This document shows positions 1 through 64,000 of a stretch of DNA of 64,000 bases, one piece after another. Numbering within the stretch: position 1 is the stretch's first letter; every line of letters begins with the position of its first letter. Position numbers and translations under genes: made by a program. This DNA comes from Candidatus Lustribacter telmatis. Its GTDB lineage: Bacteria; Vulcanimicrobiota; Vulcanimicrobiia; Vulcanimicrobiales; Vulcanimicrobiaceae. The stretch lies in assembly GCA_003164045.1 (NCBI GenBank), contig PLRU01000018.1, positions 24,924-88,923 of the forward strand, given 5' to 3'. Below the pieces are notes generated by a model. It was given only the letters and a program-made list of their open reading frames with translations. It was not told the origin of the DNA and did not search any database.

Positions 1-2
1 CG

Positions 3-1595
3 GCACCCTCGACGGCCGATGTGCAACGTCTGCTCGACGCGCACGTGCACGATTATCCCGGGACGGGGATCATTACCGGCATCATCGATAACGGCAAAAC
101 GACGATTCTGAAAGCCGGCTCGAGCGGCACGTCGCGCCCGCTCGACGAGCATTCACTCTTTGAGATCGGTTCAGTGACGAAGACGTTCACGGCCACACTG
201 CTCGCCGACATGGTGCTGCATCGCGAAGTCGCGCTCGACGATTCGGTGCAGAAGTATCTGCCGAGCGACACGCATGTTCCGGAACGCAAGGGCAAAGCGA
301 TCACGCTTCTCTCGCTCGCAACGCAGCATTCCGGCCTCCCGTATATGCCGAGCAATATGGAACCGTCGATGAATCCGTACGCGGACTATACGTGGGCAAA
401 GCTGTCGGCCTTTCTCAACGACTACAAGCTAACGCGCGATCCAGGCGAGCAGTTTGAGTATTCGAACCTCGGCGCGGCACTGCTCGGCGAAGCTTTGGCG
501 GACGACGAACACGCGAAGTACGCGGCGCTCGTGCAGGCGCGCATCTTCGCGCCACTCGGCATGACCGAATCGAGCGCGCTGAACGTTGCGCAGCTCGATC
601 CGGCGTTGCGGGCACGCATCACGACGGGCCATAGAATGGATGGGCCGGTGACGCCCGACTGGGACTTCGACGCGATGGCGCCTGCGGGCGCAATCCGCTC
701 CAGCGTTTCGGACATGCTGCGCTTCGTCCGCTGCAACCTCGGTGCGCGACCGCTCGACGAGGTTTGTCTGCTCGCACAGCAGCCACGCGACACGTCGTTT
801 CCCGGCAGCCATATCGGCTTGATCTGGTGGATCGGCGACTTCGTACCGATCGTTCATCACGGCGGCGACACGCAGGGATATCACGCGGCCGTTGCCCTGT
901 CGCCGGATCACCAGCGCGGAGTCGTCGTGCTTACCAACGGCGGTGGATCCGTGGACGAGCTTGCTCAGCATCTCATCGACGCGTCGCTCCCGCTCCCGCA
1001 GTTTGCGCCGAGCTTGACGCTCGCACCGGCACAACTCGACGCGTATGCCGGCTCCTATCACGACGATCGAGGCTTGCGCTTCCTGATCGCGCGCGACGCG
1101 AGCGGGCTCACCTCGCAGCTCGGGGAACAAGATCCGCTGCCGATGTATGCAGAAGGCAACGATACGTTCTTCACGCGGTATGTCGCGGCCCATATCGTTT
1201 TTACGCGCGATGCGATCGGGGCCGTAAGCGCGCTCGTCTTACATCAAAACGGACGCACGCCGATCTTCACGCGCGATGGGATGATCGCGCCACCGGCAAC
1301 AGTGGTAACGCCGTCACCGATCGTCATGCTCGACTCCGCAACACTTACTCAATACGCCGGCAGATATCTCCGCGATGCCGGCAACGCATACGACGTCACT
1401 GTCGGCGGCGAGAGTGGCCTCACCGTGCAGCGCACCGGTCTGTCATCGTTTCCCATCTACGCTTCGAGCAAAGACCATTTCTACTATAAGGTCATCGATG
1501 AGCGGATCGACTTCGTGCGCGACGACGCGGGCAATGTCATCGCGTTGACCGAACGGGTGGCCGGCCGAATCACTACGATGCCACGGGTCAAGTAA
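3..1595 (+). CDS. Serine hydrolase, class C beta-lactamase-like family (5' partial)
   Basis: Penicillin-binding/beta-lactamase-fold serine hydrolase; the substrate cannot be told (D-amino peptide, ester or beta-lactam). Counting from an in-frame GTG at 21, the nucleophile motif SVTK is at residues 51-54, the YSN motif at 147-149 and the HGG triad at 280-282, so the active site is complete. After about residue 335 come two similar lipocalin-like modules (YAGSY near 344, YAGRY near 452), the accessory domains often seen in this family. The frame stays open to the left edge and no signal peptide is visible, so the true start probably lies outside the window. The LLM oxidoreductase follows after 3 bases and is probably cotranscribed. 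Confidence 0.85.
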   Translation, partial: APSTADVQRLLDAHVHDYPGTGIITGIIDNGKTTILKAGSSGTSRPLDEHSLFEIGSVTKTFTATLLADMVLHREVALDDSVQKYLPSDTHVPERKGKAITLLSLATQHSGLPYMPSNMEPSMNPYADYTWAKLSAFLNDYKLTRDPGEQFEYSNLGAALLGEALADDEHAKYAALVQARIFAPLGMTESSALNVAQLDPALRARITTGHRMDGPVTPDWDFDAMAPAGAIRSSVSDMLRFVRCNLGARPLDEVCLLAQQPRDTSFPGSHIGLIWWIGDFVPIVHHGGDTQGYHAAVALSPDHQRGVVVLTNGGGSVDELAQHLIDASLPLPQFAPSLTLAPAQLDAYAGSYHDDRGLRFLIARDASGLTSQLGEQDPLPMYAEGNDTFFTRYVAAHIVFTRDAIGAVSALVLHQNGRTPIFTRDGMIAPPATVVTPSPIVMLDSATLTQYAGRYLRDAGNAYDVTVGGESGLTVQRTGLSSFPIYASSKDHFYYKVIDERIDFVRDDAGNVIALTERVAGRITTMPRVK

Positions 1596-1598
1596 CCG

Positions 1599-2612
1599 AT
1601 GACGGTTCCGCTAAGCGTCCTCGATCAGTCGCCCATCGTATACGGCGGGACGCCGCGGGAGGCGGTGGCGGCCACGATTGCGCTGGCGAAGCGTGCTGAA
1701 GAGCTGGGGTATCATCGGTACTGGTTAGCCGAACATCATGCTTCGACGAATCTGGCCGATGCTTCGCCGGAAGTGCTGCTCGCGCGGTTGACGGGGGAGA
1801 CGTCGCGGATTCGGTTGGGGAGCGGCGGGATTATGCTGCCGCACTATAGTTCGTTCAAGGTTGCGGAAGTGTTCCGGATGCTCGATGCGTTGGCGCCGGA
1901 TCGGATCGATCTCGGCGTCGGACGAGCGCCGGGCGGCACGCGTATGATTTCTGCGGCGCTGCAGAGTAACGACTCACTGTTGTTTCCGCAGCAAGTGCAA
2001 GAAGTGCTCGCCTATTTTGCGGGCGAGTTGCCGGATCCGCGACTGCGCGGGTTGATCGCGCAGCCGAGTGGTGACACGTCACCGGCGATGTGGGTGCTCG
2101 GCTCTTCCGACTTCGGTGCGCGGTTGGCGGCGGAACTCGGTTTGCCGTATTCGTTTGCGCAGTTTATCGGCGGCGATTATCCGCAGGTCACGCATCTCTA
2201 CCGGCAACAGTTCAAACCGTCCGCGTATCTCGATAAACCGCACGTGATGCTTACCGTCGCTGCGATCGTTGCGCCGACGGATGAAGAAGCGGACGTGCTT
2301 TCGTTACCGGCATTGCTCTCACGAATGCGGCGGCTGCGCGGATTGCCGTCGGCAATGCCGTCGCTCGAAGAAGCGCAAGCGTTTCCGTGGACGGAACGCG
2401 AGAAGCGCGAAGTGATCGCGTCGCGCAACATGATCATCGGTTCGCCGGCAACGGCCAAGGCGCGCATCGACGCGTTGGTCGAGAACTACGCGGCCGACGA
2501 AGTCATGGTGCTCACGATCGCGCCGGATTACGCCGCGCGCACGCGCTCGTACGAATTGCTGGCGGCGGCCTACGCGCAGGCGGCATCCGGCATCGCTTCA
2601 AAGGTGGGGTGA
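1599..2612 (+). CDS. LLM class flavin-dependent oxidoreductase (luciferase-like monooxygenase)
   Basis: The 337-residue protein matches the bacterial-luciferase TIM-barrel family. It opens with the typical LSVLDQSP segment, has the RYWLAEHH motif near residue 40 and a GLGVGR-like segment (DLGVGRAPGG) near 105. Members are FMN/F420-dependent monooxygenases or reductases of unknown substrate (MsnO8/YhbW-like group). The ATG is 3 bases past the upstream stop, and its TGA overlaps the next ATG (TGATG), so it belongs to an operon with a substrate-binding protein and a ThDP enzyme. The neighbours suggest small-molecule uptake and oxidation, but the substrate is not deducible. Confidence 0.88.
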   Translation: MTVPLSVLDQSPIVYGGTPREAVAATIALAKRAEELGYHRYWLAEHHASTNLADASPEVLLARLTGETSRIRLGSGGIMLPHYSSFKVAEVFRMLDALAPDRIDLGVGRAPGGTRMISAALQSNDSLLFPQQVQEVLAYFAGELPDPRLRGLIAQPSGDTSPAMWVLGSSDFGARLAAELGLPYSFAQFIGGDYPQVTHLYRQQFKPSAYLDKPHVMLTVAAIVAPTDEEADVLSLPALLSRMRRLRGLPSAMPSLEEAQAFPWTEREKREVIASRNMIIGSPATAKARIDALVENYAADEVMVLTIAPDYAARTRSYELLAAAYAQAASGIASKVG

Positions 2613-3568
2613 TGCAACAACGTCATCTCGATCGGCGCGCCGCGCTTGGGCTGCTCGCTGCCGCCCCCGCGGCCCTCGCCCTCCCGGCGCGCGCGGCGAC
2701 GCTCACGACGGTGCGCATCGGGGTCCAGCCGGTCGAGTCGGCCGGGCAGACGTTTTACGCTAAAGATCTCGGCTGGTTCGCTGAGGCGGGCCTCGACGTT
2801 CAGATCACGCCGCTCTCCAACGGCGGCGCGCTCGTCGCCGCGGTGATCGGCGGCTCGCTCGAAGTCGGGCTCTCCGCCGTCGGACCGGTCGCGCAAGGCG
2901 CGGTGAAGGGCCTCGGCGTGAAGATCATCGCGCCCGCCGGCATGTCGCTCAGCACCGCGCCGACCGACGTGACCATGGTCGCGCTCGACTCAACGATCAA
3001 GACTGCCGCCGACCTCAACGGCAAAACCGTCGGCGTCAACGGCCTCGGCAACGTGCTGATGTACGCGACGCAGGCCTGGATCGACAAGAACGGCGGCAAC
3101 AGCAAGAGCGTGAAGTGGACCGAGTTGCCGTTCCCATCGATGGCACCGGCGCTCGCCGCGCACCGCATCGATGCGGCGACCCTTGCCGAGCCGTACGTGT
3201 CCGACGCGAAATCCGTCGCCCGCGCGCTCGCAAATCCGATGGACGCGATCGCCCCGACCATTCCCGCAACCACGTGGTTTGCGAACGGCACGTGGCTGCA
3301 GCAGCAGCCCGCCATCGCAGCCAAAGTCGTCGCTGTGCTGAAACGCGCGGCAATCTGGGCGAACGGACATCCCAAGGAAGCCGGCGATATTTTGATTCGC
3401 TACACGTCGATCAAACCGGAAACGCTTGCGGTGATGACGCGCTCGACGTTCGGCGTCGACATCGTGCCGAGCCAAATCCAAGCGCTGATCGACACCGGCG
3501 TCACCTACGGCGACGTCGATCATGCCGTCAAAGCCTCCGAAATCATCTGGAAAGCACCCCGGGGATAA
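2612..3568 (+). CDS. ABC transporter substrate-binding protein, NMT1/SsuA-like
   Basis: Periplasmic solute-binding protein of 318 residues. The N-terminus carries an RR pair followed by a hydrophobic Ala/Leu stretch ending near ALPARA, which reads as a Tat-like or Sec signal peptide. The mature part begins VRIGVQPVESAGQTFYAKDL and contains GGSLEVGLSAVGP, as in NMT1/THI5/SsuA proteins that bind nitrate, sulfonate or pyrimidine-like ligands. The ATG at 2612 overlaps the upstream TGA. No ATP-binding or permease gene lies beside it, so the rest of the transporter must be elsewhere or the protein works otherwise. The frame is open further upstream, but that extension overlaps the oxidoreductase and lacks a signal. 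Confidence 0.85.
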   Translation: MQQRHLDRRAALGLLAAAPAALALPARAATLTTVRIGVQPVESAGQTFYAKDLGWFAEAGLDVQITPLSNGGALVAAVIGGSLEVGLSAVGPVAQGAVKGLGVKIIAPAGMSLSTAPTDVTMVALDSTIKTAADLNGKTVGVNGLGNVLMYATQAWIDKNGGNSKSVKWTELPFPSMAPALAAHRIDAATLAEPYVSDAKSVARALANPMDAIAPTIPATTWFANGTWLQQQPAIAAKVVAVLKRAAIWANGHPKEAGDILIRYTSIKPETLAVMTRSTFGVDIVPSQIQALIDTGVTYGDVDHAVKASEIIWKAPRG

Positions 3569-3572
3569 CATC

Positions 3573-5264
3573 GTGCTCGAAACGCAAACGACCGGCGCGC
3601 ACGCCTTTCTCGCCACGCTCAAAGCGAATAATATCGATACGCTCTTCGGTTTGCCCGGGTCAACCGAAGCACCGTTGCTCGAAGCGATCCGCGCCGACGC
3701 AACGATGCGCTACATCCTCACGCTGCAAGAAACCGTCACGGTCGCGATGGCCGACGGCTACGCGCGCGCCGGCAACCGCGTCGGCGTCGTCGGCTTGCAC
3801 ACGACGGTCGGCACGATGAACGGTTTGAGTCAGATCTACAACGCCGCGCGCGATAACTCGTCAATCGTCGTTACCGCCGGGCACAAAGATACCGGCGTGC
3901 TCGCGAACGACGGCTTCTGCGCATTACCCGATTTGCCGTCGCTCGCGCGCAGCTTCGTCAAGCATTCGTGGCAGAGTCTGAGTTCGAGCGCGGTCGGCAC
4001 CGACATGCGCCGTGCGATCAACGTTGCCACGGCAAACCCGCCGGGCCCGACGTATCTGGCGATCCCTGAAGACATCCAAGCCGGCGCGGCCGACCTTGCC
4101 GGCCCCGGCGATCAGCGCGCGTTTGCATCCGAAGCGAATGCGCATCTCGAACGCCGTCCCGATGCGAAGGCCGTCGCTGAGGCCGTGCGCATGCTGCTCG
4201 CCGCACGCCGGCCGATGCTCGTGCTCGGCGCGTCGACCGCCGCGCACGCGAAGGCGGCGCGCGCCTTTGCCGAAGCGCTGGAGCTACCGGTGTTTGCCAT
4301 CGAGCGCACGCAGATCTCCGAACTCCCCTATCCCGTGAGCGATCCGCGTTATCTCGGTCAGTACGGCGAACAGCGCCCGCTGATCGCGGATGCGGATTGC
4401 GTCGCCGTCATCGGCGCGCGCGCGTTCTTTCCATTCTCGACCGAAAGCGCCGCGAAGCTGCCCGAGGCTGCGAAGCTCATCCACGCCTCCGCCGACGCCG
4501 CGCAAATCGGCTGGGCGATCGTGCCCGACGTCGGTCTCGCAGGCGACGCCGGTCCGGTGCTCGCCGATCTCATCGCCGCAACGGCAGCGGCCGGCGGATT
4601 GCCCGCGCAGGCGCGCGCCGAACGTATCGCACGCCTAGAAGATCTGCGCACGCAATACCGCGCGGCCAACGCGAAAGACCGCGCGCGTCACGACGAACTC
4701 GCGAGAGAAGCCGGCGCCGTTTCGCTCGTCGCGCTCACCGACGCGCTCGGCGCCGCACTGCCGCCCGGCGCGCTGATCTTCGATGAGGCGATCTCGTCGT
4801 CGCGCGCGTTGCTGCGCCACACCGCGTTTCCCGAGAACTCCCGCGTCTTCCGCACCAACGGCGGCTCGCTCGGCTGGGGACTTCCCGCAGCCGTCGGCGC
4901 GAAAATTGCGTGCCCCGATCGCGCGGTCGTCGCGGTCGTCGGCGACGGCACGTTTCACTTCACGCCGCAAGCGCTCTGGACGTCGGCGCAAGAGAAGGCG
5001 CCCGTGCTCACGATCGTCGTCGACAACAGTGGCTATCTCGCGGTGAAGCTGTCGATCGAACGCCACCTCGGCGTCGACAAAGATTCACAGCAGCATCCGG
5101 GCACCGATCTCCCGGCGCTCGATCACGTAGCCGTCGCGCGCGGCTACGGTGCCGAGGCGATGCGCATCGACGATCCAGCGAAACTGCAAGCCGCAATCGC
5201 GACCGCCTTGAAGTCGGATCGTTCGACCGTTATCGTCGTCCCGGTGCCGAACGCCCGCCGGTAA
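3573..5264 (+). CDS. Thiamine diphosphate-dependent enzyme (acetolactate synthase/benzoylformate decarboxylase-like)
   Basis: About 563 residues with the three domains of the ThDP decarboxylase/synthase family. The PYR domain has the catalytic glutamate (E53, in LTLQETVTVAMADGYARA), the middle domain is a Rossmann-like region, and the PP domain has the cofactor motif GDGTFHF followed by VVDNSGY. Exact chemistry (acetolactate synthase, 2-oxo acid decarboxylase or other) is not resolvable, and there is no ilvN-type small subunit nearby. I chose GTG 3573, which lies just after the upstream stop; an ATG at 3522 would overlap that gene by 47 bases and add 17 unconserved residues. Last gene of the operon, converging on the MFS gene with no spacer. 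Confidence 0.85.
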   Translation: MLETQTTGAHAFLATLKANNIDTLFGLPGSTEAPLLEAIRADATMRYILTLQETVTVAMADGYARAGNRVGVVGLHTTVGTMNGLSQIYNAARDNSSIVVTAGHKDTGVLANDGFCALPDLPSLARSFVKHSWQSLSSSAVGTDMRRAINVATANPPGPTYLAIPEDIQAGAADLAGPGDQRAFASEANAHLERRPDAKAVAEAVRMLLAARRPMLVLGASTAAHAKAARAFAEALELPVFAIERTQISELPYPVSDPRYLGQYGEQRPLIADADCVAVIGARAFFPFSTESAAKLPEAAKLIHASADAAQIGWAIVPDVGLAGDAGPVLADLIAATAAAGGLPAQARAERIARLEDLRTQYRAANAKDRARHDELAREAGAVSLVALTDALGAALPPGALIFDEAISSSRALLRHTAFPENSRVFRTNGGSLGWGLPAAVGAKIACPDRAVVAVVGDGTFHFTPQALWTSAQEKAPVLTIVVDNSGYLAVKLSIERHLGVDKDSQQHPGTDLPALDHVAVARGYGAEAMRIDDPAKLQAAIATALKSDRSTVIVVPVPNARR

Positions 5265-6509
5265 CTAGCTCGCGACGACGGCCGCGCGCGATTCGGCACG
5301 CTGCGTGAAGAGCGCGAGCCCAACCGTCACGAGCATGAACCCCGCGCCGATATAGTAGATGTCGCGCGGTTGTCCGTGATCCATCAGAACGCCGTAAAAC
5401 AGCGGGCCGACCATACCGCCGAAGTTGAACCCGGTCGTCACGACGCCGAACGTGCGCCCGACGGCTCCGGGCGGCGCGGCCTTGCGCACCAGCATGTCGC
5501 GCGACGGTTGAATCAAGCCCGAGCAAAAGCCGGCGAGCGCGAGCAGTCCGCCGATGACGTAGGCGCCCGCGTTGAACGTGCCGATCGCGACCGTCGCTAG
5601 CGCACAGCAGACGAAGCCCACGACCGCGACCGTGGCATGACGGGTCGTCTTGTCGGCGATCTGGCCGCCGGCAAGCACGCCGAGCGCGCTGGCAACCAGA
5701 AATGCCGTCAACGCCACGCTGCCCTGTGCGAGCGGAATACCGTAGAGCGCCTTCAGCGCGACGATCGAGTACGTTTGAATGCCGCCGGTCGAGAGCGAGA
5801 GCAGCATGAACCACAGCGTCAGGCTCACGATCGCCGGCGTCAGCAATTTGCGCAAGCCGATGTTCGCTGCGGCCGCCGCTTCCGCGTGCAGCGCTTCCGA
5901 ACGGTGATCGAGTTCCTTCGCGAACAGCAGCGGAACTGCGGCGACGAAGCCGAGCGCGCCGGCCACGATGAACGCTGCCGGAAGGCCGTACGTCGTCCCG
6001 ACGCCGATCAGGACGAGCGGCGCCAAGCCGAAGCCGACGTAGCCCGAAAACGTGTGATACGAAAACGCGCGTCCGACACGCTCGGGAGCGACGGCCGCGT
6101 TGAGCAGATCGTAGTCCGCCGGATGATACACCGCGTTCGCTAGCCCGACGCACGCCATCACCACGAACAGCCACGGGTACGTCGGAATGAGCGCGAACGA
6201 GGCGAATGCCGCGCCGCCAAGCAGTAGCGCGGCGATGAGCAGCCGGCGCGAACCGAGTTTGTCGGTCATAAAGCCGACCGGCGTTTGCGCGAGCACCGAG
6301 ATGACGTTGTAGACCGTCAGCACGAGCCCAAGCTGCACGTAGCTTACGCCCAGATACGTCTTGAGCAGCGGAAAGAGCGGCGCGAGCGCGAGGATGTAAA
6401 AGTGGGAGACCATGTGCGCGCTCGACACGAACCAGATCGCTCGCCGCTCCTTCGCGAGCGCGTGATCTTTAGGAATTCCCGGACCGCTCTGTGCTATAAG
6501 CGTAGCCAT
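5265..6509 (-). CDS. MFS transporter
   Basis: The 414-residue integral membrane protein has about 12 hydrophobic segments and the MFS loop signature between helices 2 and 3 (PVGFMTDKLGSRRLL, near residue 80). Overall it resembles drug/metabolite exporters of the Fsr type, but the substrate cannot be named. Its stop directly abuts the stop of the ThDP enzyme gene on the other strand. It is divergent from the small exported-protein gene at 6600, so the 90 bases between hold both promoters. Confidence 0.85.
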   Translation of the reverse strand: MATLIAQSGPGIPKDHALAKERRAIWFVSSAHMVSHFYILALAPLFPLLKTYLGVSYVQLGLVLTVYNVISVLAQTPVGFMTDKLGSRRLLIAALLLGGAAFASFALIPTYPWLFVVMACVGLANAVYHPADYDLLNAAVAPERVGRAFSYHTFSGYVGFGLAPLVLIGVGTTYGLPAAFIVAGALGFVAAVPLLFAKELDHRSEALHAEAAAAANIGLRKLLTPAIVSLTLWFMLLSLSTGGIQTYSIVALKALYGIPLAQGSVALTAFLVASALGVLAGGQIADKTTRHATVAVVGFVCCALATVAIGTFNAGAYVIGGLLALAGFCSGLIQPSRDMLVRKAAPPGAVGRTFGVVTTGFNFGGMVGPLFYGVLMDHGQPRDIYYIGAGFMLVTVGLALFTQRAESRAAVVAS

Positions 6510-6599
6510 GTCTAGGGGGCGGCTTCGCCAGGCAGGGCGCGGGCGACCCCCCGTCCCAAAGGAGGTGTCGTAATTGCTCTCCGAGGGGATGGGGTTTTC

Positions 6600-7025
6600 A
6601 TGAAACTGATTTTCGGTCTAGCTACGGCTGCGCTGCTGCTTTCTAGCGCGCCGGCCATCGCCCAAGCCCCGCCCGGCGGCGTCCCCCTCGGAGCCGGTCT
6701 GCAGCGCGGCGTCATGGGGCTCAACAATTCCGGCCAAAACGGGTTCGTCACGCTCCTGACGCAGGGCGGCCAAACGCGACTGGTCACGTCACTCGAGGGC
6801 ACCCTGCCCGGCCGCGTGCAAACCGTCGCCGTGCAGCGCGGCAAAACGTGCGATGCGATCCAGCCCGGCATCGTCGTGCGCAGCGCGGATCTCGTGCACG
6901 GTATTTCGCGCGGAACCATCCCGATGACGGAAGCCCGTCTCCTCTCCGGCAACTACGTCGTAGTCGTATATAGCAACAACACGCCCAATGCGCGCCAAGT
7001 CGCGTGCGGGCAACTCTACCGCTAG
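6600..7025 (+). CDS. Small exported protein of unknown function
   Basis: 141 residues. A clear Sec signal peptide (MKLIFGLATAALLLSSAPAI, cleavage near AIAQA) precedes a mature domain of about 120 residues rich in beta-strand-type sequence, with only two cysteines (in GKTCDA and near the end, VACGQLY) that could form a disulfide. It lacks an evident catalytic motif. The size and strand pattern recall small periplasmic beta-sandwich proteins, but I do not recognise the family. GAGGGG about 11 bases upstream of the ATG is a plausible ribosome site; a second, stronger GGAGGTG at 6561 serves no open frame. The next gene starts 11 bases downstream. Confidence 0.7.
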   Translation: MKLIFGLATAALLLSSAPAIAQAPPGGVPLGAGLQRGVMGLNNSGQNGFVTLLTQGGQTRLVTSLEGTLPGRVQTVAVQRGKTCDAIQPGIVVRSADLVHGISRGTIPMTEARLLSGNYVVVVYSNNTPNARQVACGQLYR

Positions 7026-7036
7026 GAGCACACTCA

Positions 7037-7903
7037 ATGGCGACGATCGATCGAAGCACGTTCATGGGCGGATCGGCTGCGGTGATTGCCGCCGCGAACG
7101 CCGTTCCCGCCGATGCGCAGACCTCAACCTACGGGAAGCCGCACGCGCCCATCGTCCCGGAAACGGATCCGGCGATCCTCGTCGTCAACACGATGCTCGC
7201 CCGTCCGGGTGGGGCGATCAGCGGATACGTCGCGCTGCCGGCCACGGTCACGGCCACGACGCCGGGCATCGTGCTGTGCGCGCACATCTGGGGCGTCGAT
7301 GCGCAGTATCGCGATCTCGCGCGGCGCTTCGCGAAACTCGGCTACATCGCGATTGTGCCGGGGATCTTCGATCGCTCGCACCCGCCCAGCGGCGACGGTC
7401 AAACCGACCTCAGCCTTTTCGGACCGGCAGTCGCCGCACTGTACGCCGGGAACCAAATGAACGGCGATCTGCTAGCCGCAAAAGCGTGGATCCGCCAAAA
7501 ATCGGCCCGCGGCAAGGTCGGCCTGTACGGCAATTGCATGGGCGGCGGCATCGTGCTGCAAGCCCTGGTGGGAAACAAAGACTACGACGCGGCCGCGGAA
7601 CTCTACGGCTACGTGCGCGCGGATCGTAAGACGACCGAACCGCCGCCGGACGGCGCGTTCGATTGGGCGACGAAGGTCACCACGCCCACGATCGGTTTCT
7701 ACGGCGGCCTCGACGGCGGCATCAACACGCTCGACGTGACGGCCGCATTCAACAAACTCGCCGGTCCGCACGACGTGACGATTTATCCGGATGCGCCGCA
7801 CGGCTTCTTAGACGACACCCGCCCGAGCTACCGGCTCGGGCCGGCGACCGACGCCTTCAACAACATGATGTCCTGGTATGGGAAGTATCTGACCACTACC
7901 TAA
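7037..7903 (+). CDS. Dienelactone hydrolase family protein, probably exported
   Basis: Alpha/beta hydrolase of 288 residues with the dienelactone hydrolase triad: Cys167 in GNCMGG, Asp226 in GGLDGG and His255 in APHGFLDD. A cysteine rather than serine nucleophile is diagnostic of this family, which opens lactone rings or cleaves esters. The first ~30 residues (DRSTFMGGSAAVIAAANAV, then PADAQ) look like an export signal. AGGAGC lies 6 bases before ATG 7037, supporting this start over an in-frame ATG-less extension to 7004 that overlaps the previous gene. Likely cotranscribed with the small exported protein upstream. Confidence 0.85.
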   Translation: MATIDRSTFMGGSAAVIAAANAVPADAQTSTYGKPHAPIVPETDPAILVVNTMLARPGGAISGYVALPATVTATTPGIVLCAHIWGVDAQYRDLARRFAKLGYIAIVPGIFDRSHPPSGDGQTDLSLFGPAVAALYAGNQMNGDLLAAKAWIRQKSARGKVGLYGNCMGGGIVLQALVGNKDYDAAAELYGYVRADRKTTEPPPDGAFDWATKVTTPTIGFYGGLDGGINTLDVTAAFNKLAGPHDVTIYPDAPHGFLDDTRPSYRLGPATDAFNNMMSWYGKYLTTT

Positions 7904-7919
7904 CGCGAAGTAGTCCGCG

Positions 7920-9017
7920 ATGGCGACGACGATCGTTCACGCCGCGGACGTGCATTTAGAAACGGTCTTCCCCGACGTGCGCGGCGGCGGTGCCCGTCGC
8001 GCCGCCCTCGCCGACGCGTTCGAGCGCATCGTCGACCTCGCGCTCGAGCGCAATGCCGACGTGCTTACCATCGGCGGCGACCTCTACGAAAGCGAACGCG
8101 CTGGTCCGGCGACCGCGCGTTTTCTCTTTGCCGCGTTCGCGCGCTTCGGCAAACGGGTGTTCATCGCGCCCGGCAATCACGATCCGTTCGCGGCGCGCTC
8201 GCTCTATGCGCGCGACGACTTGCCGCCGAACGTACGCGTGTTTGCGGACGCGTCGTGGACCGGCGTGCCGCTCGCGCCCGACGTGACGCTCTACGGTTTC
8301 GGGCATACGCCCGCCGAACCGGGCCGGCCCTTCGCCGGCGCCGCGTTCGATCGCAGCGGCGTGCGCATCGCGCTCGTGCACGGCAGCGACGAAGAACGCT
8401 GTCCGCCGGGCAAACGCGCGACGGCGCCGTTCACGGCGGCCGAGATTCGCGAAGCCGGTGCGACGCTCACGCTCACCGGACACTATCACGGCGGCTCGAT
8501 CGTGAACGACGCCGCGGGGCCCGTCTTCGCCTATCCCGGTTCGCCCGAACCGATCAAGTTCGGCGAACGCGGCGAGCACGGTGCGCTCGTCGTTACCGTG
8601 CGCGACGATGCGTCGGTGGGCATCGAGAGCGTGCCGATCGCGCGTACGCGGCTGCTCGACGTGAACGTGCCGATCGACGATGCGGGCGACGAAGGCGCCG
8701 TGATCGCGGCCTGCGAGCGGGCCCTCGAATCGTTCGGCAAACACGATTACGTGCGCGCCACGCTGCGCGGCGCCGTGCAGCCGGGCACGCGCGTCGACCG
8801 CGCGCTCTTGATCGAACGCGCCGGCGCGCACCTCGGTGCACTCGATCTCATCGACCAAAGCGTCACCGCCGACTACGCCGCGATCGCGCACGAATCGAAC
8901 GTCCGCGGACGCGCGGTCGCCGAACTGCTTGCTGCCGCCGACGCCGGCGACGACGACGCCCGCCGCGCGCTGGCCCTCGTCGTCGCGGCCTTCGACGGTG
9001 CGGAGATCGCGCCGTGA
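7920..9017 (+). CDS. Metallophosphoesterase, SbcD/YhaO-like DNA repair exonuclease subunit
   Basis: 365 residues of the calcineurin-like phosphoesterase fold. It has all metal-binding motifs in order: DVH at 10-12, GGDLYE near 50, PGNHDP near 83, and LTGHYHGG near 185. These are the SbcD/Mre11 nuclease motifs, and the pairing with the ATPase gene downstream (GTGA overlap at 9014-9017) fits an SbcCD/YhaO-YhaN-type complex that processes DNA ends. The C-terminal ~120 residues resemble the capping region of YhaO. ATG 7920 is 16 bases after the preceding stop. Confidence 0.88.
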   Translation: MATTIVHAADVHLETVFPDVRGGGARRAALADAFERIVDLALERNADVLTIGGDLYESERAGPATARFLFAAFARFGKRVFIAPGNHDPFAARSLYARDDLPPNVRVFADASWTGVPLAPDVTLYGFGHTPAEPGRPFAGAAFDRSGVRIALVHGSDEERCPPGKRATAPFTAAEIREAGATLTLTGHYHGGSIVNDAAGPVFAYPGSPEPIKFGERGEHGALVVTVRDDASVGIESVPIARTRLLDVNVPIDDAGDEGAVIAACERALESFGKHDYVRATLRGAVQPGTRVDRALLIERAGAHLGALDLIDQSVTADYAAIAHESNVRGRAVAELLAAADAGDDDARRALALVVAAFDGAEIAP

Positions 9018-11413
9018 AGCTGCGCCGCTTAACGGTCGCCGGTTTCGGACGGCTGGCCGGCCGCACGTTTGCGTTTAGCCCGGGGCTCAACGTGATCTAC
9101 GGACCGAACGAAGCTGGAAAATCGACCGTCGCGGCGGCCATCGTGGCATCGCTCTACGGAAGCGGACGCCGCAAAGAAGCGTGGCGCCCGTGGGACGGCG
9201 GCACGTATGCGACGACGCTGTTCTACGAACTCGCCGACGGACGCTCGTTCGAAGTCCGGCGCGACTACTCGCGCGACGCCAAGGGCGTGAACGTTTACGA
9301 TCGCGACGGCAACGACGTCGCCGGAGACGTCGCGCTCGGCCGGACGATCTCGCCGGGCGACGTGCACTTGCAGATTCCCTACGACGCCTTCATCAACGCG
9401 TCGTGCGTGCTGCAGCAGAACGTGGGCATCGATGCGGAGCGCAACGCGCCGATCGCCACGGCCCTCGCGCGCGCGCTCGACGGCGGCCCGAAAGAAGATG
9501 CCGCGCTCGGCGCCGTCAAGCGACTCGAGGACGCGCGCAAGGCGCATGTCGGCAGCCCGCGCTCGACGGTGAACAATCCGGTCAAAGGCCTGCGCGAGAC
9601 GCTCGCCCGGCGCACGGCGGAAGCGGATGCGGCGCGCAATCGCCGCGACGTGCTCGCGCAATTGCGCGAACGGCGCGCCGGAACCGTCGGCGAACGCGAC
9701 CGGTTGGCCGAGCGCCGCGCCGGCGCGGAGCGCGAGCTCAAAGCCTTACAGGCAGCGGAATTGCGCGCCCGGCTCGAGCAGCTGCGCGTCTATCGCGACG
9801 ACCTTGCGGCACTGCAGGCCGAACGCGCGCTCTACGACGACGTTGCCGATTTTCCGGCCGATGGCATCGCCGAACTCGACGCGGCGTTCTTCGCTTGGCG
9901 CGCGGCCGAAGGCGCGGCCGCCGCCGCCGAAACGGAAGCCGAAGCAGCCCAACTCACGCTCGTCGAACGCAGCGAACTCGCTGCGCGCCGCGCCGACGCC
10001 GGAACGATCGACGATCTCGAGTTTGCGGCCCTGCACGATGCGGCCGAACAGGCCACCGCGGCGCGCACGGCCGCAGCCGCGGCCGCAAACGAAGCCGCGG
10101 CCGCGCGGCGCGAGGGCAGCGGCGGACGTACCCTGGCCGGCGTCGCGCTTACCATCGGTGCGGTGTTCGCCGTGCTCGCGATCGGGATGGCGATCGCGCA
10201 CTGGTGGTCGTTCACCGAAATTTTCGCCGCCGTCATGCTGGTGGCGTTTGCCGTCGTCGGCTGGCGCAGCCGCGAACGCATTCGCAACGCGCGCGCCGCC
10301 GCGCAGAAGCAGCGCGTCGCCGACGAATCCCTCACCGCCGAGCGCAACGCCAGTTCGACCGTGGCCGGCGTCCTCGACCGTTTGGGCGTGAACAGCATCG
10401 ACGATCTCGCGCACCGGCGCGAACGCCTAGCTGAATTGCGGCGCATGCTCGCCGCCGCCGACCGCGCGACGGCGCGCGCGACCGAACTGCGCGACGAAGA
10501 GCGCCGCTCGGCGGTCTTCTTCGACCGGCTGGCGGAACGGTTGATTCCGGATGCCGAGGGCTCGCGCCAGGAACGCTGCACCATCGCCGACGATCGCGCG
10601 CAGCGGCGGCGCAAGCGCGACGGCGTCGACAACGGCATGGCGATGCTCGCGCTGCAGCGCAGCGAGATCCTGCGCGACGACGATGAGTTCGCGCTCGTCA
10701 CCGAACGCGATGCGCTCGCCGCCGCCGGCATCGCGCCGGCCGAGACCTACGGCCGCGCGCTGCGCGATGAGGTCAACGCGAAGATCGCGGAGCTCGAGCG
10801 CTTGATGCGCGACGCCGAGCTCGCTACCGCAACTCTGACGGTCGAGCTCAAACTGGGCGAGAACGCGATCCCCGAACTGGCCCCGATCGAAGAGGACGTC
10901 GAACGCCTGCGGGCCGAGCTCGAACACCTCGAAACGTTCGATCGGGCGTTGGCCCTAGCCGCCTCGACGGTTTCGCGGCTCACGCACGAAGCGCATCAGA
11001 TGTTTGCGCGCCGCCTGGAAACCTACGCGGCGGAAGCCTTGCACAAAGTGACCGGCGGACGGTACAGCGAGATCCGCATCGATCCAACCACGTTCATCTT
11101 GCGGGCCCGCGTACCGGAGACGGGCCAGATCGTCGACCTCGAATCGCTCTCGGCGGGTACGCGCGATCAAGTCTATCTGATCGTGCGCATCGCGATGGCA
11201 CGCGTCTTCGCCGAGGGGCTCGAACTGCCGCCGCTCCTGCTCGACGACCCGTTCGCCTATTGGGACGATACCCGCATCGATCGCTGCATCCCGATCATCG
11301 CGCACAACGCGTTCGACGCGCAAACGATCCTCTTCACGGCTAGCCCCGAACTCGCCGCCGCCGCCGAACGCCTGGGCGCCGCGCGCATCGACCTCGTGAC
11401 GAGCGCCGCTTAG
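9014..11413 (+). CDS. SbcC/YhaN-like AAA ATPase with coiled coil and membrane segments
   Basis: 799 residues. The N-terminal half of the ABC/Rad50-type head carries Walker A GPNEAGKST (near residue 33). The C-terminal half has the signature SLSAGTRDQV and Walker B PLLLDDPF. Between them lie long charged, Ala-rich coiled coils, interrupted near residue 375-420 by two hydrophobic segments (GVALTIGAVFAVLAIGMAIA and FAAVMLVAFAVVGW) that look membrane-spanning, as in YhaN-type proteins rather than classical SbcC with its Zn hook. No CxxC hook is present. GTG 9014 overlaps the nuclease stop. The partner is the SbcD-like protein immediately upstream. Confidence 0.87.
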   Translation: MKLRRLTVAGFGRLAGRTFAFSPGLNVIYGPNEAGKSTVAAAIVASLYGSGRRKEAWRPWDGGTYATTLFYELADGRSFEVRRDYSRDAKGVNVYDRDGNDVAGDVALGRTISPGDVHLQIPYDAFINASCVLQQNVGIDAERNAPIATALARALDGGPKEDAALGAVKRLEDARKAHVGSPRSTVNNPVKGLRETLARRTAEADAARNRRDVLAQLRERRAGTVGERDRLAERRAGAERELKALQAAELRARLEQLRVYRDDLAALQAERALYDDVADFPADGIAELDAAFFAWRAAEGAAAAAETEAEAAQLTLVERSELAARRADAGTIDDLEFAALHDAAEQATAARTAAAAAANEAAAARREGSGGRTLAGVALTIGAVFAVLAIGMAIAHWWSFTEIFAAVMLVAFAVVGWRSRERIRNARAAAQKQRVADESLTAERNASSTVAGVLDRLGVNSIDDLAHRRERLAELRRMLAAADRATARATELRDEERRSAVFFDRLAERLIPDAEGSRQERCTIADDRAQRRRKRDGVDNGMAMLALQRSEILRDDDEFALVTERDALAAAGIAPAETYGRALRDEVNAKIAELERLMRDAELATATLTVELKLGENAIPELAPIEEDVERLRAELEHLETFDRALALAASTVSRLTHEAHQMFARRLETYAAEALHKVTGGRYSEIRIDPTTFILRARVPETGQIVDLESLSAGTRDQVYLIVRIAMARVFAEGLELPPLLLDDPFAYWDDTRIDRCIPIIAHNAFDAQTILFTASPELAAAAERLGAARIDLVTSAA

Positions 11414-11937
11414 TTCTTGAGTTTACGCAGCGCTGCAAGCGTGTTGGCGACGTGCTTATCCGGATCGAGACTCGTGTACACGTAGGCGATCTTGCCGTTC
11501 GGCGCGATCACGTACGACGTGCGGTTGGCATACAGGCCGAGCACTTTCGAATCGTACATGCCGGCGATCTTCAAGCCCGGATCCGAAGCGACGAGAAACT
11601 TCGAACGGCACTCTTGGGTGGAAAACTTCTTCTGCGTTTCAATCGAATCGCCAGAAACGCCGACCACGGTTGCGCCCAGCGCTTTGTAGGCGCCGATGTG
11701 ATCCGCGAAGTCGTGGGCTTCCGCCGTGCAGCCGCTGGTGAACGACTTCGGGAAGAAATACAGCACGACGGGGCCGTGCGCGAGCGCCGCGGAGAGCGCA
11801 AAGGACGAGACCGCGCCGCCTTGCGCGACTTGCGCGGTAAACTCCGGCGCCGTTGCGTCGGTGGGCAATTGCGCGTTTGCCGGCATGGCGGCCAGCGCCA
11901 ACACCGCGCCGAGCAGAAGTCCGAACATCCCTCGCAT
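11410..11937 (-). CDS. Exported peroxiredoxin, BCP/PrxQ type
   Basis: 175 residues. A signal peptide (MRGMFGLLLGAVLALAAMPA, cleavage near ANAQ) is followed by an AhpC/TSA thioredoxin-fold domain. The peroxidatic Cys70 is in PKSFTSGC, matching the PxxxTxxC motif. There is no Cys five residues later as in E. coli BCP, but Cys110 (STQEC), 40 residues on, could be the resolving cysteine, as in PrxQ variants with a resolving Cys on helix 3. It would reduce peroxides in the periplasm. ATG 11937 lies 5 bases after the acyl-CoA dehydrogenase stop. A longer in-frame reading overlaps that gene and would bury the signal peptide. Confidence 0.88.
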   Translation of the reverse strand: MRGMFGLLLGAVLALAAMPANAQLPTDATAPEFTAQVAQGGAVSSFALSAALAHGPVVLYFFPKSFTSGCTAEAHDFADHIGAYKALGATVVGVSGDSIETQKKFSTQECRSKFLVASDPGLKIAGMYDSKVLGLYANRTSYVIAPNGKIAYVYTSLDPDKHVANTLAALRKLKN

Positions 11938-11942
11938 GGTCC

Positions 11943-13091
11943 TCACAGTCCCATCAGGCGAGCGATCACGAGTCGCTGGACTTCGTTGGTTCCCTCGCCG
12001 ATCTCGTTGATCTTCTGGTCGCGATACATCCGCGACACCGGATACTCGTCCATGAAACCGTAACCGCCGTGAATTTGCACCGCTTCGTTGACGACGCGGC
12101 GCGAGAGCTCCCCCGAGTATAGCTTTGCCAGGCTCGCGGAGAGCGCGAAGTCGCGTCCCTCGTCCTTTTCCCACGCGGCCTTCAGAATCATCAGCTGCGC
12201 GTGCTCGATCTCCATTTTCATGTCGGCCAGCTTGAACTGGATCGCTTGGAACTTCGAGATCGCCTGGCCGAACTGACGGCGCTCTTGCGCGTACTTGAAC
12301 GCTTCGTCGAACGCGCCCATCGCGAGGCCGACCGAGAGGGCGGCCACCGAGATACGCCCGCCGTCGAGGATCTTCAGGAATTGCTTGAGGCCTTGGCCGC
12401 GCGTTCCGAGGAGATTCTCCTGCGGTATACTCGCATCCGCGAACGAAAGCTCGCGCGTATCCGACGCGCGCCAGCCCATCTTCCGGTACGTTTTGGAACG
12501 GCTGAACCCGGGGGTGTCCTGCGGCACGATCAGATTGCTGATCTCGCTGCGGCCGCGCTCATCTTTACCGGTCACCGCGGTGATGGTCGTTCCGGCCGTG
12601 ATGTCGGTCCCGGAATTGGTGATGAAGGCCTTCGTGCCGTTCACGATCCAGCGGCCGTCGCGCAGCTCGGCCCGCGTCTGCGTGGCGCCGGCATCGGAGC
12701 CGGCGTTCGGTTCGGTCAGGCCGAAGCCCCAAAGCTTCTCGCCGCGAGCGAGCGGGACGAGATACTGCTGCTTCTGCTCCTCCGTACCGAAGAGGTAGAA
12801 CGGGGACGACCCGAGCGACACGTGCGCGGCGAGGGTGATCGCCACCGACGCGTCGGCGCGTGCCAGCTCCATCACAGCAAGGGCGTAGCTCACGGTGTCG
12901 GCGCCGGCGCCGCCATAGGCTTCGGGGAACGGCAGCCCCATCAAGCCGAGCTCGGCCATCTTGGTAACGATTTCGTAGGGGAAGCGCGCCTCGCGATCGA
13001 GTTCCTCGGCGGCGGGCGCGACGACTTCGCGCGCGAAGTCTCGGCACAGCGCTTGAATCGCTTTCTGCTCGTCGTTCAAGTCGAAGTTCAT
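11943..13091 (-). CDS. Acyl-CoA dehydrogenase
   Basis: 382 residues, the usual length for the family, starting MNFDLNDEQKAIQALCRDFA. Typical signatures are present: LTEPNAGSDAG near residue 130, the FAD-binding stretch RRQFGQAISKFQAIQFKLAD near 270, QIHGGYGFMDEYPVSRMYRD near 345 and the C-terminal IGEGTNEVQRLVIARLMG. The catalytic base is expected just before GGYG-type sequence, but I did not assign it precisely. It oxidises acyl-CoA to enoyl-CoA with FAD; chain-length specificity is unclear. It is first in a two-gene operon with the peroxiredoxin. The ATG at 13091 was preferred because the 38 codons upstream are unconserved and overlap the intergenic region. Confidence 0.92.
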   Translation of the reverse strand: MNFDLNDEQKAIQALCRDFAREVVAPAAEELDREARFPYEIVTKMAELGLMGLPFPEAYGGAGADTVSYALAVMELARADASVAITLAAHVSLGSSPFYLFGTEEQKQQYLVPLARGEKLWGFGLTEPNAGSDAGATQTRAELRDGRWIVNGTKAFITNSGTDITAGTTITAVTGKDERGRSEISNLIVPQDTPGFSRSKTYRKMGWRASDTRELSFADASIPQENLLGTRGQGLKQFLKILDGGRISVAALSVGLAMGAFDEAFKYAQERRQFGQAISKFQAIQFKLADMKMEIEHAQLMILKAAWEKDEGRDFALSASLAKLYSGELSRRVVNEAVQIHGGYGFMDEYPVSRMYRDQKINEIGEGTNEVQRLVIARLMGL

Positions 13092-13205
13092 TCTTCGCAG
13101 GTATGTAGGATTGACGTTCGGAAAAACTCCTCTTCTGTTGGCCGCAGGCCAAACGCAAAGCCGCGAGCGCAGCGAGCATCCGTGATAGTGCGAGGTGGAT
13201 AGCAC
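13092..13205. promoter_or_regulatory. Divergent intergenic region (acyl-CoA dehydrogenase / ftsE)
   Basis: Both genes point away from this 114-base gap, so it must hold two promoters. A perfect inverted repeat TTGGCC-GCA-GGCCAA lies at 13138-13152 and could be an operator or a stem. A TTGACG at 13111 resembles a -35 box for ftsE, but no convincing -10 follows at the right distance. Confidence 0.35.
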
Positions 13206-13916
13206 GTGATCGAACTTCGCGGTGTGACGCTAACCTATCCGAACGGTACGCGCGCACTGGACGACATCGATCTGGAGATCGGGAAGGCGGATTTCGTCTT
13301 CCTCGTGGGCCATTCGGGGACGGGTAAATCCAGTCTCCTGAAGTTGTTGTACCGCGAGGCGATCCCGGATGCGGGCGAGGTCATCGTCGACGGCATTCGC
13401 GTCGACAAATTGCGCCGCGGAAAAGTGGCGGCGCTGCGGCGCAACATCGGCGTCGTGTTTCAAGATTTCAAGCTGCTCACGCACAAGACGGTCTGGGAAA
13501 ACGTGGCTTTCGCTCTGCAAGTGACGGGCGCGCGCTCCAAAGACGTGATGCGGCAAGTGCCGCGCGTGCTCGATCTCGTCGGCCTCTCGCACAAGAGCCG
13601 CATGTTGCCGAGCGAGCTTTCGGGCGGCGAGCAGCAACGGGCCGCCATCGCTCGCGCGCTGGTCAACAACCCCAAGATCCTACTCTGCGACGAGCCGACC
13701 GGGAATCTCGACCCGTCGAACACGACCGAGATCATCGAGCTCTTACAGCGCATCAACCTCAAGGGCACGACCGTCTTGGTCGCGACCCACAATCAAGCGG
13801 TCGTCGACCGGATGCGGCGGCGCGTCGTTCGGCTCGAAAACGGAAAAATTCTACACGACGACGAGCGGGGCTATTACTTTCGTGGATTGGGGCAGAGTCC
13901 AGTTCTTTCTGGGTGA
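13206..13916 (+). CDS. ftsE: Cell division ATP-binding protein FtsE
   Basis: 236-residue ABC ATPase typical of FtsE: it begins MIELRGVTLTYPNG, has Walker A GHSGTGKSS, the Q-loop in VVFQDFKLL, signature LSGGEQQR, Walker B ILLCDEPTGNLD and the H-loop VATHN. FtsE drives the FtsX permease, which activates periplasmic murein hydrolases at the septum. GTG start. The 3' end overlaps ftsX by 35 bases. The operon continues with a response regulator and an M23 peptidase, matching the FtsEX-EnvC type of wall-splitting module. Confidence 0.96.
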   Translation: MIELRGVTLTYPNGTRALDDIDLEIGKADFVFLVGHSGTGKSSLLKLLYREAIPDAGEVIVDGIRVDKLRRGKVAALRRNIGVVFQDFKLLTHKTVWENVAFALQVTGARSKDVMRQVPRVLDLVGLSHKSRMLPSELSGGEQQRAAIARALVNNPKILLCDEPTGNLDPSNTTEIIELLQRINLKGTTVLVATHNQAVVDRMRRRVVRLENGKILHDDERGYYFRGLGQSPVLSG

Positions 13917-14754
13917 GGTTTTCGCGAACTTCACTCGGAACGCAGCGATGCAATTCACCGCGATCGGAACCGTCGCGGTCACGATCGTCATGCTCGGCAC
14001 GTTCCTCTACGTGCGCGAAACGCTGACGACGTTCGGTCAAGGCATCCTCAAGCAAATCGAGATCGCCGTGTATCTCGACGACAACGCGACCGACGCGCAA
14101 GCAAAGCAGCTCGCGGCGTCGCTGGCTGCCGACGGACGCATCACCTCGGCGCGCTACGTTCCGCGTGCCCAAGGCCTGCAAGAAATGCGCGGACGCCTCG
14201 GCCGCGACTTCGACACCTCGCTGCTCACCGCAAACCCGCTGCCGAACGCGTTCCGGGTTTCGGTCTCCAACGTCGATAACGTCCCCGACGTCGCGGCCTC
14301 GATCGGCAAGCTTCCCGGCGTGGCGAAAGTCGATTACGCTGCCGACACGGTGACGAAATTACTGCGCGCCGCCGACGTGATCGGCCGCGTCGGCATGGCA
14401 ATGATCGGACTCCTCGTGTTGACGGCGGCGATCATCATCGCGAACACGATCCGGCTCACGGTCTTTGCCCGCCGGCGCGAGATCGCCATCATGCAGCTCG
14501 TCGGCGCGACCAACATGTACATCCGCATGCCGTTTATCGCCGAGGGCATCATCGCCGGCGTCGTGGGCGCGATCGTCGCGATTGCCGTCCTGGCCGTCGC
14601 CGAAATGCAGATCGTGCCGAAAATCGCATCGACGCTGCAATTCGTTCCGTTCCACGTCAACGAGCTCCAACTCGCCGGCGAACTCCTGGCCGTCGGCGCG
14701 GCGGTCGGCCTCGTGTCGTCCTGGTTGTCGGTCGGGAGATACTTGCGTGCATGA
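13882..14754 (+). CDS. ftsX: Cell division protein FtsX
   Basis: 290 residues: a short cytoplasmic N-terminus, a first membrane helix (AIGTVAVTIVMLGTFLYV), an extracytoplasmic domain (about 50-165), then three C-terminal helices with the FtsX-family core (IMQLVGATNMYIRMPFIAEG). It forms the membrane part of FtsEX. GTG 13882 lies inside the end of ftsE, so translation is probably coupled. Its TGA overlaps the ATG of the response regulator gene. Confidence 0.95.
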   Translation: MDWGRVQFFLGEVFANFTRNAAMQFTAIGTVAVTIVMLGTFLYVRETLTTFGQGILKQIEIAVYLDDNATDAQAKQLAASLAADGRITSARYVPRAQGLQEMRGRLGRDFDTSLLTANPLPNAFRVSVSNVDNVPDVAASIGKLPGVAKVDYAADTVTKLLRAADVIGRVGMAMIGLLVLTAAIIIANTIRLTVFARRREIAIMQLVGATNMYIRMPFIAEGIIAGVVGAIVAIAVLAVAEMQIVPKIASTLQFVPFHVNELQLAGELLAVGAAVGLVSSWLSVGRYLRA

Positions 14755-15704
14755 CGCTCGCCGCGCCTGAAGCCCACCGGCCGACGGTGCTGGTGGTTGA
14801 CGACGATAAGATCCTCCGCGAGATCATCGGGACCAACCTCGAACTCGGCGGCTTTGAGGTTCTCACCGCACCCGACGGACCCAGCGCGCTCGCGCTCTTA
14901 GACGATCGCCTCCCCGATGTGGTCGTGCTCGACGTCGTGATGCCGCTGATGGACGGCTACGCCACACTCGGACGCATTCGCCGTCACGCGACCGCGTCGC
15001 ACGTGCCCGTCATCGTGCTCACCGGCGGCGGGCTCGACACCACCGAACCCGTGAAGAGCCTCGAAGCCGGCGCCGACGATTTCATCGCGAAGCCGTTCTC
15101 GCCGCAGGAGATGCTCGCGCGCGTGCGCGCGAAAGTACGTCGCGCCAACGTCGACTCATCGCTGCAGCCGCTCACGCGTCTGCCCGGCAACATCGCGATC
15201 GAACACGAAGTTCGCCGGCGTTTCGAAGCGCGCGAACCGTGGGCCGTGATCTATGCCGACCTCGACAACTTCAAGGCATTCAACGATCACTACGGCTTCG
15301 TACGCGGCGATGACGCCATCCGCTTGGTCTCCACCACGATGAGTGATACGATCAAGCGCATCGGCGTCGAGAGCGACTTTCTCGGTCATATCGGCGGCGA
15401 CGACTTCATCATCGTCACGAGCCCGCAGCGGGCCGAAAACCTCGCTCGCACCGTCGCCGACACCTTCGACCGCGACGTGTTGCCGCTCTACGATCCGAAC
15501 GATCGCAAAAACGGCTGGATTGCAGCGAAAGACCGCCGCGGCAACAACGTCCGCTTCCCGCTGATGTCGCTCTCGCTCGCCATCGTCACGCAATCGCCGC
15601 GCATCAAGAGCTATCAGAGCATCGGTGAAGTCGCGGCGGAACTCAAATCGTTCGCCAAGCGGCAGACGGGGTCGTTCGTCGCCATGGACAAACGCGCCCG
15701 ATGA
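14751..15704 (+). CDS. Response regulator with GGDEF-like (GGDDF) output domain
   Basis: 317 residues. A CheY-type receiver occupies 1-130: acidic DDD near 18-20, phospho-acceptor Asp in VVLDVVMPLMDG, Thr in IVLTGGG, Lys in AKPFSP. Then a diguanylate-cyclase-like domain of about 165 residues. It keeps the substrate/metal segment DLDNFKAFNDHYG but has GGDDF instead of GGDEF, so the catalytic glutamate is an aspartate and activity is uncertain. The gene is locked between ftsX and the M23 peptidase by ATGA overlaps on both sides, implying a role with FtsEX. It could be a weak cyclase, a c-di-GMP/GTP sensor or a pure scaffold. Confidence 0.88.
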   Translation: MTLAAPEAHRPTVLVVDDDKILREIIGTNLELGGFEVLTAPDGPSALALLDDRLPDVVVLDVVMPLMDGYATLGRIRRHATASHVPVIVLTGGGLDTTEPVKSLEAGADDFIAKPFSPQEMLARVRAKVRRANVDSSLQPLTRLPGNIAIEHEVRRRFEAREPWAVIYADLDNFKAFNDHYGFVRGDDAIRLVSTTMSDTIKRIGVESDFLGHIGGDDFIIVTSPQRAENLARTVADTFDRDVLPLYDPNDRKNGWIAAKDRRGNNVRFPLMSLSLAIVTQSPRIKSYQSIGEVAAELKSFAKRQTGSFVAMDKRAR

Positions 15705-16912
15705 CACTGCGCGGTGCGGCGCTGCTGCTGGTGCTCGTTCTCGCGGCGGTCGCGCCCGGATTTGCCAACACGAAACAAAGCGCGCTCGACGCGAAGATCC
15801 GGGCGCAGCAAGCAAAATTGCACGACGTCCACGTACAGCTCAACGAGAAGCGCGGCGCGCTGGGTGCGGCGCAAGCAAAAGTCGGCACGATCGCCGAGCA
15901 ACTCGCGATCGCCAACCGCAACATCTCGACGGTGCAAGGACAAATCGCGTTTCTCAACGCGAAGATGCACACGACCGAATCGAATCTCGCGTGGACCAAA
16001 GTGCAGCTCGACGCCGCGCAAAAAACCTTGGCGCGGCACAACGACGCGCTCAAGCGGCGGCTGATTTCGGCCTATGAATACGGCGATCTCGGCTATCTAG
16101 CGGTATTGCTCCAAGCGCGCTCGTTCGGCGATTTTCTCGAGCGCTGGAACGACGTTGCGTATGTCGTAAAGGCCAACGAGGTCACGATTCGTGCGCGGCG
16201 GGCCGACGCGGAACACGTCGAGGCGATCGAAACCGGTCTCGTGACCGACGAGAACAGCCTGCGTAACGCACGCGCCGCAGCCGACCAGCAAACGATCGCG
16301 CTCTCCGCGCTCGCACAACAGCGCCAGAATTTGCTGGAAGTCGCGCAGAGCGAGAAGCAAAATGTCGCAGTGGAAGTCGGCGAACTCGAGGACACCTCGG
16401 CCGCCGCGGAAGCCGCACTCGAAGCACTCGTACGCGAGAAGCAGCAAGAAGAGGACGCGCGCCGCGCCGCGGCTCGCCGCGCCGCACTGCTGGCCGGCGA
16501 ATCGCTGCCGCCCGAACCCGGCGCGCCCGGCCAATTGCTGTGGCCCGTTTCGGGCCCGATCACCTCACCGTTCGGGATGCGCATGCATCCGGTCTACGGC
16601 CGGCCGATTCTCCACGCCGGCATCGACATTGCGGCCGCCCAGGGAACGACGATTGCCGCCGCCGCGGATGGCCGCGTTATCGTCGCCGGGACGCAGGGCG
16701 ACTGCGGCAAGATGGTGGCGATCGACCACCATGGCGGCCTCTCAACGATTTATTGCCACATGTCGCAGATCTTCGTCGGCGTGGGGCAAGACGTCCAGCG
16801 CGGCCAAGCGATCGGCGCGGTCGGGATGACCGGCGATGCAACCGGCCCACACGTGCATTTCCAGGTGATGCAAGACGGCCACCCGGTCGATCCTATGTCG
16901 TTCCTACGATAG
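15701..16912 (+). CDS. EnvC-like murein hydrolase activator / M23 peptidase
   Basis: 403 residues. It has a signal peptide (GAALLLVLVLAAVAPGFANT), a long coiled coil (about 25-250) and a C-terminal LytM/M23 domain. The zinc-ligand positions are kept: His/Asp in HAGIDIA and the HVHF motif near the end, plus a likely second His in IYCHMSQ. So, unlike E. coli EnvC, which has lost them, this protein may itself be an active endopeptidase. The position after ftsEX and the coiled-coil/LytM layout fit an FtsEX-controlled septal hydrolase or activator. The ATG overlaps the preceding TGA. Confidence 0.88.
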   Translation: MTLRGAALLLVLVLAAVAPGFANTKQSALDAKIRAQQAKLHDVHVQLNEKRGALGAAQAKVGTIAEQLAIANRNISTVQGQIAFLNAKMHTTESNLAWTKVQLDAAQKTLARHNDALKRRLISAYEYGDLGYLAVLLQARSFGDFLERWNDVAYVVKANEVTIRARRADAEHVEAIETGLVTDENSLRNARAAADQQTIALSALAQQRQNLLEVAQSEKQNVAVEVGELEDTSAAAEAALEALVREKQQEEDARRAAARRAALLAGESLPPEPGAPGQLLWPVSGPITSPFGMRMHPVYGRPILHAGIDIAAAQGTTIAAAADGRVIVAGTQGDCGKMVAIDHHGGLSTIYCHMSQIFVGVGQDVQRGQAIGAVGMTGDATGPHVHFQVMQDGHPVDPMSFLR

Positions 16913-17092
16913 CAGGACGAACGGCGTATGAAGTTTGCGTTACATCATCTATCCATCTGACGACGGCCACAGGTTCCTGCGGTAGACTAGAGTCCCCACC
17001 GCACGATTTCGGCCCGCAAGGGTTCCGGTGGGAACGCTCCGGGTAGAAATCCGGTTACTAGAGTAGACCGACGCCAACCGAATAGGGACTTG
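16913..17092 (+). promoter_or_regulatory. Leader of the S41 protease pair
   Basis: A 180-base gap. It holds the inverted repeat CCCACCG (16995-17001) / CGGTGGG (17026-17032), the small palindrome GTTCC-ggtg-GGAAC (17022-17035), and an 8-base direct repeat ACTAGAGT at 16986 and 17057. Any of these may be part of a promoter/leader, but no clear -35/-10 pair or terminator is visible. Confidence 0.3.
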
Positions 17093-18502
17093 ATGCCAGC
17101 CCGTATACGCCTTTTACTCGCTGCTGTGATCGTCGCGCTGTCTGCCTGGGGCGGCGCGGCGTACGCCGGCCGTGCAGCAACCGACACCTCGGTTGTGACC
17201 GACCGCCCGATCGCCGATCTCGACCTCAGCACCCTCATCGGTTCGCGCGATCCCGACAAGCGCGTCATCGAGACGGCCTATCAACAGGTCGAGCACAGCT
17301 TCTACCAGGCGGTCGATACGCAACTGCTGGTCGACGGCGAAACGAAGGCGCTCAACTGCCTGATCACCGATTGCGCGAAACGGCCCCGCACCGTCGGCCA
17401 CGGCCCGCTCACGTCCGGTCGCGCGACCGGCGTCTCGTCGCACGACCTGGCGATGATCGAAGGCGCGGTCGACACGGTCAACGCGCAGTATCCCGGCGCC
17501 GGCAGCAAAGCGCAGGTGACCGATGCGGCCGTAGGCGGCATGCTCGGCGGTCTCGGCGATCCGTACACGACGTATCTCAGCGCGGCGGCTATCCGTGCGC
17601 TCGATGAAGAACTCAAGGGCGGCAATTTCGGCGGCATCGGCGTGTACATCGGAAAAGATCCGAAGACCGGTGCGATCCTCGTCGATCCGATCGACAACAA
17701 CCCCGCCATTCGCGCCGGCGTGCGCCGCGGCGATGCGATCCTTGCGGTCGATAATCAAGCCACCGCCGGTCTGCCGCTCGACGCCGTCGAGCAGCGCATC
17801 CGCGGACCGCGCGGCACCGTCGTTGCGCTGCGCGTGAAGCATCACATCGGCAATACCGTCGCGACGATTCGCGTTACGCGCGATGTCGTGCACGTGCCCT
17901 CGGTGCTCGCAAAAATTGAGGACGGCTTCAGCTACGTGCGCTTGAGCGATTTCGGCTCGAACTCGGCCGACGAAGTGCGCGATGCGTTCGTTGCCGCCAA
18001 GAAAAAGGGCGTCAAGGGCTACATTCTCGATCTGCGCAACAACGGCGGCGGATTGCTCGATGCGGCCGTCGACATCTCGAGCTTGGTCATCCACGCGGGC
18101 CCGATCGTATCGACGATCGACCGCGCCGGAAACAAAGAGACCCGCTCGGCCAACGGTAGCGCGATCGATCCGTTGCCGCTCGTGCTGTTGGTGAACAAGT
18201 ACACCGCCAGCGCCTCGGAGATCACCGCCGGTGCGCTCCAAGACGACCACCTCGCGACGCTCGTCGGAACCAAGACGTTCGGCAAAGGCGTCGTGCAGAG
18301 TCTCTATCAGCTGCCCGACCGCGGAGCGCTCAAGATAACGACCGCTCGCTACGTTACCCCGAACGGGCGAGACATCCAGCACAAAGGCATCGTTCCGGAT
18401 GTAGTGCTCGACCAGCGCGTCGATTTGCCGATCATTGATACACCAGCCGACAAACAACTTGCCGCCGCCAAAGCCATTCTTCGCAAGAAAGACCAGCAAT
18501 GA
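17093..18502 (+). CDS. C-terminal processing peptidase, S41 family (first of two)
   Basis: 469 residues. A signal peptide (IRLLLAAVIVALSAWGGAAY) precedes an extracytoplasmic protease with a PDZ domain (about 175-260; GGIGVYIG, NPAIRAGVRRGDAILAVD) and an S41 catalytic domain. Ser373 in TASASEI and Lys398 in TFGKGVVQ form the expected Ser/Lys dyad. CtpA/Prc proteases trim or degrade periplasmic proteins, often wall hydrolases, which would fit the M23 gene just upstream. ATG 17093 was chosen over a TTG one codon earlier. The stop overlaps the start of a paralogue. Confidence 0.92.
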   Translation: MPARIRLLLAAVIVALSAWGGAAYAGRAATDTSVVTDRPIADLDLSTLIGSRDPDKRVIETAYQQVEHSFYQAVDTQLLVDGETKALNCLITDCAKRPRTVGHGPLTSGRATGVSSHDLAMIEGAVDTVNAQYPGAGSKAQVTDAAVGGMLGGLGDPYTTYLSAAAIRALDEELKGGNFGGIGVYIGKDPKTGAILVDPIDNNPAIRAGVRRGDAILAVDNQATAGLPLDAVEQRIRGPRGTVVALRVKHHIGNTVATIRVTRDVVHVPSVLAKIEDGFSYVRLSDFGSNSADEVRDAFVAAKKKGVKGYILDLRNNGGGLLDAAVDISSLVIHAGPIVSTIDRAGNKETRSANGSAIDPLPLVLLVNKYTASASEITAGALQDDHLATLVGTKTFGKGVVQSLYQLPDRGALKITTARYVTPNGRDIQHKGIVPDVVLDQRVDLPIIDTPADKQLAAAKAILRKKDQQ

Positions 18503-19908
18503 AGCGCATCTTCGCCGCCGCTCTCGCCCTCGGGCTCGCCGCCACCCTCGCCCACATCCCCTCAGCGTCCGCGGCCGCGGCCATCTCGCAGCAGCAAGCC
18601 GACGAGCTGACGGCGTCCTACGTCTACCTCATGCAGAACTTCTATCAAAAGGTCGACTCGCAAAACGTGCTCAACGGCGCGCACGCGGGCATCGTCGCCT
18701 ATTTGAAGACGGCCGGCGTCAAAGATCCGAAGATCACCGAGCAGCACGCATCGAGCGACGACGTCAACAACGTGCGCGAGCTGCAGCGTGAAGTGAACGA
18801 AGCGGTCAGCACGTACGGCAGCAAGGGGACGCCGACCAAGATTGCCTATGCGGCGATCTCCGGCGTCATCGGCTCCGTCAAGGATCGCTATACGGTCTTT
18901 CTCGATCCGAAATCGTTTGCCGAACTCAACGAAGGCCTCGACGGCACGTCGTTCGGCGGCGTCGGTCTCACGTATTCGATCGACGACACCACCAAGAACA
19001 TCCGCGTCGAGAACGTGATCATCGACGGTCCCTCCGACAAGGCCGGCCTGCGCGGCGACGACGAGATCAGCGCGATCAACGACCGCACGGTCAAAGACAT
19101 CATCGCGGGCGCGCCGCTCGACGTGCAGCAATCGCGCATTCAGAAGTTACTGCGCGGCGACCCGGGCACGAAAGTGAAGCTCGCCGTCGTGCGCTCGAAC
19201 TCGCCCGCACTCGATGCGTTCACGATCACGCGCGAGACGATCAAGCCGCCGAGCGTATTCTCCAAGCTGCTTCCCGGCGACATCGGCTACGCGCAGCTTT
19301 CCGTGTTCGGTCAGAACACCGGCGTCGAACTCAACTCCGCGCTGAACCGCCTGCAAGCGGAGGGCGCGAAAGCCTACGTGCTCGACCTGCGTTATAACGG
19401 CGGCGGTTACCTCAATGCAGCCGTCGATGTCAGTTCGAAGTTCATTCCGACCGGACCGATCGTGACGGTGAAATCACGCGCCGGTCAGAGCACCGAATAC
19501 GACGCCGAGAACATCGCGGTCTCACCGCGGCCGCTCGCCGTGCTGGTGAACGCCTACACGGCTTCCGCCTCGGAAATCACCGCCGGCGCGATCGAAGACA
19601 GCGGCGTCGGAACGCTCATCGGCACGAAGACGTTCGGCAAGGGCGTCGTGCAGACGATCTTCCCGCTGCGCGACGGCTCGGCCGTGAAGATCACGACGGC
19701 GCGTTACTACACGCCGAACGGCCACGACATCAACACGGTCGGCATTCAGCCGCAGATCGAAGCCGAGATTCCGAAGGGCACGAAGATCCGTCCCGGTTAT
19801 CCCGATGACGATCCGCAGTTGACCAAAGCCATCTCGTTCCTACAGGGCAAGATCGCGAGCATCGCCGGAACCGACGCCGCCGCCAACGTAGCGCCGCAGG
19901 TCCACTAA
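18499..19908 (+). CDS. C-terminal processing peptidase, S41 family (second of two)
   Basis: 469 residues, with the same architecture as the gene before it: a signal peptide (IFAAALALGLAATLAHIPSA), an N-terminal helical part, PDZ (FGGVGLTYS, GPSDKAGLRGDDEISAIND), and catalytic Ser356 in TASASEI with Lys381 in TFGKGVVQ. The two proteins are similar but not near-identical, so the duplication is old. ATGA overlap with the first copy implies coexpression. Its stop overlaps by 4 bases the stop of the convergent HAD gene. Confidence 0.92.
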   Translation: MKRIFAAALALGLAATLAHIPSASAAAAISQQQADELTASYVYLMQNFYQKVDSQNVLNGAHAGIVAYLKTAGVKDPKITEQHASSDDVNNVRELQREVNEAVSTYGSKGTPTKIAYAAISGVIGSVKDRYTVFLDPKSFAELNEGLDGTSFGGVGLTYSIDDTTKNIRVENVIIDGPSDKAGLRGDDEISAINDRTVKDIIAGAPLDVQQSRIQKLLRGDPGTKVKLAVVRSNSPALDAFTITRETIKPPSVFSKLLPGDIGYAQLSVFGQNTGVELNSALNRLQAEGAKAYVLDLRYNGGGYLNAAVDVSSKFIPTGPIVTVKSRAGQSTEYDAENIAVSPRPLAVLVNAYTASASEITAGAIEDSGVGTLIGTKTFGKGVVQTIFPLRDGSAVKITTARYYTPNGHDINTVGIQPQIEAEIPKGTKIRPGYPDDDPQLTKAISFLQGKIASIAGTDAAANVAPQVH

Positions 19909-20531
19909 CGAAAGAGCGCTCGTTCGATCTCCGCGAACGAGGTGAATGACGTACACGGGATGTTGCGCTCGCGGCAGTAGGCTTCGAGCGCACGTCCCGT
20001 TTTCGCGTAACGTTCATCGGCTTCGACGGCAGCCAAGAAGTCGCTGATCCCGTCGCCGATATACACGGTGCGATCGCCGCGTTCGCGCGCAGCGCGTACG
20101 TGCGCGGCTTTATCGTGGCCGTTGTCCGACGGATCGACGAACGTCATCGTCCACCCCGCGGGGGCAAAGTCGACGTCGTTCGCGATCACGTCGATCTCGA
20201 TGCCGGCCCGCGCGAGCGCATCGTGAATCACCGTTGCGATGCCGCTCGAAACGACGCGAATCGCGCCGCCGTGCGCGCGCACCGCCGCGACGAACGGCGC
20301 GAATGCCGGATCGACGCGCGCGTGGGTGAGCATGAACTCGAGCGTTTCGGCGCGCGAGAGACGCACGGCCGCAGCTTGCCGCTCGAGTGCCTCACGCAGC
20401 GTGAGTTCGCCCGCGAGCAACGGCCCGTCGATCGCATCCCACGCCGCATCGCCGGCGACGGCACGGACCAACGCGTCGAACGTATCGACATCGGTGATCG
20501 TGCCGTCGAAATCGACGAACACTTCGAGCAC
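19905..20531 (-). CDS. HAD-superfamily phosphatase, MtnX/phosphoserine phosphatase-like
   Basis: 208 residues with the HAD motifs: DFDGTIT (nucleophile and acid/base Asp, residues 8-14), VVSSG (motif II), Lys in GHDKAAH (motif III) and GDGISD (motif IV). The cap and length resemble MtnX (2-hydroxy-3-keto-5-methylthiopentenyl-1-phosphate phosphatase) and SerB-like enzymes. With no methionine-salvage gene nearby I do not assign the substrate. It begins 5 bases after the RNase E/G stop and is probably expressed with it. Confidence 0.82.
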   Translation of the reverse strand: MLEVFVDFDGTITDVDTFDALVRAVAGDAAWDAIDGPLLAGELTLREALERQAAAVRLSRAETLEFMLTHARVDPAFAPFVAAVRAHGGAIRVVSSGIATVIHDALARAGIEIDVIANDVDFAPAGWTMTFVDPSDNGHDKAAHVRAARERGDRTVYIGDGISDFLAAVEADERYAKTGRALEAYCRERNIPCTSFTSFAEIERALFR

Positions 20532-20536
20532 GGAGA

Positions 20537-23500
20537 TCAGGTCTTTTTGCGGACCGTTTTCTTCGCAACCGCAGCTTTGCGAACGGGCGTCTTTTTCGCC
20601 GTCGCGGTGCTCTTTTTAGCGGTGCTCTTCACAGCGGTGCTTTTCTTCGCAACGCTCTTCTTCGCAGTCGCCTTCGGTGCGACGGTTTTCTTGGCCGTCG
20701 TGGAGCGCGCGGCGGTTTTCTTCGCCGCGCCCGCGGTGGCGGACGCCTTCTTACGGGCGGGCGCCGGCAGCGCTTTGATCGCCACCGATTCGATCGGCGC
20801 AACGCGGCCGGCCGCTGCCGGACGCGCGGGAGCGCGGCGGCGTGACGGTGCGGCGACGCGCACGTCCTCGCGCGGAGCTTTCAGGCTCGGCGGCGGGGCT
20901 TCGGTCGCGATCTCGCCCTTCTTCGGACGATTCCACGGCGCCAGCGCGCGGTTCGGAGGCGGCGGAGAATTCTCGCCGGTCGGCTGCGCTCCGCCGTCGC
21001 CGTCGACGCGGATGATGTGGCGATCGGGAAGCGTCCCCGGCTGGCCGAGCACGCCGTTGGCGGCGGCCGGTCCGCTGCCGCTACGACGGCGACGGCGACG
21101 ACGGCGGCGCTTGCGGCCGTCGTGTTCGGTAACCGTGTCGGGTATGCCCGACGACGGCGCCGCAGCAGCTATGATCGGTTCGGGCGATGCGTCGTCTTCG
21201 GGGTCGAGATAGACGCCTGCGGTCGCCGGCGCCTCAACGCCCGCTTCACCGGCGACGCCATTTCCACCACGGCCGCGACGGCGGCGGCGGCGCCGCTTGC
21301 GTCCGGGCTGGTCGCCGGCTTCTCCCGGTGCGCCATCGGCATCGGATTCCGCTTCTTCGTAGGCTGCCGGTGCGGCGGCAGCGGGTGCGGGCGCGGAATA
21401 GGTGCGCTCGCGCGGCTGGTGCACTTGCGGTGCGGGGGCAGCGAGGAGTTCGTTGACGCGATCGCCCGAGAGCGTTTCGCCGGGCAGCTTGCCGACGAGC
21501 GCGCCGGAGAGCGACTCGCCCGGAAGCGGCGCGAGTCCGCTCGATGCGGCCGGACGGTACGCGGCCGGAGCCGGCGCCGGAGCGGGCTGACGCGCTGACG
21601 GCGGCGCAGCAGAGGTGCGGCCACCGCGACCACCGCGACCGCGCGGCGGATGCGCGCTCGGCATGTCGAGTGCATCGGCGAGGAGATCGTCGGCATCCAT
21701 GTCGACCGAAGAGGCCGGCGTGACGCGCTTGGGCGAGCCTTCGTTGCGCGCAACGTGTTCTTCGGCGACGGCTTCTTCCGTCGTCGAGATGCCGATGACC
21801 GGAACGGGCCGCGAGCCGACGCCCTTTGCGGCCTCCTCGGCCAATTCGCGCAGTTCTTCTTGCTGCTCTGCAGCCGTGAGCGGTTTGCGCCCGCGACCGC
21901 CGCGACGGCGGCGTTTCTTGCCGTCGCCCGTAGCGGCAGCGGCACCGGCACCGGCGCCCGAACCGATCGGGAAGCGCGGCTCGGCCAGAATATCGGCGCC
22001 ATCGACGTCGATGATGCGAATCTTGATCGCGTTGCCCGCCGCATTCGCCGCGTTCTCGACTTCGATCAAGCGGCCGTTGACGACGGCTGCGGCCGACGTT
22101 GCCGTGGGCAAGCGCGTGGCAAGCAGTTCGACTTCGAATTCGTCGCCGACGCGCACGGCCGGAAGCTCCGGTAAACCGTTGCCCCAGACGACCAGCGGCG
22201 ATTCGGGATGCACGCCGGGATCGACGCGCACGTCGATCGGCTTCGCGACGCGTTCGCTCAGCTTGCGCAGTTCTTCTTCGTACCAGAACTCGATTTGCGC
22301 GGCGACTTGCGGCGATGCGGCAACGTGAACGTGATCGGCGTGGCCGTTCTTGTGCGCGGCGATTTGGCGGAACGTCGAGATCGTCACCGATTCCGGCGAC
22401 ATCACGCTGCCGAGGCCGGTGCACATCGGACACGTGGCGCGCAGTTGTCCGGCGAGATCCTTGCCGACGCGTTTGCGCGTGAACTCGAGCAAGCCGAGCG
22501 GCGAGAACGATTGGATCGTCGAGCGCGTGCGGTCTTTACGCAAACCGTCTTCGAGGCTCTTGATGACTTTGTTGCGATCGCTCTCCGACGACATGTCGAT
22601 GAAATCGCAGACGATGATGCCGCCGATGTCGCGCAAGCGCACTTGGCGCGCGATCTCAGCAGCTGCTTCGATATTCGTCTTGACGATCGTGTCGTCGAGA
22701 TTCTTGCCGCCGGTGAATTTGCCGGAGTTGACGTCGATGACCGTTAGCGCTTCGGTCGTCTCGATGACGATCGATCCGCCGGAGGGCAATTTCGCCGTGG
22801 GCTTCATCAGCTTCGCGACTTCTTCGTCGATCTTGTAGTCGCTGAAGAGCTGTACGCCGGTGGGATACGGCTTGATGCGTTCGACGTACTGCGGTCCGAG
22901 CAGACGCATGAAATCGCGTACGCGCTCGGCCTCTTCCGGATCGTCGATCCAGACGTTTTGCACGTCGGGCGTAATGAAATCGCGCGCCGCTTTATACACG
23001 AGATTCATGTCTTTGTGCAGCAGCGACGGCGTCGGTGCGGATTTGTAGTTCTCGAGAATGCCGTGCCACATGCGGATCAGCACGCCGAGGTCGGCGATGA
23101 GCTCGGCGTTGGAAACCCCGCCGGCCGCCGTGCGCACGACGGTCGCCATGCCTTCGGGCCGGATCGCCTTCATCACGCCCTTGAGGCGGTTGCGTTCCTC
23201 AGCCGACTCGATCTTGCGCGAGACGCCGGAGTATTTGCCGGTCGGCATCAGGATCAGGTAGCGGCCGGGCAGCGAGATGTTGGTCGAGACGCGCGCTCCC
23301 TTGAGACCGCGCGGTTCCTTGACGATCTGCACGAGGACGTCGTCGCCCTTGCTGACCTTCTCGTTGATCGTCCAGCCGCTGCGGCCGCCGGTGATCTCGA
23401 CGTCGCCGATGTTCAGCGGCGTCTTGTTGATGTCGTCGACGTAGAGAAACGCGTTACGGCCGAGGCCGATATCGACGAAGCTCGCGCCCATGCCGGGCAG

Positions 23501-23641
23501 CACGTTTTGGACTTTGCCCTTATAAATGGAGCCGATGACGCGTTCGTCACGCTCGATGTAGTACTCGGAGAGTTTCCCATCTTCGAGGATGGCGACGCGG
23601 TTCTCCCACGGATCGCTCGAAATGAGAAGGTCGGTCGACAA
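20537..23641 (-). CDS. rng: Ribonuclease E/G family protein with long basic tail
   Basis: About 1034 residues. The N-terminal ~500 form the RNase E/G catalytic part: an S1 RNA-binding domain (GSIYKGKVQNVLPGMGASFV), the Mg-binding aspartates in VIDVNSGKF and CDFIDM, and the Zn-link cysteines in CPMCTG. The remaining ~450 residues are low-complexity: Arg/Gly runs (KRRRRGGRGR, KRRRRRRRGRGG), Pro/Ala linkers and a final ~85-residue Ala-Lys-Thr/Ser tail. It should cut single-stranded AU-rich RNA and mature rRNA. I chose TTG 23641, 7 bases after GGGAGA, because the protein then starts STDLLISSDPWENRVAI as in homologues; the frame is open 50 codons further. Symbol rne is equally possible. Confidence 0.9.
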   Translation of the reverse strand: MSTDLLISSDPWENRVAILEDGKLSEYYIERDERVIGSIYKGKVQNVLPGMGASFVDIGLGRNAFLYVDDINKTPLNIGDVEITGGRSGWTINEKVSKGDDVLVQIVKEPRGLKGARVSTNISLPGRYLILMPTGKYSGVSRKIESAEERNRLKGVMKAIRPEGMATVVRTAAGGVSNAELIADLGVLIRMWHGILENYKSAPTPSLLHKDMNLVYKAARDFITPDVQNVWIDDPEEAERVRDFMRLLGPQYVERIKPYPTGVQLFSDYKIDEEVAKLMKPTAKLPSGGSIVIETTEALTVIDVNSGKFTGGKNLDDTIVKTNIEAAAEIARQVRLRDIGGIIVCDFIDMSSESDRNKVIKSLEDGLRKDRTRSTIQSFSPLGLLEFTRKRVGKDLAGQLRATCPMCTGLGSVMSPESVTISTFRQIAAHKNGHADHVHVAASPQVAAQIEFWYEEELRKLSERVAKPIDVRVDPGVHPESPLVVWGNGLPELPAVRVGDEFEVELLATRLPTATSAAAVVNGRLIEVENAANAAGNAIKIRIIDVDGADILAEPRFPIGSGAGAGAAAATGDGKKRRRRGGRGRKPLTAAEQQEELRELAEEAAKGVGSRPVPVIGISTTEEAVAEEHVARNEGSPKRVTPASSVDMDADDLLADALDMPSAHPPRGRGGRGGRTSAAPPSARQPAPAPAPAAYRPAASSGLAPLPGESLSGALVGKLPGETLSGDRVNELLAAPAPQVHQPRERTYSAPAPAAAAPAAYEEAESDADGAPGEAGDQPGRKRRRRRRRGRGGNGVAGEAGVEAPATAGVYLDPEDDASPEPIIAAAAPSSGIPDTVTEHDGRKRRRRRRRRRSGSGPAAANGVLGQPGTLPDRHIIRVDGDGGAQPTGENSPPPPNRALAPWNRPKKGEIATEAPPPSLKAPREDVRVAAPSRRRAPARPAAAGRVAPIESVAIKALPAPARKKASATAGAAKKTAARSTTAKKTVAPKATAKKSVAKKSTAVKSTAKKSTATAKKTPVRKAAVAKKTVRKKT

Positions 23642-23914
23642 GTTGGTGTCTCCCGGGAGCTGACCGTCCTTGCGACACGCATCGCGACGACGCGTTGCTT
23701 TGTGCGTCTTCGAGCGGGTATCGCCGGCTTCGGCCGCGTCCCAAAAATTCGGTAGAAACTGTTCGAAACGCCCTACCGATCCAGCGTCCACCCTTTGGGG
23801 GACACGATCACCAGGCGAGCTATTTCGCTCTCACCCCTTTCGAGAGGGAGGAGAATCGTCCTCGCGGGGCCCCCTGCGAGCGTTCGGCTGCCCTCGCGCC
23901 GAAGGCACTCTGCC
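23642..23914. promoter_or_regulatory. Divergent region between RNase E/G and GGDEF-EAL genes, with stem-loops
   Basis: 273 bases, the longest gap in the window. Near the GGDEF-EAL start are several potential stems: CCCTT-tcga-GAGGG (23835-23848), GAGGA/TCCTC around 23849-23862, and the strong CTCGC...GCGAG arms with a GGGGCCCC core (23861-23880). They overlap each other, so alternative foldings are possible in a 5' leader. I see no RNA family I can name. Confidence 0.35.
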
Positions 23915-26215
23915 GTGAAGTTAGCGCTCCGTTTGATCGCGGTCGGGATTGTTGTTCTCGCCTCGCTGCTCTACGCCGGCGCAGTTCAAATCGGTGCGCG
24001 CAATGCCGCGATTTCCTCGTATCTCGTCGGCCAGGACGCCGTACGCTTGGTCGAGCGGCTCGACGACGTCTCGGCCGCGGTGGCGACCTATTACCCGAGC
24101 GGCAAGCCGGACGCCGACCGCGATTCCGTCCAAGCGATCGGCACCGCCCTCGGCCGCGTGGATGCGGATGCGCAGGCCAGCGGCCTCAACGACGGCATTA
24201 CCGAGCCCCAGATCGCGCGGCTGCGGCGGGCCTGGTCGGCCGCGCTGACGCGCTCGCCCGATCCGCAGCTCGTCCGGTCGACGAACGAGGCGATGCGCGA
24301 ATCGTACCAGCGCGTCGGCGCGATCGCCGTCATGCGCGGTAGCGCCACGATGGCCGACGGCGCCCTGGCTGAGGCTTCGCTCCAAGCGTTGCCGGTGGCC
24401 AACGCGCAGTTCGCCCGGCTGGCGAGTATCCTCGCATCCGCCGATCCGGCGAACGCCGTCGACGACCGCTTCTCGCGCAACGCGCTCGTGGCGATCTACG
24501 CCGATGCCCGGACCGCGCGCGACGTCGCGCTCGACCCGCGCTGGTTCGAAGGGCTGCCGGACGTGGTTCGCGCCCAAGCCGACACCACGCGCGCGGCGAC
24601 GGATGCGTTTCTCGATCTGTTCCGCGCGCACATATCGCGCGGCGACGCCATCCGCGCGCGCGCGCAGCTGCTCGCGCCGGTCACCGACGCGTCGGCAAAG
24701 TTGGCCGCGCTCGAGGCCACGCTCTTACCGTTGCTCGATCACCGTCTGGCCGACGCCGAAGAACGTGCGCGCAATGAGATCGCGCTCATCGTCGGACTGC
24801 TCGCGGCAATCATTGCCGTCGTCGCGCTGCTCTCGCTGCAAGTCGTGCGGTCGCAAATTCGCTCGCGCCGTGCGCGCGCCGCATTTCAGCACCAAGCGCT
24901 GCACGACGCGCTGACCGGACTGCCGAACCGTCGCGCGTTCACGCAAGCGGCCGCCAAGGCGGTGGCCGCGTGGACGCCCGTCAACGACCGGACGAGCTGG
25001 ATCATCTCGATCGATCTGGACTACTTCAAGGAAGTCAACGACCGCTACGGACATCAAGCGGGCGATGAGTTTCTCGTTGCGGCTTCGCAACGCTTGCACG
25101 GCGCAACGCCGCTCGGCGATGTGGTGGCGCGCGTCGGCGGCGATGAGTTTGCAGTGCTCGTTCATCACTACGATCCCGATTCGACGCACGCGCTCACCGT
25201 TGGTGAGGGCATCTGCGAAGCGTTCAGAGAGCCGATCCGGCTCGAGGGCGTCGAGCACCGGTTGGCCGCAAGCGTCGGCATCGTTGCCGTCGATGCGCTG
25301 CACGAAACCGTCGACAGCTTGCTGCGCGACGCCGACATCGCGATGTACACGGCCAAAGAAGCCGGCGGCGATCGCGTGGTCGTGTTCGACGAGGTGCTGC
25401 GGCAGAAGATCGTCGATCGCGCCGAACTCGCCAGCGACTTGCGCGCCGCACTCGCGCGCAACGCGGGTCCACGCGTCGTGTTCCAGCCGATCCTCGCGCT
25501 CGACGACCGCACGTGTCACGGCTTCGAGGCGCTGGTGCGCTGGCGCCATCCGGTGCGCGGCGAAATCGGGGCATCGCTGCTCATCGACGTCGCGCAGGAA
25601 GCACGCCTGATCGTGCCGCTCGGCAGCCGCATCGTGCACGAAGTCTGCCGGCACTTGAGCGAATGGCGCGAAGCCGGCCTGTCGCTCGATGCGCTCTCCG
25701 TGCACGTCAACATCTCGCCGATGGAAGCTGCCCACGAGGGCACCTACGCCTCGATCGCCGACGCGATGGCGATGTGGAAGATCCCCTCGCAAACGCTGGT
25801 GATCGAAATGACCGAAACGGCCTCGATCGATTCGATGGACACGGCCGGTCGCTTTATGGCCAACTTGCAGACGATGGGCTTACGCGTCTGCCTCGACGAC
25901 TTCGGCACCGGCTACTCATCACTACGCCACCTCAACGATTTCCAAATCGACGCGATCAAGATCGATCGCTCGTTCGTCGTCTCGGCCGCCAACGATCCGG
26001 CGAAGATCCCGATCGTAGCCGGCATCATCGCGCTCGCCCGCGGCCTCAACGCCGAAGTCATCGCCGAAGGCATCGAGACGATCGAGCAGCGCGAGCTGAT
26101 CAGCGACCTCGGCTGCCGCCTCGTGCAAGGCTACCTCTTCGCGCGCCCGATGTCCGCCGACGACGCCTTCCGCTTCGCCCAGCGCACGATCGCGCCGGCC
26201 GAAAAAATCTCTTAG
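23915..26215 (+). CDS. Membrane GGDEF-EAL protein (diguanylate cyclase/c-di-GMP phosphodiesterase)
   Basis: 766 residues. A membrane helix (LIAVGIVVLASLLYAGAV), a ~270-residue periplasmic sensor-like region, then a second helix (IVGLLAAIIAVVALLSLQVV). Next a GGDEF domain with intact motif (RVGGDEFAVL) and DLDYFKEVNDRYG, then an EAL domain with FEALVRW, EMTETASID, LDDFGTGYSSL, IKIDRSFV and AEGIET. Both catalytic sites look complete, so it could make or degrade c-di-GMP depending on the signal. GTG 23915 has GAAGG 9 bases upstream and yields a clean N-terminal helix; the frame is open upstream to 23795. Confidence 0.9.
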   Translation: MKLALRLIAVGIVVLASLLYAGAVQIGARNAAISSYLVGQDAVRLVERLDDVSAAVATYYPSGKPDADRDSVQAIGTALGRVDADAQASGLNDGITEPQIARLRRAWSAALTRSPDPQLVRSTNEAMRESYQRVGAIAVMRGSATMADGALAEASLQALPVANAQFARLASILASADPANAVDDRFSRNALVAIYADARTARDVALDPRWFEGLPDVVRAQADTTRAATDAFLDLFRAHISRGDAIRARAQLLAPVTDASAKLAALEATLLPLLDHRLADAEERARNEIALIVGLLAAIIAVVALLSLQVVRSQIRSRRARAAFQHQALHDALTGLPNRRAFTQAAAKAVAAWTPVNDRTSWIISIDLDYFKEVNDRYGHQAGDEFLVAASQRLHGATPLGDVVARVGGDEFAVLVHHYDPDSTHALTVGEGICEAFREPIRLEGVEHRLAASVGIVAVDALHETVDSLLRDADIAMYTAKEAGGDRVVVFDEVLRQKIVDRAELASDLRAALARNAGPRVVFQPILALDDRTCHGFEALVRWRHPVRGEIGASLLIDVAQEARLIVPLGSRIVHEVCRHLSEWREAGLSLDALSVHVNISPMEAAHEGTYASIADAMAMWKIPSQTLVIEMTETASIDSMDTAGRFMANLQTMGLRVCLDDFGTGYSSLRHLNDFQIDAIKIDRSFVVSAANDPAKIPIVAGIIALARGLNAEVIAEGIETIEQRELISDLGCRLVQGYLFARPMSADDAFRFAQRTIAPAEKIS

Positions 26216-26220
26216 TCTAC

Positions 26221-27348
26221 CTAAGCGGCGTCGACGCGGCGGGTGGCGTCGCCGAAAACGAGGCGGTCTTTTTGCAGCGCGACGTTGATGAGGATGCCGA
26301 CGGCGATGTAGTTGGTGATCAATGCGCTGCCGCCGTAGGACATGAACGGCAGCGGGATGCCGGTGACCGGCATGATGCCGATCGTCATGCCGATGTTCAC
26401 AATCATGTGAAATGCGAGCATCGACACGAGACCGACGCTCAGCAGCAAGCCGAAGCGGTCTTGCGCTGAGAACACGGCGCGCAACGCGCCGACGACCACG
26501 GCGACGTCGAGGGCGATCAGGCCGCAGGCGCCGATGAAGCCCACTTCTTCGCCAACCGCGGTGAAGATGAAGTCGCGCGAGTTTTCCGGGACGAAGTTGA
26601 GCTGCGTTTGCGTGCCGTGGTAGATGCCCTTGCCGAAAATCTCACCGCTGCCGACGGCGATCTTCGACTGGTTGAGGTTGTAGCCGACGCCTTGCGGATC
26701 GAGTTTGGGATTGAGAAACACGAGCAGGCGCGCGCGCTGGAACGGCTTGAGGATCTTGTCGCTCGAGAGCACGTACGCCGCGCCGGCGACGATGCTGCCG
26801 AGATAGATCGCGAAGTCGATGACGTTCGGCAGTCCGAACGCTAGCTCGGCCGTGAGGATCGCGCCCACGACGAGCGTGGTGCCGAGATCGGGTTGCTTGA
26901 GGATTAAGACCGCCGGCAGGGCCACCGCAAGTAGCGGAATACCGAGTTGCCACAACGCCCGGTACGTGCCGCGCGAGAGCAGCGCTGCGACCGCAATCGC
27001 TACCGCCAACTTCGCCGGTTCCGACGGCTGAAACGTGAAGCTGCCGATTTGGATCCAACGAGCCGCGCCGAGCGCGCTATGGCCTTTGATCGCGATGAAG
27101 ATCAACAACAGCAGCGTGACGACGTAGATCGGCAGCGCCCACTGCTGCCAACGGTGATAGTCGACGAACGCGACGCCGAACATCACGATGATGCCCACGA
27201 CCGCAAAGACCGCCTGGCTCTTCCACTCACCGGCGGCGTACGGTTCGTGCAGCGTCGCCGATGAGATGAACACGATGCCGACGATCGTGAGCGCGATGCA
27301 CGAGCCGGCCAGTAACCAATTAAATCGTGTGTACCAGGGACGCTCCAC
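26221..27348 (-). CDS. rodA: Rod shape-determining protein RodA (SEDS glycosyltransferase)
   Basis: 375 residues with about ten membrane helices and SEDS-family signatures: GHSALGAARWIQIG, FQPSEPAKLA (catalytic-loop region), PDLGTTLVV, the NQSKIAVGSG segment and the C-terminal PVTGIPLPFMSYGGSALI. It polymerises lipid II during elongation. GTG 27348 overlaps by one base the last base of minE's stop, so rodA is the final gene of minC-minD-minD-minE-rodA and elongation and septum placement are cotranscribed. Confidence 0.93.
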   Translation of the reverse strand: MERPWYTRFNWLLAGSCIALTIVGIVFISSATLHEPYAAGEWKSQAVFAVVGIIVMFGVAFVDYHRWQQWALPIYVVTLLLLIFIAIKGHSALGAARWIQIGSFTFQPSEPAKLAVAIAVAALLSRGTYRALWQLGIPLLAVALPAVLILKQPDLGTTLVVGAILTAELAFGLPNVIDFAIYLGSIVAGAAYVLSSDKILKPFQRARLLVFLNPKLDPQGVGYNLNQSKIAVGSGEIFGKGIYHGTQTQLNFVPENSRDFIFTAVGEEVGFIGACGLIALDVAVVVGALRAVFSAQDRFGLLLSVGLVSMLAFHMIVNIGMTIGIMPVTGIPLPFMSYGGSALITNYIAVGILINVALQKDRLVFGDATRRVDAA

Positions 27349-27779
27349 TAGTGAGCGGGAGCGGCGTTCACACCCGCGCGCCGGCGACGGCGACGGCGCG
27401 GCTTCGAGGCGGCGGGTGCGGGCGCTTCAACGGCTGCCTCCGGCTCGACCGCAACCGCGGCCGAAGCCGGCGACGGATCGATCATCGGCGGCGGTTCCGG
27501 TGCGGCCGGGCGCGGCGTGCGGGCCGGCGGCTTCATGCCGAGGATCGGGATGTTGGCCAGCATCGCGACGACGCTCTCTTGCTGTTCGAACGTCACGTCG
27601 CAATGTGCGGCATCGACATCGACGTACTTCGAGATCACGGCGATCAGATCGGCTTTGAGCGACTCCACCACATCGGGCGCGAGCGCCAGATGATCGGAGA
27701 GCAGCACCAAGCGCAGGCGTTCACGGGCGGTGACGCTCGAAGGTTCCGGATTGAAGAGCCGTTTTAAAAACTCGAGCAT
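27348..27779 (-). CDS. minE: Cell division topological specificity factor MinE with long C-terminal extension
   Basis: 143 residues; a typical MinE is near 90. Residues 1-80 contain the membrane-targeting N-terminus (MLEFLKRLF), the anti-MinCD motif ARERLRLVLLSDH and the dimerisation part (LIAVISKYVDVD...EQQESVVAMLANIPI). The remaining ~60 residues are Pro/Ala-rich and end with a run of seven arginines and AGVNAAPAH, an unusual basic tail that could bind lipid or nucleic acid. It lies 3 bases after the second minD. MinE dislodges MinD from the membrane. Confidence 0.93.
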   Translation of the reverse strand: MLEFLKRLFNPEPSSVTARERLRLVLLSDHLALAPDVVESLKADLIAVISKYVDVDAAHCDVTFEQQESVVAMLANIPILGMKPPARTPRPAAPEPPPMIDPSPASAAVAVEPEAAVEAPAPAASKPRRRRRRRAGVNAAPAH

Positions 27780-27782
27780 GAC

Positions 27783-28619
27783 TTAGCGCTGGCCCCCGAA
27801 CAGTTTGTCGAAGAAGGTTGCTTCGCGCGGGATTTCCGGCGTCGACGTATCGGTTCCCACAATGCGGCCCGCAATCTTGCGATACGCCTCGCCGGTGGGC
27901 GACGACGCATCGAGTGCGATCGGTTCGCCCTTGTTGGTCGCGACGATCACGCCGGGCTCGTCGGCAATGACGCCCAAGAGCGGCAAGCGCAGGATCGCGT
28001 TGACGTCGTCGACCGAGAGCATCTTGCCGCGGCGCACGAGCGCGGGCCGTAAGCGATTGACGATCAGGGTGATCTTCACGCGTTCGCCGAGCAAGCCGAC
28101 GACGCGATCGGCGTCGCGCACCGCGCTCACTTCGGGAGTGCAGACGATGATCGCCTCATCGGCGCCGACGATCGCGTTCTGGAAGCCCTTTTCGATGCCG
28201 GCCGGGCAGTCGATCAGGACGTAGTCGAATTTCTCGCGCAGCCGGTCGACCAGCGCCCGGAAGGCGTTGGTGTCGACGTCGTCTTTCTCGCGGGTTTGCG
28301 AGGCGGCGAGCAACTTGAGCGAGGGCACCCGTTTGTCGCTGACCAGCGCGTCGTCGAGTTCGGCGTTGCCTTCGAGCACGTCGAGCACGTGATGGCGCAC
28401 GCGCGCTTCGAGACCGAGCACGATATCGAGGTTGCGCAGGCCGACGTCGGCATCGATCAACACGACGCGCGCGCCGGTGGCCGCGAGTGCGACGCCGACG
28501 TTGGCCGTGGTGGTGGTTTTTCCGACGCCGCCTTTGCCCGAGGTAACGACGATGCAGCGGCCGCGGGCTTGCTGCGCCGGCGGCGCGGCGGGAAGCGGGT
28601 CTTCACGGATGTCGTGCAC
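27783..28619 (-). CDS. minD: MinD-like septum-site ATPase, second copy
   Basis: 278-residue ParA/MinD ATPase: deviant Walker A SGKGGVGKTTTT (near residue 27), switch DADVGLRNLDIVLGLE, Walker B VLIDCPAGIE, and a C-terminal amphipathic segment (ATFFDKLFGGQR) resembling the MinD membrane-targeting helix. It has a ~20-residue N-terminal Pro/Ala extension absent from the other copy. GTG 28619 follows the first minD stop by 3 bases. Two divergent MinDs in a row could act as a heterodimer or split the MinC and MinE partners; which is the canonical one is uncertain. Confidence 0.9.
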   Translation of the reverse strand: MHDIREDPLPAAPPAQQARGRCIVVTSGKGGVGKTTTTANVGVALAATGARVVLIDADVGLRNLDIVLGLEARVRHHVLDVLEGNAELDDALVSDKRVPSLKLLAASQTREKDDVDTNAFRALVDRLREKFDYVLIDCPAGIEKGFQNAIVGADEAIIVCTPEVSAVRDADRVVGLLGERVKITLIVNRLRPALVRRGKMLSVDDVNAILRLPLLGVIADEPGVIVATNKGEPIALDASSPTGEAYRKIAGRIVGTDTSTPEIPREATFFDKLFGGQR

Positions 28620-28622
28620 GGG

Positions 28623-29414
28623 TCAGCCTGCCTTTCGGCCAAGGAAGCGGCTCAGGAAATTCGGCGCGTTGAGCGCCGTGAACGGAACGATCTCACCCTC
28701 GAGTCGCCGCGCGATTTTTTCATAGATTCCCGCGAGACGCGATTCGGCCCGCAAGACGATCGGTTCGCCGCGATTGGTCGTGTCGATCACGTCTTCATCG
28801 TCGGGCACGATGCCCAGCAGTTCGGCCGAGAGAATATCGCACACGTCTTCAACCGAGAGCATATCGCCCGAACGCACCATGTCGGGGCGGATGCGGTTGA
28901 TCACCAAGCGCATGGGCAGGCCGCGTTCGTTGAGCTTGCCGATCACCCGGTCGGCGTCGCGGATGGCGCTGACTTCGGGCGTGGTCACGACGATCGCTTC
29001 GCGCGCTCCGGCGAGGGCATTGCGGAACCCGTGCTCGATGCCGGCCGGGCAGTCGATGATCGCGTAGTCGCACATTTCGGCCAGTTCGTCGATCACTTTG
29101 GCGAACTGGTTCTCGGTAACGGCCGTTTTATCGCGCGTTTGCGCCGCCGGCAGAATCGAGAGCATTTCACCGAAGCGCTTGTCTTTGATCAGCGCTTGGC
29201 GCAACTGACAGCGGCCTTCGACCACCTCGACGATATCGAATACGATCCGCTTCTCGAGCCCCAGCACGAGATCGAGATTGCGCAAACCGATGTCGGCATC
29301 GACCAGCACGACGCGCTTCCCGCGCAGCGCGAGGGCCGCACCGAGGTTCGCGGTGGTCGTCGTTTTCCCGACGCCGCCCTTCCCCGAAGTAACGACGATC
29401 CGGCGCGCGCTCAT
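28623..29414 (-). CDS. minD: Septum site-determining protein MinD, first copy
   Basis: 263 residues, the usual MinD length. Deviant Walker A SGKGGVGKTTTTANLG begins at about residue 9, followed by DADIGLRNLDLVLGLE, YAIIDCPAGIEHGF, and the C-terminal membrane-targeting helix APNFLSRFLGRKAG. MinD binds the membrane as an ATP dimer and recruits MinC to block FtsZ rings away from midcell. The ATG overlaps the minC TGA. Confidence 0.95.
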   Translation of the reverse strand: MSARRIVVTSGKGGVGKTTTTANLGAALALRGKRVVLVDADIGLRNLDLVLGLEKRIVFDIVEVVEGRCQLRQALIKDKRFGEMLSILPAAQTRDKTAVTENQFAKVIDELAEMCDYAIIDCPAGIEHGFRNALAGAREAIVVTTPEVSAIRDADRVIGKLNERGLPMRLVINRIRPDMVRSGDMLSVEDVCDILSAELLGIVPDDEDVIDTTNRGEPIVLRAESRLAGIYEKIARRLEGEIVPFTALNAPNFLSRFLGRKAG

Positions 29415-30271
29415 AGCGAAATCTCCTTGCGGGTAGCGTTTGCACCGAGCGGTGCGACGGCGATCCGATCGCCTTCGATCGTCGCTTGCTGCGGGCCGGT
29501 CGCAACCAGCGCGTCGGCGCCGATGACGGTGGCGATCCGCAACTGCGTGGGCGCGAACTCGAGCGCGATGACGCGCGCCGTGCGATCGCCTTGCGCGCCG
29601 GCGTGCGCCGTGCCGCGCAGCGCGCCGACCACCACGATGTCGCCGCTGGCGATCAGTTCCGCGCCGGGGTTGAGGTCGCCGATCACGACGATATTGCCCA
29701 TGTTGTGCAGCGCTTGGCCGCCGCGCAGCGTGCCGCGATGGTAGAGCGTCGACACGCCGACCGGTGCGTACGACGGGGTCGCGGGGATCGTCACACCGGC
29801 CGAGGCGACGCCGGCCGGGGCGCTGGTCGTGCCCATGGCCGCAGGCGCACCGCCCGCGATCCGCCGCTGGGCGAGGTCGGCCCGGGCGCCGGCGAAGTCG
29901 GCCACGAGCGAGCGCGCTTGCGGTGAGAGCTCGACGTGCCGGCTCGGCCGGCTGCGCGGTAAGGCGGAGACTTCGGCCACCGGCGCCGGTCCGAGGTAGG
30001 CCAGCTGTAAGTTGGCGAGGACATCGGCCAGCGTGTCGGCGCCCGAGACACCGTCGAGGGTGATCCCGAACTCGGCCAGCAGATCGCGGAAGGCCGCGAT
30101 TTCCGGCGCGCCGGGCTCCAACAGGCCGAGGTTGGCGACCGCATGGCTGCCCCGGTAGAAATCGGGCCGCTCGGTAAAGTGCGCGCGCAATTCCTCACCC
30201 GCTGCCGGCAACGCCCGATCGACCGCGATCTCGACGTTCCGCCCGCGTCCCTTAACCGTACTCAAGCGCAA
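29411..30271 (-). CDS. minC: Septum site-determining protein MinC
   Basis: About 286 residues. The N-terminal half has the MinC_N-like fold; the middle is an Ala/Pro linker; and the C-terminal beta-helix carries the MinC signature YHRGTLRGGQALHNMGNIVV...GDLNPGAELIASGDIVVVG and ALEFAPTQLRIA. It inhibits FtsZ assembly when bound to MinD. The start is uncertain: TTG 30271 is the longest, but a TTG two codons later (30265) has GGAG at a better 8-base spacing. First gene of the min-rodA operon. Confidence 0.92.
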   Translation of the reverse strand: MRLSTVKGRGRNVEIAVDRALPAAGEELRAHFTERPDFYRGSHAVANLGLLEPGAPEIAAFRDLLAEFGITLDGVSGADTLADVLANLQLAYLGPAPVAEVSALPRSRPSRHVELSPQARSLVADFAGARADLAQRRIAGGAPAAMGTTSAPAGVASAGVTIPATPSYAPVGVSTLYHRGTLRGGQALHNMGNIVVIGDLNPGAELIASGDIVVVGALRGTAHAGAQGDRTARVIALEFAPTQLRIATVIGADALVATGPQQATIEGDRIAVAPLGANATRKEISL

Positions 30272-30325
30272 TGCTCCACGTTCATTGACGCGCGGTTCCG
30301 CGCCCTAGCCCCCGGCCCTCCGGCA

Positions 30326-30383
30326 TCCACACGCGGTGCACAAGAACTTGCAACGGTCCACACCTTTTCCACACGCGGTGCAC
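30326..30383. repeat. 16-base direct repeat spaced 42 bases (possible operator)
   Basis: The sequence TCCACACGCGGTGCAC occurs exactly at 30326-30341 and again at 30368-30383, in the gap between the divergent minC and M48 peptidase genes. Start-to-start spacing is 42 bases, four helical turns, which suits two copies of one regulator on the same DNA face. A smaller inverted repeat CAAG-AA-CTTG lies between them (near 30341-30350). Confidence 0.55.
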
Positions 30384-30433
30384 CGTTAGGAGAGTGCCGC
30401 TCGCGCCGCCCGGCGAATGCAGGACCTCCGCTC

Positions 30434-32449
30434 ATGTGGTATCGCCGTTTCGTCGCCATTCCGCTGATCGTAACGATGTGCTGTGCCAGCATACCGGCAC
30501 CCGCGAACGCCACAACGTCTACCGCGACCGAAATTGCGATGGGCAAGGACTACGACAAGCAGATCCTGGCCACGACCAACGTGGTGGGCGATCCGCTGCT
30601 CAACGCGTGGGTGGGCGGGATCAGCGAGCCGCTCTTCGTCGCGACCGCCCGCAAGGACGTTCCGTACTCGGTCAAGATCCTCGACGTGCCCGACGTCAAC
30701 GCGTTCTCGACCCTCGGCGGCTTCATCTACATGGACCAAGGCACGCTCGACTTCGTGCAGTCGGACGACGAGCTCGCCGGCGTGATCGGCCACGAGACGG
30801 GGCACATCGAGCGCCGCCACGCGCTGGAGAATCAGAACAAGGCGGGCGTGATCAGCCTGCTCTTCGGCCTCGGTTCGATGTTCTCGGCGTTCCTCTACCA
30901 GTTCGGCAACATCTTCGAAGCCGGCATCATGGCGAAGATCGAGCGCGAGGACGAGTATCAGGCCGATAAATACGGCCTGATGCTGATGACGCGCTCGGGC
31001 TACGACCCCGATGGGATGGTCTCGTTCATGCGGCATCTCGGGGCATATTCGGGTGAGAAGAACGGCTTGCTCGACCGGTATCTCGCCGACCACCCCGACA
31101 CGCCCAAACGCGTCGCCGCGCTCGTCGGCTATCCCGAGCTCGATCCGCGGGTGCGCACGCAAGCGCAGCGCCTGGCGGCCGCGATTCACGATCAGGAAGA
31201 AGCGCGCTACGCCGTCGCGGCGCGCGACTTTACGGCGATTCTCGCAGCCGAACCCAACAACACGATCGCCCAGTTCCATCTGGGCGAAACGCAGCTCGCG
31301 CTCGGCGCCGTAGCGAACGGCGAGCAAAATCTCGCGCAGGCGGCAGCCAACGGTTCGCCCGAAACGCGCACGCTCGCCGGCCTGCACATCAGCGCGCTGC
31401 GCGCAAGTGAAGCGCGCTTGAACTTGCTGCACGTCGATCTTGCGCCGCTGCGCGATCAGCTCGCAGCCGCGCAGCAAACGCAAGCGCAAGCCGCAACCGC
31501 CATCGGCACGCGGCGCAACTCGGGCCGCGCGCAGCTGCAGCAGATCCAAGACCGCGAAGGGCTCATCGCGTACGGCATTCCGAATCTCGCCGCAGTGCAG
31601 TCCAAACCCGGCACGCGTCTCGACACGCTGCTGCGCAACGTTTCGACGATGAGCCGCGCGCTCGATGCCGCCAACTTGAAAGCGCAAACGGCAATCAACG
31701 GCGTCGGTTCGGGATTGCGCACGCGCGAGGGTGGCTTGCTGCGTAACGGCAGCGAGATTCTGAGCGCGATGGACGCACAACTCAACGTCGCGCCGCTGCC
31801 CGCGCAATCGCTGCCCACGCTGCCGCTCTTTCCGAGCGTGTTCCGTAATCTTGCCGCGGCCGACGGCGACATGGTGCGTGCCGTCGATGCCGCGCGCGCA
31901 TCGCTCGCAATCCTCGACCTCTCGCTCGGCGATCTCGATGCGTTCGTGCACGAACTGCAACGCGTGCGCATCAGCCGCGGCGACATCGTCGAGAGCGACT
32001 ACGCGACGCTCGAACCACTGACGGCAAAGGCAGTCGCCGCGATCAATCGCGCGGCCGTCGCCGCATCGCAAGCAACGCAGCTCTACGACATGGCACGCGC
32101 GGAACAGTTGGAAGCGCGCCTCGATTTGCTCGGCCTTTCCGCCACGCCCGAACGCTACGCGACGCTGCAGCACGCGCTCGACGTCCGTTTTCACAACGCC
32201 ACAATCGACTACGGCACGATGCTGCAAGACGATCTCTCGCCGGGTCAAGTCGTGGCCGCCTCCATCGTCGCCGCCGACACGAAGTCGACCCCCGAAGCCG
32301 TGATCGCCGAGGCCGCCGCCGGACGGCGCTCGATCGTCGAGGTGGCCAACGACCGCGGGATGAGCATCCTCGCGCTGAAGGTCTTCATGGGGCTGATCCT
32401 CTTCGACTATACGGACGACCCGGAGAAAGAAGCTCGAACGTTAACGTAA
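30434..32449 (+). CDS. M48-family metalloprotease with TPR-like C-terminal region
   Basis: 671 residues. It has a signal peptide (FVAIPLIVTMCCASIPAPAN; the CC pair might also be a lipobox) and an M48 peptidase domain with HETGH at 120-124 (zinc site HExxH) and the downstream Glu-bearing EREDEYQADKYG. This is followed by a helical region with TPR character (near residue 255-310) and further Ala-rich helices of unknown role. It resembles BepA/YfgC-type periplasmic proteases that police outer-membrane assembly, but the C-terminal ~350 residues are extra. ATG 30434 has AGGA upstream and yields the signal peptide; the frame is open upstream. Confidence 0.88.
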   Translation: MWYRRFVAIPLIVTMCCASIPAPANATTSTATEIAMGKDYDKQILATTNVVGDPLLNAWVGGISEPLFVATARKDVPYSVKILDVPDVNAFSTLGGFIYMDQGTLDFVQSDDELAGVIGHETGHIERRHALENQNKAGVISLLFGLGSMFSAFLYQFGNIFEAGIMAKIEREDEYQADKYGLMLMTRSGYDPDGMVSFMRHLGAYSGEKNGLLDRYLADHPDTPKRVAALVGYPELDPRVRTQAQRLAAAIHDQEEARYAVAARDFTAILAAEPNNTIAQFHLGETQLALGAVANGEQNLAQAAANGSPETRTLAGLHISALRASEARLNLLHVDLAPLRDQLAAAQQTQAQAATAIGTRRNSGRAQLQQIQDREGLIAYGIPNLAAVQSKPGTRLDTLLRNVSTMSRALDAANLKAQTAINGVGSGLRTREGGLLRNGSEILSAMDAQLNVAPLPAQSLPTLPLFPSVFRNLAAADGDMVRAVDAARASLAILDLSLGDLDAFVHELQRVRISRGDIVESDYATLEPLTAKAVAAINRAAVAASQATQLYDMARAEQLEARLDLLGLSATPERYATLQHALDVRFHNATIDYGTMLQDDLSPGQVVAASIVAADTKSTPEAVIAEAAAGRRSIVEVANDRGMSILALKVFMGLILFDYTDDPEKEARTLT

Positions 32450-32483
32450 CAACCGTGATCAGATCGGGTAGGTCTAGGGAATC

Positions 32484-33491
32484 ATGATGAAGAGCAGCGT
32501 CTTCGGCGCGGCCCAGACGTTCAACCGGCTGCGTTCCACGCTCAATACGGGTGCGGTTCACGCCGGAGCGCGCCAGCCGTTCAAGTTTCTCTTGTGCGGC
32601 GATCCGGCGCTGATCGCGGCGTTTCGCTCGGTGCTGCTCACCGGGACCGGCAGCGACACGATCCCCCTGGACGCGGCGGCGGCCCTCGAGACGATGACGC
32701 TGGGCGGATCGCCCGTCGACCTGACCGATGCGCGCGCGGTCCTCTTCTTCGGTAGCCCGGGCGACCGCGCCGGCGCACCGGTCGAACGGCTCGCGCAACT
32801 CAAGCTACCGGTGTTTGCGGTGCTGGTCGATGCCGCGGTCGCCGCAACCAGCGGCCCGGCGCAAGCTCCGACCGCCGGAACGGTGGAAGATTACATCGTT
32901 CCGTCGATGGACTTCGAGTCGCTGCGCACGCGCCTGCTGCCGCATTTGATCGACGTTTGCAAAGGCGTCGAGATCGCCGTCGGCCGGCGGTTACCGATGC
33001 TGCGCACGACCGTTGCCGCAAAGCTGACTCGCGATGCCGCACTCAACGCGCTCAAGGTGTCGGGCGCGAGCGCGCTGATCGACAACGTGCCGGTCGTCGG
33101 CGCGTTTCTCGGCGCGTTCGTTTCGGCCGGCGACATGATGGCGATTACCGGCATCCAGATGATGCTGATGCTGCAGATCCGCGCGACGTTCGGTAAGGAT
33201 CCCGACGTCGCGCAAATGTGGGAACTCTTGCCGATCGTCGGCGGCGGCTTCGGCTGGCGCGCGCTCGCGCGCGAACTCTCCGGTTTCATTCCGGTGGGCG
33301 GCATCCTGATCAAGTCGGCCATCGCGTACGCGGGTACCGTCGTGGTCGGCGAGGGCGCGACGTTCTACGAACTGCACGGCCGGCACATGGCGAAAGTCGA
33401 TGCTGCCAAAGTGTACGACGAAGCGCGCGCCTCGGCGCAGAGCTTCGCGCGCGACATGCTCGCGCGCATCCGCGGCAACGGTTCGTCCTAA
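32484..33491 (+). CDS. DUF697/YcjF-like protein
   Basis: 335 residues. The first ~140 look like a Rossmann-type domain resembling a GTPase remnant (FKFLLCGDPALI; DARAVLFFGSP) but without a P-loop. The C-terminal part has the hydrophobic helices of the DUF697/YcjF family (LIDNVPVVGAFLGAFVSAGD, ITGIQMMLMLQI, ELSGFIPVGGILIKSAIAY). Proteins of this group are often coupled to small GTPases at the membrane; none is adjacent. ATG 32484 or 32487 could start; AGGGA lies upstream. Function unknown. Confidence 0.65.
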   Translation: MMKSSVFGAAQTFNRLRSTLNTGAVHAGARQPFKFLLCGDPALIAAFRSVLLTGTGSDTIPLDAAAALETMTLGGSPVDLTDARAVLFFGSPGDRAGAPVERLAQLKLPVFAVLVDAAVAATSGPAQAPTAGTVEDYIVPSMDFESLRTRLLPHLIDVCKGVEIAVGRRLPMLRTTVAAKLTRDAALNALKVSGASALIDNVPVVGAFLGAFVSAGDMMAITGIQMMLMLQIRATFGKDPDVAQMWELLPIVGGGFGWRALARELSGFIPVGGILIKSAIAYAGTVVVGEGATFYELHGRHMAKVDAAKVYDEARASAQSFARDMLARIRGNGSS

Positions 33492-33501
33492 CCGCACTAC
33501 C

Positions 33502-33867
33502 TCAGCGAAAGGCGAACAGCACCCAGGTAACGATGATGCCGATAATGGCGATGACCCCGGCAATGAGGGCCGCCGCTCCGTCCGGCATCGACGCATCGGT
33601 ACCAGCCCGGATCGCGCGCGCACTTTGGATGTAGCGCGCCGCTCCGTAGATCGCGCAGCCAACTCCCGCCAGCGCCATGACCGTGCCGAACACGGTGGAG
33701 ATTTGCGGCGAGTTTTGCTGGAGGTGCGCGAGGGCTGCGACTTCGCGTTCGAAGAGGGAAAACCGCGCGATCACAAAGCCGAAGGCGATGAACGCAAGCG
33801 CGGTTCGCGCGTACGCGAGAAACGTCCGTTCGTTAGCGAGGGTATCCGTGGCGCGTGATTCGGGCAA
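33502..33867 (-). CDS. DUF202 (YidH-like) small membrane protein
   Basis: 121 residues, with three hydrophobic segments and the DUF202 signature near the N-terminus (LANERTFLAYARTALAFIAF). Function unknown in the family. It lies 14 bases downstream of the RDD gene and likely shares its transcript. Confidence 0.85.
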   Translation of the reverse strand: MPESRATDTLANERTFLAYARTALAFIAFGFVIARFSLFEREVAALAHLQQNSPQISTVFGTVMALAGVGCAIYGAARYIQSARAIRAGTDASMPDGAAALIAGVIAIIGIIVTWVLFAFR

Positions 33868-33881
33868 GTCGCTCCCCTCCG

Positions 33882-34628
33882 TTAACCGCGCGAACGCGCG
33901 ATGTGCTCGATCAGGCTCGCGTCGTCCAGATAATGGAACGACGCGCGCAGCTTCGGCCGGATGCGCGCCGCGATCGCAGCCGCAATGTCGCCCGAGGCCG
34001 CGCGGTCGAGGCTCGCGCGGCGCGCGAGATAGCTCTCGATCAGAACGCGGTCGTCGCGATCCAGCCCGTCATCGCTGCCGGCCTCATCGGCGGTGAGCGC
34101 CGCCAGCGTCGGGATCGCCATCGCGGAATCGCGCACGACGATCGTACCGGCCGCAATGTCACCGAGCCGTTTATTTTCGCCGGAAGCCAGCATGACGATG
34201 CCCGAGAAAACGTAGAACCCGAAGCCCGCTTCGACGATTCGCACGACGTTGCGAATGCACGACGCGCCCGCGTCGATCGGAAAACCGGCGTCGCGTATCA
34301 CGCGCAAGCCCAAGAGCCGCTTGCCCGGCGATTGTCCGTTCCAGAGCAGCTCGAAGACGATGAAGTAACCGAAGAACAGCACGAAGCCGGCGATGACGCC
34401 GATCGCGATCAAGATTGCTTGACCCAGCTTTTGCTCGGCCGGCGCGACCTTCGTGGCGTGCGCCCCGGTGACGAGCCCATAAAAGAGCAGCGCCAAGACA
34501 ACGGCGAGCACGACGAGTAGTTGCAATGCCACGTCCGCGGCAAGCGCGAGGAACCGGCTGCCCAAGCCGGCGAGTTCGTACCGCACCGCAACCGCCTCGG
34601 CAGTGCGAACGTCCAGATCGCGTTCCAC
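33882..34628 (-). CDS. RDD family membrane protein
   Basis: 248 residues. The RDD domain (Arg-Asp-Asp type) is visible: RYELAGLGSRFLALAADVAL at the start, two helices, then WNGQSPGKRLLGLRVIRD, and GENKRLGDIAAGTIVVRD. The last ~80 residues are cytoplasmic. The start is inferred at GTG 34628, since the domain begins soon after; the frame is open upstream into the divergent SpoIIM gene. RDD proteins commonly sit with SpoIIM, DUF58 and MoxR genes, as here; some are ion antiporters. Confidence 0.85.
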   Translation of the reverse strand: MERDLDVRTAEAVAVRYELAGLGSRFLALAADVALQLLVVLAVVLALLFYGLVTGAHATKVAPAEQKLGQAILIAIGVIAGFVLFFGYFIVFELLWNGQSPGKRLLGLRVIRDAGFPIDAGASCIRNVVRIVEAGFGFYVFSGIVMLASGENKRLGDIAAGTIVVRDSAMAIPTLAALTADEAGSDDGLDRDDRVLIESYLARRASLDRAASGDIAAAIAARIRPKLRASFHYLDDASLIEHIARSRG

Positions 34629-34681
34629 TGAGCACAAGCTACGAGCGGGACGCGGCAAGACCTCGCGCCGAACCCGTAACC

Positions 34682-35662
34682 ATGCGTGAAAAGCGCTTCG
34701 TCGATGAGGGCAGTCCGCGCTGGGGCGCCCTTGAGGAACTCCTCGGCCGCGTCGACCGCTCGGGCTTGGGGGGCATGCGCGCCGATGAACTCGATGCGCT
34801 GGCATTCGGCTACCGGGCGGCGACGACCGACCTCGCCATGGCGCGCGCGCGCGGGTACGACGCGGGCCTCATCGCCTATTTGAACCGTCTCGTCGCGCGG
34901 GCGCACGCACGCGTTTACGCGGCGACGAGTACGAGCGGCTGGTCGAACGCCGTGCGCCTGTTCACCACGAATTTTCCGCGCGAGGTGCGCCGCTCGTGGT
35001 CCGCAATCGCGCTGTGCGCGCTGCTCTCGCTCGTCACTGGCACGATCGCGTACGTCGCGACGACGGCCGATCCGGCCAACGCCTACGCGTTCGTGCCGCC
35101 GGCCGCGGTGCCGTCGGTGAGCGGCAGCCTGCACGACACGAACTTCGCTTTCGACCGCACGTACGCGCCGGCGGCGGCGGCGCTGATCATCACCAACAAC
35201 ATCAAGGTCGCCGCTACGGCGTTCGCGGGCGGCATCACGGCGGGCATCGTCACGCTGATCATCATCGGCTTCAACGGTCTCGACCTCGGCGCCACCGCGG
35301 CGCTGTTCGCGCGCCACCAGTACGGGACGGACTTGTGGGCGACGATCGCGCCGCACGGCGTCATCGAGTTGACGGCGATTCAAGTCGCCGGGGGAGCCGG
35401 ATTGATTCTCGCCGCGGGCTATTTGCGGCCCGGGCGCGCGCGACGCGTTGACGCGCTTGCCGCCGGCGCTGCACGCGCGGTCGTGCTGCTGCTCGGCGCG
35501 GCGGGAATGCTCGTCGTGGCCGGCTTGATCGAAGGCTTTTTCTCCCCGCAGCGCTTTCCGCTCGAAACGCGATTCGCCGTCGGAGCGGTGACGGCGGTCG
35601 CGTTAACCGCATATTTCGTCTTTGCCGGACGAACGGCGCCTACAACATCCCGCGCGTCTTGA
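34682..35662 (+). CDS. SpoIIM-like membrane protein
   Basis: 326 residues. A ~100-residue cytoplasmic N-terminus precedes the SpoIIM/DUF95 membrane domain, with NNIKVAATAFAGGITAG and APHGVIELTAIQVAGGAGL characteristic of the family. In Bacillus SpoIIM takes part in engulfment; in non-sporulating bacteria the homologue accompanies MoxR-DUF58 clusters and its role is unknown. Divergent from the RDD gene, and its 3' end overlaps the DUF58 gene by 23 bases on the other strand. Confidence 0.87.
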   Translation: MREKRFVDEGSPRWGALEELLGRVDRSGLGGMRADELDALAFGYRAATTDLAMARARGYDAGLIAYLNRLVARAHARVYAATSTSGWSNAVRLFTTNFPREVRRSWSAIALCALLSLVTGTIAYVATTADPANAYAFVPPAAVPSVSGSLHDTNFAFDRTYAPAAAALIITNNIKVAATAFAGGITAGIVTLIIIGFNGLDLGATAALFARHQYGTDLWATIAPHGVIELTAIQVAGGAGLILAAGYLRPGRARRVDALAAGAARAVVLLLGAAGMLVVAGLIEGFFSPQRFPLETRFAVGAVTAVALTAYFVFAGRTAPTTSRAS

Positions 35663-36965
35663 TGTCGAGGTAGGCATCCAGCATCGCGAGCCGTAAATCG
35701 CGCGCCGGCACATCGACCACGAGCATTCCCGCCGCGCGCAGTGCCGTTACCGCACGCGCGCGTTCGGCCGCCAATCCCGAAGCGATCGCGGCCCGATACG
35801 CACCGGCCGCATCGTGCGTTTCGGCGGCGAGCGCGGCGCCGATCGCCGCGTCGTTCATCAGCGCAACCAGCACCAGATGCCGGCGCACGAGCAGCGCCAG
35901 CGATGCGAGCACGGTCGACGAAGCGACCGGATCGAAGAGATCGGTGAAGACGACGATCAGGCTGCGTTTGCGATACGCGTTGCGCAACGTGAGCGCGAGG
36001 CGCTCGTAGTCCGATTCTTCCTGGTGCGGTTCGATGTCGGCCAGCGCCTCGACGATCGCCGCGGCCTGCGCGTTGCCGCTCGCGGGCGCCACGGCAGCCA
36101 GCGTCGTGCCGGCGAACGCGTGCACCCCGACGCGGTCGGCCGCGCGGCGCGCCAGGGCCGCGATGCCGAGCGCCGCCGACACGGCGTAGTCGAGTTTCCG
36201 CCGATCGCCGAGCCGCGCCGCCATCAAGCGCCCGGCGTCGATCGCAACGATCACTTGCTGGCTGCGTTCGACCTCGTGCTGCGCGACCATGATGCGGCCG
36301 CGGCGCGCGCTCGCCTTCCAGTCGATGTCGCGAAAGGCGTCGTCCGTGCCGTACTCGCGCAGGCTCTCGAACTCCGTGCCCGCACCACGCCGCCGCAAAC
36401 GCCGCAGACCGGCATCGATCAACCGGGCTCGCAGTGCGAGGTCGTCGGAACCCGCCAGCGCGCTCAAGTCGGGCAACACGCGAATCGGCCCTGCACCGTC
36501 GATCCGCACGCGATGACGAACCAATCCGACCGAGGATTCATACCACGCGTATGATGCGCCCAGCGACGTACGCCCGCGCTCGCGCGGAACGAAACCGACC
36601 TGTGCCGTGGTGCGGCTGCGCGGCGGAATTATGACGCGGGTTCCGTCGAGCGCGATGGCCAGCTTCGCTACCGGCTCCTCGATAATGCCGACCCGCAGCG
36701 GCAGGTTCGCGCGATTTTCCAGTTCGTAGCGAAACGCATCGGGCCGCGCCAGCGCATAGCGTTGCGGTGCGATGCGCTGCAGCCGCAGTGCGTTGCCGGC
36801 GGCGCGCCAATCGAGCGCGCAGGCCAGCACAAACGCGATCAGCAGCACCGCAACGACGGGTTGCCAATCGAAACTGCGGGCGAGCAATCCGGCCGCGACG
36901 GAGAACGCCAGCCCGACGGCGATTCCGCGCGGTCCGAGCCAAGCGCCGGGGCGGACGCGCGTCAC
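35640..36965 (-). CDS. DUF58 domain protein (vWA-like), MoxR partner
   Basis: 441 residues. Two N-terminal membrane segments (IAVGLAFSVAAGLLA, VVAVLLIAFVLACALD), an extracytoplasmic-type beta domain, then the DUF58 signature (FESLREYGTDDAFRDIDWKA with SARRG following) and a vWA-like fold (VIVAIDAGRLM...LDYAVSAALGIAALA). These proteins are usual partners of MoxR AAA ATPases. The ATG overlaps the MoxR TGA. Last gene of the operon. Confidence 0.88.
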   Translation of the reverse strand: MTRVRPGAWLGPRGIAVGLAFSVAAGLLARSFDWQPVVAVLLIAFVLACALDWRAAGNALRLQRIAPQRYALARPDAFRYELENRANLPLRVGIIEEPVAKLAIALDGTRVIIPPRSRTTAQVGFVPRERGRTSLGASYAWYESSVGLVRHRVRIDGAGPIRVLPDLSALAGSDDLALRARLIDAGLRRLRRRGAGTEFESLREYGTDDAFRDIDWKASARRGRIMVAQHEVERSQQVIVAIDAGRLMAARLGDRRKLDYAVSAALGIAALARRAADRVGVHAFAGTTLAAVAPASGNAQAAAIVEALADIEPHQEESDYERLALTLRNAYRKRSLIVVFTDLFDPVASSTVLASLALLVRRHLVLVALMNDAAIGAALAAETHDAAGAYRAAIASGLAAERARAVTALRAAGMLVVDVPARDLRLAMLDAYLDIKTRGML

Positions 36966-37915
36966 GTCGGTGCGGGGACGCTCGCGAGAATGCGCGCAAC
37001 CACCGCGTCGGCGTTCACGCCTTCGAGTTCGGCTTCCGGGCGCACGAGGATCCGATGCGCTAGGACGAGCGGCGCCACGTCCTTGACGTCATCGGGCGTG
37101 ACGAACGTGCGCCCGGCGATCGCCGCCGCTGCTTGCGCCGCGACGAGCAGCGCGAGGGCGCCGCGCGGACTGGCACCCAGCGTGACGTCCGCTGCGGCGC
37201 GCGTGGCGACGGCGAGGGCGAGCACGTATCCCTGCACGTTCGGCTCGACATGGATCGCTCGCACGTCCCGTTGCGCGGCGAGGATGTCGTTCGCATCGCC
37301 GGCCGCTTCGATGTGCGCCGTCGCCAGATCGTGCGCGTCGAATCCCGCCACGGTGCGCGCCAGGAGTTCCCGCTCTTGCGCTTGTGTCGGGTAGCCCGTG
37401 CGCGCGCGAACGATGAAACGATCCAACTGCGCTTCGGGCAGCGGATAGGTGCCTTCGAATTCGATCGGGTTCTGCGTCGCGCAAACGAAGAACGGCCCGG
37501 CGATCGGATGCGTCTCGCCGTCAATCGTCACCTGACGTTCTTCCATCGCCTCGAGCAGCGCCGATTGCGTTTTGGCCGGCGTCCGGTTGATCTCGTCGGC
37601 CAGGACGAGGTTGGTGAAGATCGGACCGCGACGAAACGAGAACGTGCCGGCGGCCGGATCGAAGACCGTCGTTCCGACGATGTCGGACGGCATCAGATCG
37701 GGCGTGAACTGAATGCGCCGGAAACCGATGCCGAGCAGGCGCGCGAGCGTGCGCACGATCAACGTCTTGGCCGTTCCCGGCACGCCCTCGAGCAGCAAAT
37801 GGCCGCCCGCGAGCAGCGCGACGAGCACGGCAAAATTCGGGCCTTCGTTGCCGGCGACGACGCTCGCCAGCCCCGCCTGCAGACGGCGCGCAATATCGGT
37901 AGCTCCGGCGTTCAT
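36962..37915 (-). CDS. MoxR family AAA+ ATPase
   Basis: 317 residues with Walker A EGVPGTAKT near residue 44, Walker B LADEINRTPAKTQSALLEAM, sensor-1 CATQNPIEFEGTYPLPEAQLDRF and the C-terminal lid. MoxR ATPases act as chaperone-like remodelers together with vWA/DUF58 proteins. ATGA overlaps join it to the DUF4350 gene before and the DUF58 gene after. Confidence 0.93.
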   Translation of the reverse strand: MNAGATDIARRLQAGLASVVAGNEGPNFAVLVALLAGGHLLLEGVPGTAKTLIVRTLARLLGIGFRRIQFTPDLMPSDIVGTTVFDPAAGTFSFRRGPIFTNLVLADEINRTPAKTQSALLEAMEERQVTIDGETHPIAGPFFVCATQNPIEFEGTYPLPEAQLDRFIVRARTGYPTQAQERELLARTVAGFDAHDLATAHIEAAGDANDILAAQRDVRAIHVEPNVQGYVLALAVATRAAADVTLGASPRGALALLVAAQAAAAIAGRTFVTPDDVKDVAPLVLAHRILVRPEAELEGVNADAVVARILASVPAPT

Positions 37916-38985
37916 CGTTGCTCCCTTCGCAGCGTGCGCGCCAGCGCGGCGCTCCGAATCAGATCGGCGTCGGTGGGTGTTTGCCGTTCGCGTAAGAAGC
38001 GTAATTGCATTGCCGTCTCGCCGGCACGATCCGCACCGCCGGCGAGCAGCGCGATCGCGTCGCGCCGTGCGCGCGCGCGCCGGTAGAGCGCCGCAAATGC
38101 CGCGATGAACTCGTCCGACGCCGGTTCGCGTGCCGCGCGCAGCGCCACGGGCGGCCCGAGACGCAGGGCACCGCCGGCGAGCGCGATCAGGATGACGAGC
38201 CCGGCGCCGGCAAGACCGACGCGCACGGGAACGCTCAGCGTCGCGATCCAGCTGCGCCCGATCAGCGCGCCGTGCAGCGCTTCATCGAAAGCGACGATCC
38301 GCCCGCGCCCTCGCGGACGCGCGAGCAAATAGGCCAAACGCGCGTTGTCGTCGCGTGCGAGCGCAGCGTTGGCGAACATGCGCGGATCGCTCACGTACAC
38401 GATCGCACCGCGGCCGAGCCGAACGCGCACAACGAACGGGCCGCCGCGATCGGCAACCAGCGGACGCGTGCCGGCCATGCCGTCGCGCATAAAGCGCCGG
38501 TCCGAAAACGTGGCCAAGCGCGCAAGGGCGTTGCCGAACGCCGGCGCGTCCAGCGCGCCGCCGGTACGCCGTGCATCGCGCCAGACCGGCCGCCGCAGCA
38601 GCCGGCGCTCCTGCGCTGCAAGCGCCGGGGTGTCGCCGAGCAAGAGCAGCCGTCCGCCGGCGCGGACCCAATCACCGAGTGCGCGGGTGTCGGCGTCGAG
38701 GCGGATATCCGGCGCGGGCGGCGCGGTGCCGTACGCATCGATCAGCGTATCGATCGTACCGTCGAGTTCGATCGGGCGGCGCTCGAAACGTTCGACCGCC
38801 ACACCCTCGCGCTGCAGCAGCGCCTCCCACGCCGCATATCCGCCGCTGCGCGTATCGGACGCCGAGTACGTGTCGAGCGCCGGCGCTTGCGGCGGGCGCG
38901 TCAGCACGGCTACGAGCACGAGCCCGGCGACGGCCAGCGCAGCCCGGAACGCATCGATGCGATGCGCGCGCAGCCACGCGATCAT
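37912..38985 (-). CDS. DUF4350-like membrane protein
   Basis: 357 residues, with an N-terminal helix (RAALAVAGLVLVAVLT) and a second near residue 250 (VGLAGAGLVILIALAGGAL). Between them is an extracytoplasmic domain with YSASDTRSGGYAAWEALLQR and DWVRAGGRLLLLGD, as in DUF4350 proteins of MoxR operons. Function unknown. Overlaps both neighbouring genes by 4 bases. Confidence 0.75.
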   Translation of the reverse strand: MIAWLRAHRIDAFRAALAVAGLVLVAVLTRPPQAPALDTYSASDTRSGGYAAWEALLQREGVAVERFERRPIELDGTIDTLIDAYGTAPPAPDIRLDADTRALGDWVRAGGRLLLLGDTPALAAQERRLLRRPVWRDARRTGGALDAPAFGNALARLATFSDRRFMRDGMAGTRPLVADRGGPFVVRVRLGRGAIVYVSDPRMFANAALARDDNARLAYLLARPRGRGRIVAFDEALHGALIGRSWIATLSVPVRVGLAGAGLVILIALAGGALRLGPPVALRAAREPASDEFIAAFAALYRRARARRDAIALLAGGADRAGETAMQLRFLRERQTPTDADLIRSAALARTLRREQR

Positions 38986-39602
38986 ACGGCTACGCCGAAC
39001 ATGCGCGCGTACGCGTCGAGCAAGCGCCCGAACCGCTCGGGTGTTGCGGCGCCGGCGGCAAACAGCGCCGCCGTCGCTTCACGTTCGAACGCATCGAAGG
39101 CGTCATCGCGCAGCGCCCGCCGCGTCTCGCCGGCGGTGCGCGCGGGATCGAATCGCAAACGCCCGGCTTCGTCGAGCGCCAGCAGCGCAGCTCGCACGAG
39201 CGCGGACGCCGCATCGTGCCAGCGTTCTTCGGACGCAAGCCGTCGCGCGAGTGCGAGCAGCTGTGCGCTCGTCATCGCTCCGGCAAGCGGCACGCGTCCG
39301 GCACGAACGTCCGGATGCACGGCGGAGCGCAGGCGTAAGAACAGCACGAACATCGCGATCAGTCCGGCGATCGCCACGAGGATCAACAGGATTGCAATCA
39401 CGTTCCCGAACGCCCCGGAACCCCCGAGGACATGACCGAGCGCGTGAAAGATATCGTGGAGCCGGTCGCCGATCCACCAGAAGAGCCGGTCGAGTAACGT
39501 CGGGCCGGGGGCTTGCGGCGCAGTTACTCCGCGAAAGCGCGGCTCGGCGAGGATGCCGCGCGCGACGTCGTGCGGGTCGCCATGCGGCCAGACGCCGGTC
39601 AC
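38982..39602 (-). CDS. DUF4129-like membrane protein
   Basis: 206 residues, with one central helix (VIAILLILVAIAGLIAMFVL) and a C-terminal cytoplasmic helical domain (FDPARTAGETRRALRDDAF) like DUF4129. GTG 39602 overlaps the upstream TGA (GTGA); the frame is open far upstream but the extension is antisense to nothing conserved and overlaps the preceding gene. It is part of the MoxR-DUF58 operon. Confidence 0.72.
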   Translation of the reverse strand: MTGVWPHGDPHDVARGILAEPRFRGVTAPQAPGPTLLDRLFWWIGDRLHDIFHALGHVLGGSGAFGNVIAILLILVAIAGLIAMFVLFLRLRSAVHPDVRAGRVPLAGAMTSAQLLALARRLASEERWHDAASALVRAALLALDEAGRLRFDPARTAGETRRALRDDAFDAFEREATAALFAAGAATPERFGRLLDAYARMFGVAV

Positions 39603-40555
39603 GGAAGCGGCGACGGAGCGCTCGCGGCGTGGAGCAGGTCGAGGCCCTCGCGACGCAAGCGCACGTCTCGCGCGTACACGATCATGAACACCAGCAGTAC
39701 GCCGGAAATGAAGATCTGCCCGATGGCGGAAACGATGGTTTGCAGCACCATCACGTGCGCGAGCGATTGCAGCAGCGCTCCAGCCGCGAACAACGCACCC
39801 ATCCCGAGCGTTTCGACGGCCAGATAGGCCGCTGCCACACCGATCGTACGCCGCAACAGCGCGCGATCGAACGCGCGCCGCCAACCGGTGCCGATCGCCC
39901 GGACGGGATTCGGCTCCTCGAGCGCAACGCTGATGCTGGCTAATTCAAAGGCAACGTTGATCAAGGCGAACCCGAGCAGCATCGCGGCAACGGACGGGAT
40001 GAGCAGGACGATCACGGTTACGCCGATGGCCGTCGAGTTCCGTACGCCGATGGCGAACGCGAGCACCGCGATCACCACGAACAACACGAGGCAGATCATT
40101 ACGGCGACGACACAGAAAATCACGAAGTATCCCACGCCCGTCACGATTTGCGGCAGCCACCTGGCAAACGAGACGCGATAGGCGGCGCCGATCGATGTCG
40201 GGACGCCGTCGAGCGCGGCATCGGTGAACGCGATGACCGCGTTCCGCGAAAGCGGAAACAGCACGACCGGACCGAGCACGAACATCGCAAACACCGCGCC
40301 GAAATTGAAGCTGCGGAATGCCTCGCCGAAAAGCCGGTTGCGATCGGCCACGTCTTGCGGCGGCAGCCGGTTCATCTGCGCGAACAGGTCGTTCATGTGC
40401 GTGAAGCCGGGCAGCGCGGCGAGCTGGATCAACGCGACCGGCACAAAGGTGATCGCCAGGATGACGAACAGCGGAAGACATCGGCGCACATACGTCGAGA
40501 TCGCCCGATCGAGAATCTCACCGACGGTCAGCGGCCGGGCATCGTATTGCGTCAC
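39599..40555 (-). CDS. Multi-pass membrane protein opening the MoxR operon
   Basis: 318 residues with about six hydrophobic segments (for example FVILAITFVPVALIQLAALP, FVLGPVVLFPLS, IVLLIPSVAAMLLGFALINV). It begins TQYDARPLTVGEILDRAISTY, a start seen in membrane proteins of the glycerophosphoryl-diester-phosphodiesterase membrane-domain type, without any catalytic domain. GTG 40555 has GGAGG about 7 bases upstream, which fixes the start. Function unknown; cotranscribed with DUF4129, DUF4350, MoxR and DUF58. Confidence 0.72.
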   Translation of the reverse strand: MTQYDARPLTVGEILDRAISTYVRRCLPLFVILAITFVPVALIQLAALPGFTHMNDLFAQMNRLPPQDVADRNRLFGEAFRSFNFGAVFAMFVLGPVVLFPLSRNAVIAFTDAALDGVPTSIGAAYRVSFARWLPQIVTGVGYFVIFCVVAVMICLVLFVVIAVLAFAIGVRNSTAIGVTVIVLLIPSVAAMLLGFALINVAFELASISVALEEPNPVRAIGTGWRRAFDRALLRRTIGVAAAYLAVETLGMGALFAAGALLQSLAHVMVLQTIVSAIGQIFISGVLLVFMIVYARDVRLRREGLDLLHAASAPSPLP

Positions 40556-40633
40556 CCTGGCCTCCCCTTCGGTCGGCTTACGCGCGACCCCTCGGCACGC
40601 GGAACGTCTTCCGGGCGCGCCGAATTGCCGGTG

Positions 40634-41263
40634 ATGCTCGGCACCGTCGCGGCGCTGTATCGGTATCCGGTCAAAGCGCTGCAGGCCGAGGCCTTGGCGC
40701 GTGCCGAGGTCGTCGCGAGCGGGTTCGCGGGCGACCGCGGACGTGCGCTCTTCATACAGAACCGCGATCATCCGCGCGCCGGGAAAACCTACCGGGGCAA
40801 AGAGAACCGCCTCCTCCATACGGTCGCGTCGATCGCTGACGCCGAAGACCTCGCGCTTGGTGCCGGCCTGACGGTCGAAGTTGCGAACGATCGACCGCAC
40901 TACTTCGATGCCGAGCCCGTCTCGATCGTGTTCGACACGTGGATCCGCGAACTCGAAGCGCTGGCCGGCCGCGAGGTCGATCCGCTGCGCTTCCGGCCCA
41001 ACATCGTCGCCGTCGCCGCGCCGGCATTCGCCGAGTCGGAACAGCAACTCGTCGGCCGGCGGCTGCGCGTCGGCGCGGTGACGTTCGACGTCGTTTCGCC
41101 GATCACGCGCTGCGTGACCCCGAGTTACGATATCGCGACGGGCGAACCCGACGTCGCGCTCCACCGCACGATCGTTGCCGGGCGCGGCAACATCATGGGC
41201 ATCTACTGCCGGGTGATCGTTCCCGGCACGATCGTGCCCGGCGCGGCAATCGAGCCGGCATAG
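40634..41263 (+). CDS. MOSC domain protein
   Basis: 209 residues: an N-terminal MOSC_N beta-barrel (LYRYPVKALQAEALARAEVV, then GDRGRALFI) followed by the MOSC domain (RFRPNIVAVA, VGAVTFDVVSPITRCVTPSYD). In this family a conserved cysteine near the end of such a segment (here Cys in ITRCV) may contact molybdopterin, and members handle molybdenum-cofactor or sulfur chemistry. ATG 40634 (a GTG one codon earlier is possible) has no clear ribosome site. Its last 61 bases overlap the convergent membrane-protein gene. Confidence 0.82.
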   Translation: MLGTVAALYRYPVKALQAEALARAEVVASGFAGDRGRALFIQNRDHPRAGKTYRGKENRLLHTVASIADAEDLALGAGLTVEVANDRPHYFDAEPVSIVFDTWIRELEALAGREVDPLRFRPNIVAVAAPAFAESEQQLVGRRLRVGAVTFDVVSPITRCVTPSYDIATGEPDVALHRTIVAGRGNIMGIYCRVIVPGTIVPGAAIEPA

Positions 41264-41748
41264 CGGCGAATCGCCTGCGCAAACGCCAGCGCGATCACGA
41301 CGAACGCTACCGTCGTCATGATGATGGTGCCGCAGTTGAGCGGCAATTGCGCCCGCGGATCGGCGCCGTGCGGCAGTAGGTAGCGCGCCGCCAGCCGCAC
41401 GGCGAGTGCGGCGATCCAGATCGCGAACGTGATGTGGCTGCCGCGTACGAGGACGGCGTTCGGCACCGCTGCCGGCGCAAATTGCGTGTAGCGCACGATT
41501 GCAAACCCAACCACGACGCCGAGCACGGCGCCGCCGGCCAGCACGGCAATCATCTCGCCGTTCCCGAGCGGGTCGACGGTCGCGCTCAGGTACACGAAAT
41601 ACGCGGTCAGCGCGATCAAGATGGCCGGCCGGATCCACAGCGAGCGCGCGCGCACGGTGCGTTCGCGCAGCTCGCGGCGCGCAAAGCGGAACACGATCAG
41701 CACGGTGATTCCGAGGCCGAACAGCGATTGCGTTGCGAATGCGTTCAC
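41203..41748 (-). CDS. Small integral membrane protein, CcdC/DUF1453-like
   Basis: 181 residues with about five helices and an N-terminal pattern (FRFARRELRERTVRARSLWI) resembling DUF1453/CcdC proteins. Function unknown. GTG start 2 bases after recR, so it is probably the last gene of the dnaX-ybaB-recR operon. Its final residues (PGTIVPGTITRQ) read the opposite strand of the MOSC end. Confidence 0.65.
   Translation of the reverse strand: MNAFATQSLFGLGITVLIVFRFARRELRERTVRARSLWIRPAILIALTAYFVYLSATVDPLGNGEMIAVLAGGAVLGVVVGFAIVRYTQFAPAAVPNAVLVRGSHITFAIWIAALAVRLAARYLLPHGADPRAQLPLNCGTIIMTTVAFVVIALAFAQAIRRYAGSIAAPGTIVPGTITRQ
41225..41238. repeat. 14-base palindrome in a convergent gene overlap
   Basis: GGCACGATCGTGCC is a perfect palindrome lying almost exactly at the centre of the 61-base overlap of two convergent genes (41203-41263). 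It encodes the same PGTIVPG heptapeptide on both strands. It may also form a stem in both transcripts, but has no T-run. Confidence 0.6.
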
Positions 41749-41750
41749 GG

Positions 41751-42356
41751 CTAGCCGAGCGTCCGGCGGCCTTCGATGGCCTTGGCGAGCGTCACCTCAT
41801 CAGCATAATCCAAATCGCCGCCGATCGGTAATCCGTAAGCGAGGCGCGTGACGAGCACGCCGAGCGGTCCCACCAGCCGCGAGAGATAGAGCGCGGTCGC
41901 TTCGCCCTCCGCATTGGGATTGGTCGCGACGATCACTTCCTCGAAGCCGTTCGACCCGATGCGCTCGACGAGTTCTTTGACGCGCAATTGGGCGGGCCCG
42001 ATGCCGTCCATCGGCGAGATCAATCCGCCCAGCACATGATAGCGCCCGTTATACGCCGACGTCCGTTCGAGCGCGTAGATATCCTTCGCTTCGGCCACGA
42101 CGCAGAGCATTTTCGCATCGCGCCGCGGATCACCGCAGATCGTACACGGATCGTCCTCGGTAATCGAAAAGCAGCGCGAACACAAGCGCACGCGATCCTT
42201 GAGCGCGATGATCGCATCGGCCAGCGATTCCGCATCCGCCCGCGGCTTGTTGAGCAAATGAAACACGAGCCGCGCCGCAGTCTTCGGACCAATCGTCGGT
42301 AACTTGGAAAATTCGTTAATGAGCGCTGCAACGGGCCCGGCTACGCCGTTCGGCAC
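41751..42356 (-). CDS. recR: Recombination mediator protein RecR
   Basis: 201 residues with helix-hairpin-helix (LPTIGPKTAARLVFHLL), the zinc cysteines (CSRCFSITEDDPCTIC), a Toprim domain (MLCVVAEAKDIYALE, YHVLGGLISPMDGIGP) and the Walker-like C-terminus (ARLAYGLPIGGDLDYADEVTLAKA type). It acts with RecO/RecF to load RecA on gapped DNA. GTG start overlaps the ybaB stop by one base. Part of the conserved dnaX-ybaB-recR cluster. Confidence 0.97.
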   Translation of the reverse strand: MPNGVAGPVAALINEFSKLPTIGPKTAARLVFHLLNKPRADAESLADAIIALKDRVRLCSRCFSITEDDPCTICGDPRRDAKMLCVVAEAKDIYALERTSAYNGRYHVLGGLISPMDGIGPAQLRVKELVERIGSNGFEEVIVATNPNAEGEATALYLSRLVGPLGVLVTRLAYGLPIGGDLDYADEVTLAKAIEGRRTLG

Positions 42357-42664
42357 TACATGAGTCCGGGAATCTTCATGCCGCCGGTAAGCTTGCCCAT
42401 CTTCTGTTCGCTGAGCGCCTTCGCTTTGACGATCGCGTCGTTGAGCGCGACGACGACGAGGTCTTCGAGCGTGTCGATATCTTCGGGATCGACGGCTTCA
42501 GGTTTGATCGTCAGCTTGGTGACGCGGAACTCGCCGTTGACGGCGCACGTCACGACGCCGCCGGCGGCCGTGCCTTCGACGCTCGTGTTCGCAAGCTCGT
42601 CTTGCACGCGCGCCATCTCTTGCTGCATCTTCTTGAGCTGCTGCATCATCTGGGCCTGATTCAC
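42356..42664 (-). CDS. ybaB: YbaB/EbfC family nucleoid-associated protein
   Basis: 102 residues, of the usual size. The N-terminal coiled helix (QMMQQLKKMQQEMARVQDEL) and core (ELANTSVEGTAAGGVVTCAVNG...LTIKPEAVDPEDIDTLEDLV) match YbaB/EbfC, a small DNA-binding protein almost always between dnaX and recR. GTG start, 28 bases downstream of dnaX. Confidence 0.95.
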   Translation of the reverse strand: MNQAQMMQQLKKMQQEMARVQDELANTSVEGTAAGGVVTCAVNGEFRVTKLTIKPEAVDPEDIDTLEDLVVVALNDAIVKAKALSEQKMGKLTGGMKIPGLM

Positions 42665-42692
42665 GTCGTCGTCCTTTGCTTTCTTGGGCGCA

Positions 42693-44297
42693 TCAGAGGA
42701 GCCGGTCGAACGCGTATCGCGCGACGTCGTCGGGATGCTCTTCGGGCATTTCGGCGTCCGGCGCCGATTCGCTCGCGGCCGGGGCGGCGCCCACGATCAC
42801 GCGCAGGTCGATCGGCCGGCCGAGCACCGCATCCACAGCGTGCTTGAGCGTCTCGAGACTGGCCTTGAGCGTCTGGCCGGAGATCTGGTCGGGCGTACGC
42901 AGCGTGATCGAATCGTCGGTGACGGCGTCGATCGTCGCGCGGCCGAGCGATGCGGCGAGCGAGGGCTTTTCGCTCTCGGCCCGCGCGCGCACGTTGGACC
43001 ACAGGGACCGCACCTTGGCCGGCGTCAATGCACCGGCCGGCGTAACGGCCTGCGGCGGCGGCGCTGCGGGCACGGGCGCCGGAGCGGGAGCAGCTACCGG
43101 CTCCGCCTTCGCGGCCGGCACGGGCGCCGGCGCAGCGGCGCGTGGTGCCGGCGCAACGGCAACCGGCGCTCCGCCTTCGATCGCGGTCACGCGCGCCGCG
43201 AGCGCATCGAGCGACGGATCTTCGGTCTGCAAGATGAAGCGCAGCATCGCGGTCTCGAGTTCGAGGCGCGCGTTGCCGGAGTTGCGCGCCGCGCCGAGTG
43301 CATCGCCGAACAAGCGCAGCGCGCGCACGAGGCGCGCCTGCGTGACGGATTGCGCGCGCGCCTGGGCGGCGGCGGCATCGTCGGCGGCAAGATCCCGTGA
43401 GAGCAATTCCGGATTGACGCGCGCCACGAGCAGGTGGCGGAATTCCGCGATGAGCGCGCGGATCAGGCCCGGCATGTCGCTGCCGGCGTCGCTGGCATCG
43501 TCGATCGTGCGCAGCGCCGAGGCGGCGTCACCCGAGAGCGAGTCATCGCGCAGCGCGAGCGCAAACGCGCGCCCGGTTTGGCCGAACGCCGCTTCGACCG
43601 TCGTGACATCGACGCGTCCCGCACCGAACGCGGCGACTTGTTCGAGCATCGTCAGCGCATCGCGCAGTCCGCCGTCGGCCCGATACGCGATCGCGCCGAG
43701 CGCGCCGTCATCGATGATGATGCCCTCGGCATCGGCGATCTCGCGCATCCGGCGGATCATCGTTTCGATCGGAATGCGCCGGAACGCGTAGCGCTGGCAG
43801 CGCGAGAGAATCGTCGGCGGCAGCGACTCGGGCGCGGTCGTCGCGAGGATGAAGACGACGTGCGGCGGCGGCTCTTCGAGCGTTTTCAGAAACGCGTTCG
43901 CACCCTCTTTGGTCAGCATGTGCGCTTCGTCGATGATGTAGACTTTCGAGCGCATGACCGACGGCGGAAACTTCACCGCGTCGCGCAGCGCGCGAATTTC
44001 GTCGATGCCGCGGTTCGAGGCCGCGTCGATCTCGACGACGTCGAACGCCGTGCCCTCGAGGATCGCCGTGCAGTTTGCGCACGTGTTGTCCGGCGTCGCG
44101 GTCGGACCGAGTTCGCACTCGATGCAACGGGCGAGAATCTTGGCCGCCGACGTCTTGCCCGAACCACGCGGTCCGGAGAAGAGATATGCGTGGGCGAGCC
44201 TGCCTGTTTCGATTGCCGTTGTGAGCGTGCGCACGACCGCATCCTGACCAACCAGGCTAGCGAAGGTCAGGGGACGCCAGGTACGATAGAGGGACAC
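42693..44297 (-). CDS. dnaX: DNA polymerase III subunit gamma/tau
   Basis: 534 residues. The AAA+ clamp-loader part has Walker A SGPRGSGKTS, the four zinc cysteines (CIECELG...CANC), Walker B YIIDEAHML and the SRC sensor (ILSRCQRYAF). An Ala/Pro linker near 390-430 precedes a tau-like C-terminal domain. GTG 44297 was chosen because SLYRTWRPLTF is the normal N-terminus. I see no slippery A-run for a frameshifted gamma form. Confidence 0.95.
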   Translation of the reverse strand: MSLYRTWRPLTFASLVGQDAVVRTLTTAIETGRLAHAYLFSGPRGSGKTSAAKILARCIECELGPTATPDNTCANCTAILEGTAFDVVEIDAASNRGIDEIRALRDAVKFPPSVMRSKVYIIDEAHMLTKEGANAFLKTLEEPPPHVVFILATTAPESLPPTILSRCQRYAFRRIPIETMIRRMREIADAEGIIIDDGALGAIAYRADGGLRDALTMLEQVAAFGAGRVDVTTVEAAFGQTGRAFALALRDDSLSGDAASALRTIDDASDAGSDMPGLIRALIAEFRHLLVARVNPELLSRDLAADDAAAAQARAQSVTQARLVRALRLFGDALGAARNSGNARLELETAMLRFILQTEDPSLDALAARVTAIEGGAPVAVAPAPRAAAPAPVPAAKAEPVAAPAPAPVPAAPPPQAVTPAGALTPAKVRSLWSNVRARAESEKPSLAASLGRATIDAVTDDSITLRTPDQISGQTLKASLETLKHAVDAVLGRPIDLRVIVGAAPAASESAPDAEMPEEHPDDVARYAFDRLL

Positions 44298-44462
44298 CCG
44301 GCCAATGGTTCGGACCGGAGTCCGTCCATCCCGGTCTGCGCAACCGTTTGAGCGGAGGCGCGGGCGGGAATAATGAGGCGGTCTGGCAGGCGACATGGTT
44401 GCGCCCCCTTTAGCAAGGGGGCTTCAAATGTCGCCCACGATCATCGTTTTTGGGGGAGCCCC
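44298..44462 (+). promoter_or_regulatory. dnaX/recQ divergent region with hairpin and masked ribosome site
   Basis: 165 bases. At 44403-44422 arms GCCCCCTT and AAGGGGGC enclose a TAGC loop (8 paired bases). The recQ ribosome site GGGGGAG (44452-44458) can itself pair with the following CCCC or with the CCCCC of that hairpin, so two foldings compete. CGGAC-cgga-GTCCG lies near 44311. No SRP RNA or tRNA is present, although the SRP RNA often sits beside dnaX. Confidence 0.45.
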
Positions 44463-46073
44463 GTGGAACTCTACGCTGCGCTGCGCGAGCGTTTCGGATA
44501 CGACACCTTCAACCCCGGTCAAGAAGAGGTCATCAACCGCGTTCTGGCCGGTGAAGATACGCTTGCCATCCTGGCCACCGGCGCCGGCAAATCGCTGTGT
44601 TACCAGCTCCCGGCGCTGCTGCTGCCCGGCACCACGGTCATCGTCTCACCGCTGATCGCGTTGATGAAAGATCAGCTCGACATGCTCGAAGCGCACGGCG
44701 TGCGCGAGACGGTCGCCTTGAACTCCACCCTGACCGAAGATCAAGAAGCGGCCGCCATCGCGCGCATCGCGTCGGGCGAGATGAAGATCGTGTTCGTCAC
44801 GCCCGAGAAACTCGAAGACGACGCGTTCGTCGCGATCCTGCAAAAGCTCACCGTGCCGCTGTTCGTGATCGACGAAGCGCACTGCATCAGTCAATGGGGC
44901 CACGATTTCCGGCCGGCGTATCTCAACCTCGGCCGGGTGATCGCGGCGCTGGGCAAACCGACCGTCTTAGCGCTCACCGCGACGGCCACGCCGGCCGTGC
45001 GCGAAGATATCCTCATGCAGTTGGGCGTGCCCGACGTGAAGCCGATCGTGCGCGGGTTCGACCGCCCGAGTCTCGTTTACAGCGTGCGGCGCGCGGAGAA
45101 CGAAGCGGGCAAACTGCGCGCGCTCAAAACGCTCTTCGAGAACAACGATCTCCAAGGCACCGGGATCATCTATACGGCGACGATCAAGAACGCGCTCGAA
45201 GTGCAGAAATATCTGCAAGACCATCTCGAAATTCCGGCCGCCGTCTATCATTCCAAACTGCAGAAGCACGACCGTATAGCCGTACACGAATTGTTCATGC
45301 AGGAAGCGATCAAAGCGGTCGTGGCGACGAACGCCTTTGGCCTCGGCATCGACAAGCCGAACATCCGCTTCGTCGTGCACTACGATCTGCCGGGCTCGAT
45401 CGAAGCGTATACGCAAGAAGCAGGTCGCGCCGGGCGCGACGGCAAGCCCTCAAAATGCATCCTCGTGTACCGCATGAGCGATACGCGCGTGCAGAACTAC
45501 TTCCTTACCGGCAAGTATCCGGACATCGAGGAAGTGCAGCGCGTGTTCGGCACGCTCGAGATCTTCGGCACGCAAGAAGGCGGCGTTTCGCTTACCGACC
45601 TGCGCAAGATCACGCAGCTCCCGATCACCAAGCTCAAAGTCGTGCTGGCGCTGCTCAAAAAGGCCGGCTTCATCGAGGCCTCGTCGCGTGCGAAGTACAT
45701 CCTCGCCAAGCACGCCAGCGTGGAGGCCGTGCTCGATCTCGCCAACTACGAGACGAAGAAGCGCTACGACCAATCCAAACTGGCGATGATGCTGCAGTAC
45801 GCCGAGACCACGTCGTGCCGGCGACGCTTTATCCTCAACTATTTCGGCGAGAACTACACCGCCGCTTCGTGCGGCGCGTGCGATAACTGTTTGCAGGGCC
45901 GGCGCGACCATGCGCTCTCCGGCTACGGCATCGCCGATGTCGTCTACCACACAAAATTTGGGCAAGGCACGGTGGAACGCGCCGAGAAGGACCTCGTAAC
46001 CGTTTTATTCCCGGCCGTCGGGTACAAGACGTTGCTGGCATCAGCCGTTTCGCGCGAGATGAAGATCGCCTAA
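44463..46073 (+). CDS. recQ: ATP-dependent DNA helicase RecQ with C-terminal Tudor-like domain
   Basis: About 536 residues. Superfamily 2 helicase motifs: TGAGKSLCYQLPALL (I), VIDEAHCISQWGHDFRPAY (II, DEAH) and QEAGRAGRDG (VI). RecQ-Ct zinc cysteines are in CRRRF...CGACDNC. Instead of an HRDC domain, the last ~45 residues (VVYHTKFGQGTVERAE, then VLFPAVGYKTLLASAV) match the Tudor-like C-terminal module of UvrD/PcrA (DUF3553). It unwinds DNA 3'-5' in recombination and repair. GTG 44463 follows GGGGGAG; the frame is open to 44373. Confidence 0.92.
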   Translation: MELYAALRERFGYDTFNPGQEEVINRVLAGEDTLAILATGAGKSLCYQLPALLLPGTTVIVSPLIALMKDQLDMLEAHGVRETVALNSTLTEDQEAAAIARIASGEMKIVFVTPEKLEDDAFVAILQKLTVPLFVIDEAHCISQWGHDFRPAYLNLGRVIAALGKPTVLALTATATPAVREDILMQLGVPDVKPIVRGFDRPSLVYSVRRAENEAGKLRALKTLFENNDLQGTGIIYTATIKNALEVQKYLQDHLEIPAAVYHSKLQKHDRIAVHELFMQEAIKAVVATNAFGLGIDKPNIRFVVHYDLPGSIEAYTQEAGRAGRDGKPSKCILVYRMSDTRVQNYFLTGKYPDIEEVQRVFGTLEIFGTQEGGVSLTDLRKITQLPITKLKVVLALLKKAGFIEASSRAKYILAKHASVEAVLDLANYETKKRYDQSKLAMMLQYAETTSCRRRFILNYFGENYTAASCGACDNCLQGRRDHALSGYGIADVVYHTKFGQGTVERAEKDLVTVLFPAVGYKTLLASAVSREMKIA

Positions 46074-46129
46074 TCGCCCGTGGCGGCGAGCCCAGCGCTT
46101 TTCCGAATCGTCGTTTTTGGAGTTTCCGT

Positions 46130-47833
46130 ATTCGCGCATTAGCGGCTATCGCCGGAGTGTGCCTGGTCGCTATGCTCGCCCCGGTCGCGAGCGCCCAGGT
46201 CAATCCACCGGCCCCGGCCCCGACCGGGCCGGTCAATCCGGCGATTCCGGTAAGCGAGCCGCCGGTCGCGCCGGCGACCCCGCAGCAGGCGCCGCCCGAC
46301 CAGGCCTCGCCGGCGCCGGGCGAGTCACCGCTCCCGGAAGCCACCGAAACGCCCACCGCGCAGCCGACGCCCACCCAACCGCCGATCGTCGTCGAACCGG
46401 CGACGCCCGCGGTCGAGCCCGGCCGCACCGTGTCGGCGCGGGTCAACAGCGCGGCCGGAACGATCACCGCGACCGCCACCGATCCGGCCATCGCCACGGT
46501 CACCGTCGACCAGACGCAGCGCACGATCCTCATCACCGGCGTCGCGGTCGGTTCCACAACCGTCACGGTCGGCGATAGCCGCGGCGTCACGCGCGACGTT
46601 GCCGTGCGCGTCGCGTATGCGGCCGGCACGATCGCGGACGCGCTGCAATTGCGCGTAACCGGCGACCCGGCGACGGTGACGTTTCTCCGCGACGCGGCGA
46701 TTACGGCCGCCGAGGCGGCGGCAACGCTGCGCACCGGCGCGCGCATCTACGTGCCGCCGGAATCCGTGGCCGTGCACGCCGCGCTGCCGACCGACGACCG
46801 CACCACGATCGACGTGCCGGTGCAGATCCTCGGCGACGCCTACATCACGGTGAGCGGCACGACGCGCATTTCGGTCGAGAACTACGCGCTGCCGCGCTTG
46901 GCACCAAGCCAGCTCCTGGTGAGCGATTATCCCGAACGCCTCACCGCCGACGGCGTGCTCTTCACCGCAACGATCGACCGCACGGCCTCGCAGCGGTTTC
47001 TGTATTATCACTTCAACCCGTCGACCGAACCCGCGCGGCGCATCCTCGTCAAGGCGACCAACTCGGGTGCGACGCCGGCCGTCCTGCATCTGCTCGCGGC
47101 GCTCGCCGGGCCCGGTTCAAACGAGATGGAAGTCGGCCACAACGCGACGCGCTCGTTCCTCATCCGGGCGCGCCGCAACGAAGGCACCGTCGTGACGATC
47201 CCGCCGAATTCCACCGTCAACATCGTCAACCACAGCCTGCCCCCGAATGCGGTCGTCAACGGCATCTTGCAAATGCGCGAACTCAGCGGCGACCCGCTCA
47301 ACATCGCGGTCGTCGCCCAGGGCGCCGATGCGCCGCTCGATCAGTCGGCCGATGCGGCGAACCTGCTCGCCGGGGGCGCACCGCACGCGCGCGGTGTGTA
47401 TCCGGTGCCGGAATTTTTCTCCGACTACACGTTCTTCACCGACGCACCGCCGCTCGAAATTCCGATCGGCCAGTTACCGCTGCCGAACCTGCGCAGCGGC
47501 GAGGCGCTCTCGGGCGATTACGGCGTGATGCAATCGGTGCGCGTCGTGATCGTCAACACCTCGAAGTTCGGTCAGGCGATCGCGCTCTACGCAAACCCGC
47601 GCGGCGGCGACGCAACCGCCACGTTCACGATCGACGACACGCTCGTCCAGGCGCACCGTCTCACCGCCTATTCACGCTATAAGATCTGGCAAGAAGTCAT
47701 CGCGCCCGGCACTTACCGTACGCTGCGCATCACGACGATGCCCGAGGGCGGCTCGTCCTATCCGCTGCGGCTGATCTTCGCCCAAGACGACGGCAGCGTC
47801 GTGCCCGGCGCGCCGGGTTCACCGGTCTACTAG
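46130..47833 (+). CDS. Secreted protein with bacterial Ig-like domain (probable ATT start)
   Basis: 567 residues from an ATT codon at 46130. Read from there it has a textbook signal peptide (IRALAAIAGVCLVAMLAPVA, cleavage near ASAQ) and GGAG 7 bases upstream. The first canonical codon, GTG 46157, would remove the basic end and half the hydrophobic core. After a Pro-rich linker (25-85) comes a BIG2-like Ig domain (VEPGRTVSARV...TITGVAVGSTTVTVGD type), then a ~400-residue beta-rich region of unknown fold. No membrane anchor is visible. Probably surface or periplasmic; function unknown. Confidence 0.78.
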   Translation: MRALAAIAGVCLVAMLAPVASAQVNPPAPAPTGPVNPAIPVSEPPVAPATPQQAPPDQASPAPGESPLPEATETPTAQPTPTQPPIVVEPATPAVEPGRTVSARVNSAAGTITATATDPAIATVTVDQTQRTILITGVAVGSTTVTVGDSRGVTRDVAVRVAYAAGTIADALQLRVTGDPATVTFLRDAAITAAEAAATLRTGARIYVPPESVAVHAALPTDDRTTIDVPVQILGDAYITVSGTTRISVENYALPRLAPSQLLVSDYPERLTADGVLFTATIDRTASQRFLYYHFNPSTEPARRILVKATNSGATPAVLHLLAALAGPGSNEMEVGHNATRSFLIRARRNEGTVVTIPPNSTVNIVNHSLPPNAVVNGILQMRELSGDPLNIAVVAQGADAPLDQSADAANLLAGGAPHARGVYPVPEFFSDYTFFTDAPPLEIPIGQLPLPNLRSGEALSGDYGVMQSVRVVIVNTSKFGQAIALYANPRGGDATATFTIDDTLVQAHRLTAYSRYKIWQEVIAPGTYRTLRITTMPEGGSSYPLRLIFAQDDGSVVPGAPGSPVY

Positions 47834-48841
47834 TTCGTAGATCGCCACGCACGCCGCCGCCGCGAGGCGCCAGCTAAAGCGCGCGATGGCCCGCGGGCGC
47901 ACGCCGGCGGCGCGTTCTTCGGCCGCGTCGCGATCGTCGATGATCTCCCGCACGGCGTCGACCCAGCCGTCGTTGTCGTCGGGATCGATCAGCGGTGCAT
48001 CCTCGCCCGCCACTTCCACCAGCGACGACGAACGCGCGGCGACGACCGGTAGTCCCGCGCACAGCGCCTCGCCGAGCGCGTAGCCGAACCCCTCGTAGCG
48101 CGACGGCACGAGCGCGAGCGTCGCCTTGGCGTAGAGCGTGTCGAGCTCGGCACGGCCGACGTAGCCGAGCAGCGTGACGCGCTCGCCCAGGCCCAGTTCG
48201 GCGACCCGCGCGCGTACTTCGTCGAGATACGGCGTCGGCGGTCCGACCGCGACGAGTTCCAATTCCGGCACCGCCGGCAGCAGTTCGACCGCGCGCAGTA
48301 GATTCTTGCGCCGTTCGACCGTTCCGACCACGAGCGCAAGCGCACGCGCGCGCGGCCGGCGCACGATTGCGGCGAAGCGTTCATCGACGCCCGGGGTGAC
48401 GACGTGGACGTTGTTCCGCGCGCCGGCCAGCGTGAGAAACTCATCGCGCGCGAAGATCGAATCCGTCAGCACCGCATCGGCGCTGCGATAGAGATGCTTC
48501 ATCAACGTGCCGAAATAGGCGCGCGCGTACGCGCGGGTGTGGGACTGCACGCGCAGCCATGCCATGTCGTGCACGGTGACGACGGTCGGCAGGACGCGCA
48601 CCAGCGGCAGCGTGCCGGAAGATGCATGCAGCACGTCGGCGCCGCTGCGCATCGCGAGCAGCGGCAGCACCGCCTGATCCCACAACACGCGCCGGTCGAA
48701 ACGCCACGGATCCAGCGCCGGAAACTGCAGCGCCTTGACTTCCGTGCCGCCGGCGACGAGGGCCTCGGCGAGATCGCGCTGGTACACGCCGATCCCGGTC
48801 GAAGTACCGACGGCGAGCTGCGTGTCGAGCGCGACCCTCAC
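47819..48841 (-). CDS. Glycosyltransferase family 4 protein
   Basis: 340 residues with GT-B fold features: N-terminal GTSTGIGVYQRDLAEAL, the hinge and nucleotide-sugar motif ALVVGTVERRKNLLRAVELL, and the EX7E-type motif in VPSRYEGFGYALGEALCAGLPVVA. It transfers a sugar, probably to an LPS or exopolysaccharide intermediate, given its place at the end of the envelope operon. GTG start overlaps the TPR gene stop. Confidence 0.88.
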   Translation of the reverse strand: MRVALDTQLAVGTSTGIGVYQRDLAEALVAGGTEVKALQFPALDPWRFDRRVLWDQAVLPLLAMRSGADVLHASSGTLPLVRVLPTVVTVHDMAWLRVQSHTRAYARAYFGTLMKHLYRSADAVLTDSIFARDEFLTLAGARNNVHVVTPGVDERFAAIVRRPRARALALVVGTVERRKNLLRAVELLPAVPELELVAVGPPTPYLDEVRARVAELGLGERVTLLGYVGRAELDTLYAKATLALVPSRYEGFGYALGEALCAGLPVVAARSSSLVEVAGEDAPLIDPDDNDGWVDAVREIIDDRDAAEERAAGVRPRAIARFSWRLAAAACVAIYELVDR

Positions 48842-49722
48842 GGATTGCAGTGCGCGAGCGCGTCACGCACGTCGGCGGCATAGCCGTCGGCGGCCACACT
48901 CAGAACGCGGTGCTGTTCGCCGGCAAGTGCCTCTGCGCGCCCGAGCGCCGTTCGGGCTGTCCCGCAATCGCCCAGCGTCGCCGCCGTGACCGCGATACCG
49001 GCGAACGCATCGACGCTATCGGGCACGACTTGCGCCGCCCGCTGGTAGGTCTTCAGCGCGCCTTCGGCGTCGCCGATGCGCAGCGCGGCAAAGGCATAGT
49101 TCAGCAGATACTTCTCTTCGTTCGGCGCACGCTCGAGGGCCCGCGCGAACGCGTCGAGCGAATCGTGATCGTAGGTCGCCGCGTCGGCCGGATATTTCGC
49201 CGCCGCTTGCGCAGCGATCACGCCCTCGCGCCATTCCACTTCGGCGCCGATCTCGGGCGCCGCGCCGCCCGCGGCCAGCCGCTGCGCGAAGTCGCGCACG
49301 ATCGTGAGCGCCGCCCGCGGATCGCTCGTGCCGAGCGCATCGATCGCGGACTCCGCCGCAACGAAGTCACCGCTGATCGCAAAGTCGCGCAGCGCGGTCG
49401 CCGGATCGTTTGCCAGCAGCGCCGCGCGACCGCGCAGGTCGACCACCTCGGCACTCGCAGCAAGCGGTGCGAGCAGCGCCGTCGCGCGGCCAGGTTCGTT
49501 CTTGACCAGCGCCCCGCGCGCAAGTTCGCGCCGCACCGCCGGAATGCGGTCGAGCCCGGTCCGCGCCATCAGCTCGAAGGGCCAATCTCCGGCGAGCGCC
49601 CGCGGCACCGACGGTGCGACGGCAACGGACCCGTACAGGCCGTCGGCGACGCATTGCACCGCGAGCGTCACGAGCACGACGACGGTCCAAAAGGCGATCG
49701 CCGTTCCGCGCACGGCCGTCAA
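48838..49722 (-). CDS. TPR-repeat membrane-anchored protein
   Basis: 294 residues, with an N-terminal helix (AIAFWTVVVLVTLAVQCVA) and then Ala-rich tetratricopeptide-like repeats (for example LLNYAFAALRIGDAEGALKTYQRA near 215). Probably a protein-interaction scaffold facing the periplasm. TTG 49722 overlaps the porin stop (TTGA); GTG three codons later is an alternative. It sits between the SLH porin and a glycosyltransferase. Confidence 0.75.
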   Translation of the reverse strand: MTAVRGTAIAFWTVVVLVTLAVQCVADGLYGSVAVAPSVPRALAGDWPFELMARTGLDRIPAVRRELARGALVKNEPGRATALLAPLAASAEVVDLRGRAALLANDPATALRDFAISGDFVAAESAIDALGTSDPRAALTIVRDFAQRLAAGGAAPEIGAEVEWREGVIAAQAAAKYPADAATYDHDSLDAFARALERAPNEEKYLLNYAFAALRIGDAEGALKTYQRAAQVVPDSVDAFAGIAVTAATLGDCGTARTALGRAEALAGEQHRVLSVAADGYAADVRDALAHCNP

Positions 49723-52370
49723 AAGCGGATCGTGAAGTTCACGTCCCCGCCGTTTGCACTGAGATTGTAGCTGGAAAGCGCGGCGTCTTTGTAGGTCGAG
49801 TTGCGGAACGAAAGGCCGACCGAACTCGACGTCTTCGGCACCGTGTACGTGAGCCCGAGATCGATTTGATCCTTGATGCCGCCGATGTTCGGCGCCAGCG
49901 TCGTGCCGTACGAACCGAAGTAGCGCTGATCGCTATAGCGCGTGTTCAGCACCACGTCACGCGTGACCGGCAGCGACGCGCCCGCCGCCAGACTCGTGTG
50001 GTAGAGGCTCACGTAATTCGGATAATACACGACGGCCGACGAGCCGCCCGCGGCTTGGTAGTTTGCCAGCGCGCCCGGATCGTAGCCGGCGCCGGCCGGA
50101 TTGTAGGGGATGTAGAGCTGCCCCGTCGTGTCGTTGCGCTTGAGGTGTTCGAGCGTGCCGGCGAGATTCACCGACGCCTGCGCGCCGAAGAGCGTGACCG
50201 GGAACGTCGCGCCCGCATCGAATTTGTCGAACGTCGCGCGCGCGCTCGTTGGAAACTGCGGACCGAACGTGCCGGTCGTCGTCGCATTCGCCTGCAACTG
50301 CGTGAGGTGCTGCGCGAACAACCGGCCGTCGATCGTCAAGCCGCCGAGGCGCAGCGGCCCGAGAACGGTGAGCGACGGCCCTTGCGTGTTGGGCGCGAAC
50401 GCACTGTAATAGTCGGGCCCGCCGGCGACGAACGGGTTGAAGACCGGATAGATGAACGTCAGTGCCGGATTTGCTGCCGTCGCCGAGCGGCCGGGGCCGC
50501 CTGCATTGATCGACGCGTCGAAGGTCTGGTTGATGCCGAGGGTGTTGGCGAAACCGAAGAACTGCGGGAAGAAGTCGCCCTGATAGTTGGCCCACGTCGG
50601 CGGCGCGTTGCCGAAGAAACGCAGCGGTGCGCCGTCGAGATAGTTCGCCCCGACCGTCTGCACTTGCAGCGTCGCAGTCACGCGATGCAACGTGAGTTTA
50701 AGTCCGGCAACCGCGGCATACGCGCCGGTCGTCGCGACGAACTGCGTGTCGGGCGTGAACCGGCTGCCCGACACTTCACCGAAGAGCAGCGGCGCGGTTT
50801 TTGCATCGTTGCCGCGGACGAAGGCCAGCGGTACCTGGAAATCGAGGCCGAACACGGCATCGCTCACTTGGCCGAAGTCACCGGCAGGCGGCGCGTTCAC
50901 GCCGAGATCCACGGCGCCGGCCGTGGCGCCTTGCGGCAAGTTCTCATCCCACAGCCGATGAAACGTCAGGCCCACTTCCGCATCGGGCAGGCCGGCGAAT
51001 TGCTGGTTGATGCGGATGCCCGTTTGATAGCGCTGCGGGATCTGGTTGTTGGAATAGCCGAGGCCGATGTAGGCGATCGAGATGCGCGCGCCGGGCGGTA
51101 GCGGGATCGCGAAGAGCACTTCGTTGGAGCCGTCGAGGTACGAGAACGCGGGCGTCGCCGCGGGCCCGCCGGGCGCCGCGTACGCCGTGATGACGACGGT
51201 GCCCGCAACGGCCTTCTTGCTCAAATATACGCCGCCGAGACCACCCGCGCCGGCGGTGAACTCATCGACGGTCGGCGTCGAACCCGTTTGCACGAGGCCG
51301 CCCTGCGGCGGCACGACCGGCGCCAGATAGCTGTTGGCAAAACCGTTGCCGCTGGGATTCGGCAAGAAGTTCTGCGTGTTGAGCAGCGTTTGATCGACGC
51401 GCGAAAACGTCAGTTGAAACGTGGTGAGGCCCCCGAGGATGCCGCCGATTTCAAACCCTTTGGGAAACGGCTGCGTCGGATCGGCATAGTCGTTCTGCTG
51501 CGCGGCGTCGGGCGCGCGGTAGGTCAGGCCGAGCCGCGATGACGCGATGTTGTCGAGTTGGGCCTCGCGCAGCGTCAAGTTGGTGAAGGCGCCGGCCTGC
51601 GCAACGTCGATCACGACGTCGGGTGAAATCGCGAACTGCGATGCGTACGCCGAACCCGAACCGTAGTCGATCACGTGCACCGGGACCGACACCGTCACGT
51701 TCTCGTTGACGGTGTAGATGAAGTCGAAGCGCGCATCGCTGCGCAGGATCGTCTGCGGCCCGTTGAGCGCTTCGAGCGGGTTGTTGTCGTCGGGCGAGGT
51801 CGCGTACGCGCTCACGAACTGGTCGATGCCGGTGAACGCACCGCCCGGCACGGGAGCGGGAGCGTAGTACGGCGTTTGCGGCACGCCGGTGCCGTTGGTT
51901 ATCGAACGCGGCGACACACCGAAGCTGCTCATCGAACCGTTGCCGAGGATCGTGCCGTGCACGGCGATCGCTTGCGCGACGCGCGTCCGGCGATCGAGCG
52001 ATGCAACCGCGTCTTCGAGGCTCGTCACGCGCACGCCGAGCGCGTCCAACTCATCCTTGAGGGCGTCGATGAGCTTCTGCAGTTTGTCGAGATCGGTCTT
52101 CGAGGCGGAACCGGCGCCGGTCGCTTCGAGCTTGGCGATCGCGCGCGCGACGACCGCGGCCATCTCGTAGCGCGTGAGCGGCCGGTCGCCCTTGAACGAT
52201 CCGTCGGGATAGCCGTCGATCAGTCCGTCGGCAGCCAGCGACTGGATCGCTTGATACGCCCAGTGATTCGCCGGCACGTCGGCCAACGGCGTCGCGGGCG
52301 CGCGCAGCGGCAACGCGGCGAACGCGACGCAGGCAAGCCCGGCGGCCAGCAGGTACGCGCGGCGTGACAT
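49719..52370 (-). CDS. Outer-membrane porin with N-terminal SLH domain (OmpM/SlpA-like)
   Basis: 883 residues. It has a signal peptide (AYLLAAGLACVAFAALPLRA), a single SLH domain at about 29-80 (HWAYQAIQSLAADGLIDGYP, then GSFKGDRPLTRYEMAAVVA), a coiled coil (LDKLQKLIDALKDELDALGV) and a ~740-residue beta-barrel region of alternating strands. It ends GDVNFTIRF with the terminal Phe of outer-membrane proteins. In Terrabacteria such proteins tie the outer membrane to peptidoglycan via SLH and also act as porins. It lies 6 bases after ruvX within the LPS operon. Confidence 0.88.
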   Translation of the reverse strand: MSRRAYLLAAGLACVAFAALPLRAPATPLADVPANHWAYQAIQSLAADGLIDGYPDGSFKGDRPLTRYEMAAVVARAIAKLEATGAGSASKTDLDKLQKLIDALKDELDALGVRVTSLEDAVASLDRRTRVAQAIAVHGTILGNGSMSSFGVSPRSITNGTGVPQTPYYAPAPVPGGAFTGIDQFVSAYATSPDDNNPLEALNGPQTILRSDARFDFIYTVNENVTVSVPVHVIDYGSGSAYASQFAISPDVVIDVAQAGAFTNLTLREAQLDNIASSRLGLTYRAPDAAQQNDYADPTQPFPKGFEIGGILGGLTTFQLTFSRVDQTLLNTQNFLPNPSGNGFANSYLAPVVPPQGGLVQTGSTPTVDEFTAGAGGLGGVYLSKKAVAGTVVITAYAAPGGPAATPAFSYLDGSNEVLFAIPLPPGARISIAYIGLGYSNNQIPQRYQTGIRINQQFAGLPDAEVGLTFHRLWDENLPQGATAGAVDLGVNAPPAGDFGQVSDAVFGLDFQVPLAFVRGNDAKTAPLLFGEVSGSRFTPDTQFVATTGAYAAVAGLKLTLHRVTATLQVQTVGANYLDGAPLRFFGNAPPTWANYQGDFFPQFFGFANTLGINQTFDASINAGGPGRSATAANPALTFIYPVFNPFVAGGPDYYSAFAPNTQGPSLTVLGPLRLGGLTIDGRLFAQHLTQLQANATTTGTFGPQFPTSARATFDKFDAGATFPVTLFGAQASVNLAGTLEHLKRNDTTGQLYIPYNPAGAGYDPGALANYQAAGGSSAVVYYPNYVSLYHTSLAAGASLPVTRDVVLNTRYSDQRYFGSYGTTLAPNIGGIKDQIDLGLTYTVPKTSSSVGLSFRNSTYKDAALSSYNLSANGGDVNFTIRF

Positions 52371-52376
52371 GGCTCG

Positions 52377-52769
52377 CTAGACCGCGAGCCGGAGATACCG
52401 TTCGGCGATCAGCAAAGCCGCATAATCGTCGATCGGCCGGTCGGGAAGCAGCATGCCGCGCGGCACGAGCCGCTTCCAGCCGCGCGGCGGATGGTCGTCG
52501 AAAAAGCGGGCGCGCGCGCGCAGCGTCGTTTCGCGCTCGTCGACCAGCACGAACGGCAGCCCGGCGTCGCGCACCACCGCCGACACGACCGCGGCGTTCG
52601 TGCCGTGGCCGATCGCCACCATGTCGATGTCGAAGCTCGCGCGCAGGGTCGCGAGCCGCGACCCGAATTCATCGAGCGGCACGATGCCCAGCGTCAGCGG
52701 CTGCGCATCGACGCGTTCGAGCACCGCATAGCCGCACTTGCGCGTGCCGGGATCGACGCCGAGCAGCAT
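52377..52769 (-). CDS. ruvX: RuvX/YqgF-like RNase H-fold nuclease
   Basis: 130 residues. The RNase H-like fold begins LLGVDPGTRKCGYAV (first catalytic Asp), with VDERETTLRA mid-protein and a C-terminal acidic DDYAALLIAERYL. RuvX/YqgF matures 16S rRNA ends or resolves DNA junctions. It is more divergent than typical, so the symbol is tentative. The ATG overlaps the DUF3084 stop by one base. Confidence 0.72.
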   Translation of the reverse strand: MLLGVDPGTRKCGYAVLERVDAQPLTLGIVPLDEFGSRLATLRASFDIDMVAIGHGTNAAVVSAVVRDAGLPFVLVDERETTLRARARFFDDHPPRGWKRLVPRGMLLPDRPIDDYAALLIAERYLRLAV

Positions 52770-53695
52770 CAGCGGATCGGCTCGAGCTCGACGTCGATCG
52801 GGAACGGTCCGCTGTGCGGGTAGAGGTCGATCGGCGTCTTCGCGATCAACCGGTACTTGCCGCGCAGACGCGGGATCTGACTCGTTACCGACTGCACTTG
52901 GGTGCTGTTGATCAACGGCGGATAGAGAAACTGCGGCGGGTAGCCGCGTTTGGCCAGCGTTTGTCCGGCCTGCAGCACGAGCGCACCGATGTCGACGCTC
53001 GGCGCTCCGCCGTTGATGTCGATTGCGGCCAGCGTCTCGCCGGCCGTCGCCAAGCGCCGGTCTTCGAACGCTTCGAAGGAGAACGAGATCACCTCGCCGC
53101 GGAACAGATTCTGCGAGGCAACCGGCAGAAACAAGATCAGCGCGTGCGCATCTTGCGTCTGTTCGCGGGTATTGCGCAGCTGCTGCAGCAACTCGGCGCG
53201 AATCGCGGCATCGGTCGACTTGTGCGTGTAGGCCTTCAGACCGACGGCCGGCGTCGTCAATTGCTGGTTTGCAATGCGCACGACGGCATCGAAGAAGTGG
53301 CCGAAATCGTCGAGCTGCTCGGCGTCGCTCTTGGCGAGATCGAAGGTCCAGGCGGTGTTCGCAATGAGCGTCAACCGGGGCACGCTTAGGCTGCCCTTGC
53401 GCGTCAGCTGTTCTTCCGACATGGCCTGCGCTTGGAGTTCGTTGATGCGTCCCGTAAGGGTGCCCAGGCGGAAGAACGCGGTGCGCACGTAGCTCGATGC
53501 GGCTAGCGCACCCAGTGTGACGATCAGCGCGATGATCATTCCGGTGCCGACGGCCACGATCGTGGACGTGTACTTCGGGCGCAAGCCGAAAAGGGTCAGC
53601 CGCTTCCGGCCGACCTGGTGACCGACGCGATCGCCGACGTATGCGATCGCTCCGGCCATCACGATGATGATGAGGACGACGAGGAGTCCGCCCAT
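52769..53695 (-). CDS. DUF3084 family membrane protein
   Basis: 308 residues, with two N-terminal helices (LLVVLIIIVMAGAIAYVG; STIVAVGTGMIIALIVTLGA) separated by the DUF3084 signature GDRVGHQVGRKRLTLFGLRP, then a coiled coil and a ~180-residue extracytoplasmic domain. The family is common in Cyanobacteria and other Terrabacteria; function unknown. ATG 53695 overlaps the LptF/G stop (TAATG). An in-frame start 10 codons earlier is possible. Confidence 0.85.
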   Translation of the reverse strand: MGGLLVVLIIIVMAGAIAYVGDRVGHQVGRKRLTLFGLRPKYTSTIVAVGTGMIIALIVTLGALAASSYVRTAFFRLGTLTGRINELQAQAMSEEQLTRKGSLSVPRLTLIANTAWTFDLAKSDAEQLDDFGHFFDAVVRIANQQLTTPAVGLKAYTHKSTDAAIRAELLQQLRNTREQTQDAHALILFLPVASQNLFRGEVISFSFEAFEDRRLATAGETLAAIDINGGAPSVDIGALVLQAGQTLAKRGYPPQFLYPPLINSTQVQSVTSQIPRLRGKYRLIAKTPIDLYPHSGPFPIDVELEPIR

Positions 53696-54846
53696 TAGAC
53701 GGCCGATGCCCGTCGCAAAAGCCACAAACCGATCAAGCTAAAGAGCGCGTTCGGCGTCCACGCGGCAATCCCGGCGAGCGGCAGCGCCAAACTGCCGATC
53801 GCCAGCGCGATCGTGGTGATCACGTAGTACACGAAAACGATTGCCAGCGCTAGCCCAAAGCCAAGCGCCGCCCCGCCGCCGCGAATGCGCCGCATCCCGA
53901 GCGGAAACGCGAAGAGGACGAACACGAACGCGGTGAACGGCCGCGCGAGCTTCGCGGCATAGGTGGCCGTAAAGAGCCGCCGCTGAGGATCGCTCAGGGT
54001 TGCGGTGTCGAGCGCGTTCTTGATCTCGCTGCGCGATAGATTTTCCGGGTCATTGGCCTGGAGACTGCGCTTGGCGATCTCGCTCGGACGTTCGCCGATG
54101 TCGACCGAGAGCGTACCGGGCGAGGTCATCGTTTCGCCCACGTCGCCGGCGCTGAAGTGATAGGTGGTGGCGTCTTGGAACGTCCACGTCGGCGGTTCGT
54201 AGCGGGCGCGTTTGCTGACGATCATCTCTTCGAGGTTTTGCTTCGCATCGTAACGCAGCACCGTGACGTTGAGCAGCGTTTGCTCCGCCGCGTCGAGTCC
54301 GCCGGCGATCGTCACCTGTTTGCCGCCGCCCGGCAGCGCCGTGACGGCCGAGAGCGACGAGGACGCGGGCGAGAGATGCTCGATTGCCGATTCGCGCAGG
54401 TATGCGGCCCGATCATTGGCCAGCGGTACGAGCGCTTCTTGCACGACGAGCGAACACAGCGATACGATGAGCCCCACGACGGCCAGCGGAACGAACATGC
54501 GCAAGAGCGAGATGCCGCCGGCCTTGAGCGCGGTGATCTCGCTCTCGCTCGAGAGCCGGCCGGTTGAGAGCAGCGTGCCGAAGAGCATCGCCATCGGCAC
54601 GACCAGCAAGAGATACGCCGGCATCTCCCACAGAAAATATTCGATCGCCACGAGCACCGGCACGTGCTGTTGCGAGACGAGTTTGCCGATCGCCAGAAAT
54701 TGCGTGGCGACGAAGATCAGCGTGAATGCAGCCGCGCCGAAGAGCGCCGGGCCGCCGAGTTCGGCCACGAAGTACCGATCGAGAATCGTGACGCGCAACG
54801 GTTCCAGCTCGCTGCGCAGCACCGCCGCGCTACGCAACGAGAGCAT
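53695..54846 (-). CDS. LptF/LptG family LPS export permease
   Basis: 383 residues of the YjgP/YjgQ family: N-terminal ILDRYFVAELGGPALFGAA, six predicted helices around a periplasmic beta-jellyroll domain (about 150-270), and FPLGMRRIRGGGAALGFGLA in the C-terminal half. With LptB it forms the inner-membrane LPS extractor. There is only one family member in this operon, so it may homodimerise or pair with a copy elsewhere. Follows lptB by 6 bases. Confidence 0.9.
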   Translation of the reverse strand: MLSLRSAAVLRSELEPLRVTILDRYFVAELGGPALFGAAAFTLIFVATQFLAIGKLVSQQHVPVLVAIEYFLWEMPAYLLLVVPMAMLFGTLLSTGRLSSESEITALKAGGISLLRMFVPLAVVGLIVSLCSLVVQEALVPLANDRAAYLRESAIEHLSPASSSLSAVTALPGGGKQVTIAGGLDAAEQTLLNVTVLRYDAKQNLEEMIVSKRARYEPPTWTFQDATTYHFSAGDVGETMTSPGTLSVDIGERPSEIAKRSLQANDPENLSRSEIKNALDTATLSDPQRRLFTATYAAKLARPFTAFVFVLFAFPLGMRRIRGGGAALGFGLALAIVFVYYVITTIALAIGSLALPLAGIAAWTPNALFSLIGLWLLRRASAV

Positions 54847-54852
54847 GCGCGA

Positions 54853-55602
54853 TCACAGCCTGAAGCCTTCGCCTAAATAAAACTTTCGTGCGACGGGGGA
54901 GGCCAGTACGTCGTCGGCGGTGCCCGACACTTCGATCTTGCCGTCGTTGAGGATGTAGGCGCGGTCGACGATGGCGAGCGTCTCGCGCACTTGGTGATCG
55001 GTGATGAGCACACCGAGACCGCGATCGCGCAGTTGGCGGATCATCGCCTGAATGTCGGCCACGGCGATCGGATCGATGCCGGTAAACGGCTCGTCGAGCA
55101 GCAGGAACGCAGGTTCGGTCGCGATCGCGCGCGCGATCTCGACCCGCCGGCGCTCGCCGCCCGAAAGCGAATCGCCGCGCGCATCGATCAAGTCGGCGAG
55201 TCCGAATTCGCCGAGCAGTGCGGGCAAACGCCGTTCGCGCTCTTCCGCCTCGACGCCGTTCATCTCCCAGATCAAACGCAAGTTGTCGCCGACCGAAAGT
55301 TTGCGGAAGATCGAATTCTCTTGAGCGAGATAGCCGATGCCGGCGCGCGCGCGTTCGTGCATCGGGGCGCGCGTGATGTCGCGGCTCGCGCCGGCGCGCA
55401 CCAGCGCCACGTTGCCGCCGTCGGGCCGCACCAAACCGACGACCATGTAGAACGTCGTCGTCTTGCCGGCGCCGTTGGGCCCGAGCAATCCGACGACTTC
55501 ACCGCGGCGCACGTCGGCGCTCACGCTCTTCACCACCGTGCGCGTACCGTACCGCTTCACGAGGTCGGTCATCACGATGCGATCGTCGACGGTTGCCGTC
55601 AC
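54853..55602 (-). CDS. lptB: LPS export ABC transporter ATP-binding protein LptB
   Basis: 249 residues with Walker A GPNGAGKTTTFYMVVGLV, Q-loop IGYLAQENSIFRKL, signature SLSGGERRRVEIARA, Walker B FLLLDEPFTGIDPIAV and the H-loop ITDHQVRETL. The QENSIFRKL and ITDHQVRETL strings are LptB-specific. It powers LPS transport with the LptF/G permease. GTG start overlaps the preceding stop. Confidence 0.96.
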   Translation of the reverse strand: MTATVDDRIVMTDLVKRYGTRTVVKSVSADVRRGEVVGLLGPNGAGKTTTFYMVVGLVRPDGGNVALVRAGASRDITRAPMHERARAGIGYLAQENSIFRKLSVGDNLRLIWEMNGVEAEERERRLPALLGEFGLADLIDARGDSLSGGERRRVEIARAIATEPAFLLLDEPFTGIDPIAVADIQAMIRQLRDRGLGVLITDHQVRETLAIVDRAYILNDGKIEVSGTADDVLASPVARKFYLGEGFRL

Positions 55603-56159
55603 CGGCGGTACACCCGGACGTCGGCCAAACGGGCGTCGCCGTCGATCTCGTCGCCCACCAGCGTAAGCCCAGCCGGCGTCGTCATCACGACGTTGCCGTC
55701 GCCATGGATCCGCTCCGTCGTTCCATCATATCGGAGACGATCGCAGGACAACACGTTCCCGTCTTGCGATCGCGCGTGTACGCCGCCCGTCATGAGCACG
55801 CTCTTATCGGCACTTGTCAGCACGGCCTTCGGCGCATCGGCGACCGTCCGCGCACCGCTGCGGTCGACGAACGTGATATGCGGCTGGTCGAACGACCCGC
55901 TGCCGGTCACGGTCTGGCCCGCGGCCGTATCGGCGACGAACGAATTCGCGCGCAGGGTGTAGATAATGCGCTCGTGCTTCATCTCGCTCAGCGTCGTGTA
56001 CTGACCGCTCGCGCCGTTGCTGGTAATATGCAAGGGAAGCGGCGTGGACGTCGGTGCCGGGGTGGCGCCGGAGGTCGCCGGTGCGGGCGCCGAGGGGTGG
56101 CTGCAGGCGGCCAAGAGCGCGGCCAGGACGAGTTCAGGCCGCAGGCGCATCGAGATCAC
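55599..56159 (-). CDS. LptC/LptA-like lipoprotein (LPS transport)
   Basis: 186 residues with a lipoprotein signal (LVLAALLAACSHP, lipobox LAAC) and a ~110-residue OstA-like beta region (LRANSFVADTAAGQTVTGSG, SADKSVLMTGGVHARSQDGN, IHGDGNVVMTT). It is placed directly before lptB, where lptC/lptA are expected, but only one such protein is present; it may combine both roles. Start is GTG 56159 or ATG 56150; both overlap the ligase gene. Confidence 0.78.
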   Translation of the reverse strand: MISMRLRPELVLAALLAACSHPSAPAPATSGATPAPTSTPLPLHITSNGASGQYTTLSEMKHERIIYTLRANSFVADTAAGQTVTGSGSFDQPHITFVDRSGARTVADAPKAVLTSADKSVLMTGGVHARSQDGNVLSCDRLRYDGTTERIHGDGNVVMTTPAGLTLVGDEIDGDARLADVRVYRR

Positions 56160-57351
56160 GTTGCGCGAGGGCGAGCGCCAGCGCCGCCCCCTGCGTTGCG
56201 ATGGCGAAGTAGATGCTGATGGTATTCACCAGCACGTGTACCTGCAGAGCGACGAGCCCGCCCGCGAACGCGTAAACGAGTGCCCGCCGCCGGCCGTCGG
56301 CCGAACGCAGCACGCGCGGGATCTCCCGCAGGTAGACCGACCAGCACCACAAGAGCGCGATGAACCCGATCAGGCCCGACTCGCTCAGATACGCCAGCGG
56401 TAGACTGTGCGGGTCGAAGGCGACCGGCGTCTCGCCGCCCGGAGCTTCGGGCGGACGGACGATGTCGTACGTCCGCCGGAACGCGAACGGGCCGACGCCG
56501 CTGAGCGGAAAGGCCAGCCACGTCCGCGCCCCGGCCGTCCACGCAACGATGCGCGACGTATCGTCGCGCGGGTTATGGAACGCCCGGCCGGGACCGAAGA
56601 CCAGCAGCAGCGCCGCGACGACGACCACCGCTAGGCCTATCCACACGCGCCGGCCGCGGGCGAGGATCGCGAAGAACAGCGCGCCCACGATCGCGGAGAA
56701 AAGACCCCAGCGCGAATAGGTCGCACCGAGCGCGAGGATGCCGGCGATCAGCGTCACGCCCGCGAGCAATCGCAGCGGCGTACTGCGCGCGTACATCGCG
56801 ATCCCCGCCGCGAGCCCGAGCACGACCAGCAGATACGCAGCAAGTTCGTTCGGATTGAGGAACGAACCGACGGCGCGGCCGTTGTCGTAGGCGTAAAGCG
56901 GCGCCGGGTCGCGCGTGAGGATCATGACCACGGCCGCGAGCGCGGCGAGCGTTGCCGACGCGAGCGTTGCGATGACGATCGTGCGCGTCGCGCCCGGCAG
57001 CGCGGAATAGCCGTACATCGCAATGCCGACCGAGCCCATCGCGAGCACGAGCAGCGCCAGTTCGAGGCCCGTCTGCGGATCGAAACCAAGCAGCGCGGCC
57101 GGAATAATCGCTAAGCCCGCAATCGACTGCGCCAGCACGATGCGCCGCGGCGCCGGCCGCCGGAACGCGCCCCACACGCAAATTGCCGCGGCGAGGAACA
57201 TCGCAAGCGCGATGCCGATCGCCCCGGTCGCGCTGATGAGTCCGGGAATCGGCAACCGCACCGGGTCGAGCACTTCGAACGTGCCGTACAGCGGGATCGC
57301 CACGTACATGAACGCGATCGCCGCAACGACGGTGCGGTCGGCAAAGCTCAT
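56134..57351 (-). CDS. O-antigen ligase-like polytopic membrane protein
   Basis: 405 residues with about ten to twelve helices and a large periplasmic loop. The Wzy_C-type signature is visible: GSFLNPNELAAYLLVVLGLA, LGATYSRWGLFSAIVGALFF and GVGPFAFRRTYDIVRPPE, then FDPHSLPLAYLSESGLIGF. It probably joins or polymerises glycans on lipid A-core. ATG 57351 overlaps the previous stop (ATGA). Confidence 0.85.
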   Translation of the reverse strand: MSFADRTVVAAIAFMYVAIPLYGTFEVLDPVRLPIPGLISATGAIGIALAMFLAAAICVWGAFRRPAPRRIVLAQSIAGLAIIPAALLGFDPQTGLELALLVLAMGSVGIAMYGYSALPGATRTIVIATLASATLAALAAVVMILTRDPAPLYAYDNGRAVGSFLNPNELAAYLLVVLGLAAGIAMYARSTPLRLLAGVTLIAGILALGATYSRWGLFSAIVGALFFAILARGRRVWIGLAVVVVAALLLVFGPGRAFHNPRDDTSRIVAWTAGARTWLAFPLSGVGPFAFRRTYDIVRPPEAPGGETPVAFDPHSLPLAYLSESGLIGFIALLWCWSVYLREIPRVLRSADGRRRALVYAFAGGLVALQVHVLVNTISIYFAIATQGAALALALAQRDLDAPAA

Positions 57352-58433
57352 GCGCGCGCTTCGCCCGAGGGCACGAGATCGACGATCGCTTGCGCGATTG
57401 CGGCCGCGCCGCCGCCGGCGCCCATCCGTTCGCGCCCGGCCGCGCTCATGCGGGCGCGCCGCGCGGGATCGTTCAACAGCGCCACGATCGCTGCGGCCGC
57501 TGCGGACGATTCGCCCGGCACGATCGCCAGCGCATCGCCGAGCAGCCGTTCCTGGCGCATGCGGTACCAGCCGCTGCGCCGGTCGCCCGCGAGTTCGAGC
57601 GCGACAACCGGCACGCCGCTGGCCGCAGCCGCTTCGTTCGCCGTGCCGGCTTGACCGATCGCCAGCGTCGCACCATCGAGAATGCCGCCGATGCCGTCGA
57701 ACCACACGCCGAGCGCCGGATACCGCTCGAAGAGCGCAGCGAACCGCGCTGCTTCCAGCGACGGCGCAACCGACATCACCGCCGCAACGTCCGGCACGCG
57801 CGCGGCCACGAGCGCGGCGATCTCGGCGATGCGATCGGCATCGGCATACGCGCGCTCGCGGCTGCCGGGCAAGAGCGCGAGCCGAACCGCGCCCGGCCAC
57901 GCATAGCGGCGTTCTTCCGCAAGCAAATCGACGATCACGTTGCCGGGCGCTTCGGCCCGCAGTCCTTGCCGGCGCAGCGCTTCGGCCGTCGCGCCGTCGC
58001 GTACGAAGATCCGCGCTGCCGGTTCGATGATCCGCCGCTCGACCGCGTCGTAGGGCGCAACGTATTCGCTCTTCGCGGTGCCGACGAACGCCCACGGTAC
58101 GCCGGCGAGACGCGTCAACGCCGCAGCATAGGCGTCGCCGACCGCAATGACGGCGGCGTACCGCCCGCGCAGCGAACGGAGAAACCGCAACTGACCGGCG
58201 AAGAGCCCGAGCCAGCCGGCGCCGAGATCCCGTGCGAACGCGCGCACGTTGCCCATGGCGACGAGTCCACCGCTCGGCATCGCCCGTTGCGGCCCGACAT
58301 CGGGAAAGCCGGCGCTGCCCAGCCGTTCGCCTACGAGCGCGAGGTGATCGGTCGCGAGCGGCGCGAGCGCGCGCACGTCGCGCGCGATGCGCGCGGCGAT
58401 CGACGCTTCACCGTGACCGTTCGTCACGAACAA
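57348..58433 (-). CDS. LpxB-related glycosyltransferase (lipid-A-disaccharide-synthase-like)
   Basis: 361 residues. LFVTNGHGEASIAARIARDV at the start, VAVGDAYAAALTRLAGVPWAFVGT-type middle, LLPGSRERAYADADRI (LpxB-like) and IGQAGTANEAAAASGVPVVA. It belongs to the group related to LpxB seen in Cyanobacteria and Deinococcus. True lpxB lies two genes upstream, so this is a second enzyme of unknown acceptor, perhaps for a modified lipid A or another glycolipid. TTG 58433 is chosen because the protein then begins LFVTNGHGE; GTG 58427 is an alternative. Overlaps the previous stop region. Confidence 0.8.
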   Translation of the reverse strand: MFVTNGHGEASIAARIARDVRALAPLATDHLALVGERLGSAGFPDVGPQRAMPSGGLVAMGNVRAFARDLGAGWLGLFAGQLRFLRSLRGRYAAVIAVGDAYAAALTRLAGVPWAFVGTAKSEYVAPYDAVERRIIEPAARIFVRDGATAEALRRQGLRAEAPGNVIVDLLAEERRYAWPGAVRLALLPGSRERAYADADRIAEIAALVAARVPDVAAVMSVAPSLEAARFAALFERYPALGVWFDGIGGILDGATLAIGQAGTANEAAAASGVPVVALELAGDRRSGWYRMRQERLLGDALAIVPGESSAAAAAIVALLNDPARRARMSAAGRERMGAGGGAAAIAQAIVDLVPSGEARA

Positions 58434-58443
58434 GACCCCCGCG

Positions 58444-59160
58444 CTAATCGAGCGACACCAGAGCGAAGTCCACGATGCGCGCACGGTCGCCGTCGCGCAC
58501 GAGTTCGGTGCGCGACGCAAACGCGCCGTACGGGCCCGCGTGCACGATCGGCACGCCGTTCACCACTTCGGGCGCGGGCAGCGTATCGTGCGAATGGCCG
58601 CCGAGGATCACGTCGAGCGCGGGGACGCGCTGCGCGAGGTCGCGGTCGGCGCGCAAGCCCAGATGCGAGAGCGCGACGAGCGTGACGCCCGGCGGCGTCG
58701 TGCGCGCGATCTCCGTCGCGACCGCGACCGGATCGAGAAACCGCCACCCAAAGAGCTTCTCCCACGGCGATCCGCTCGGATATTGCGGCACGAGCAAGCC
58801 GAAGAAGCGCACCGCTTCGCCGTCGCCGGAATGGGCGAGCGCGTCGCGCGCAAACGGCAACGGGCGGCCGCGCACATCCACCAGATTCGCGCACACCACG
58901 GGGTGGTGCATCTTGCGCAAGCGCGCGCCGACGGCGCCGAAGAGATAATGGAACTCGCGATTGCCCATCGCGGTCACGTCGTAGCCCGCGGCGTCGAGTT
59001 CATCGATGATCGGTTCGCGCCGGTAATACACGGTCTGCGAACCGCGCAGCGAATCACCGCAGTCCACGAGGAGGCCGGGGCGTTCTGCGCGCAAACGGCG
59101 CAGCGGCGCGGCGATATGCCGCCGGTCGTGCAAATCCGAGGTATGGTAGATGCGGATCAT
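58444..59160 (-). CDS. 5'-nucleotidase/calcineurin-like phosphoesterase in the lipid A operon
   Basis: 238 residues with the metal motifs of the UshA-type family: YHTSDLHD (D9, H11 area), VDCGDSLRG, MGNREFHY (GNxEF instead of GNHD) and VILGGHSHDTL, plus a final Gly-rich turn. It lacks the UshA C-terminal substrate domain and has no signal peptide, so it is cytoplasmic. Its location between lpxB and the LpxB-like gene makes it a candidate for a lipid A precursor step (such as UDP-diacylglucosamine pyrophosphate cleavage), which is inference only. Confidence 0.78.
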   Translation of the reverse strand: MIRIYHTSDLHDRRHIAAPLRRLRAERPGLLVDCGDSLRGSQTVYYRREPIIDELDAAGYDVTAMGNREFHYLFGAVGARLRKMHHPVVCANLVDVRGRPLPFARDALAHSGDGEAVRFFGLLVPQYPSGSPWEKLFGWRFLDPVAVATEIARTTPPGVTLVALSHLGLRADRDLAQRVPALDVILGGHSHDTLPAPEVVNGVPIVHAGPYGAFASRTELVRDGDRARIVDFALVSLD

Positions 59161-60278
59161 CGGCCCGCGAGACCCAGGGCGAAGCGCGCGCAGCGTTCGA
59201 GCGTTTCGGGGGTGCCGAGCACGGCGCGCAAACGGCGGAAGTCGGCCAACTGTTCGGCCGGCGCGGAAAGCGCGTGTTCGAGCGCATCCGCGAGCGCTTG
59301 CGGCGTTGCCGCTTCTTGCAGCAATTCCGGCACGACCGGCTCGTCGAGCACGAGGTTCGGCAGCGTGATGAAGCGGCGGCGGTACACGCGCCGCGCGACT
59401 TTGGCCGTGGCCTCGGAGAGCACGTACAGCGAGATGGTCGGAACTTCGAGCAGCGCGGCTTCGAGCACCGCGGTTCCCGATGCAACCGCCGCCGCGTCGG
59501 CCACGGCCAGCGCTTCGCGCGCAGAACGTACGAGCGTTACCGGCAACGGCGAGCGCAAGCGCAACAACTCTTCGAACGCCGCGTAGGCGGCCGCATCAAT
59601 GGCGGGCAGCACGGCGCTGATCTCCGGCCGGCGTTCGCGCAGCAGCGCGAGGGCGTTGAGCAGACGCGGCGTATGGCGCGCAATTTCACCGGTCCGGCTG
59701 CCGGGCAAGAGCGCAACCACACCGCCGCCGGGCGGCGCCGGCGGCCGCTCGGGGCGCGCGGCGATCGTCGAAACCAGCGGATGGCCGACGTAGCTAATCG
59801 GCAACCCGAGTGACTGATAGAAATCGCGCTGGTGCGCGAAGGCGGTGAGCGGATCGCACAACTCGGCGACCGTGCGCGCGCGCTTGGGGTCGTCGAGCCA
59901 CGCCGCCGGCGGAAAATAATACAAGATCGGCGTCGTCGAACCGAGCATCCGGATCAGGCGGGCGAGGCGCAGGTTGAACGCGCCGAAATCGACCAGCACG
60001 ATCAGGTCGCGCGGATGCGCGCGCAGCGCGATCGCCATGCGCGTCGCCACGGCGAGCAGCTTGGGGATTTTTCCGATCGCGTCGAGCGGGCCCATCGATG
60101 CCCACCCCGCGTTGCGCTGCGTGAGCCGCACGCCGGCGCTCTCGAGCCGCTCGCCGCCGATCCCATCGGCATCGATGGGCACGCCGCACTTCCGCATCGC
60201 GCCGATGAGGTCGGCGGCCAGCAGCTCGCCCGACGCTTCTCCGGTGCTGACGAACACGCGCAACGGCGTGGCCGTCAT
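59157..60278 (-). CDS. lpxB: Lipid-A-disaccharide synthase LpxB
   Basis: 373 residues: VFVSTGEASGELLAADLIGA at the N-terminus, VDFGAFNLRLAR, YYFPPAAWLDDPKRARTVAE, VGHPLVSTI, LLPGSRTGEIARHTP and ASGTAVLEAALLEVPTISLY. It condenses UDP-2,3-diacylglucosamine with lipid X to form the lipid A disaccharide. ATG 60278 overlaps the lpxA stop (ATGA). The length fits the family. Confidence 0.95.
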   Translation of the reverse strand: MTATPLRVFVSTGEASGELLAADLIGAMRKCGVPIDADGIGGERLESAGVRLTQRNAGWASMGPLDAIGKIPKLLAVATRMAIALRAHPRDLIVLVDFGAFNLRLARLIRMLGSTTPILYYFPPAAWLDDPKRARTVAELCDPLTAFAHQRDFYQSLGLPISYVGHPLVSTIAARPERPPAPPGGGVVALLPGSRTGEIARHTPRLLNALALLRERRPEISAVLPAIDAAAYAAFEELLRLRSPLPVTLVRSAREALAVADAAAVASGTAVLEAALLEVPTISLYVLSEATAKVARRVYRRRFITLPNLVLDEPVVPELLQEAATPQALADALEHALSAPAEQLADFRRLRAVLGTPETLERCARFALGLAGR

Positions 60279-61042
60279 TTCAAAATGCCGCGTTCCGACG
60301 GAGCTTCGAGAAACGCGAGCAGATGACGGCCCGCGTCGCTCGCGATTTCGCCGCGCAAAACGTCGATCGCTTGGCGCATGTTGTGCCCCGAACGATAGAT
60401 CAGTTTGTAGGCGTTCTTCAAATCGGCGATCGCCTCGGCGGCGAAATTCCGGCGCCGCAAACCAACGCTGTTGAGTCCGTGCACTTCGGCCGGGTTGCCC
60501 TCGGCCAAGAAGTACGGCGGCACATCGCGCGTGATGCGGGTCATCCCGCCGACGAACGCGTACGCGCCGATGCGCACGTCTTGATGCACGCCGACCATCC
60601 CGCCGATCCCGGCGTGATCCTCGACCACGACGTGTCCGGCCAGCTGCGCGAGATTCGACATCGTCACGTCGTTGCCGATCGTGCAGTCGTGCGCGATGTG
60701 CGTGTACGCGAGCAAGAGACAATCGTCGCCGATCGCCGTGGTGTTGCCCGGGACCGTGGCGCGGTGGATCGAGGCATACTCGCGGATGATCGTGCGGTTT
60801 CCGATCTTCGTGTACGAGATGTCGTCGGAGGCCTTACGGTCTTGCGAGGCTGCGCCGAGAGAGGCGAACGGATGGACGATCACGTCTTCGCCGAGCGTCG
60901 TTCGGCCGTTGATCACGACGTGCGCGAGCAGCTTCGAGCGCGCGCCGATAACGACGTTCGCGCCGACGATGCAGTACGGACCGATCTCGACGTCCTTGGC
61001 AATATTTGCCGACGGATGAACGATGGCGCTGGGATGAATCAC
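60275..61042 (-). CDS. lpxA: UDP-N-acetylglucosamine acyltransferase LpxA
   Basis: 255 residues, the normal length. A left-handed beta-helix of hexapeptide repeats begins [20 protein letters not shown]; the catalytic His lies in LLLAYTHIAHDCTIGNDV; the C-terminal helical domain includes GLNSVGLRRRNFAAEAI. First step of lipid A synthesis. GTG 61042 overlaps the fabZ stop (GTGA). The frame is open 25 codons further but without conservation. Confidence 0.96.
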   Translation of the reverse strand: MIHPSAIVHPSANIAKDVEIGPYCIVGANVVIGARSKLLAHVVINGRTTLGEDVIVHPFASLGAASQDRKASDDISYTKIGNRTIIREYASIHRATVPGNTTAIGDDCLLLAYTHIAHDCTIGNDVTMSNLAQLAGHVVVEDHAGIGGMVGVHQDVRIGAYAFVGGMTRITRDVPPYFLAEGNPAEVHGLNSVGLRRRNFAAEAIADLKNAYKLIYRSGHNMRQAIDVLRGEIASDAGRHLLAFLEAPSERGILK

Positions 61043-61512
61043 TGGTGCAGGATGGTCGCATCGTAGGCAGTGCTCGTCGCATCGGCGCCGATCGAGAACA
61101 TCATCTCTCCGCTGCACGCGAGTTTGCCGTCGACGGTGGCTTCGACGGAGACCCAGCCGATGTTGCGGCGCGCGCGCAGCATGCGCGTTTCCATATCGAG
61201 CCGATCGCCCGGCACGACGGGCCGGCGAAACTTCACTTTGTCGATGCCGACGAGATAGACGAGCTTGCGCGCCATGTCGCCGGGCTCGAGCACCATCGTG
61301 CCCCCGAGCTGCGCCAACGCTTCGACCATGTACACGCCCGGAAACACGGGGTTGCCCGGAAAGTGGCCGGTGAACATCGGCTCGTTGGCGGTGATATTCT
61401 TGTAGCCGCGCGCGAACTTCATCGGTTCGAGTTCGGTGATGCGGTCGATCAGCAACAGCGGATAACGGTGCGGCAGGATCGTCATGATCTCGCGCACGTC
61501 GATGAAGGCCAT
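61039..61512 (-). CDS. fabZ: 3-hydroxyacyl-ACP dehydratase FabZ
   Basis: 157 residues with the hot-dog fold signatures [14 protein letters not shown] (active His) and [20 protein letters not shown] (active Glu). It dehydrates hydroxyacyl-ACP in fatty acid synthesis and competes with LpxA and LpxD for the same acyl chains, which explains its usual place in this operon. The ATG lies 4 bases after the lpxC stop. Confidence 0.96.
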
Positions 61513-61516
61513 GCCG

Positions 61517-62350
61517 TTACCCCGCGCTTACCGCAACGGATGCGCGATCGACGAGCGAGCGCACCGCTTCGAAGTGCAGCGCATGACCGCTCTTGATCGC
61601 GATGACCTCGCACTGCGGATACGCGCCGAGTAAAGCGAAATCGCCGATCAGATCGAGCACCTTGTGCCGCCCCGGCTCGTCCGCAGCGCGCAGCGGCGAC
61701 ATCGGACCATCGGCATCGAACACGATCGCGTTGTCGAGCGAGCCGCCCATCGCGAGACCGCGCGCGAGCAGCGCTTCGACTTCGTGCCGGAACCCGAACG
61801 TGCGGTTCGGCGCGACCGCCGTGCGATACTCGGCCGAACGGCTGTCGTAGTCGACGTATTGCGAACCGACGGGCGGCGGAAAGTCGATCGTCATGCGCAC
61901 GCGAAACGCCGGCGCCGGGACGATGGCGAGCAGCTTGTCGCCGTCGCGAAACACGTGCGGCTCGCGCACCACGTTGCGCGGCTGCGGCAACGGCTGTTCG
62001 GCAACGCCGGCGGCGTCGATTGCGGCCACGAACTCGCGCGCACTGCCGTCGGCGGCGGGGATTTCGGGGCCGTCCACCTCGATCAGCGCGTTGGTCACGC
62101 CGCAGCCGAACAGTGCGGAGAGCAAGTGCTCGACGGTCGACACGCGATGTTCGCCCGAACCGAGCACGGTCGCGCGGCGCGTGTCCACCACGTAGTCGGG
62201 ATGCGCCGGAAACTCAACCGCATCGTCGAGCCGGAAACGCAGGCCGCTACCGGCCGCTGCCGGTTGGACGCGAACACGCGCGGGCCGGCCGGTATGCAGA
62301 CCGACGCCCGAAAATTCGATCGCGTTGCGGAGCGTTGCTTGATTCTGCAG
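61517..62350 (-). CDS. lpxC: UDP-3-O-acyl-N-acetylglucosamine deacetylase LpxC (non-canonical start)
   Basis: 277 residues when started at a CTG (62350). Homology begins at once: TLRNAIEFSGVGLHTGRPAR, then GEHRVSTVEHLLSALFG with the first zinc His, and GRHKVLDLIGDFALLG with the second His and Asp. It catalyses the committed step of lipid A synthesis. No ATG, GTG or TTG occurs in frame between the lpxD stop and the GTG pair near 62194, which would delete the conserved first ~52 residues. The lpxD TGA (62354-62356) is in the same frame, 3 bases away. Start by CTG, or UGA readthrough, is inferred. Confidence 0.88.
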   Translation of the reverse strand: MQNQATLRNAIEFSGVGLHTGRPARVRVQPAAAGSGLRFRLDDAVEFPAHPDYVVDTRRATVLGSGEHRVSTVEHLLSALFGCGVTNALIEVDGPEIPAADGSAREFVAAIDAAGVAEQPLPQPRNVVREPHVFRDGDKLLAIVPAPAFRVRMTIDFPPPVGSQYVDYDSRSAEYRTAVAPNRTFGFRHEVEALLARGLAMGGSLDNAIVFDADGPMSPLRAADEPGRHKVLDLIGDFALLGAYPQCEVIAIKSGHALHFEAVRSLVDRASVAVSAG

Positions 62351-62353
62351 GGT

Positions 62354-63403
62354 TCAATGCTCGTCGGGATGGTCGCTTGCGCGCGAACGTTCGAGCGCTT
62401 CGACTCGTTCGATGAGTTTCGGAAGGCGCCGGACGTACGCCTGTACCCGCAAATTTTCCCGGTGGTCGCGCGCCGGCGAGCCGCTGACCGTCGCGCCCGC
62501 CGCAACATCACTCCACACCTCGGAGCCCCCGCCGATCTTTGCGCGCGACCCGATCGTCAAGTGACCGCCGAACCCGCTCTGCCCCCCGACTTGCACGTAA
62601 TCGCCGATCGTCGTCGTTCCGGCCAGACCCGTCAACGCGGCGATCGCCGTGTGTTTTCCGATACGGCAGTTGTGGCCGATTTGGCACAGGTTATCGATCT
62701 TCGTGCCATTGCCGATCGACGTGATGCCCGTTTGCGCGCGATCGACGCACGTGTTCGCACCGATCTCGACGTCGTCGCCGAGTTCGACGATGCCGATTTG
62801 CGGAATCTTTTGCAGCGTGCTCTCGAGAAACGCCCAGCCGAAGCCCTCGCTGCCGACCACCGCTTGCGCCTGCAATACCACGCGATCGCCGAGGATACAG
62901 CGGTCGGCGACGTACGCGCGCGGGTGCAGCATGCACTCCGCGCCGACGCGCGCATCGGCGCCGACGACGACGCCGGCGGCAAGCACCGTGCCGGCGCCGA
63001 TCGACGCGCGTTCGCCGATCGCCACGAGCGGACCGATGTAAACGTTCGTCCCGATCCTCGCGCTCGCATCGACGACGGCGCTGGGGTGCTGATAGGGACC
63101 GCTCGGCCGGGGTGCTTCGAGCGCGCGGAGCAACGTCGCGAGCGCCAAGCGCGGCGAAGCGACGGCTACGATGGGCTTGGCGTAGGTCACCGCCGGGTCC
63201 ACGAGCTTTTCATCCGCGAGGATCGCCGCCGCGCGCGATTCGAGCGCGGCCCGCAGAAAACGCTCGTCCGTTGCAAACGTCAGCGCGGTGGCATCGACGT
63301 CGTCGATCGCCGCGATGCGCGCGATGCGCACCGCTGCATCACCGATTACCCGGCCGCCGGTCCGCTCGGCGATTGCTGCGAGCGTTCCGAGGTCGCCGGT
63401 CAC
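62354..63403 (-). CDS. lpxD: UDP-3-O-acylglucosamine N-acyltransferase LpxD
   Basis: 349 residues. The N-terminal uridine-binding domain (1-100) is followed by hexapeptide repeats from [20 protein letters not shown], the catalytic His in [26 protein letters not shown], and a C-terminal helix ([15 protein letters not shown]). It adds the second acyl chain to the lipid A precursor. GTG start overlaps the OmpH-like lipoprotein stop (GTGA). Its TGA is in frame with lpxC, see that entry. Confidence 0.95.
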
Positions 63404-63810
63404 GGGGCCGGCGTCGCCTTTTCCACAACCTGCAGAATTTTTTCGACGTCGGAGGTGATGTCGACGCCGCCGTAGCCGACGAACTGCCGCGTGAAGACAA
63501 AGCGCAGGTGCTTATCGCTGGCGACTTGGTTCGCAGCATCGCGGACGTTATTCGTCAATTCCGTTTGGTTCGTGGCGAAACGTGCTTGCAGGCCTTGCAG
63601 TTCGCGCGTCTTATCGTTATCCGAGGCACGCGAACTGCGGATCGCGGCCACGTCCGAATTGAGCTGGTTCTGATAGTTCAGAAATTTCGGCCAATTCGAG
63701 GTGATCCGCTGCACATCGACGAGTCCGATGTCGCTCTGCGGCGGCTTCGAACACGCCGACATTCCCAAGAGCGACGCCGCGAGCGCCGCAAAAACAACGC
63801 GATTATTCAT
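63400..63810 (-). CDS. OmpH/Skp-like periplasmic lipoprotein
   Basis: 136 residues with a lipoprotein signal ([16 protein letters not shown], lipobox GMSAC), then a mainly helical Skp-like body ([20 protein letters not shown]...[17 protein letters not shown]) and the end [16 protein letters not shown] typical of OmpH. Skp-type proteins chaperone outer-membrane proteins and are classically encoded before lpxD. The ATG overlaps the end of a similar protein. Confidence 0.87.
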
Positions 63811-64000
63811 GGAGCGTTTCGATGTCTTTCATAGCGTCACCGGTAAGATCTACGCCGCCGGCCGGCGCGACCGTGCTAACGACGGTCGAGATGCCGCGCG
63901 CTTGCGCGATCGTCTTCACTTCACGGTCGATTTGGGCAACCATCTGCCCGTAGAGGTCGTCGCGCTTCTTCTGAAGCGAACGGATTTCCAGTTGTGCGCT
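63803..64000 (-). CDS. Second OmpH/Skp-like protein (5' partial at window edge)
   Basis: The last 65 codons of a gene that enters from the right edge. They read SAQLEIRSLQKKRDDLYGQM, a helix, then the OmpH-like ending [18 protein letters not shown]. The ending resembles that of the next gene ([14 protein letters not shown]), so the two are probably tandem relatives. The TAA overlaps the ATG of the following gene (ATGAATAA). No start codon lies inside the window. Confidence 0.75.
   Translation of the reverse strand, partial: SAQLEIRSLQKKRDDLYGQMVAQIDREVKTIAQARGISTVVSTVAPAGGVDLTGDAMKDIETLHE

Follow-up and report, generated by a model that had tools for sequence, protein, structure and literature searches.

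A secreted-protein gene of the Vulcanimicrobiaceae is probably translated from a near-cognate ATT start codon

Analysing a 64,000-nt stretch of DNA (hereafter the window) from Candidatus Lustribacter telmatis, an uncultured bacterium from soil that belongs to the Eremiobacterota, we found that a gene for a secreted or periplasmic beta-sandwich protein is likely to be translated from a near-cognate ATT codon at 46130–46132 (+ strand), placed by a GGAG Shine–Dalgarno motif at 46119–46122 (+ strand). Comparison between genomes points to this start on four counts: no canonical start is available upstream of the signal-peptide core, the position is homologous to the start of close relatives, near-cognate codons recur at the same gene, and the reading frame is under purifying selection. 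Initiation at ATT46130 would presumably take place with fMet.

The gene, its product and its neighbourhood

The gene (46130–47833, + strand, 567 residues) lies downstream of recQ (44373–46073, + strand; Pfam DEAD, Helicase_C and RecQ_Zn_bind), which neighbours it at orthologous loci and ends 56 nt 5′ of the ATT, and is convergent with a glycosyltransferase gene. The source genome (G000) comprises 5.0 Mb in 102 contigs, with an estimated contamination of 6.84%. Orthologues are present in 86 of the 99 genomes of the family and also across the class; the family has a cultured representative, Vulcanimicrobium alpinus (PMC9758169). Comparison with a sister species of the same genus (Candidatus Eremiobacterota bacterium isolate bog_1524; G001) gave a dN of 0.13 and a dS of 0.62, and the resulting dN/dS of about 0.21, averaged over both branches, indicates purifying selection.

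The predicted product is a secreted or periplasmic multi-domain protein. AlphaFold (39 sequences, mean pLDDT 84) predicts a proline-rich linker of low confidence followed by tandem beta-sandwich domains, in agreement with the 'Ig-like' label given in the first-pass annotation; as a family assignment the label is softer, as Big_2 (PF02368; residues 86–151) falls slightly under its Pfam cut-off and T2SS-T3SS_pil_N (PF13629; residues 117–161) lies above it, with 28.9 bits against a cut-off of 23. The protein resembles PF13629 secretin-like proteins in its N-terminal domain match, but beyond that region its AlphaFold model has further beta-sandwiches, and searches of Pfam and NCBIfam returned no secretin domain there and no model for the remainder of the protein. 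A fold search found no solved structure with a global match (query-length TM no higher than 0.15 among the hits listed), and because its beta-sandwich matches were only partial, we adopted no function from it. A distant paralogue with 29% identity is encoded elsewhere in the same genome (G000:C102:108241-109641), and many relatives carry similar second copies.

Wherever the end of recQ was found in the stretch fetched for an orthologous locus, the hydrophobic core starts 1–169 nt past the recQ stop codon, and the candidate starts of orthologues overlap or closely trail that stop. In many species (loci L057, L060, L064, L066, L067, L070 and others, in genera g36, g10 and g19), a TTG overlaps the end of recQ by 8 nt, reading AAA-TTG-C.. 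within the K-I-A-stop codons. The sequence arrangement in these relatives makes translational coupling to recQ likely.

An ATT behind GGAG opens a complete signal peptide

Read directly, the frame is free of stop codons from 45887 to its own stop codon at 47831–47833, and the preceding in-frame stop is at 45884–45886. Between that stop and GTG46157, the frame contains no ATG, GTG or TTG in the window. The first-pass annotation had described GTG46157 as the only canonical codon and as sitting in the middle of the hydrophobic core; direct reading bears this out and adds ATG46172, so that the first two in-frame canonical codons both fall inside the hydrophobic stretch AIAGVCLVAMLAPVA, with nothing upstream. 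The proposed GGAG, 7 bases 5′ of ATT46130, is likewise exact, with TTTCCGT as the spacer. Translation from ATT46130 would, as had been claimed, give a complete signal peptide of 22 residues (46130–46195, + strand): the predicted N-terminus is MRALAAIAGVCLVAMLAPVASA/QVNPP or, written with an initiator Met, (M)RALAAIAGVCLVAMLAPVASA/QVNPP, with an AxA cleavage site preceding Q (46196–46198), and orthologues keep both the hydrophobic core and the AQ junction. A near-cognate codon with a four-base Shine–Dalgarno match at 5–8 nt and no more than 14 codons from the core arose in 1.5% of dinucleotide shuffles of the window locus; a single four-base motif of this kind is modest evidence taken alone.

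Two other candidates were set aside. A 20-codon open reading frame from GTG46080, ending at TAG46140 across the ATT, was dropped because G001 has no equivalent, and TTG46117 is in a different frame and has no Shine–Dalgarno motif.

The ATT occupies the position of a TTG in close relatives

Directly after recQ, G001 reads ATG-CCG-CGG-AGG-TCC-GTA-TTG-CGT-CGC-GCG, with GGAGG 6 bases before the TTG. Aligned with this region, the window shares GGAG..TCCGTATT and the identical codons GCG GCT ATC GCC that follow, with a net 4-nt gap at the TTG of G001; the TTG is gone, and an ATT stands in frame at the same place. Orthologues from genus g9 that reach this far have TTG-CGA-CGC, mostly behind AAGGAG. 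Because ATT46130 aligns with the TTG of G001 and with that of g9, its position is probably that of the ancestral start, and the TTG of these close relatives is probably the ancestral start codon of the gene. The comparison of N-termini in close relatives that the first-pass annotation had called for therefore places a TTG behind a Shine–Dalgarno motif at the homologous position in both G001 and g9. The same annotation had named an ATG or GTG further upstream in orthologues, or a start at 46157, as findings that would count against the ATT. Neither emerged for the window genome: the ATG that G001 also has, six codons above its TTG, lacks a counterpart in the window.

Near-cognate starts recur at orthologous loci

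We compared 85 orthologous loci. At four of them the 30 codons nearest the core hold no canonical start, and all four carry a near-cognate codon at Shine–Dalgarno spacing behind GGAG. These are the window (GGAG-7-ATT), G023 (AGGAG-5-ATA) and two species of one genus, G007 and G061 (GGAG-7-CTG, with CTG-CAC-GCA common to both). At four further loci (G085, G086, G096 and G072), a CTG follows a good Shine–Dalgarno motif, and the canonical codons there have none; where G085 and G086 have this CTG, their congener G087 has a GTG preceded by GAGGAG. Across the 85 loci, a near-cognate codon with a Shine–Dalgarno motif occurs at 8, against 1.33 expected from shuffles (Poisson p 8e-5), and a canonical codon with such a motif at 17, against 1.11 expected; none of the 85 has both. 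The near-cognate arrangement tends to occur where a canonical start is missing (Fisher p 3e-5). Both tests take loci as independent, and the 8 loci represent about six genera. The identity of the codon is not conserved among orthologues, being ATT here and TTG, GTG, ATG, ATA or CTG in relatives. Given the ATA and CTG codons that relatives have at the corresponding position, unusual start codons appear to have arisen repeatedly in the lineage.

This recurrence bears on whether the ATT is genuine. A normal start could be concealed by a rare strain variant or by a mistake in the assembly or consensus, either because the true base triplet at 46130 is ATG or because the gap hides a TTG such as that of G001. 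A single substitution separates the ATT from ATG and its context is otherwise perfect, the assembly is in 102 contigs with the contamination given above, and the base at 46130 is known from one MAG only. Per-base errors are nevertheless rare in a polished short-read consensus, and ATA and CTG occur independently in relatives, with the CTG shared by two congeneric species; we consider an error or variant unlikely.

We regard initiation at GTG46157 (46157–46159, + strand) or ATG46172, yielding a leaderless or shortened protein, as a little less probable still. GTG46157 is the first in-frame canonical codon, and GTG makes up 39% of starts in the genome by a rough count. It lies, however, within the hydrophobic core and would leave a leader of 13 residues without a charged n-region, whereas orthologues start before the core and have Arg or Lys residues in between. 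As orthologues keep this n-region, a start at GTG46157 would remove a conserved part of the protein. Moreover, the codons upstream of the GTG are conserved with G001, and the GGA directly abutting it is too close to act as a Shine–Dalgarno motif. Least probable, and very improbable in itself, is that the gene, having lost to an indel the start codon that the sister species retains, is a pseudogene in the making with little or no translation, given that the 567-codon frame is intact, that dN/dS is low (as averaged over both branches) and that GGAG is retained at proper spacing to the ATT. The reading that we prefer remains initiation at ATT46130.

Near-cognate starts at other genes of the lineage

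As a positive control, we located the start of infC, the classic near-cognate gene, in the family and one neighbouring family (loci L133-L150, including L143, the G000:C99:32286 region). All 18 genomes checked have a near-cognate start, ATA in 14 and ATC in 4, in the conserved context I-A-R-P-L-R-V/I-N-D/E-Q and typically behind GGAG. For the neighbouring glycosyltransferase, the conserved N-terminus begins exactly at a GTG, ATG or TTG in 38 of 42 loci; at two (L008 in G018 and L049 in G114) the codon there is ATT or ATC and the 20 codons upstream contain no canonical one, and at two more it encodes Ile or Leu, a GTG lying two or three codons further upstream. Starts are canonical at all 30 fabZ loci and at 29 of 30 lpxA loci. 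The remaining lpxA locus (L172, in G006) has TCG where its 29 relatives have ATG, GTG or TTG before I-H-P; the gene may instead begin at the ATC that follows or at an upstream ATG.

In the window itself, lpxC (61517–62353, − strand) very probably starts at a CTG (62350–62348): an in-frame TGA (62356–62354) precedes the CTG by one codon, no ATG, GTG or TTG follows until codon 54, and the CTG is kept in G001, with GTG at the position in several g9 genomes. Homology to LpxC begins at residue 5, and the TGA ends the preceding gene, probably lpxD. The infC, glycosyltransferase and lpxC examples thus place near-cognate starts at several genes of the family, a hint that the lineage uses them more often than is usual. 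In Listeria, 6 of 2265 conserved genes have a fixed non-canonical start (PMC13068326); beside that published set the near-cognate rate here looks raised, in a small sample of genes that were in part selected post hoc. To the broader proposal, that ordinary genes across the family (the envelope gene lpxC, the glycosyltransferase and the secreted protein among them) use near-cognate starts at the per-cent level in free turnover with GTG and TTG, leaving N-termini miscalled, we give somewhat less than an even chance. If it is true, standard gene callers would truncate or miss N-termini lineage-wide, because the starts would turn over in this way.

Genome-wide background was sampled coarsely. A home-made gene caller run on 428 kb of G000 gave start codons of 49% ATG, 39% GTG and 12% TTG as a rough count; on 400 kb of G009, at 69% GC, the caller was unreliable. 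Of the codons that follow GGAG in G000, ATG and GTG are enriched and near-cognates are not, in a comparison of low power. N-terminus comparison of G000 with G009 covered 18 pairs only, and the translated-search comparison of G000 with G001 was blurred by conserved out-of-frame DNA. An altered initiator tRNA was rejected as a cause: its anticodon stem, GGGCTCATAACCC, is of the standard type and occurs once in G000.

Proposed mechanism

We propose that GGAG would position the 30S subunit on the AUU, where the initiator tRNA could pair with two of the three bases. As only two bases would pair and the complex would be held by the Shine–Dalgarno contact, initiation would probably be weak, and IF3 would probably be able to reject it; the low yield and IF3 sensitivity suggested in the first-pass annotation would be expected here by analogy. 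Ribosomes that finish recQ 56 nt upstream may help initiation at the ATT, such that translation of the secreted protein may be coupled to that of recQ. The 4-nt deletion would have taken away the ancestral TTG and left the ATT in its place. More generally, a low need for the protein, together with a start that in many relatives is near or overlaps the recQ stop codon, may free the codon to drift among TTG, GTG, CTG, ATA and ATT.

Significance and relation to known near-cognate starts

Apart from infC, rather few bacterial genes are documented to have near-cognate starts, and most of these were found by experiment. Across the 85 orthologous loci such a start is indicated from sequence alone, with ATT, ATA, CTG, TTG, GTG and ATG interchanging at one gene. 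This pattern suggests an annotation problem across the phylum, in the form of truncated signal peptides, and offers a natural series for asking what makes weak starts tolerable in a lineage whose initiator-tRNA anticodon stem looks normal.

The first-pass annotation had cited infC as the known case of ATT starts; it is not the sole one, as pcnB, cvfC1, ccpN and sigR also have near-cognate or non-canonical starts. Like infC (AUU, AUC or AUA, and ATA or ATC in this lineage), the secreted-protein gene has a near-cognate ATN codon behind a Shine–Dalgarno motif; infC, however, has a conserved start and is autoregulated through IF3, whereas the codon of the secreted-protein gene differs from genus to genus, with no feedback loop in evidence. 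Escherichia coli pcnB resembles it as a single gene outside infC with an AUU start, which is reported to limit translation (Binns and Masters 2002, as cited in PMC13009471), but encodes an unrelated cytoplasmic enzyme that is not secreted. In Staphylococcus aureus, cvfC1 (AUU) and ccpN (AUA) share the ATT or ATA start and have strong Shine–Dalgarno motifs; in poor medium, AUU and AUA sites there reach about 10% of the yield obtained with AUG, and ccpN reaches up to 30% in rich medium (PMC13009471). Codon and extended Shine–Dalgarno motif are conserved in those two genes, whereas here a drifting codon follows a plain GGAG. Streptomyces sigR has a GTC start that is repressed by IF3 and conserved in 32 of 34 species; it too is a non-canonical start, found by careful mapping of the N-terminus, but belongs to a regulatory sigma factor (PMC5472188). 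Judged by its sequence context, the secreted-protein gene would be a further member of the known class of genes with near-cognate starts, to which the recurrence of such starts at the gene and their appearance at other genes of the family add value.
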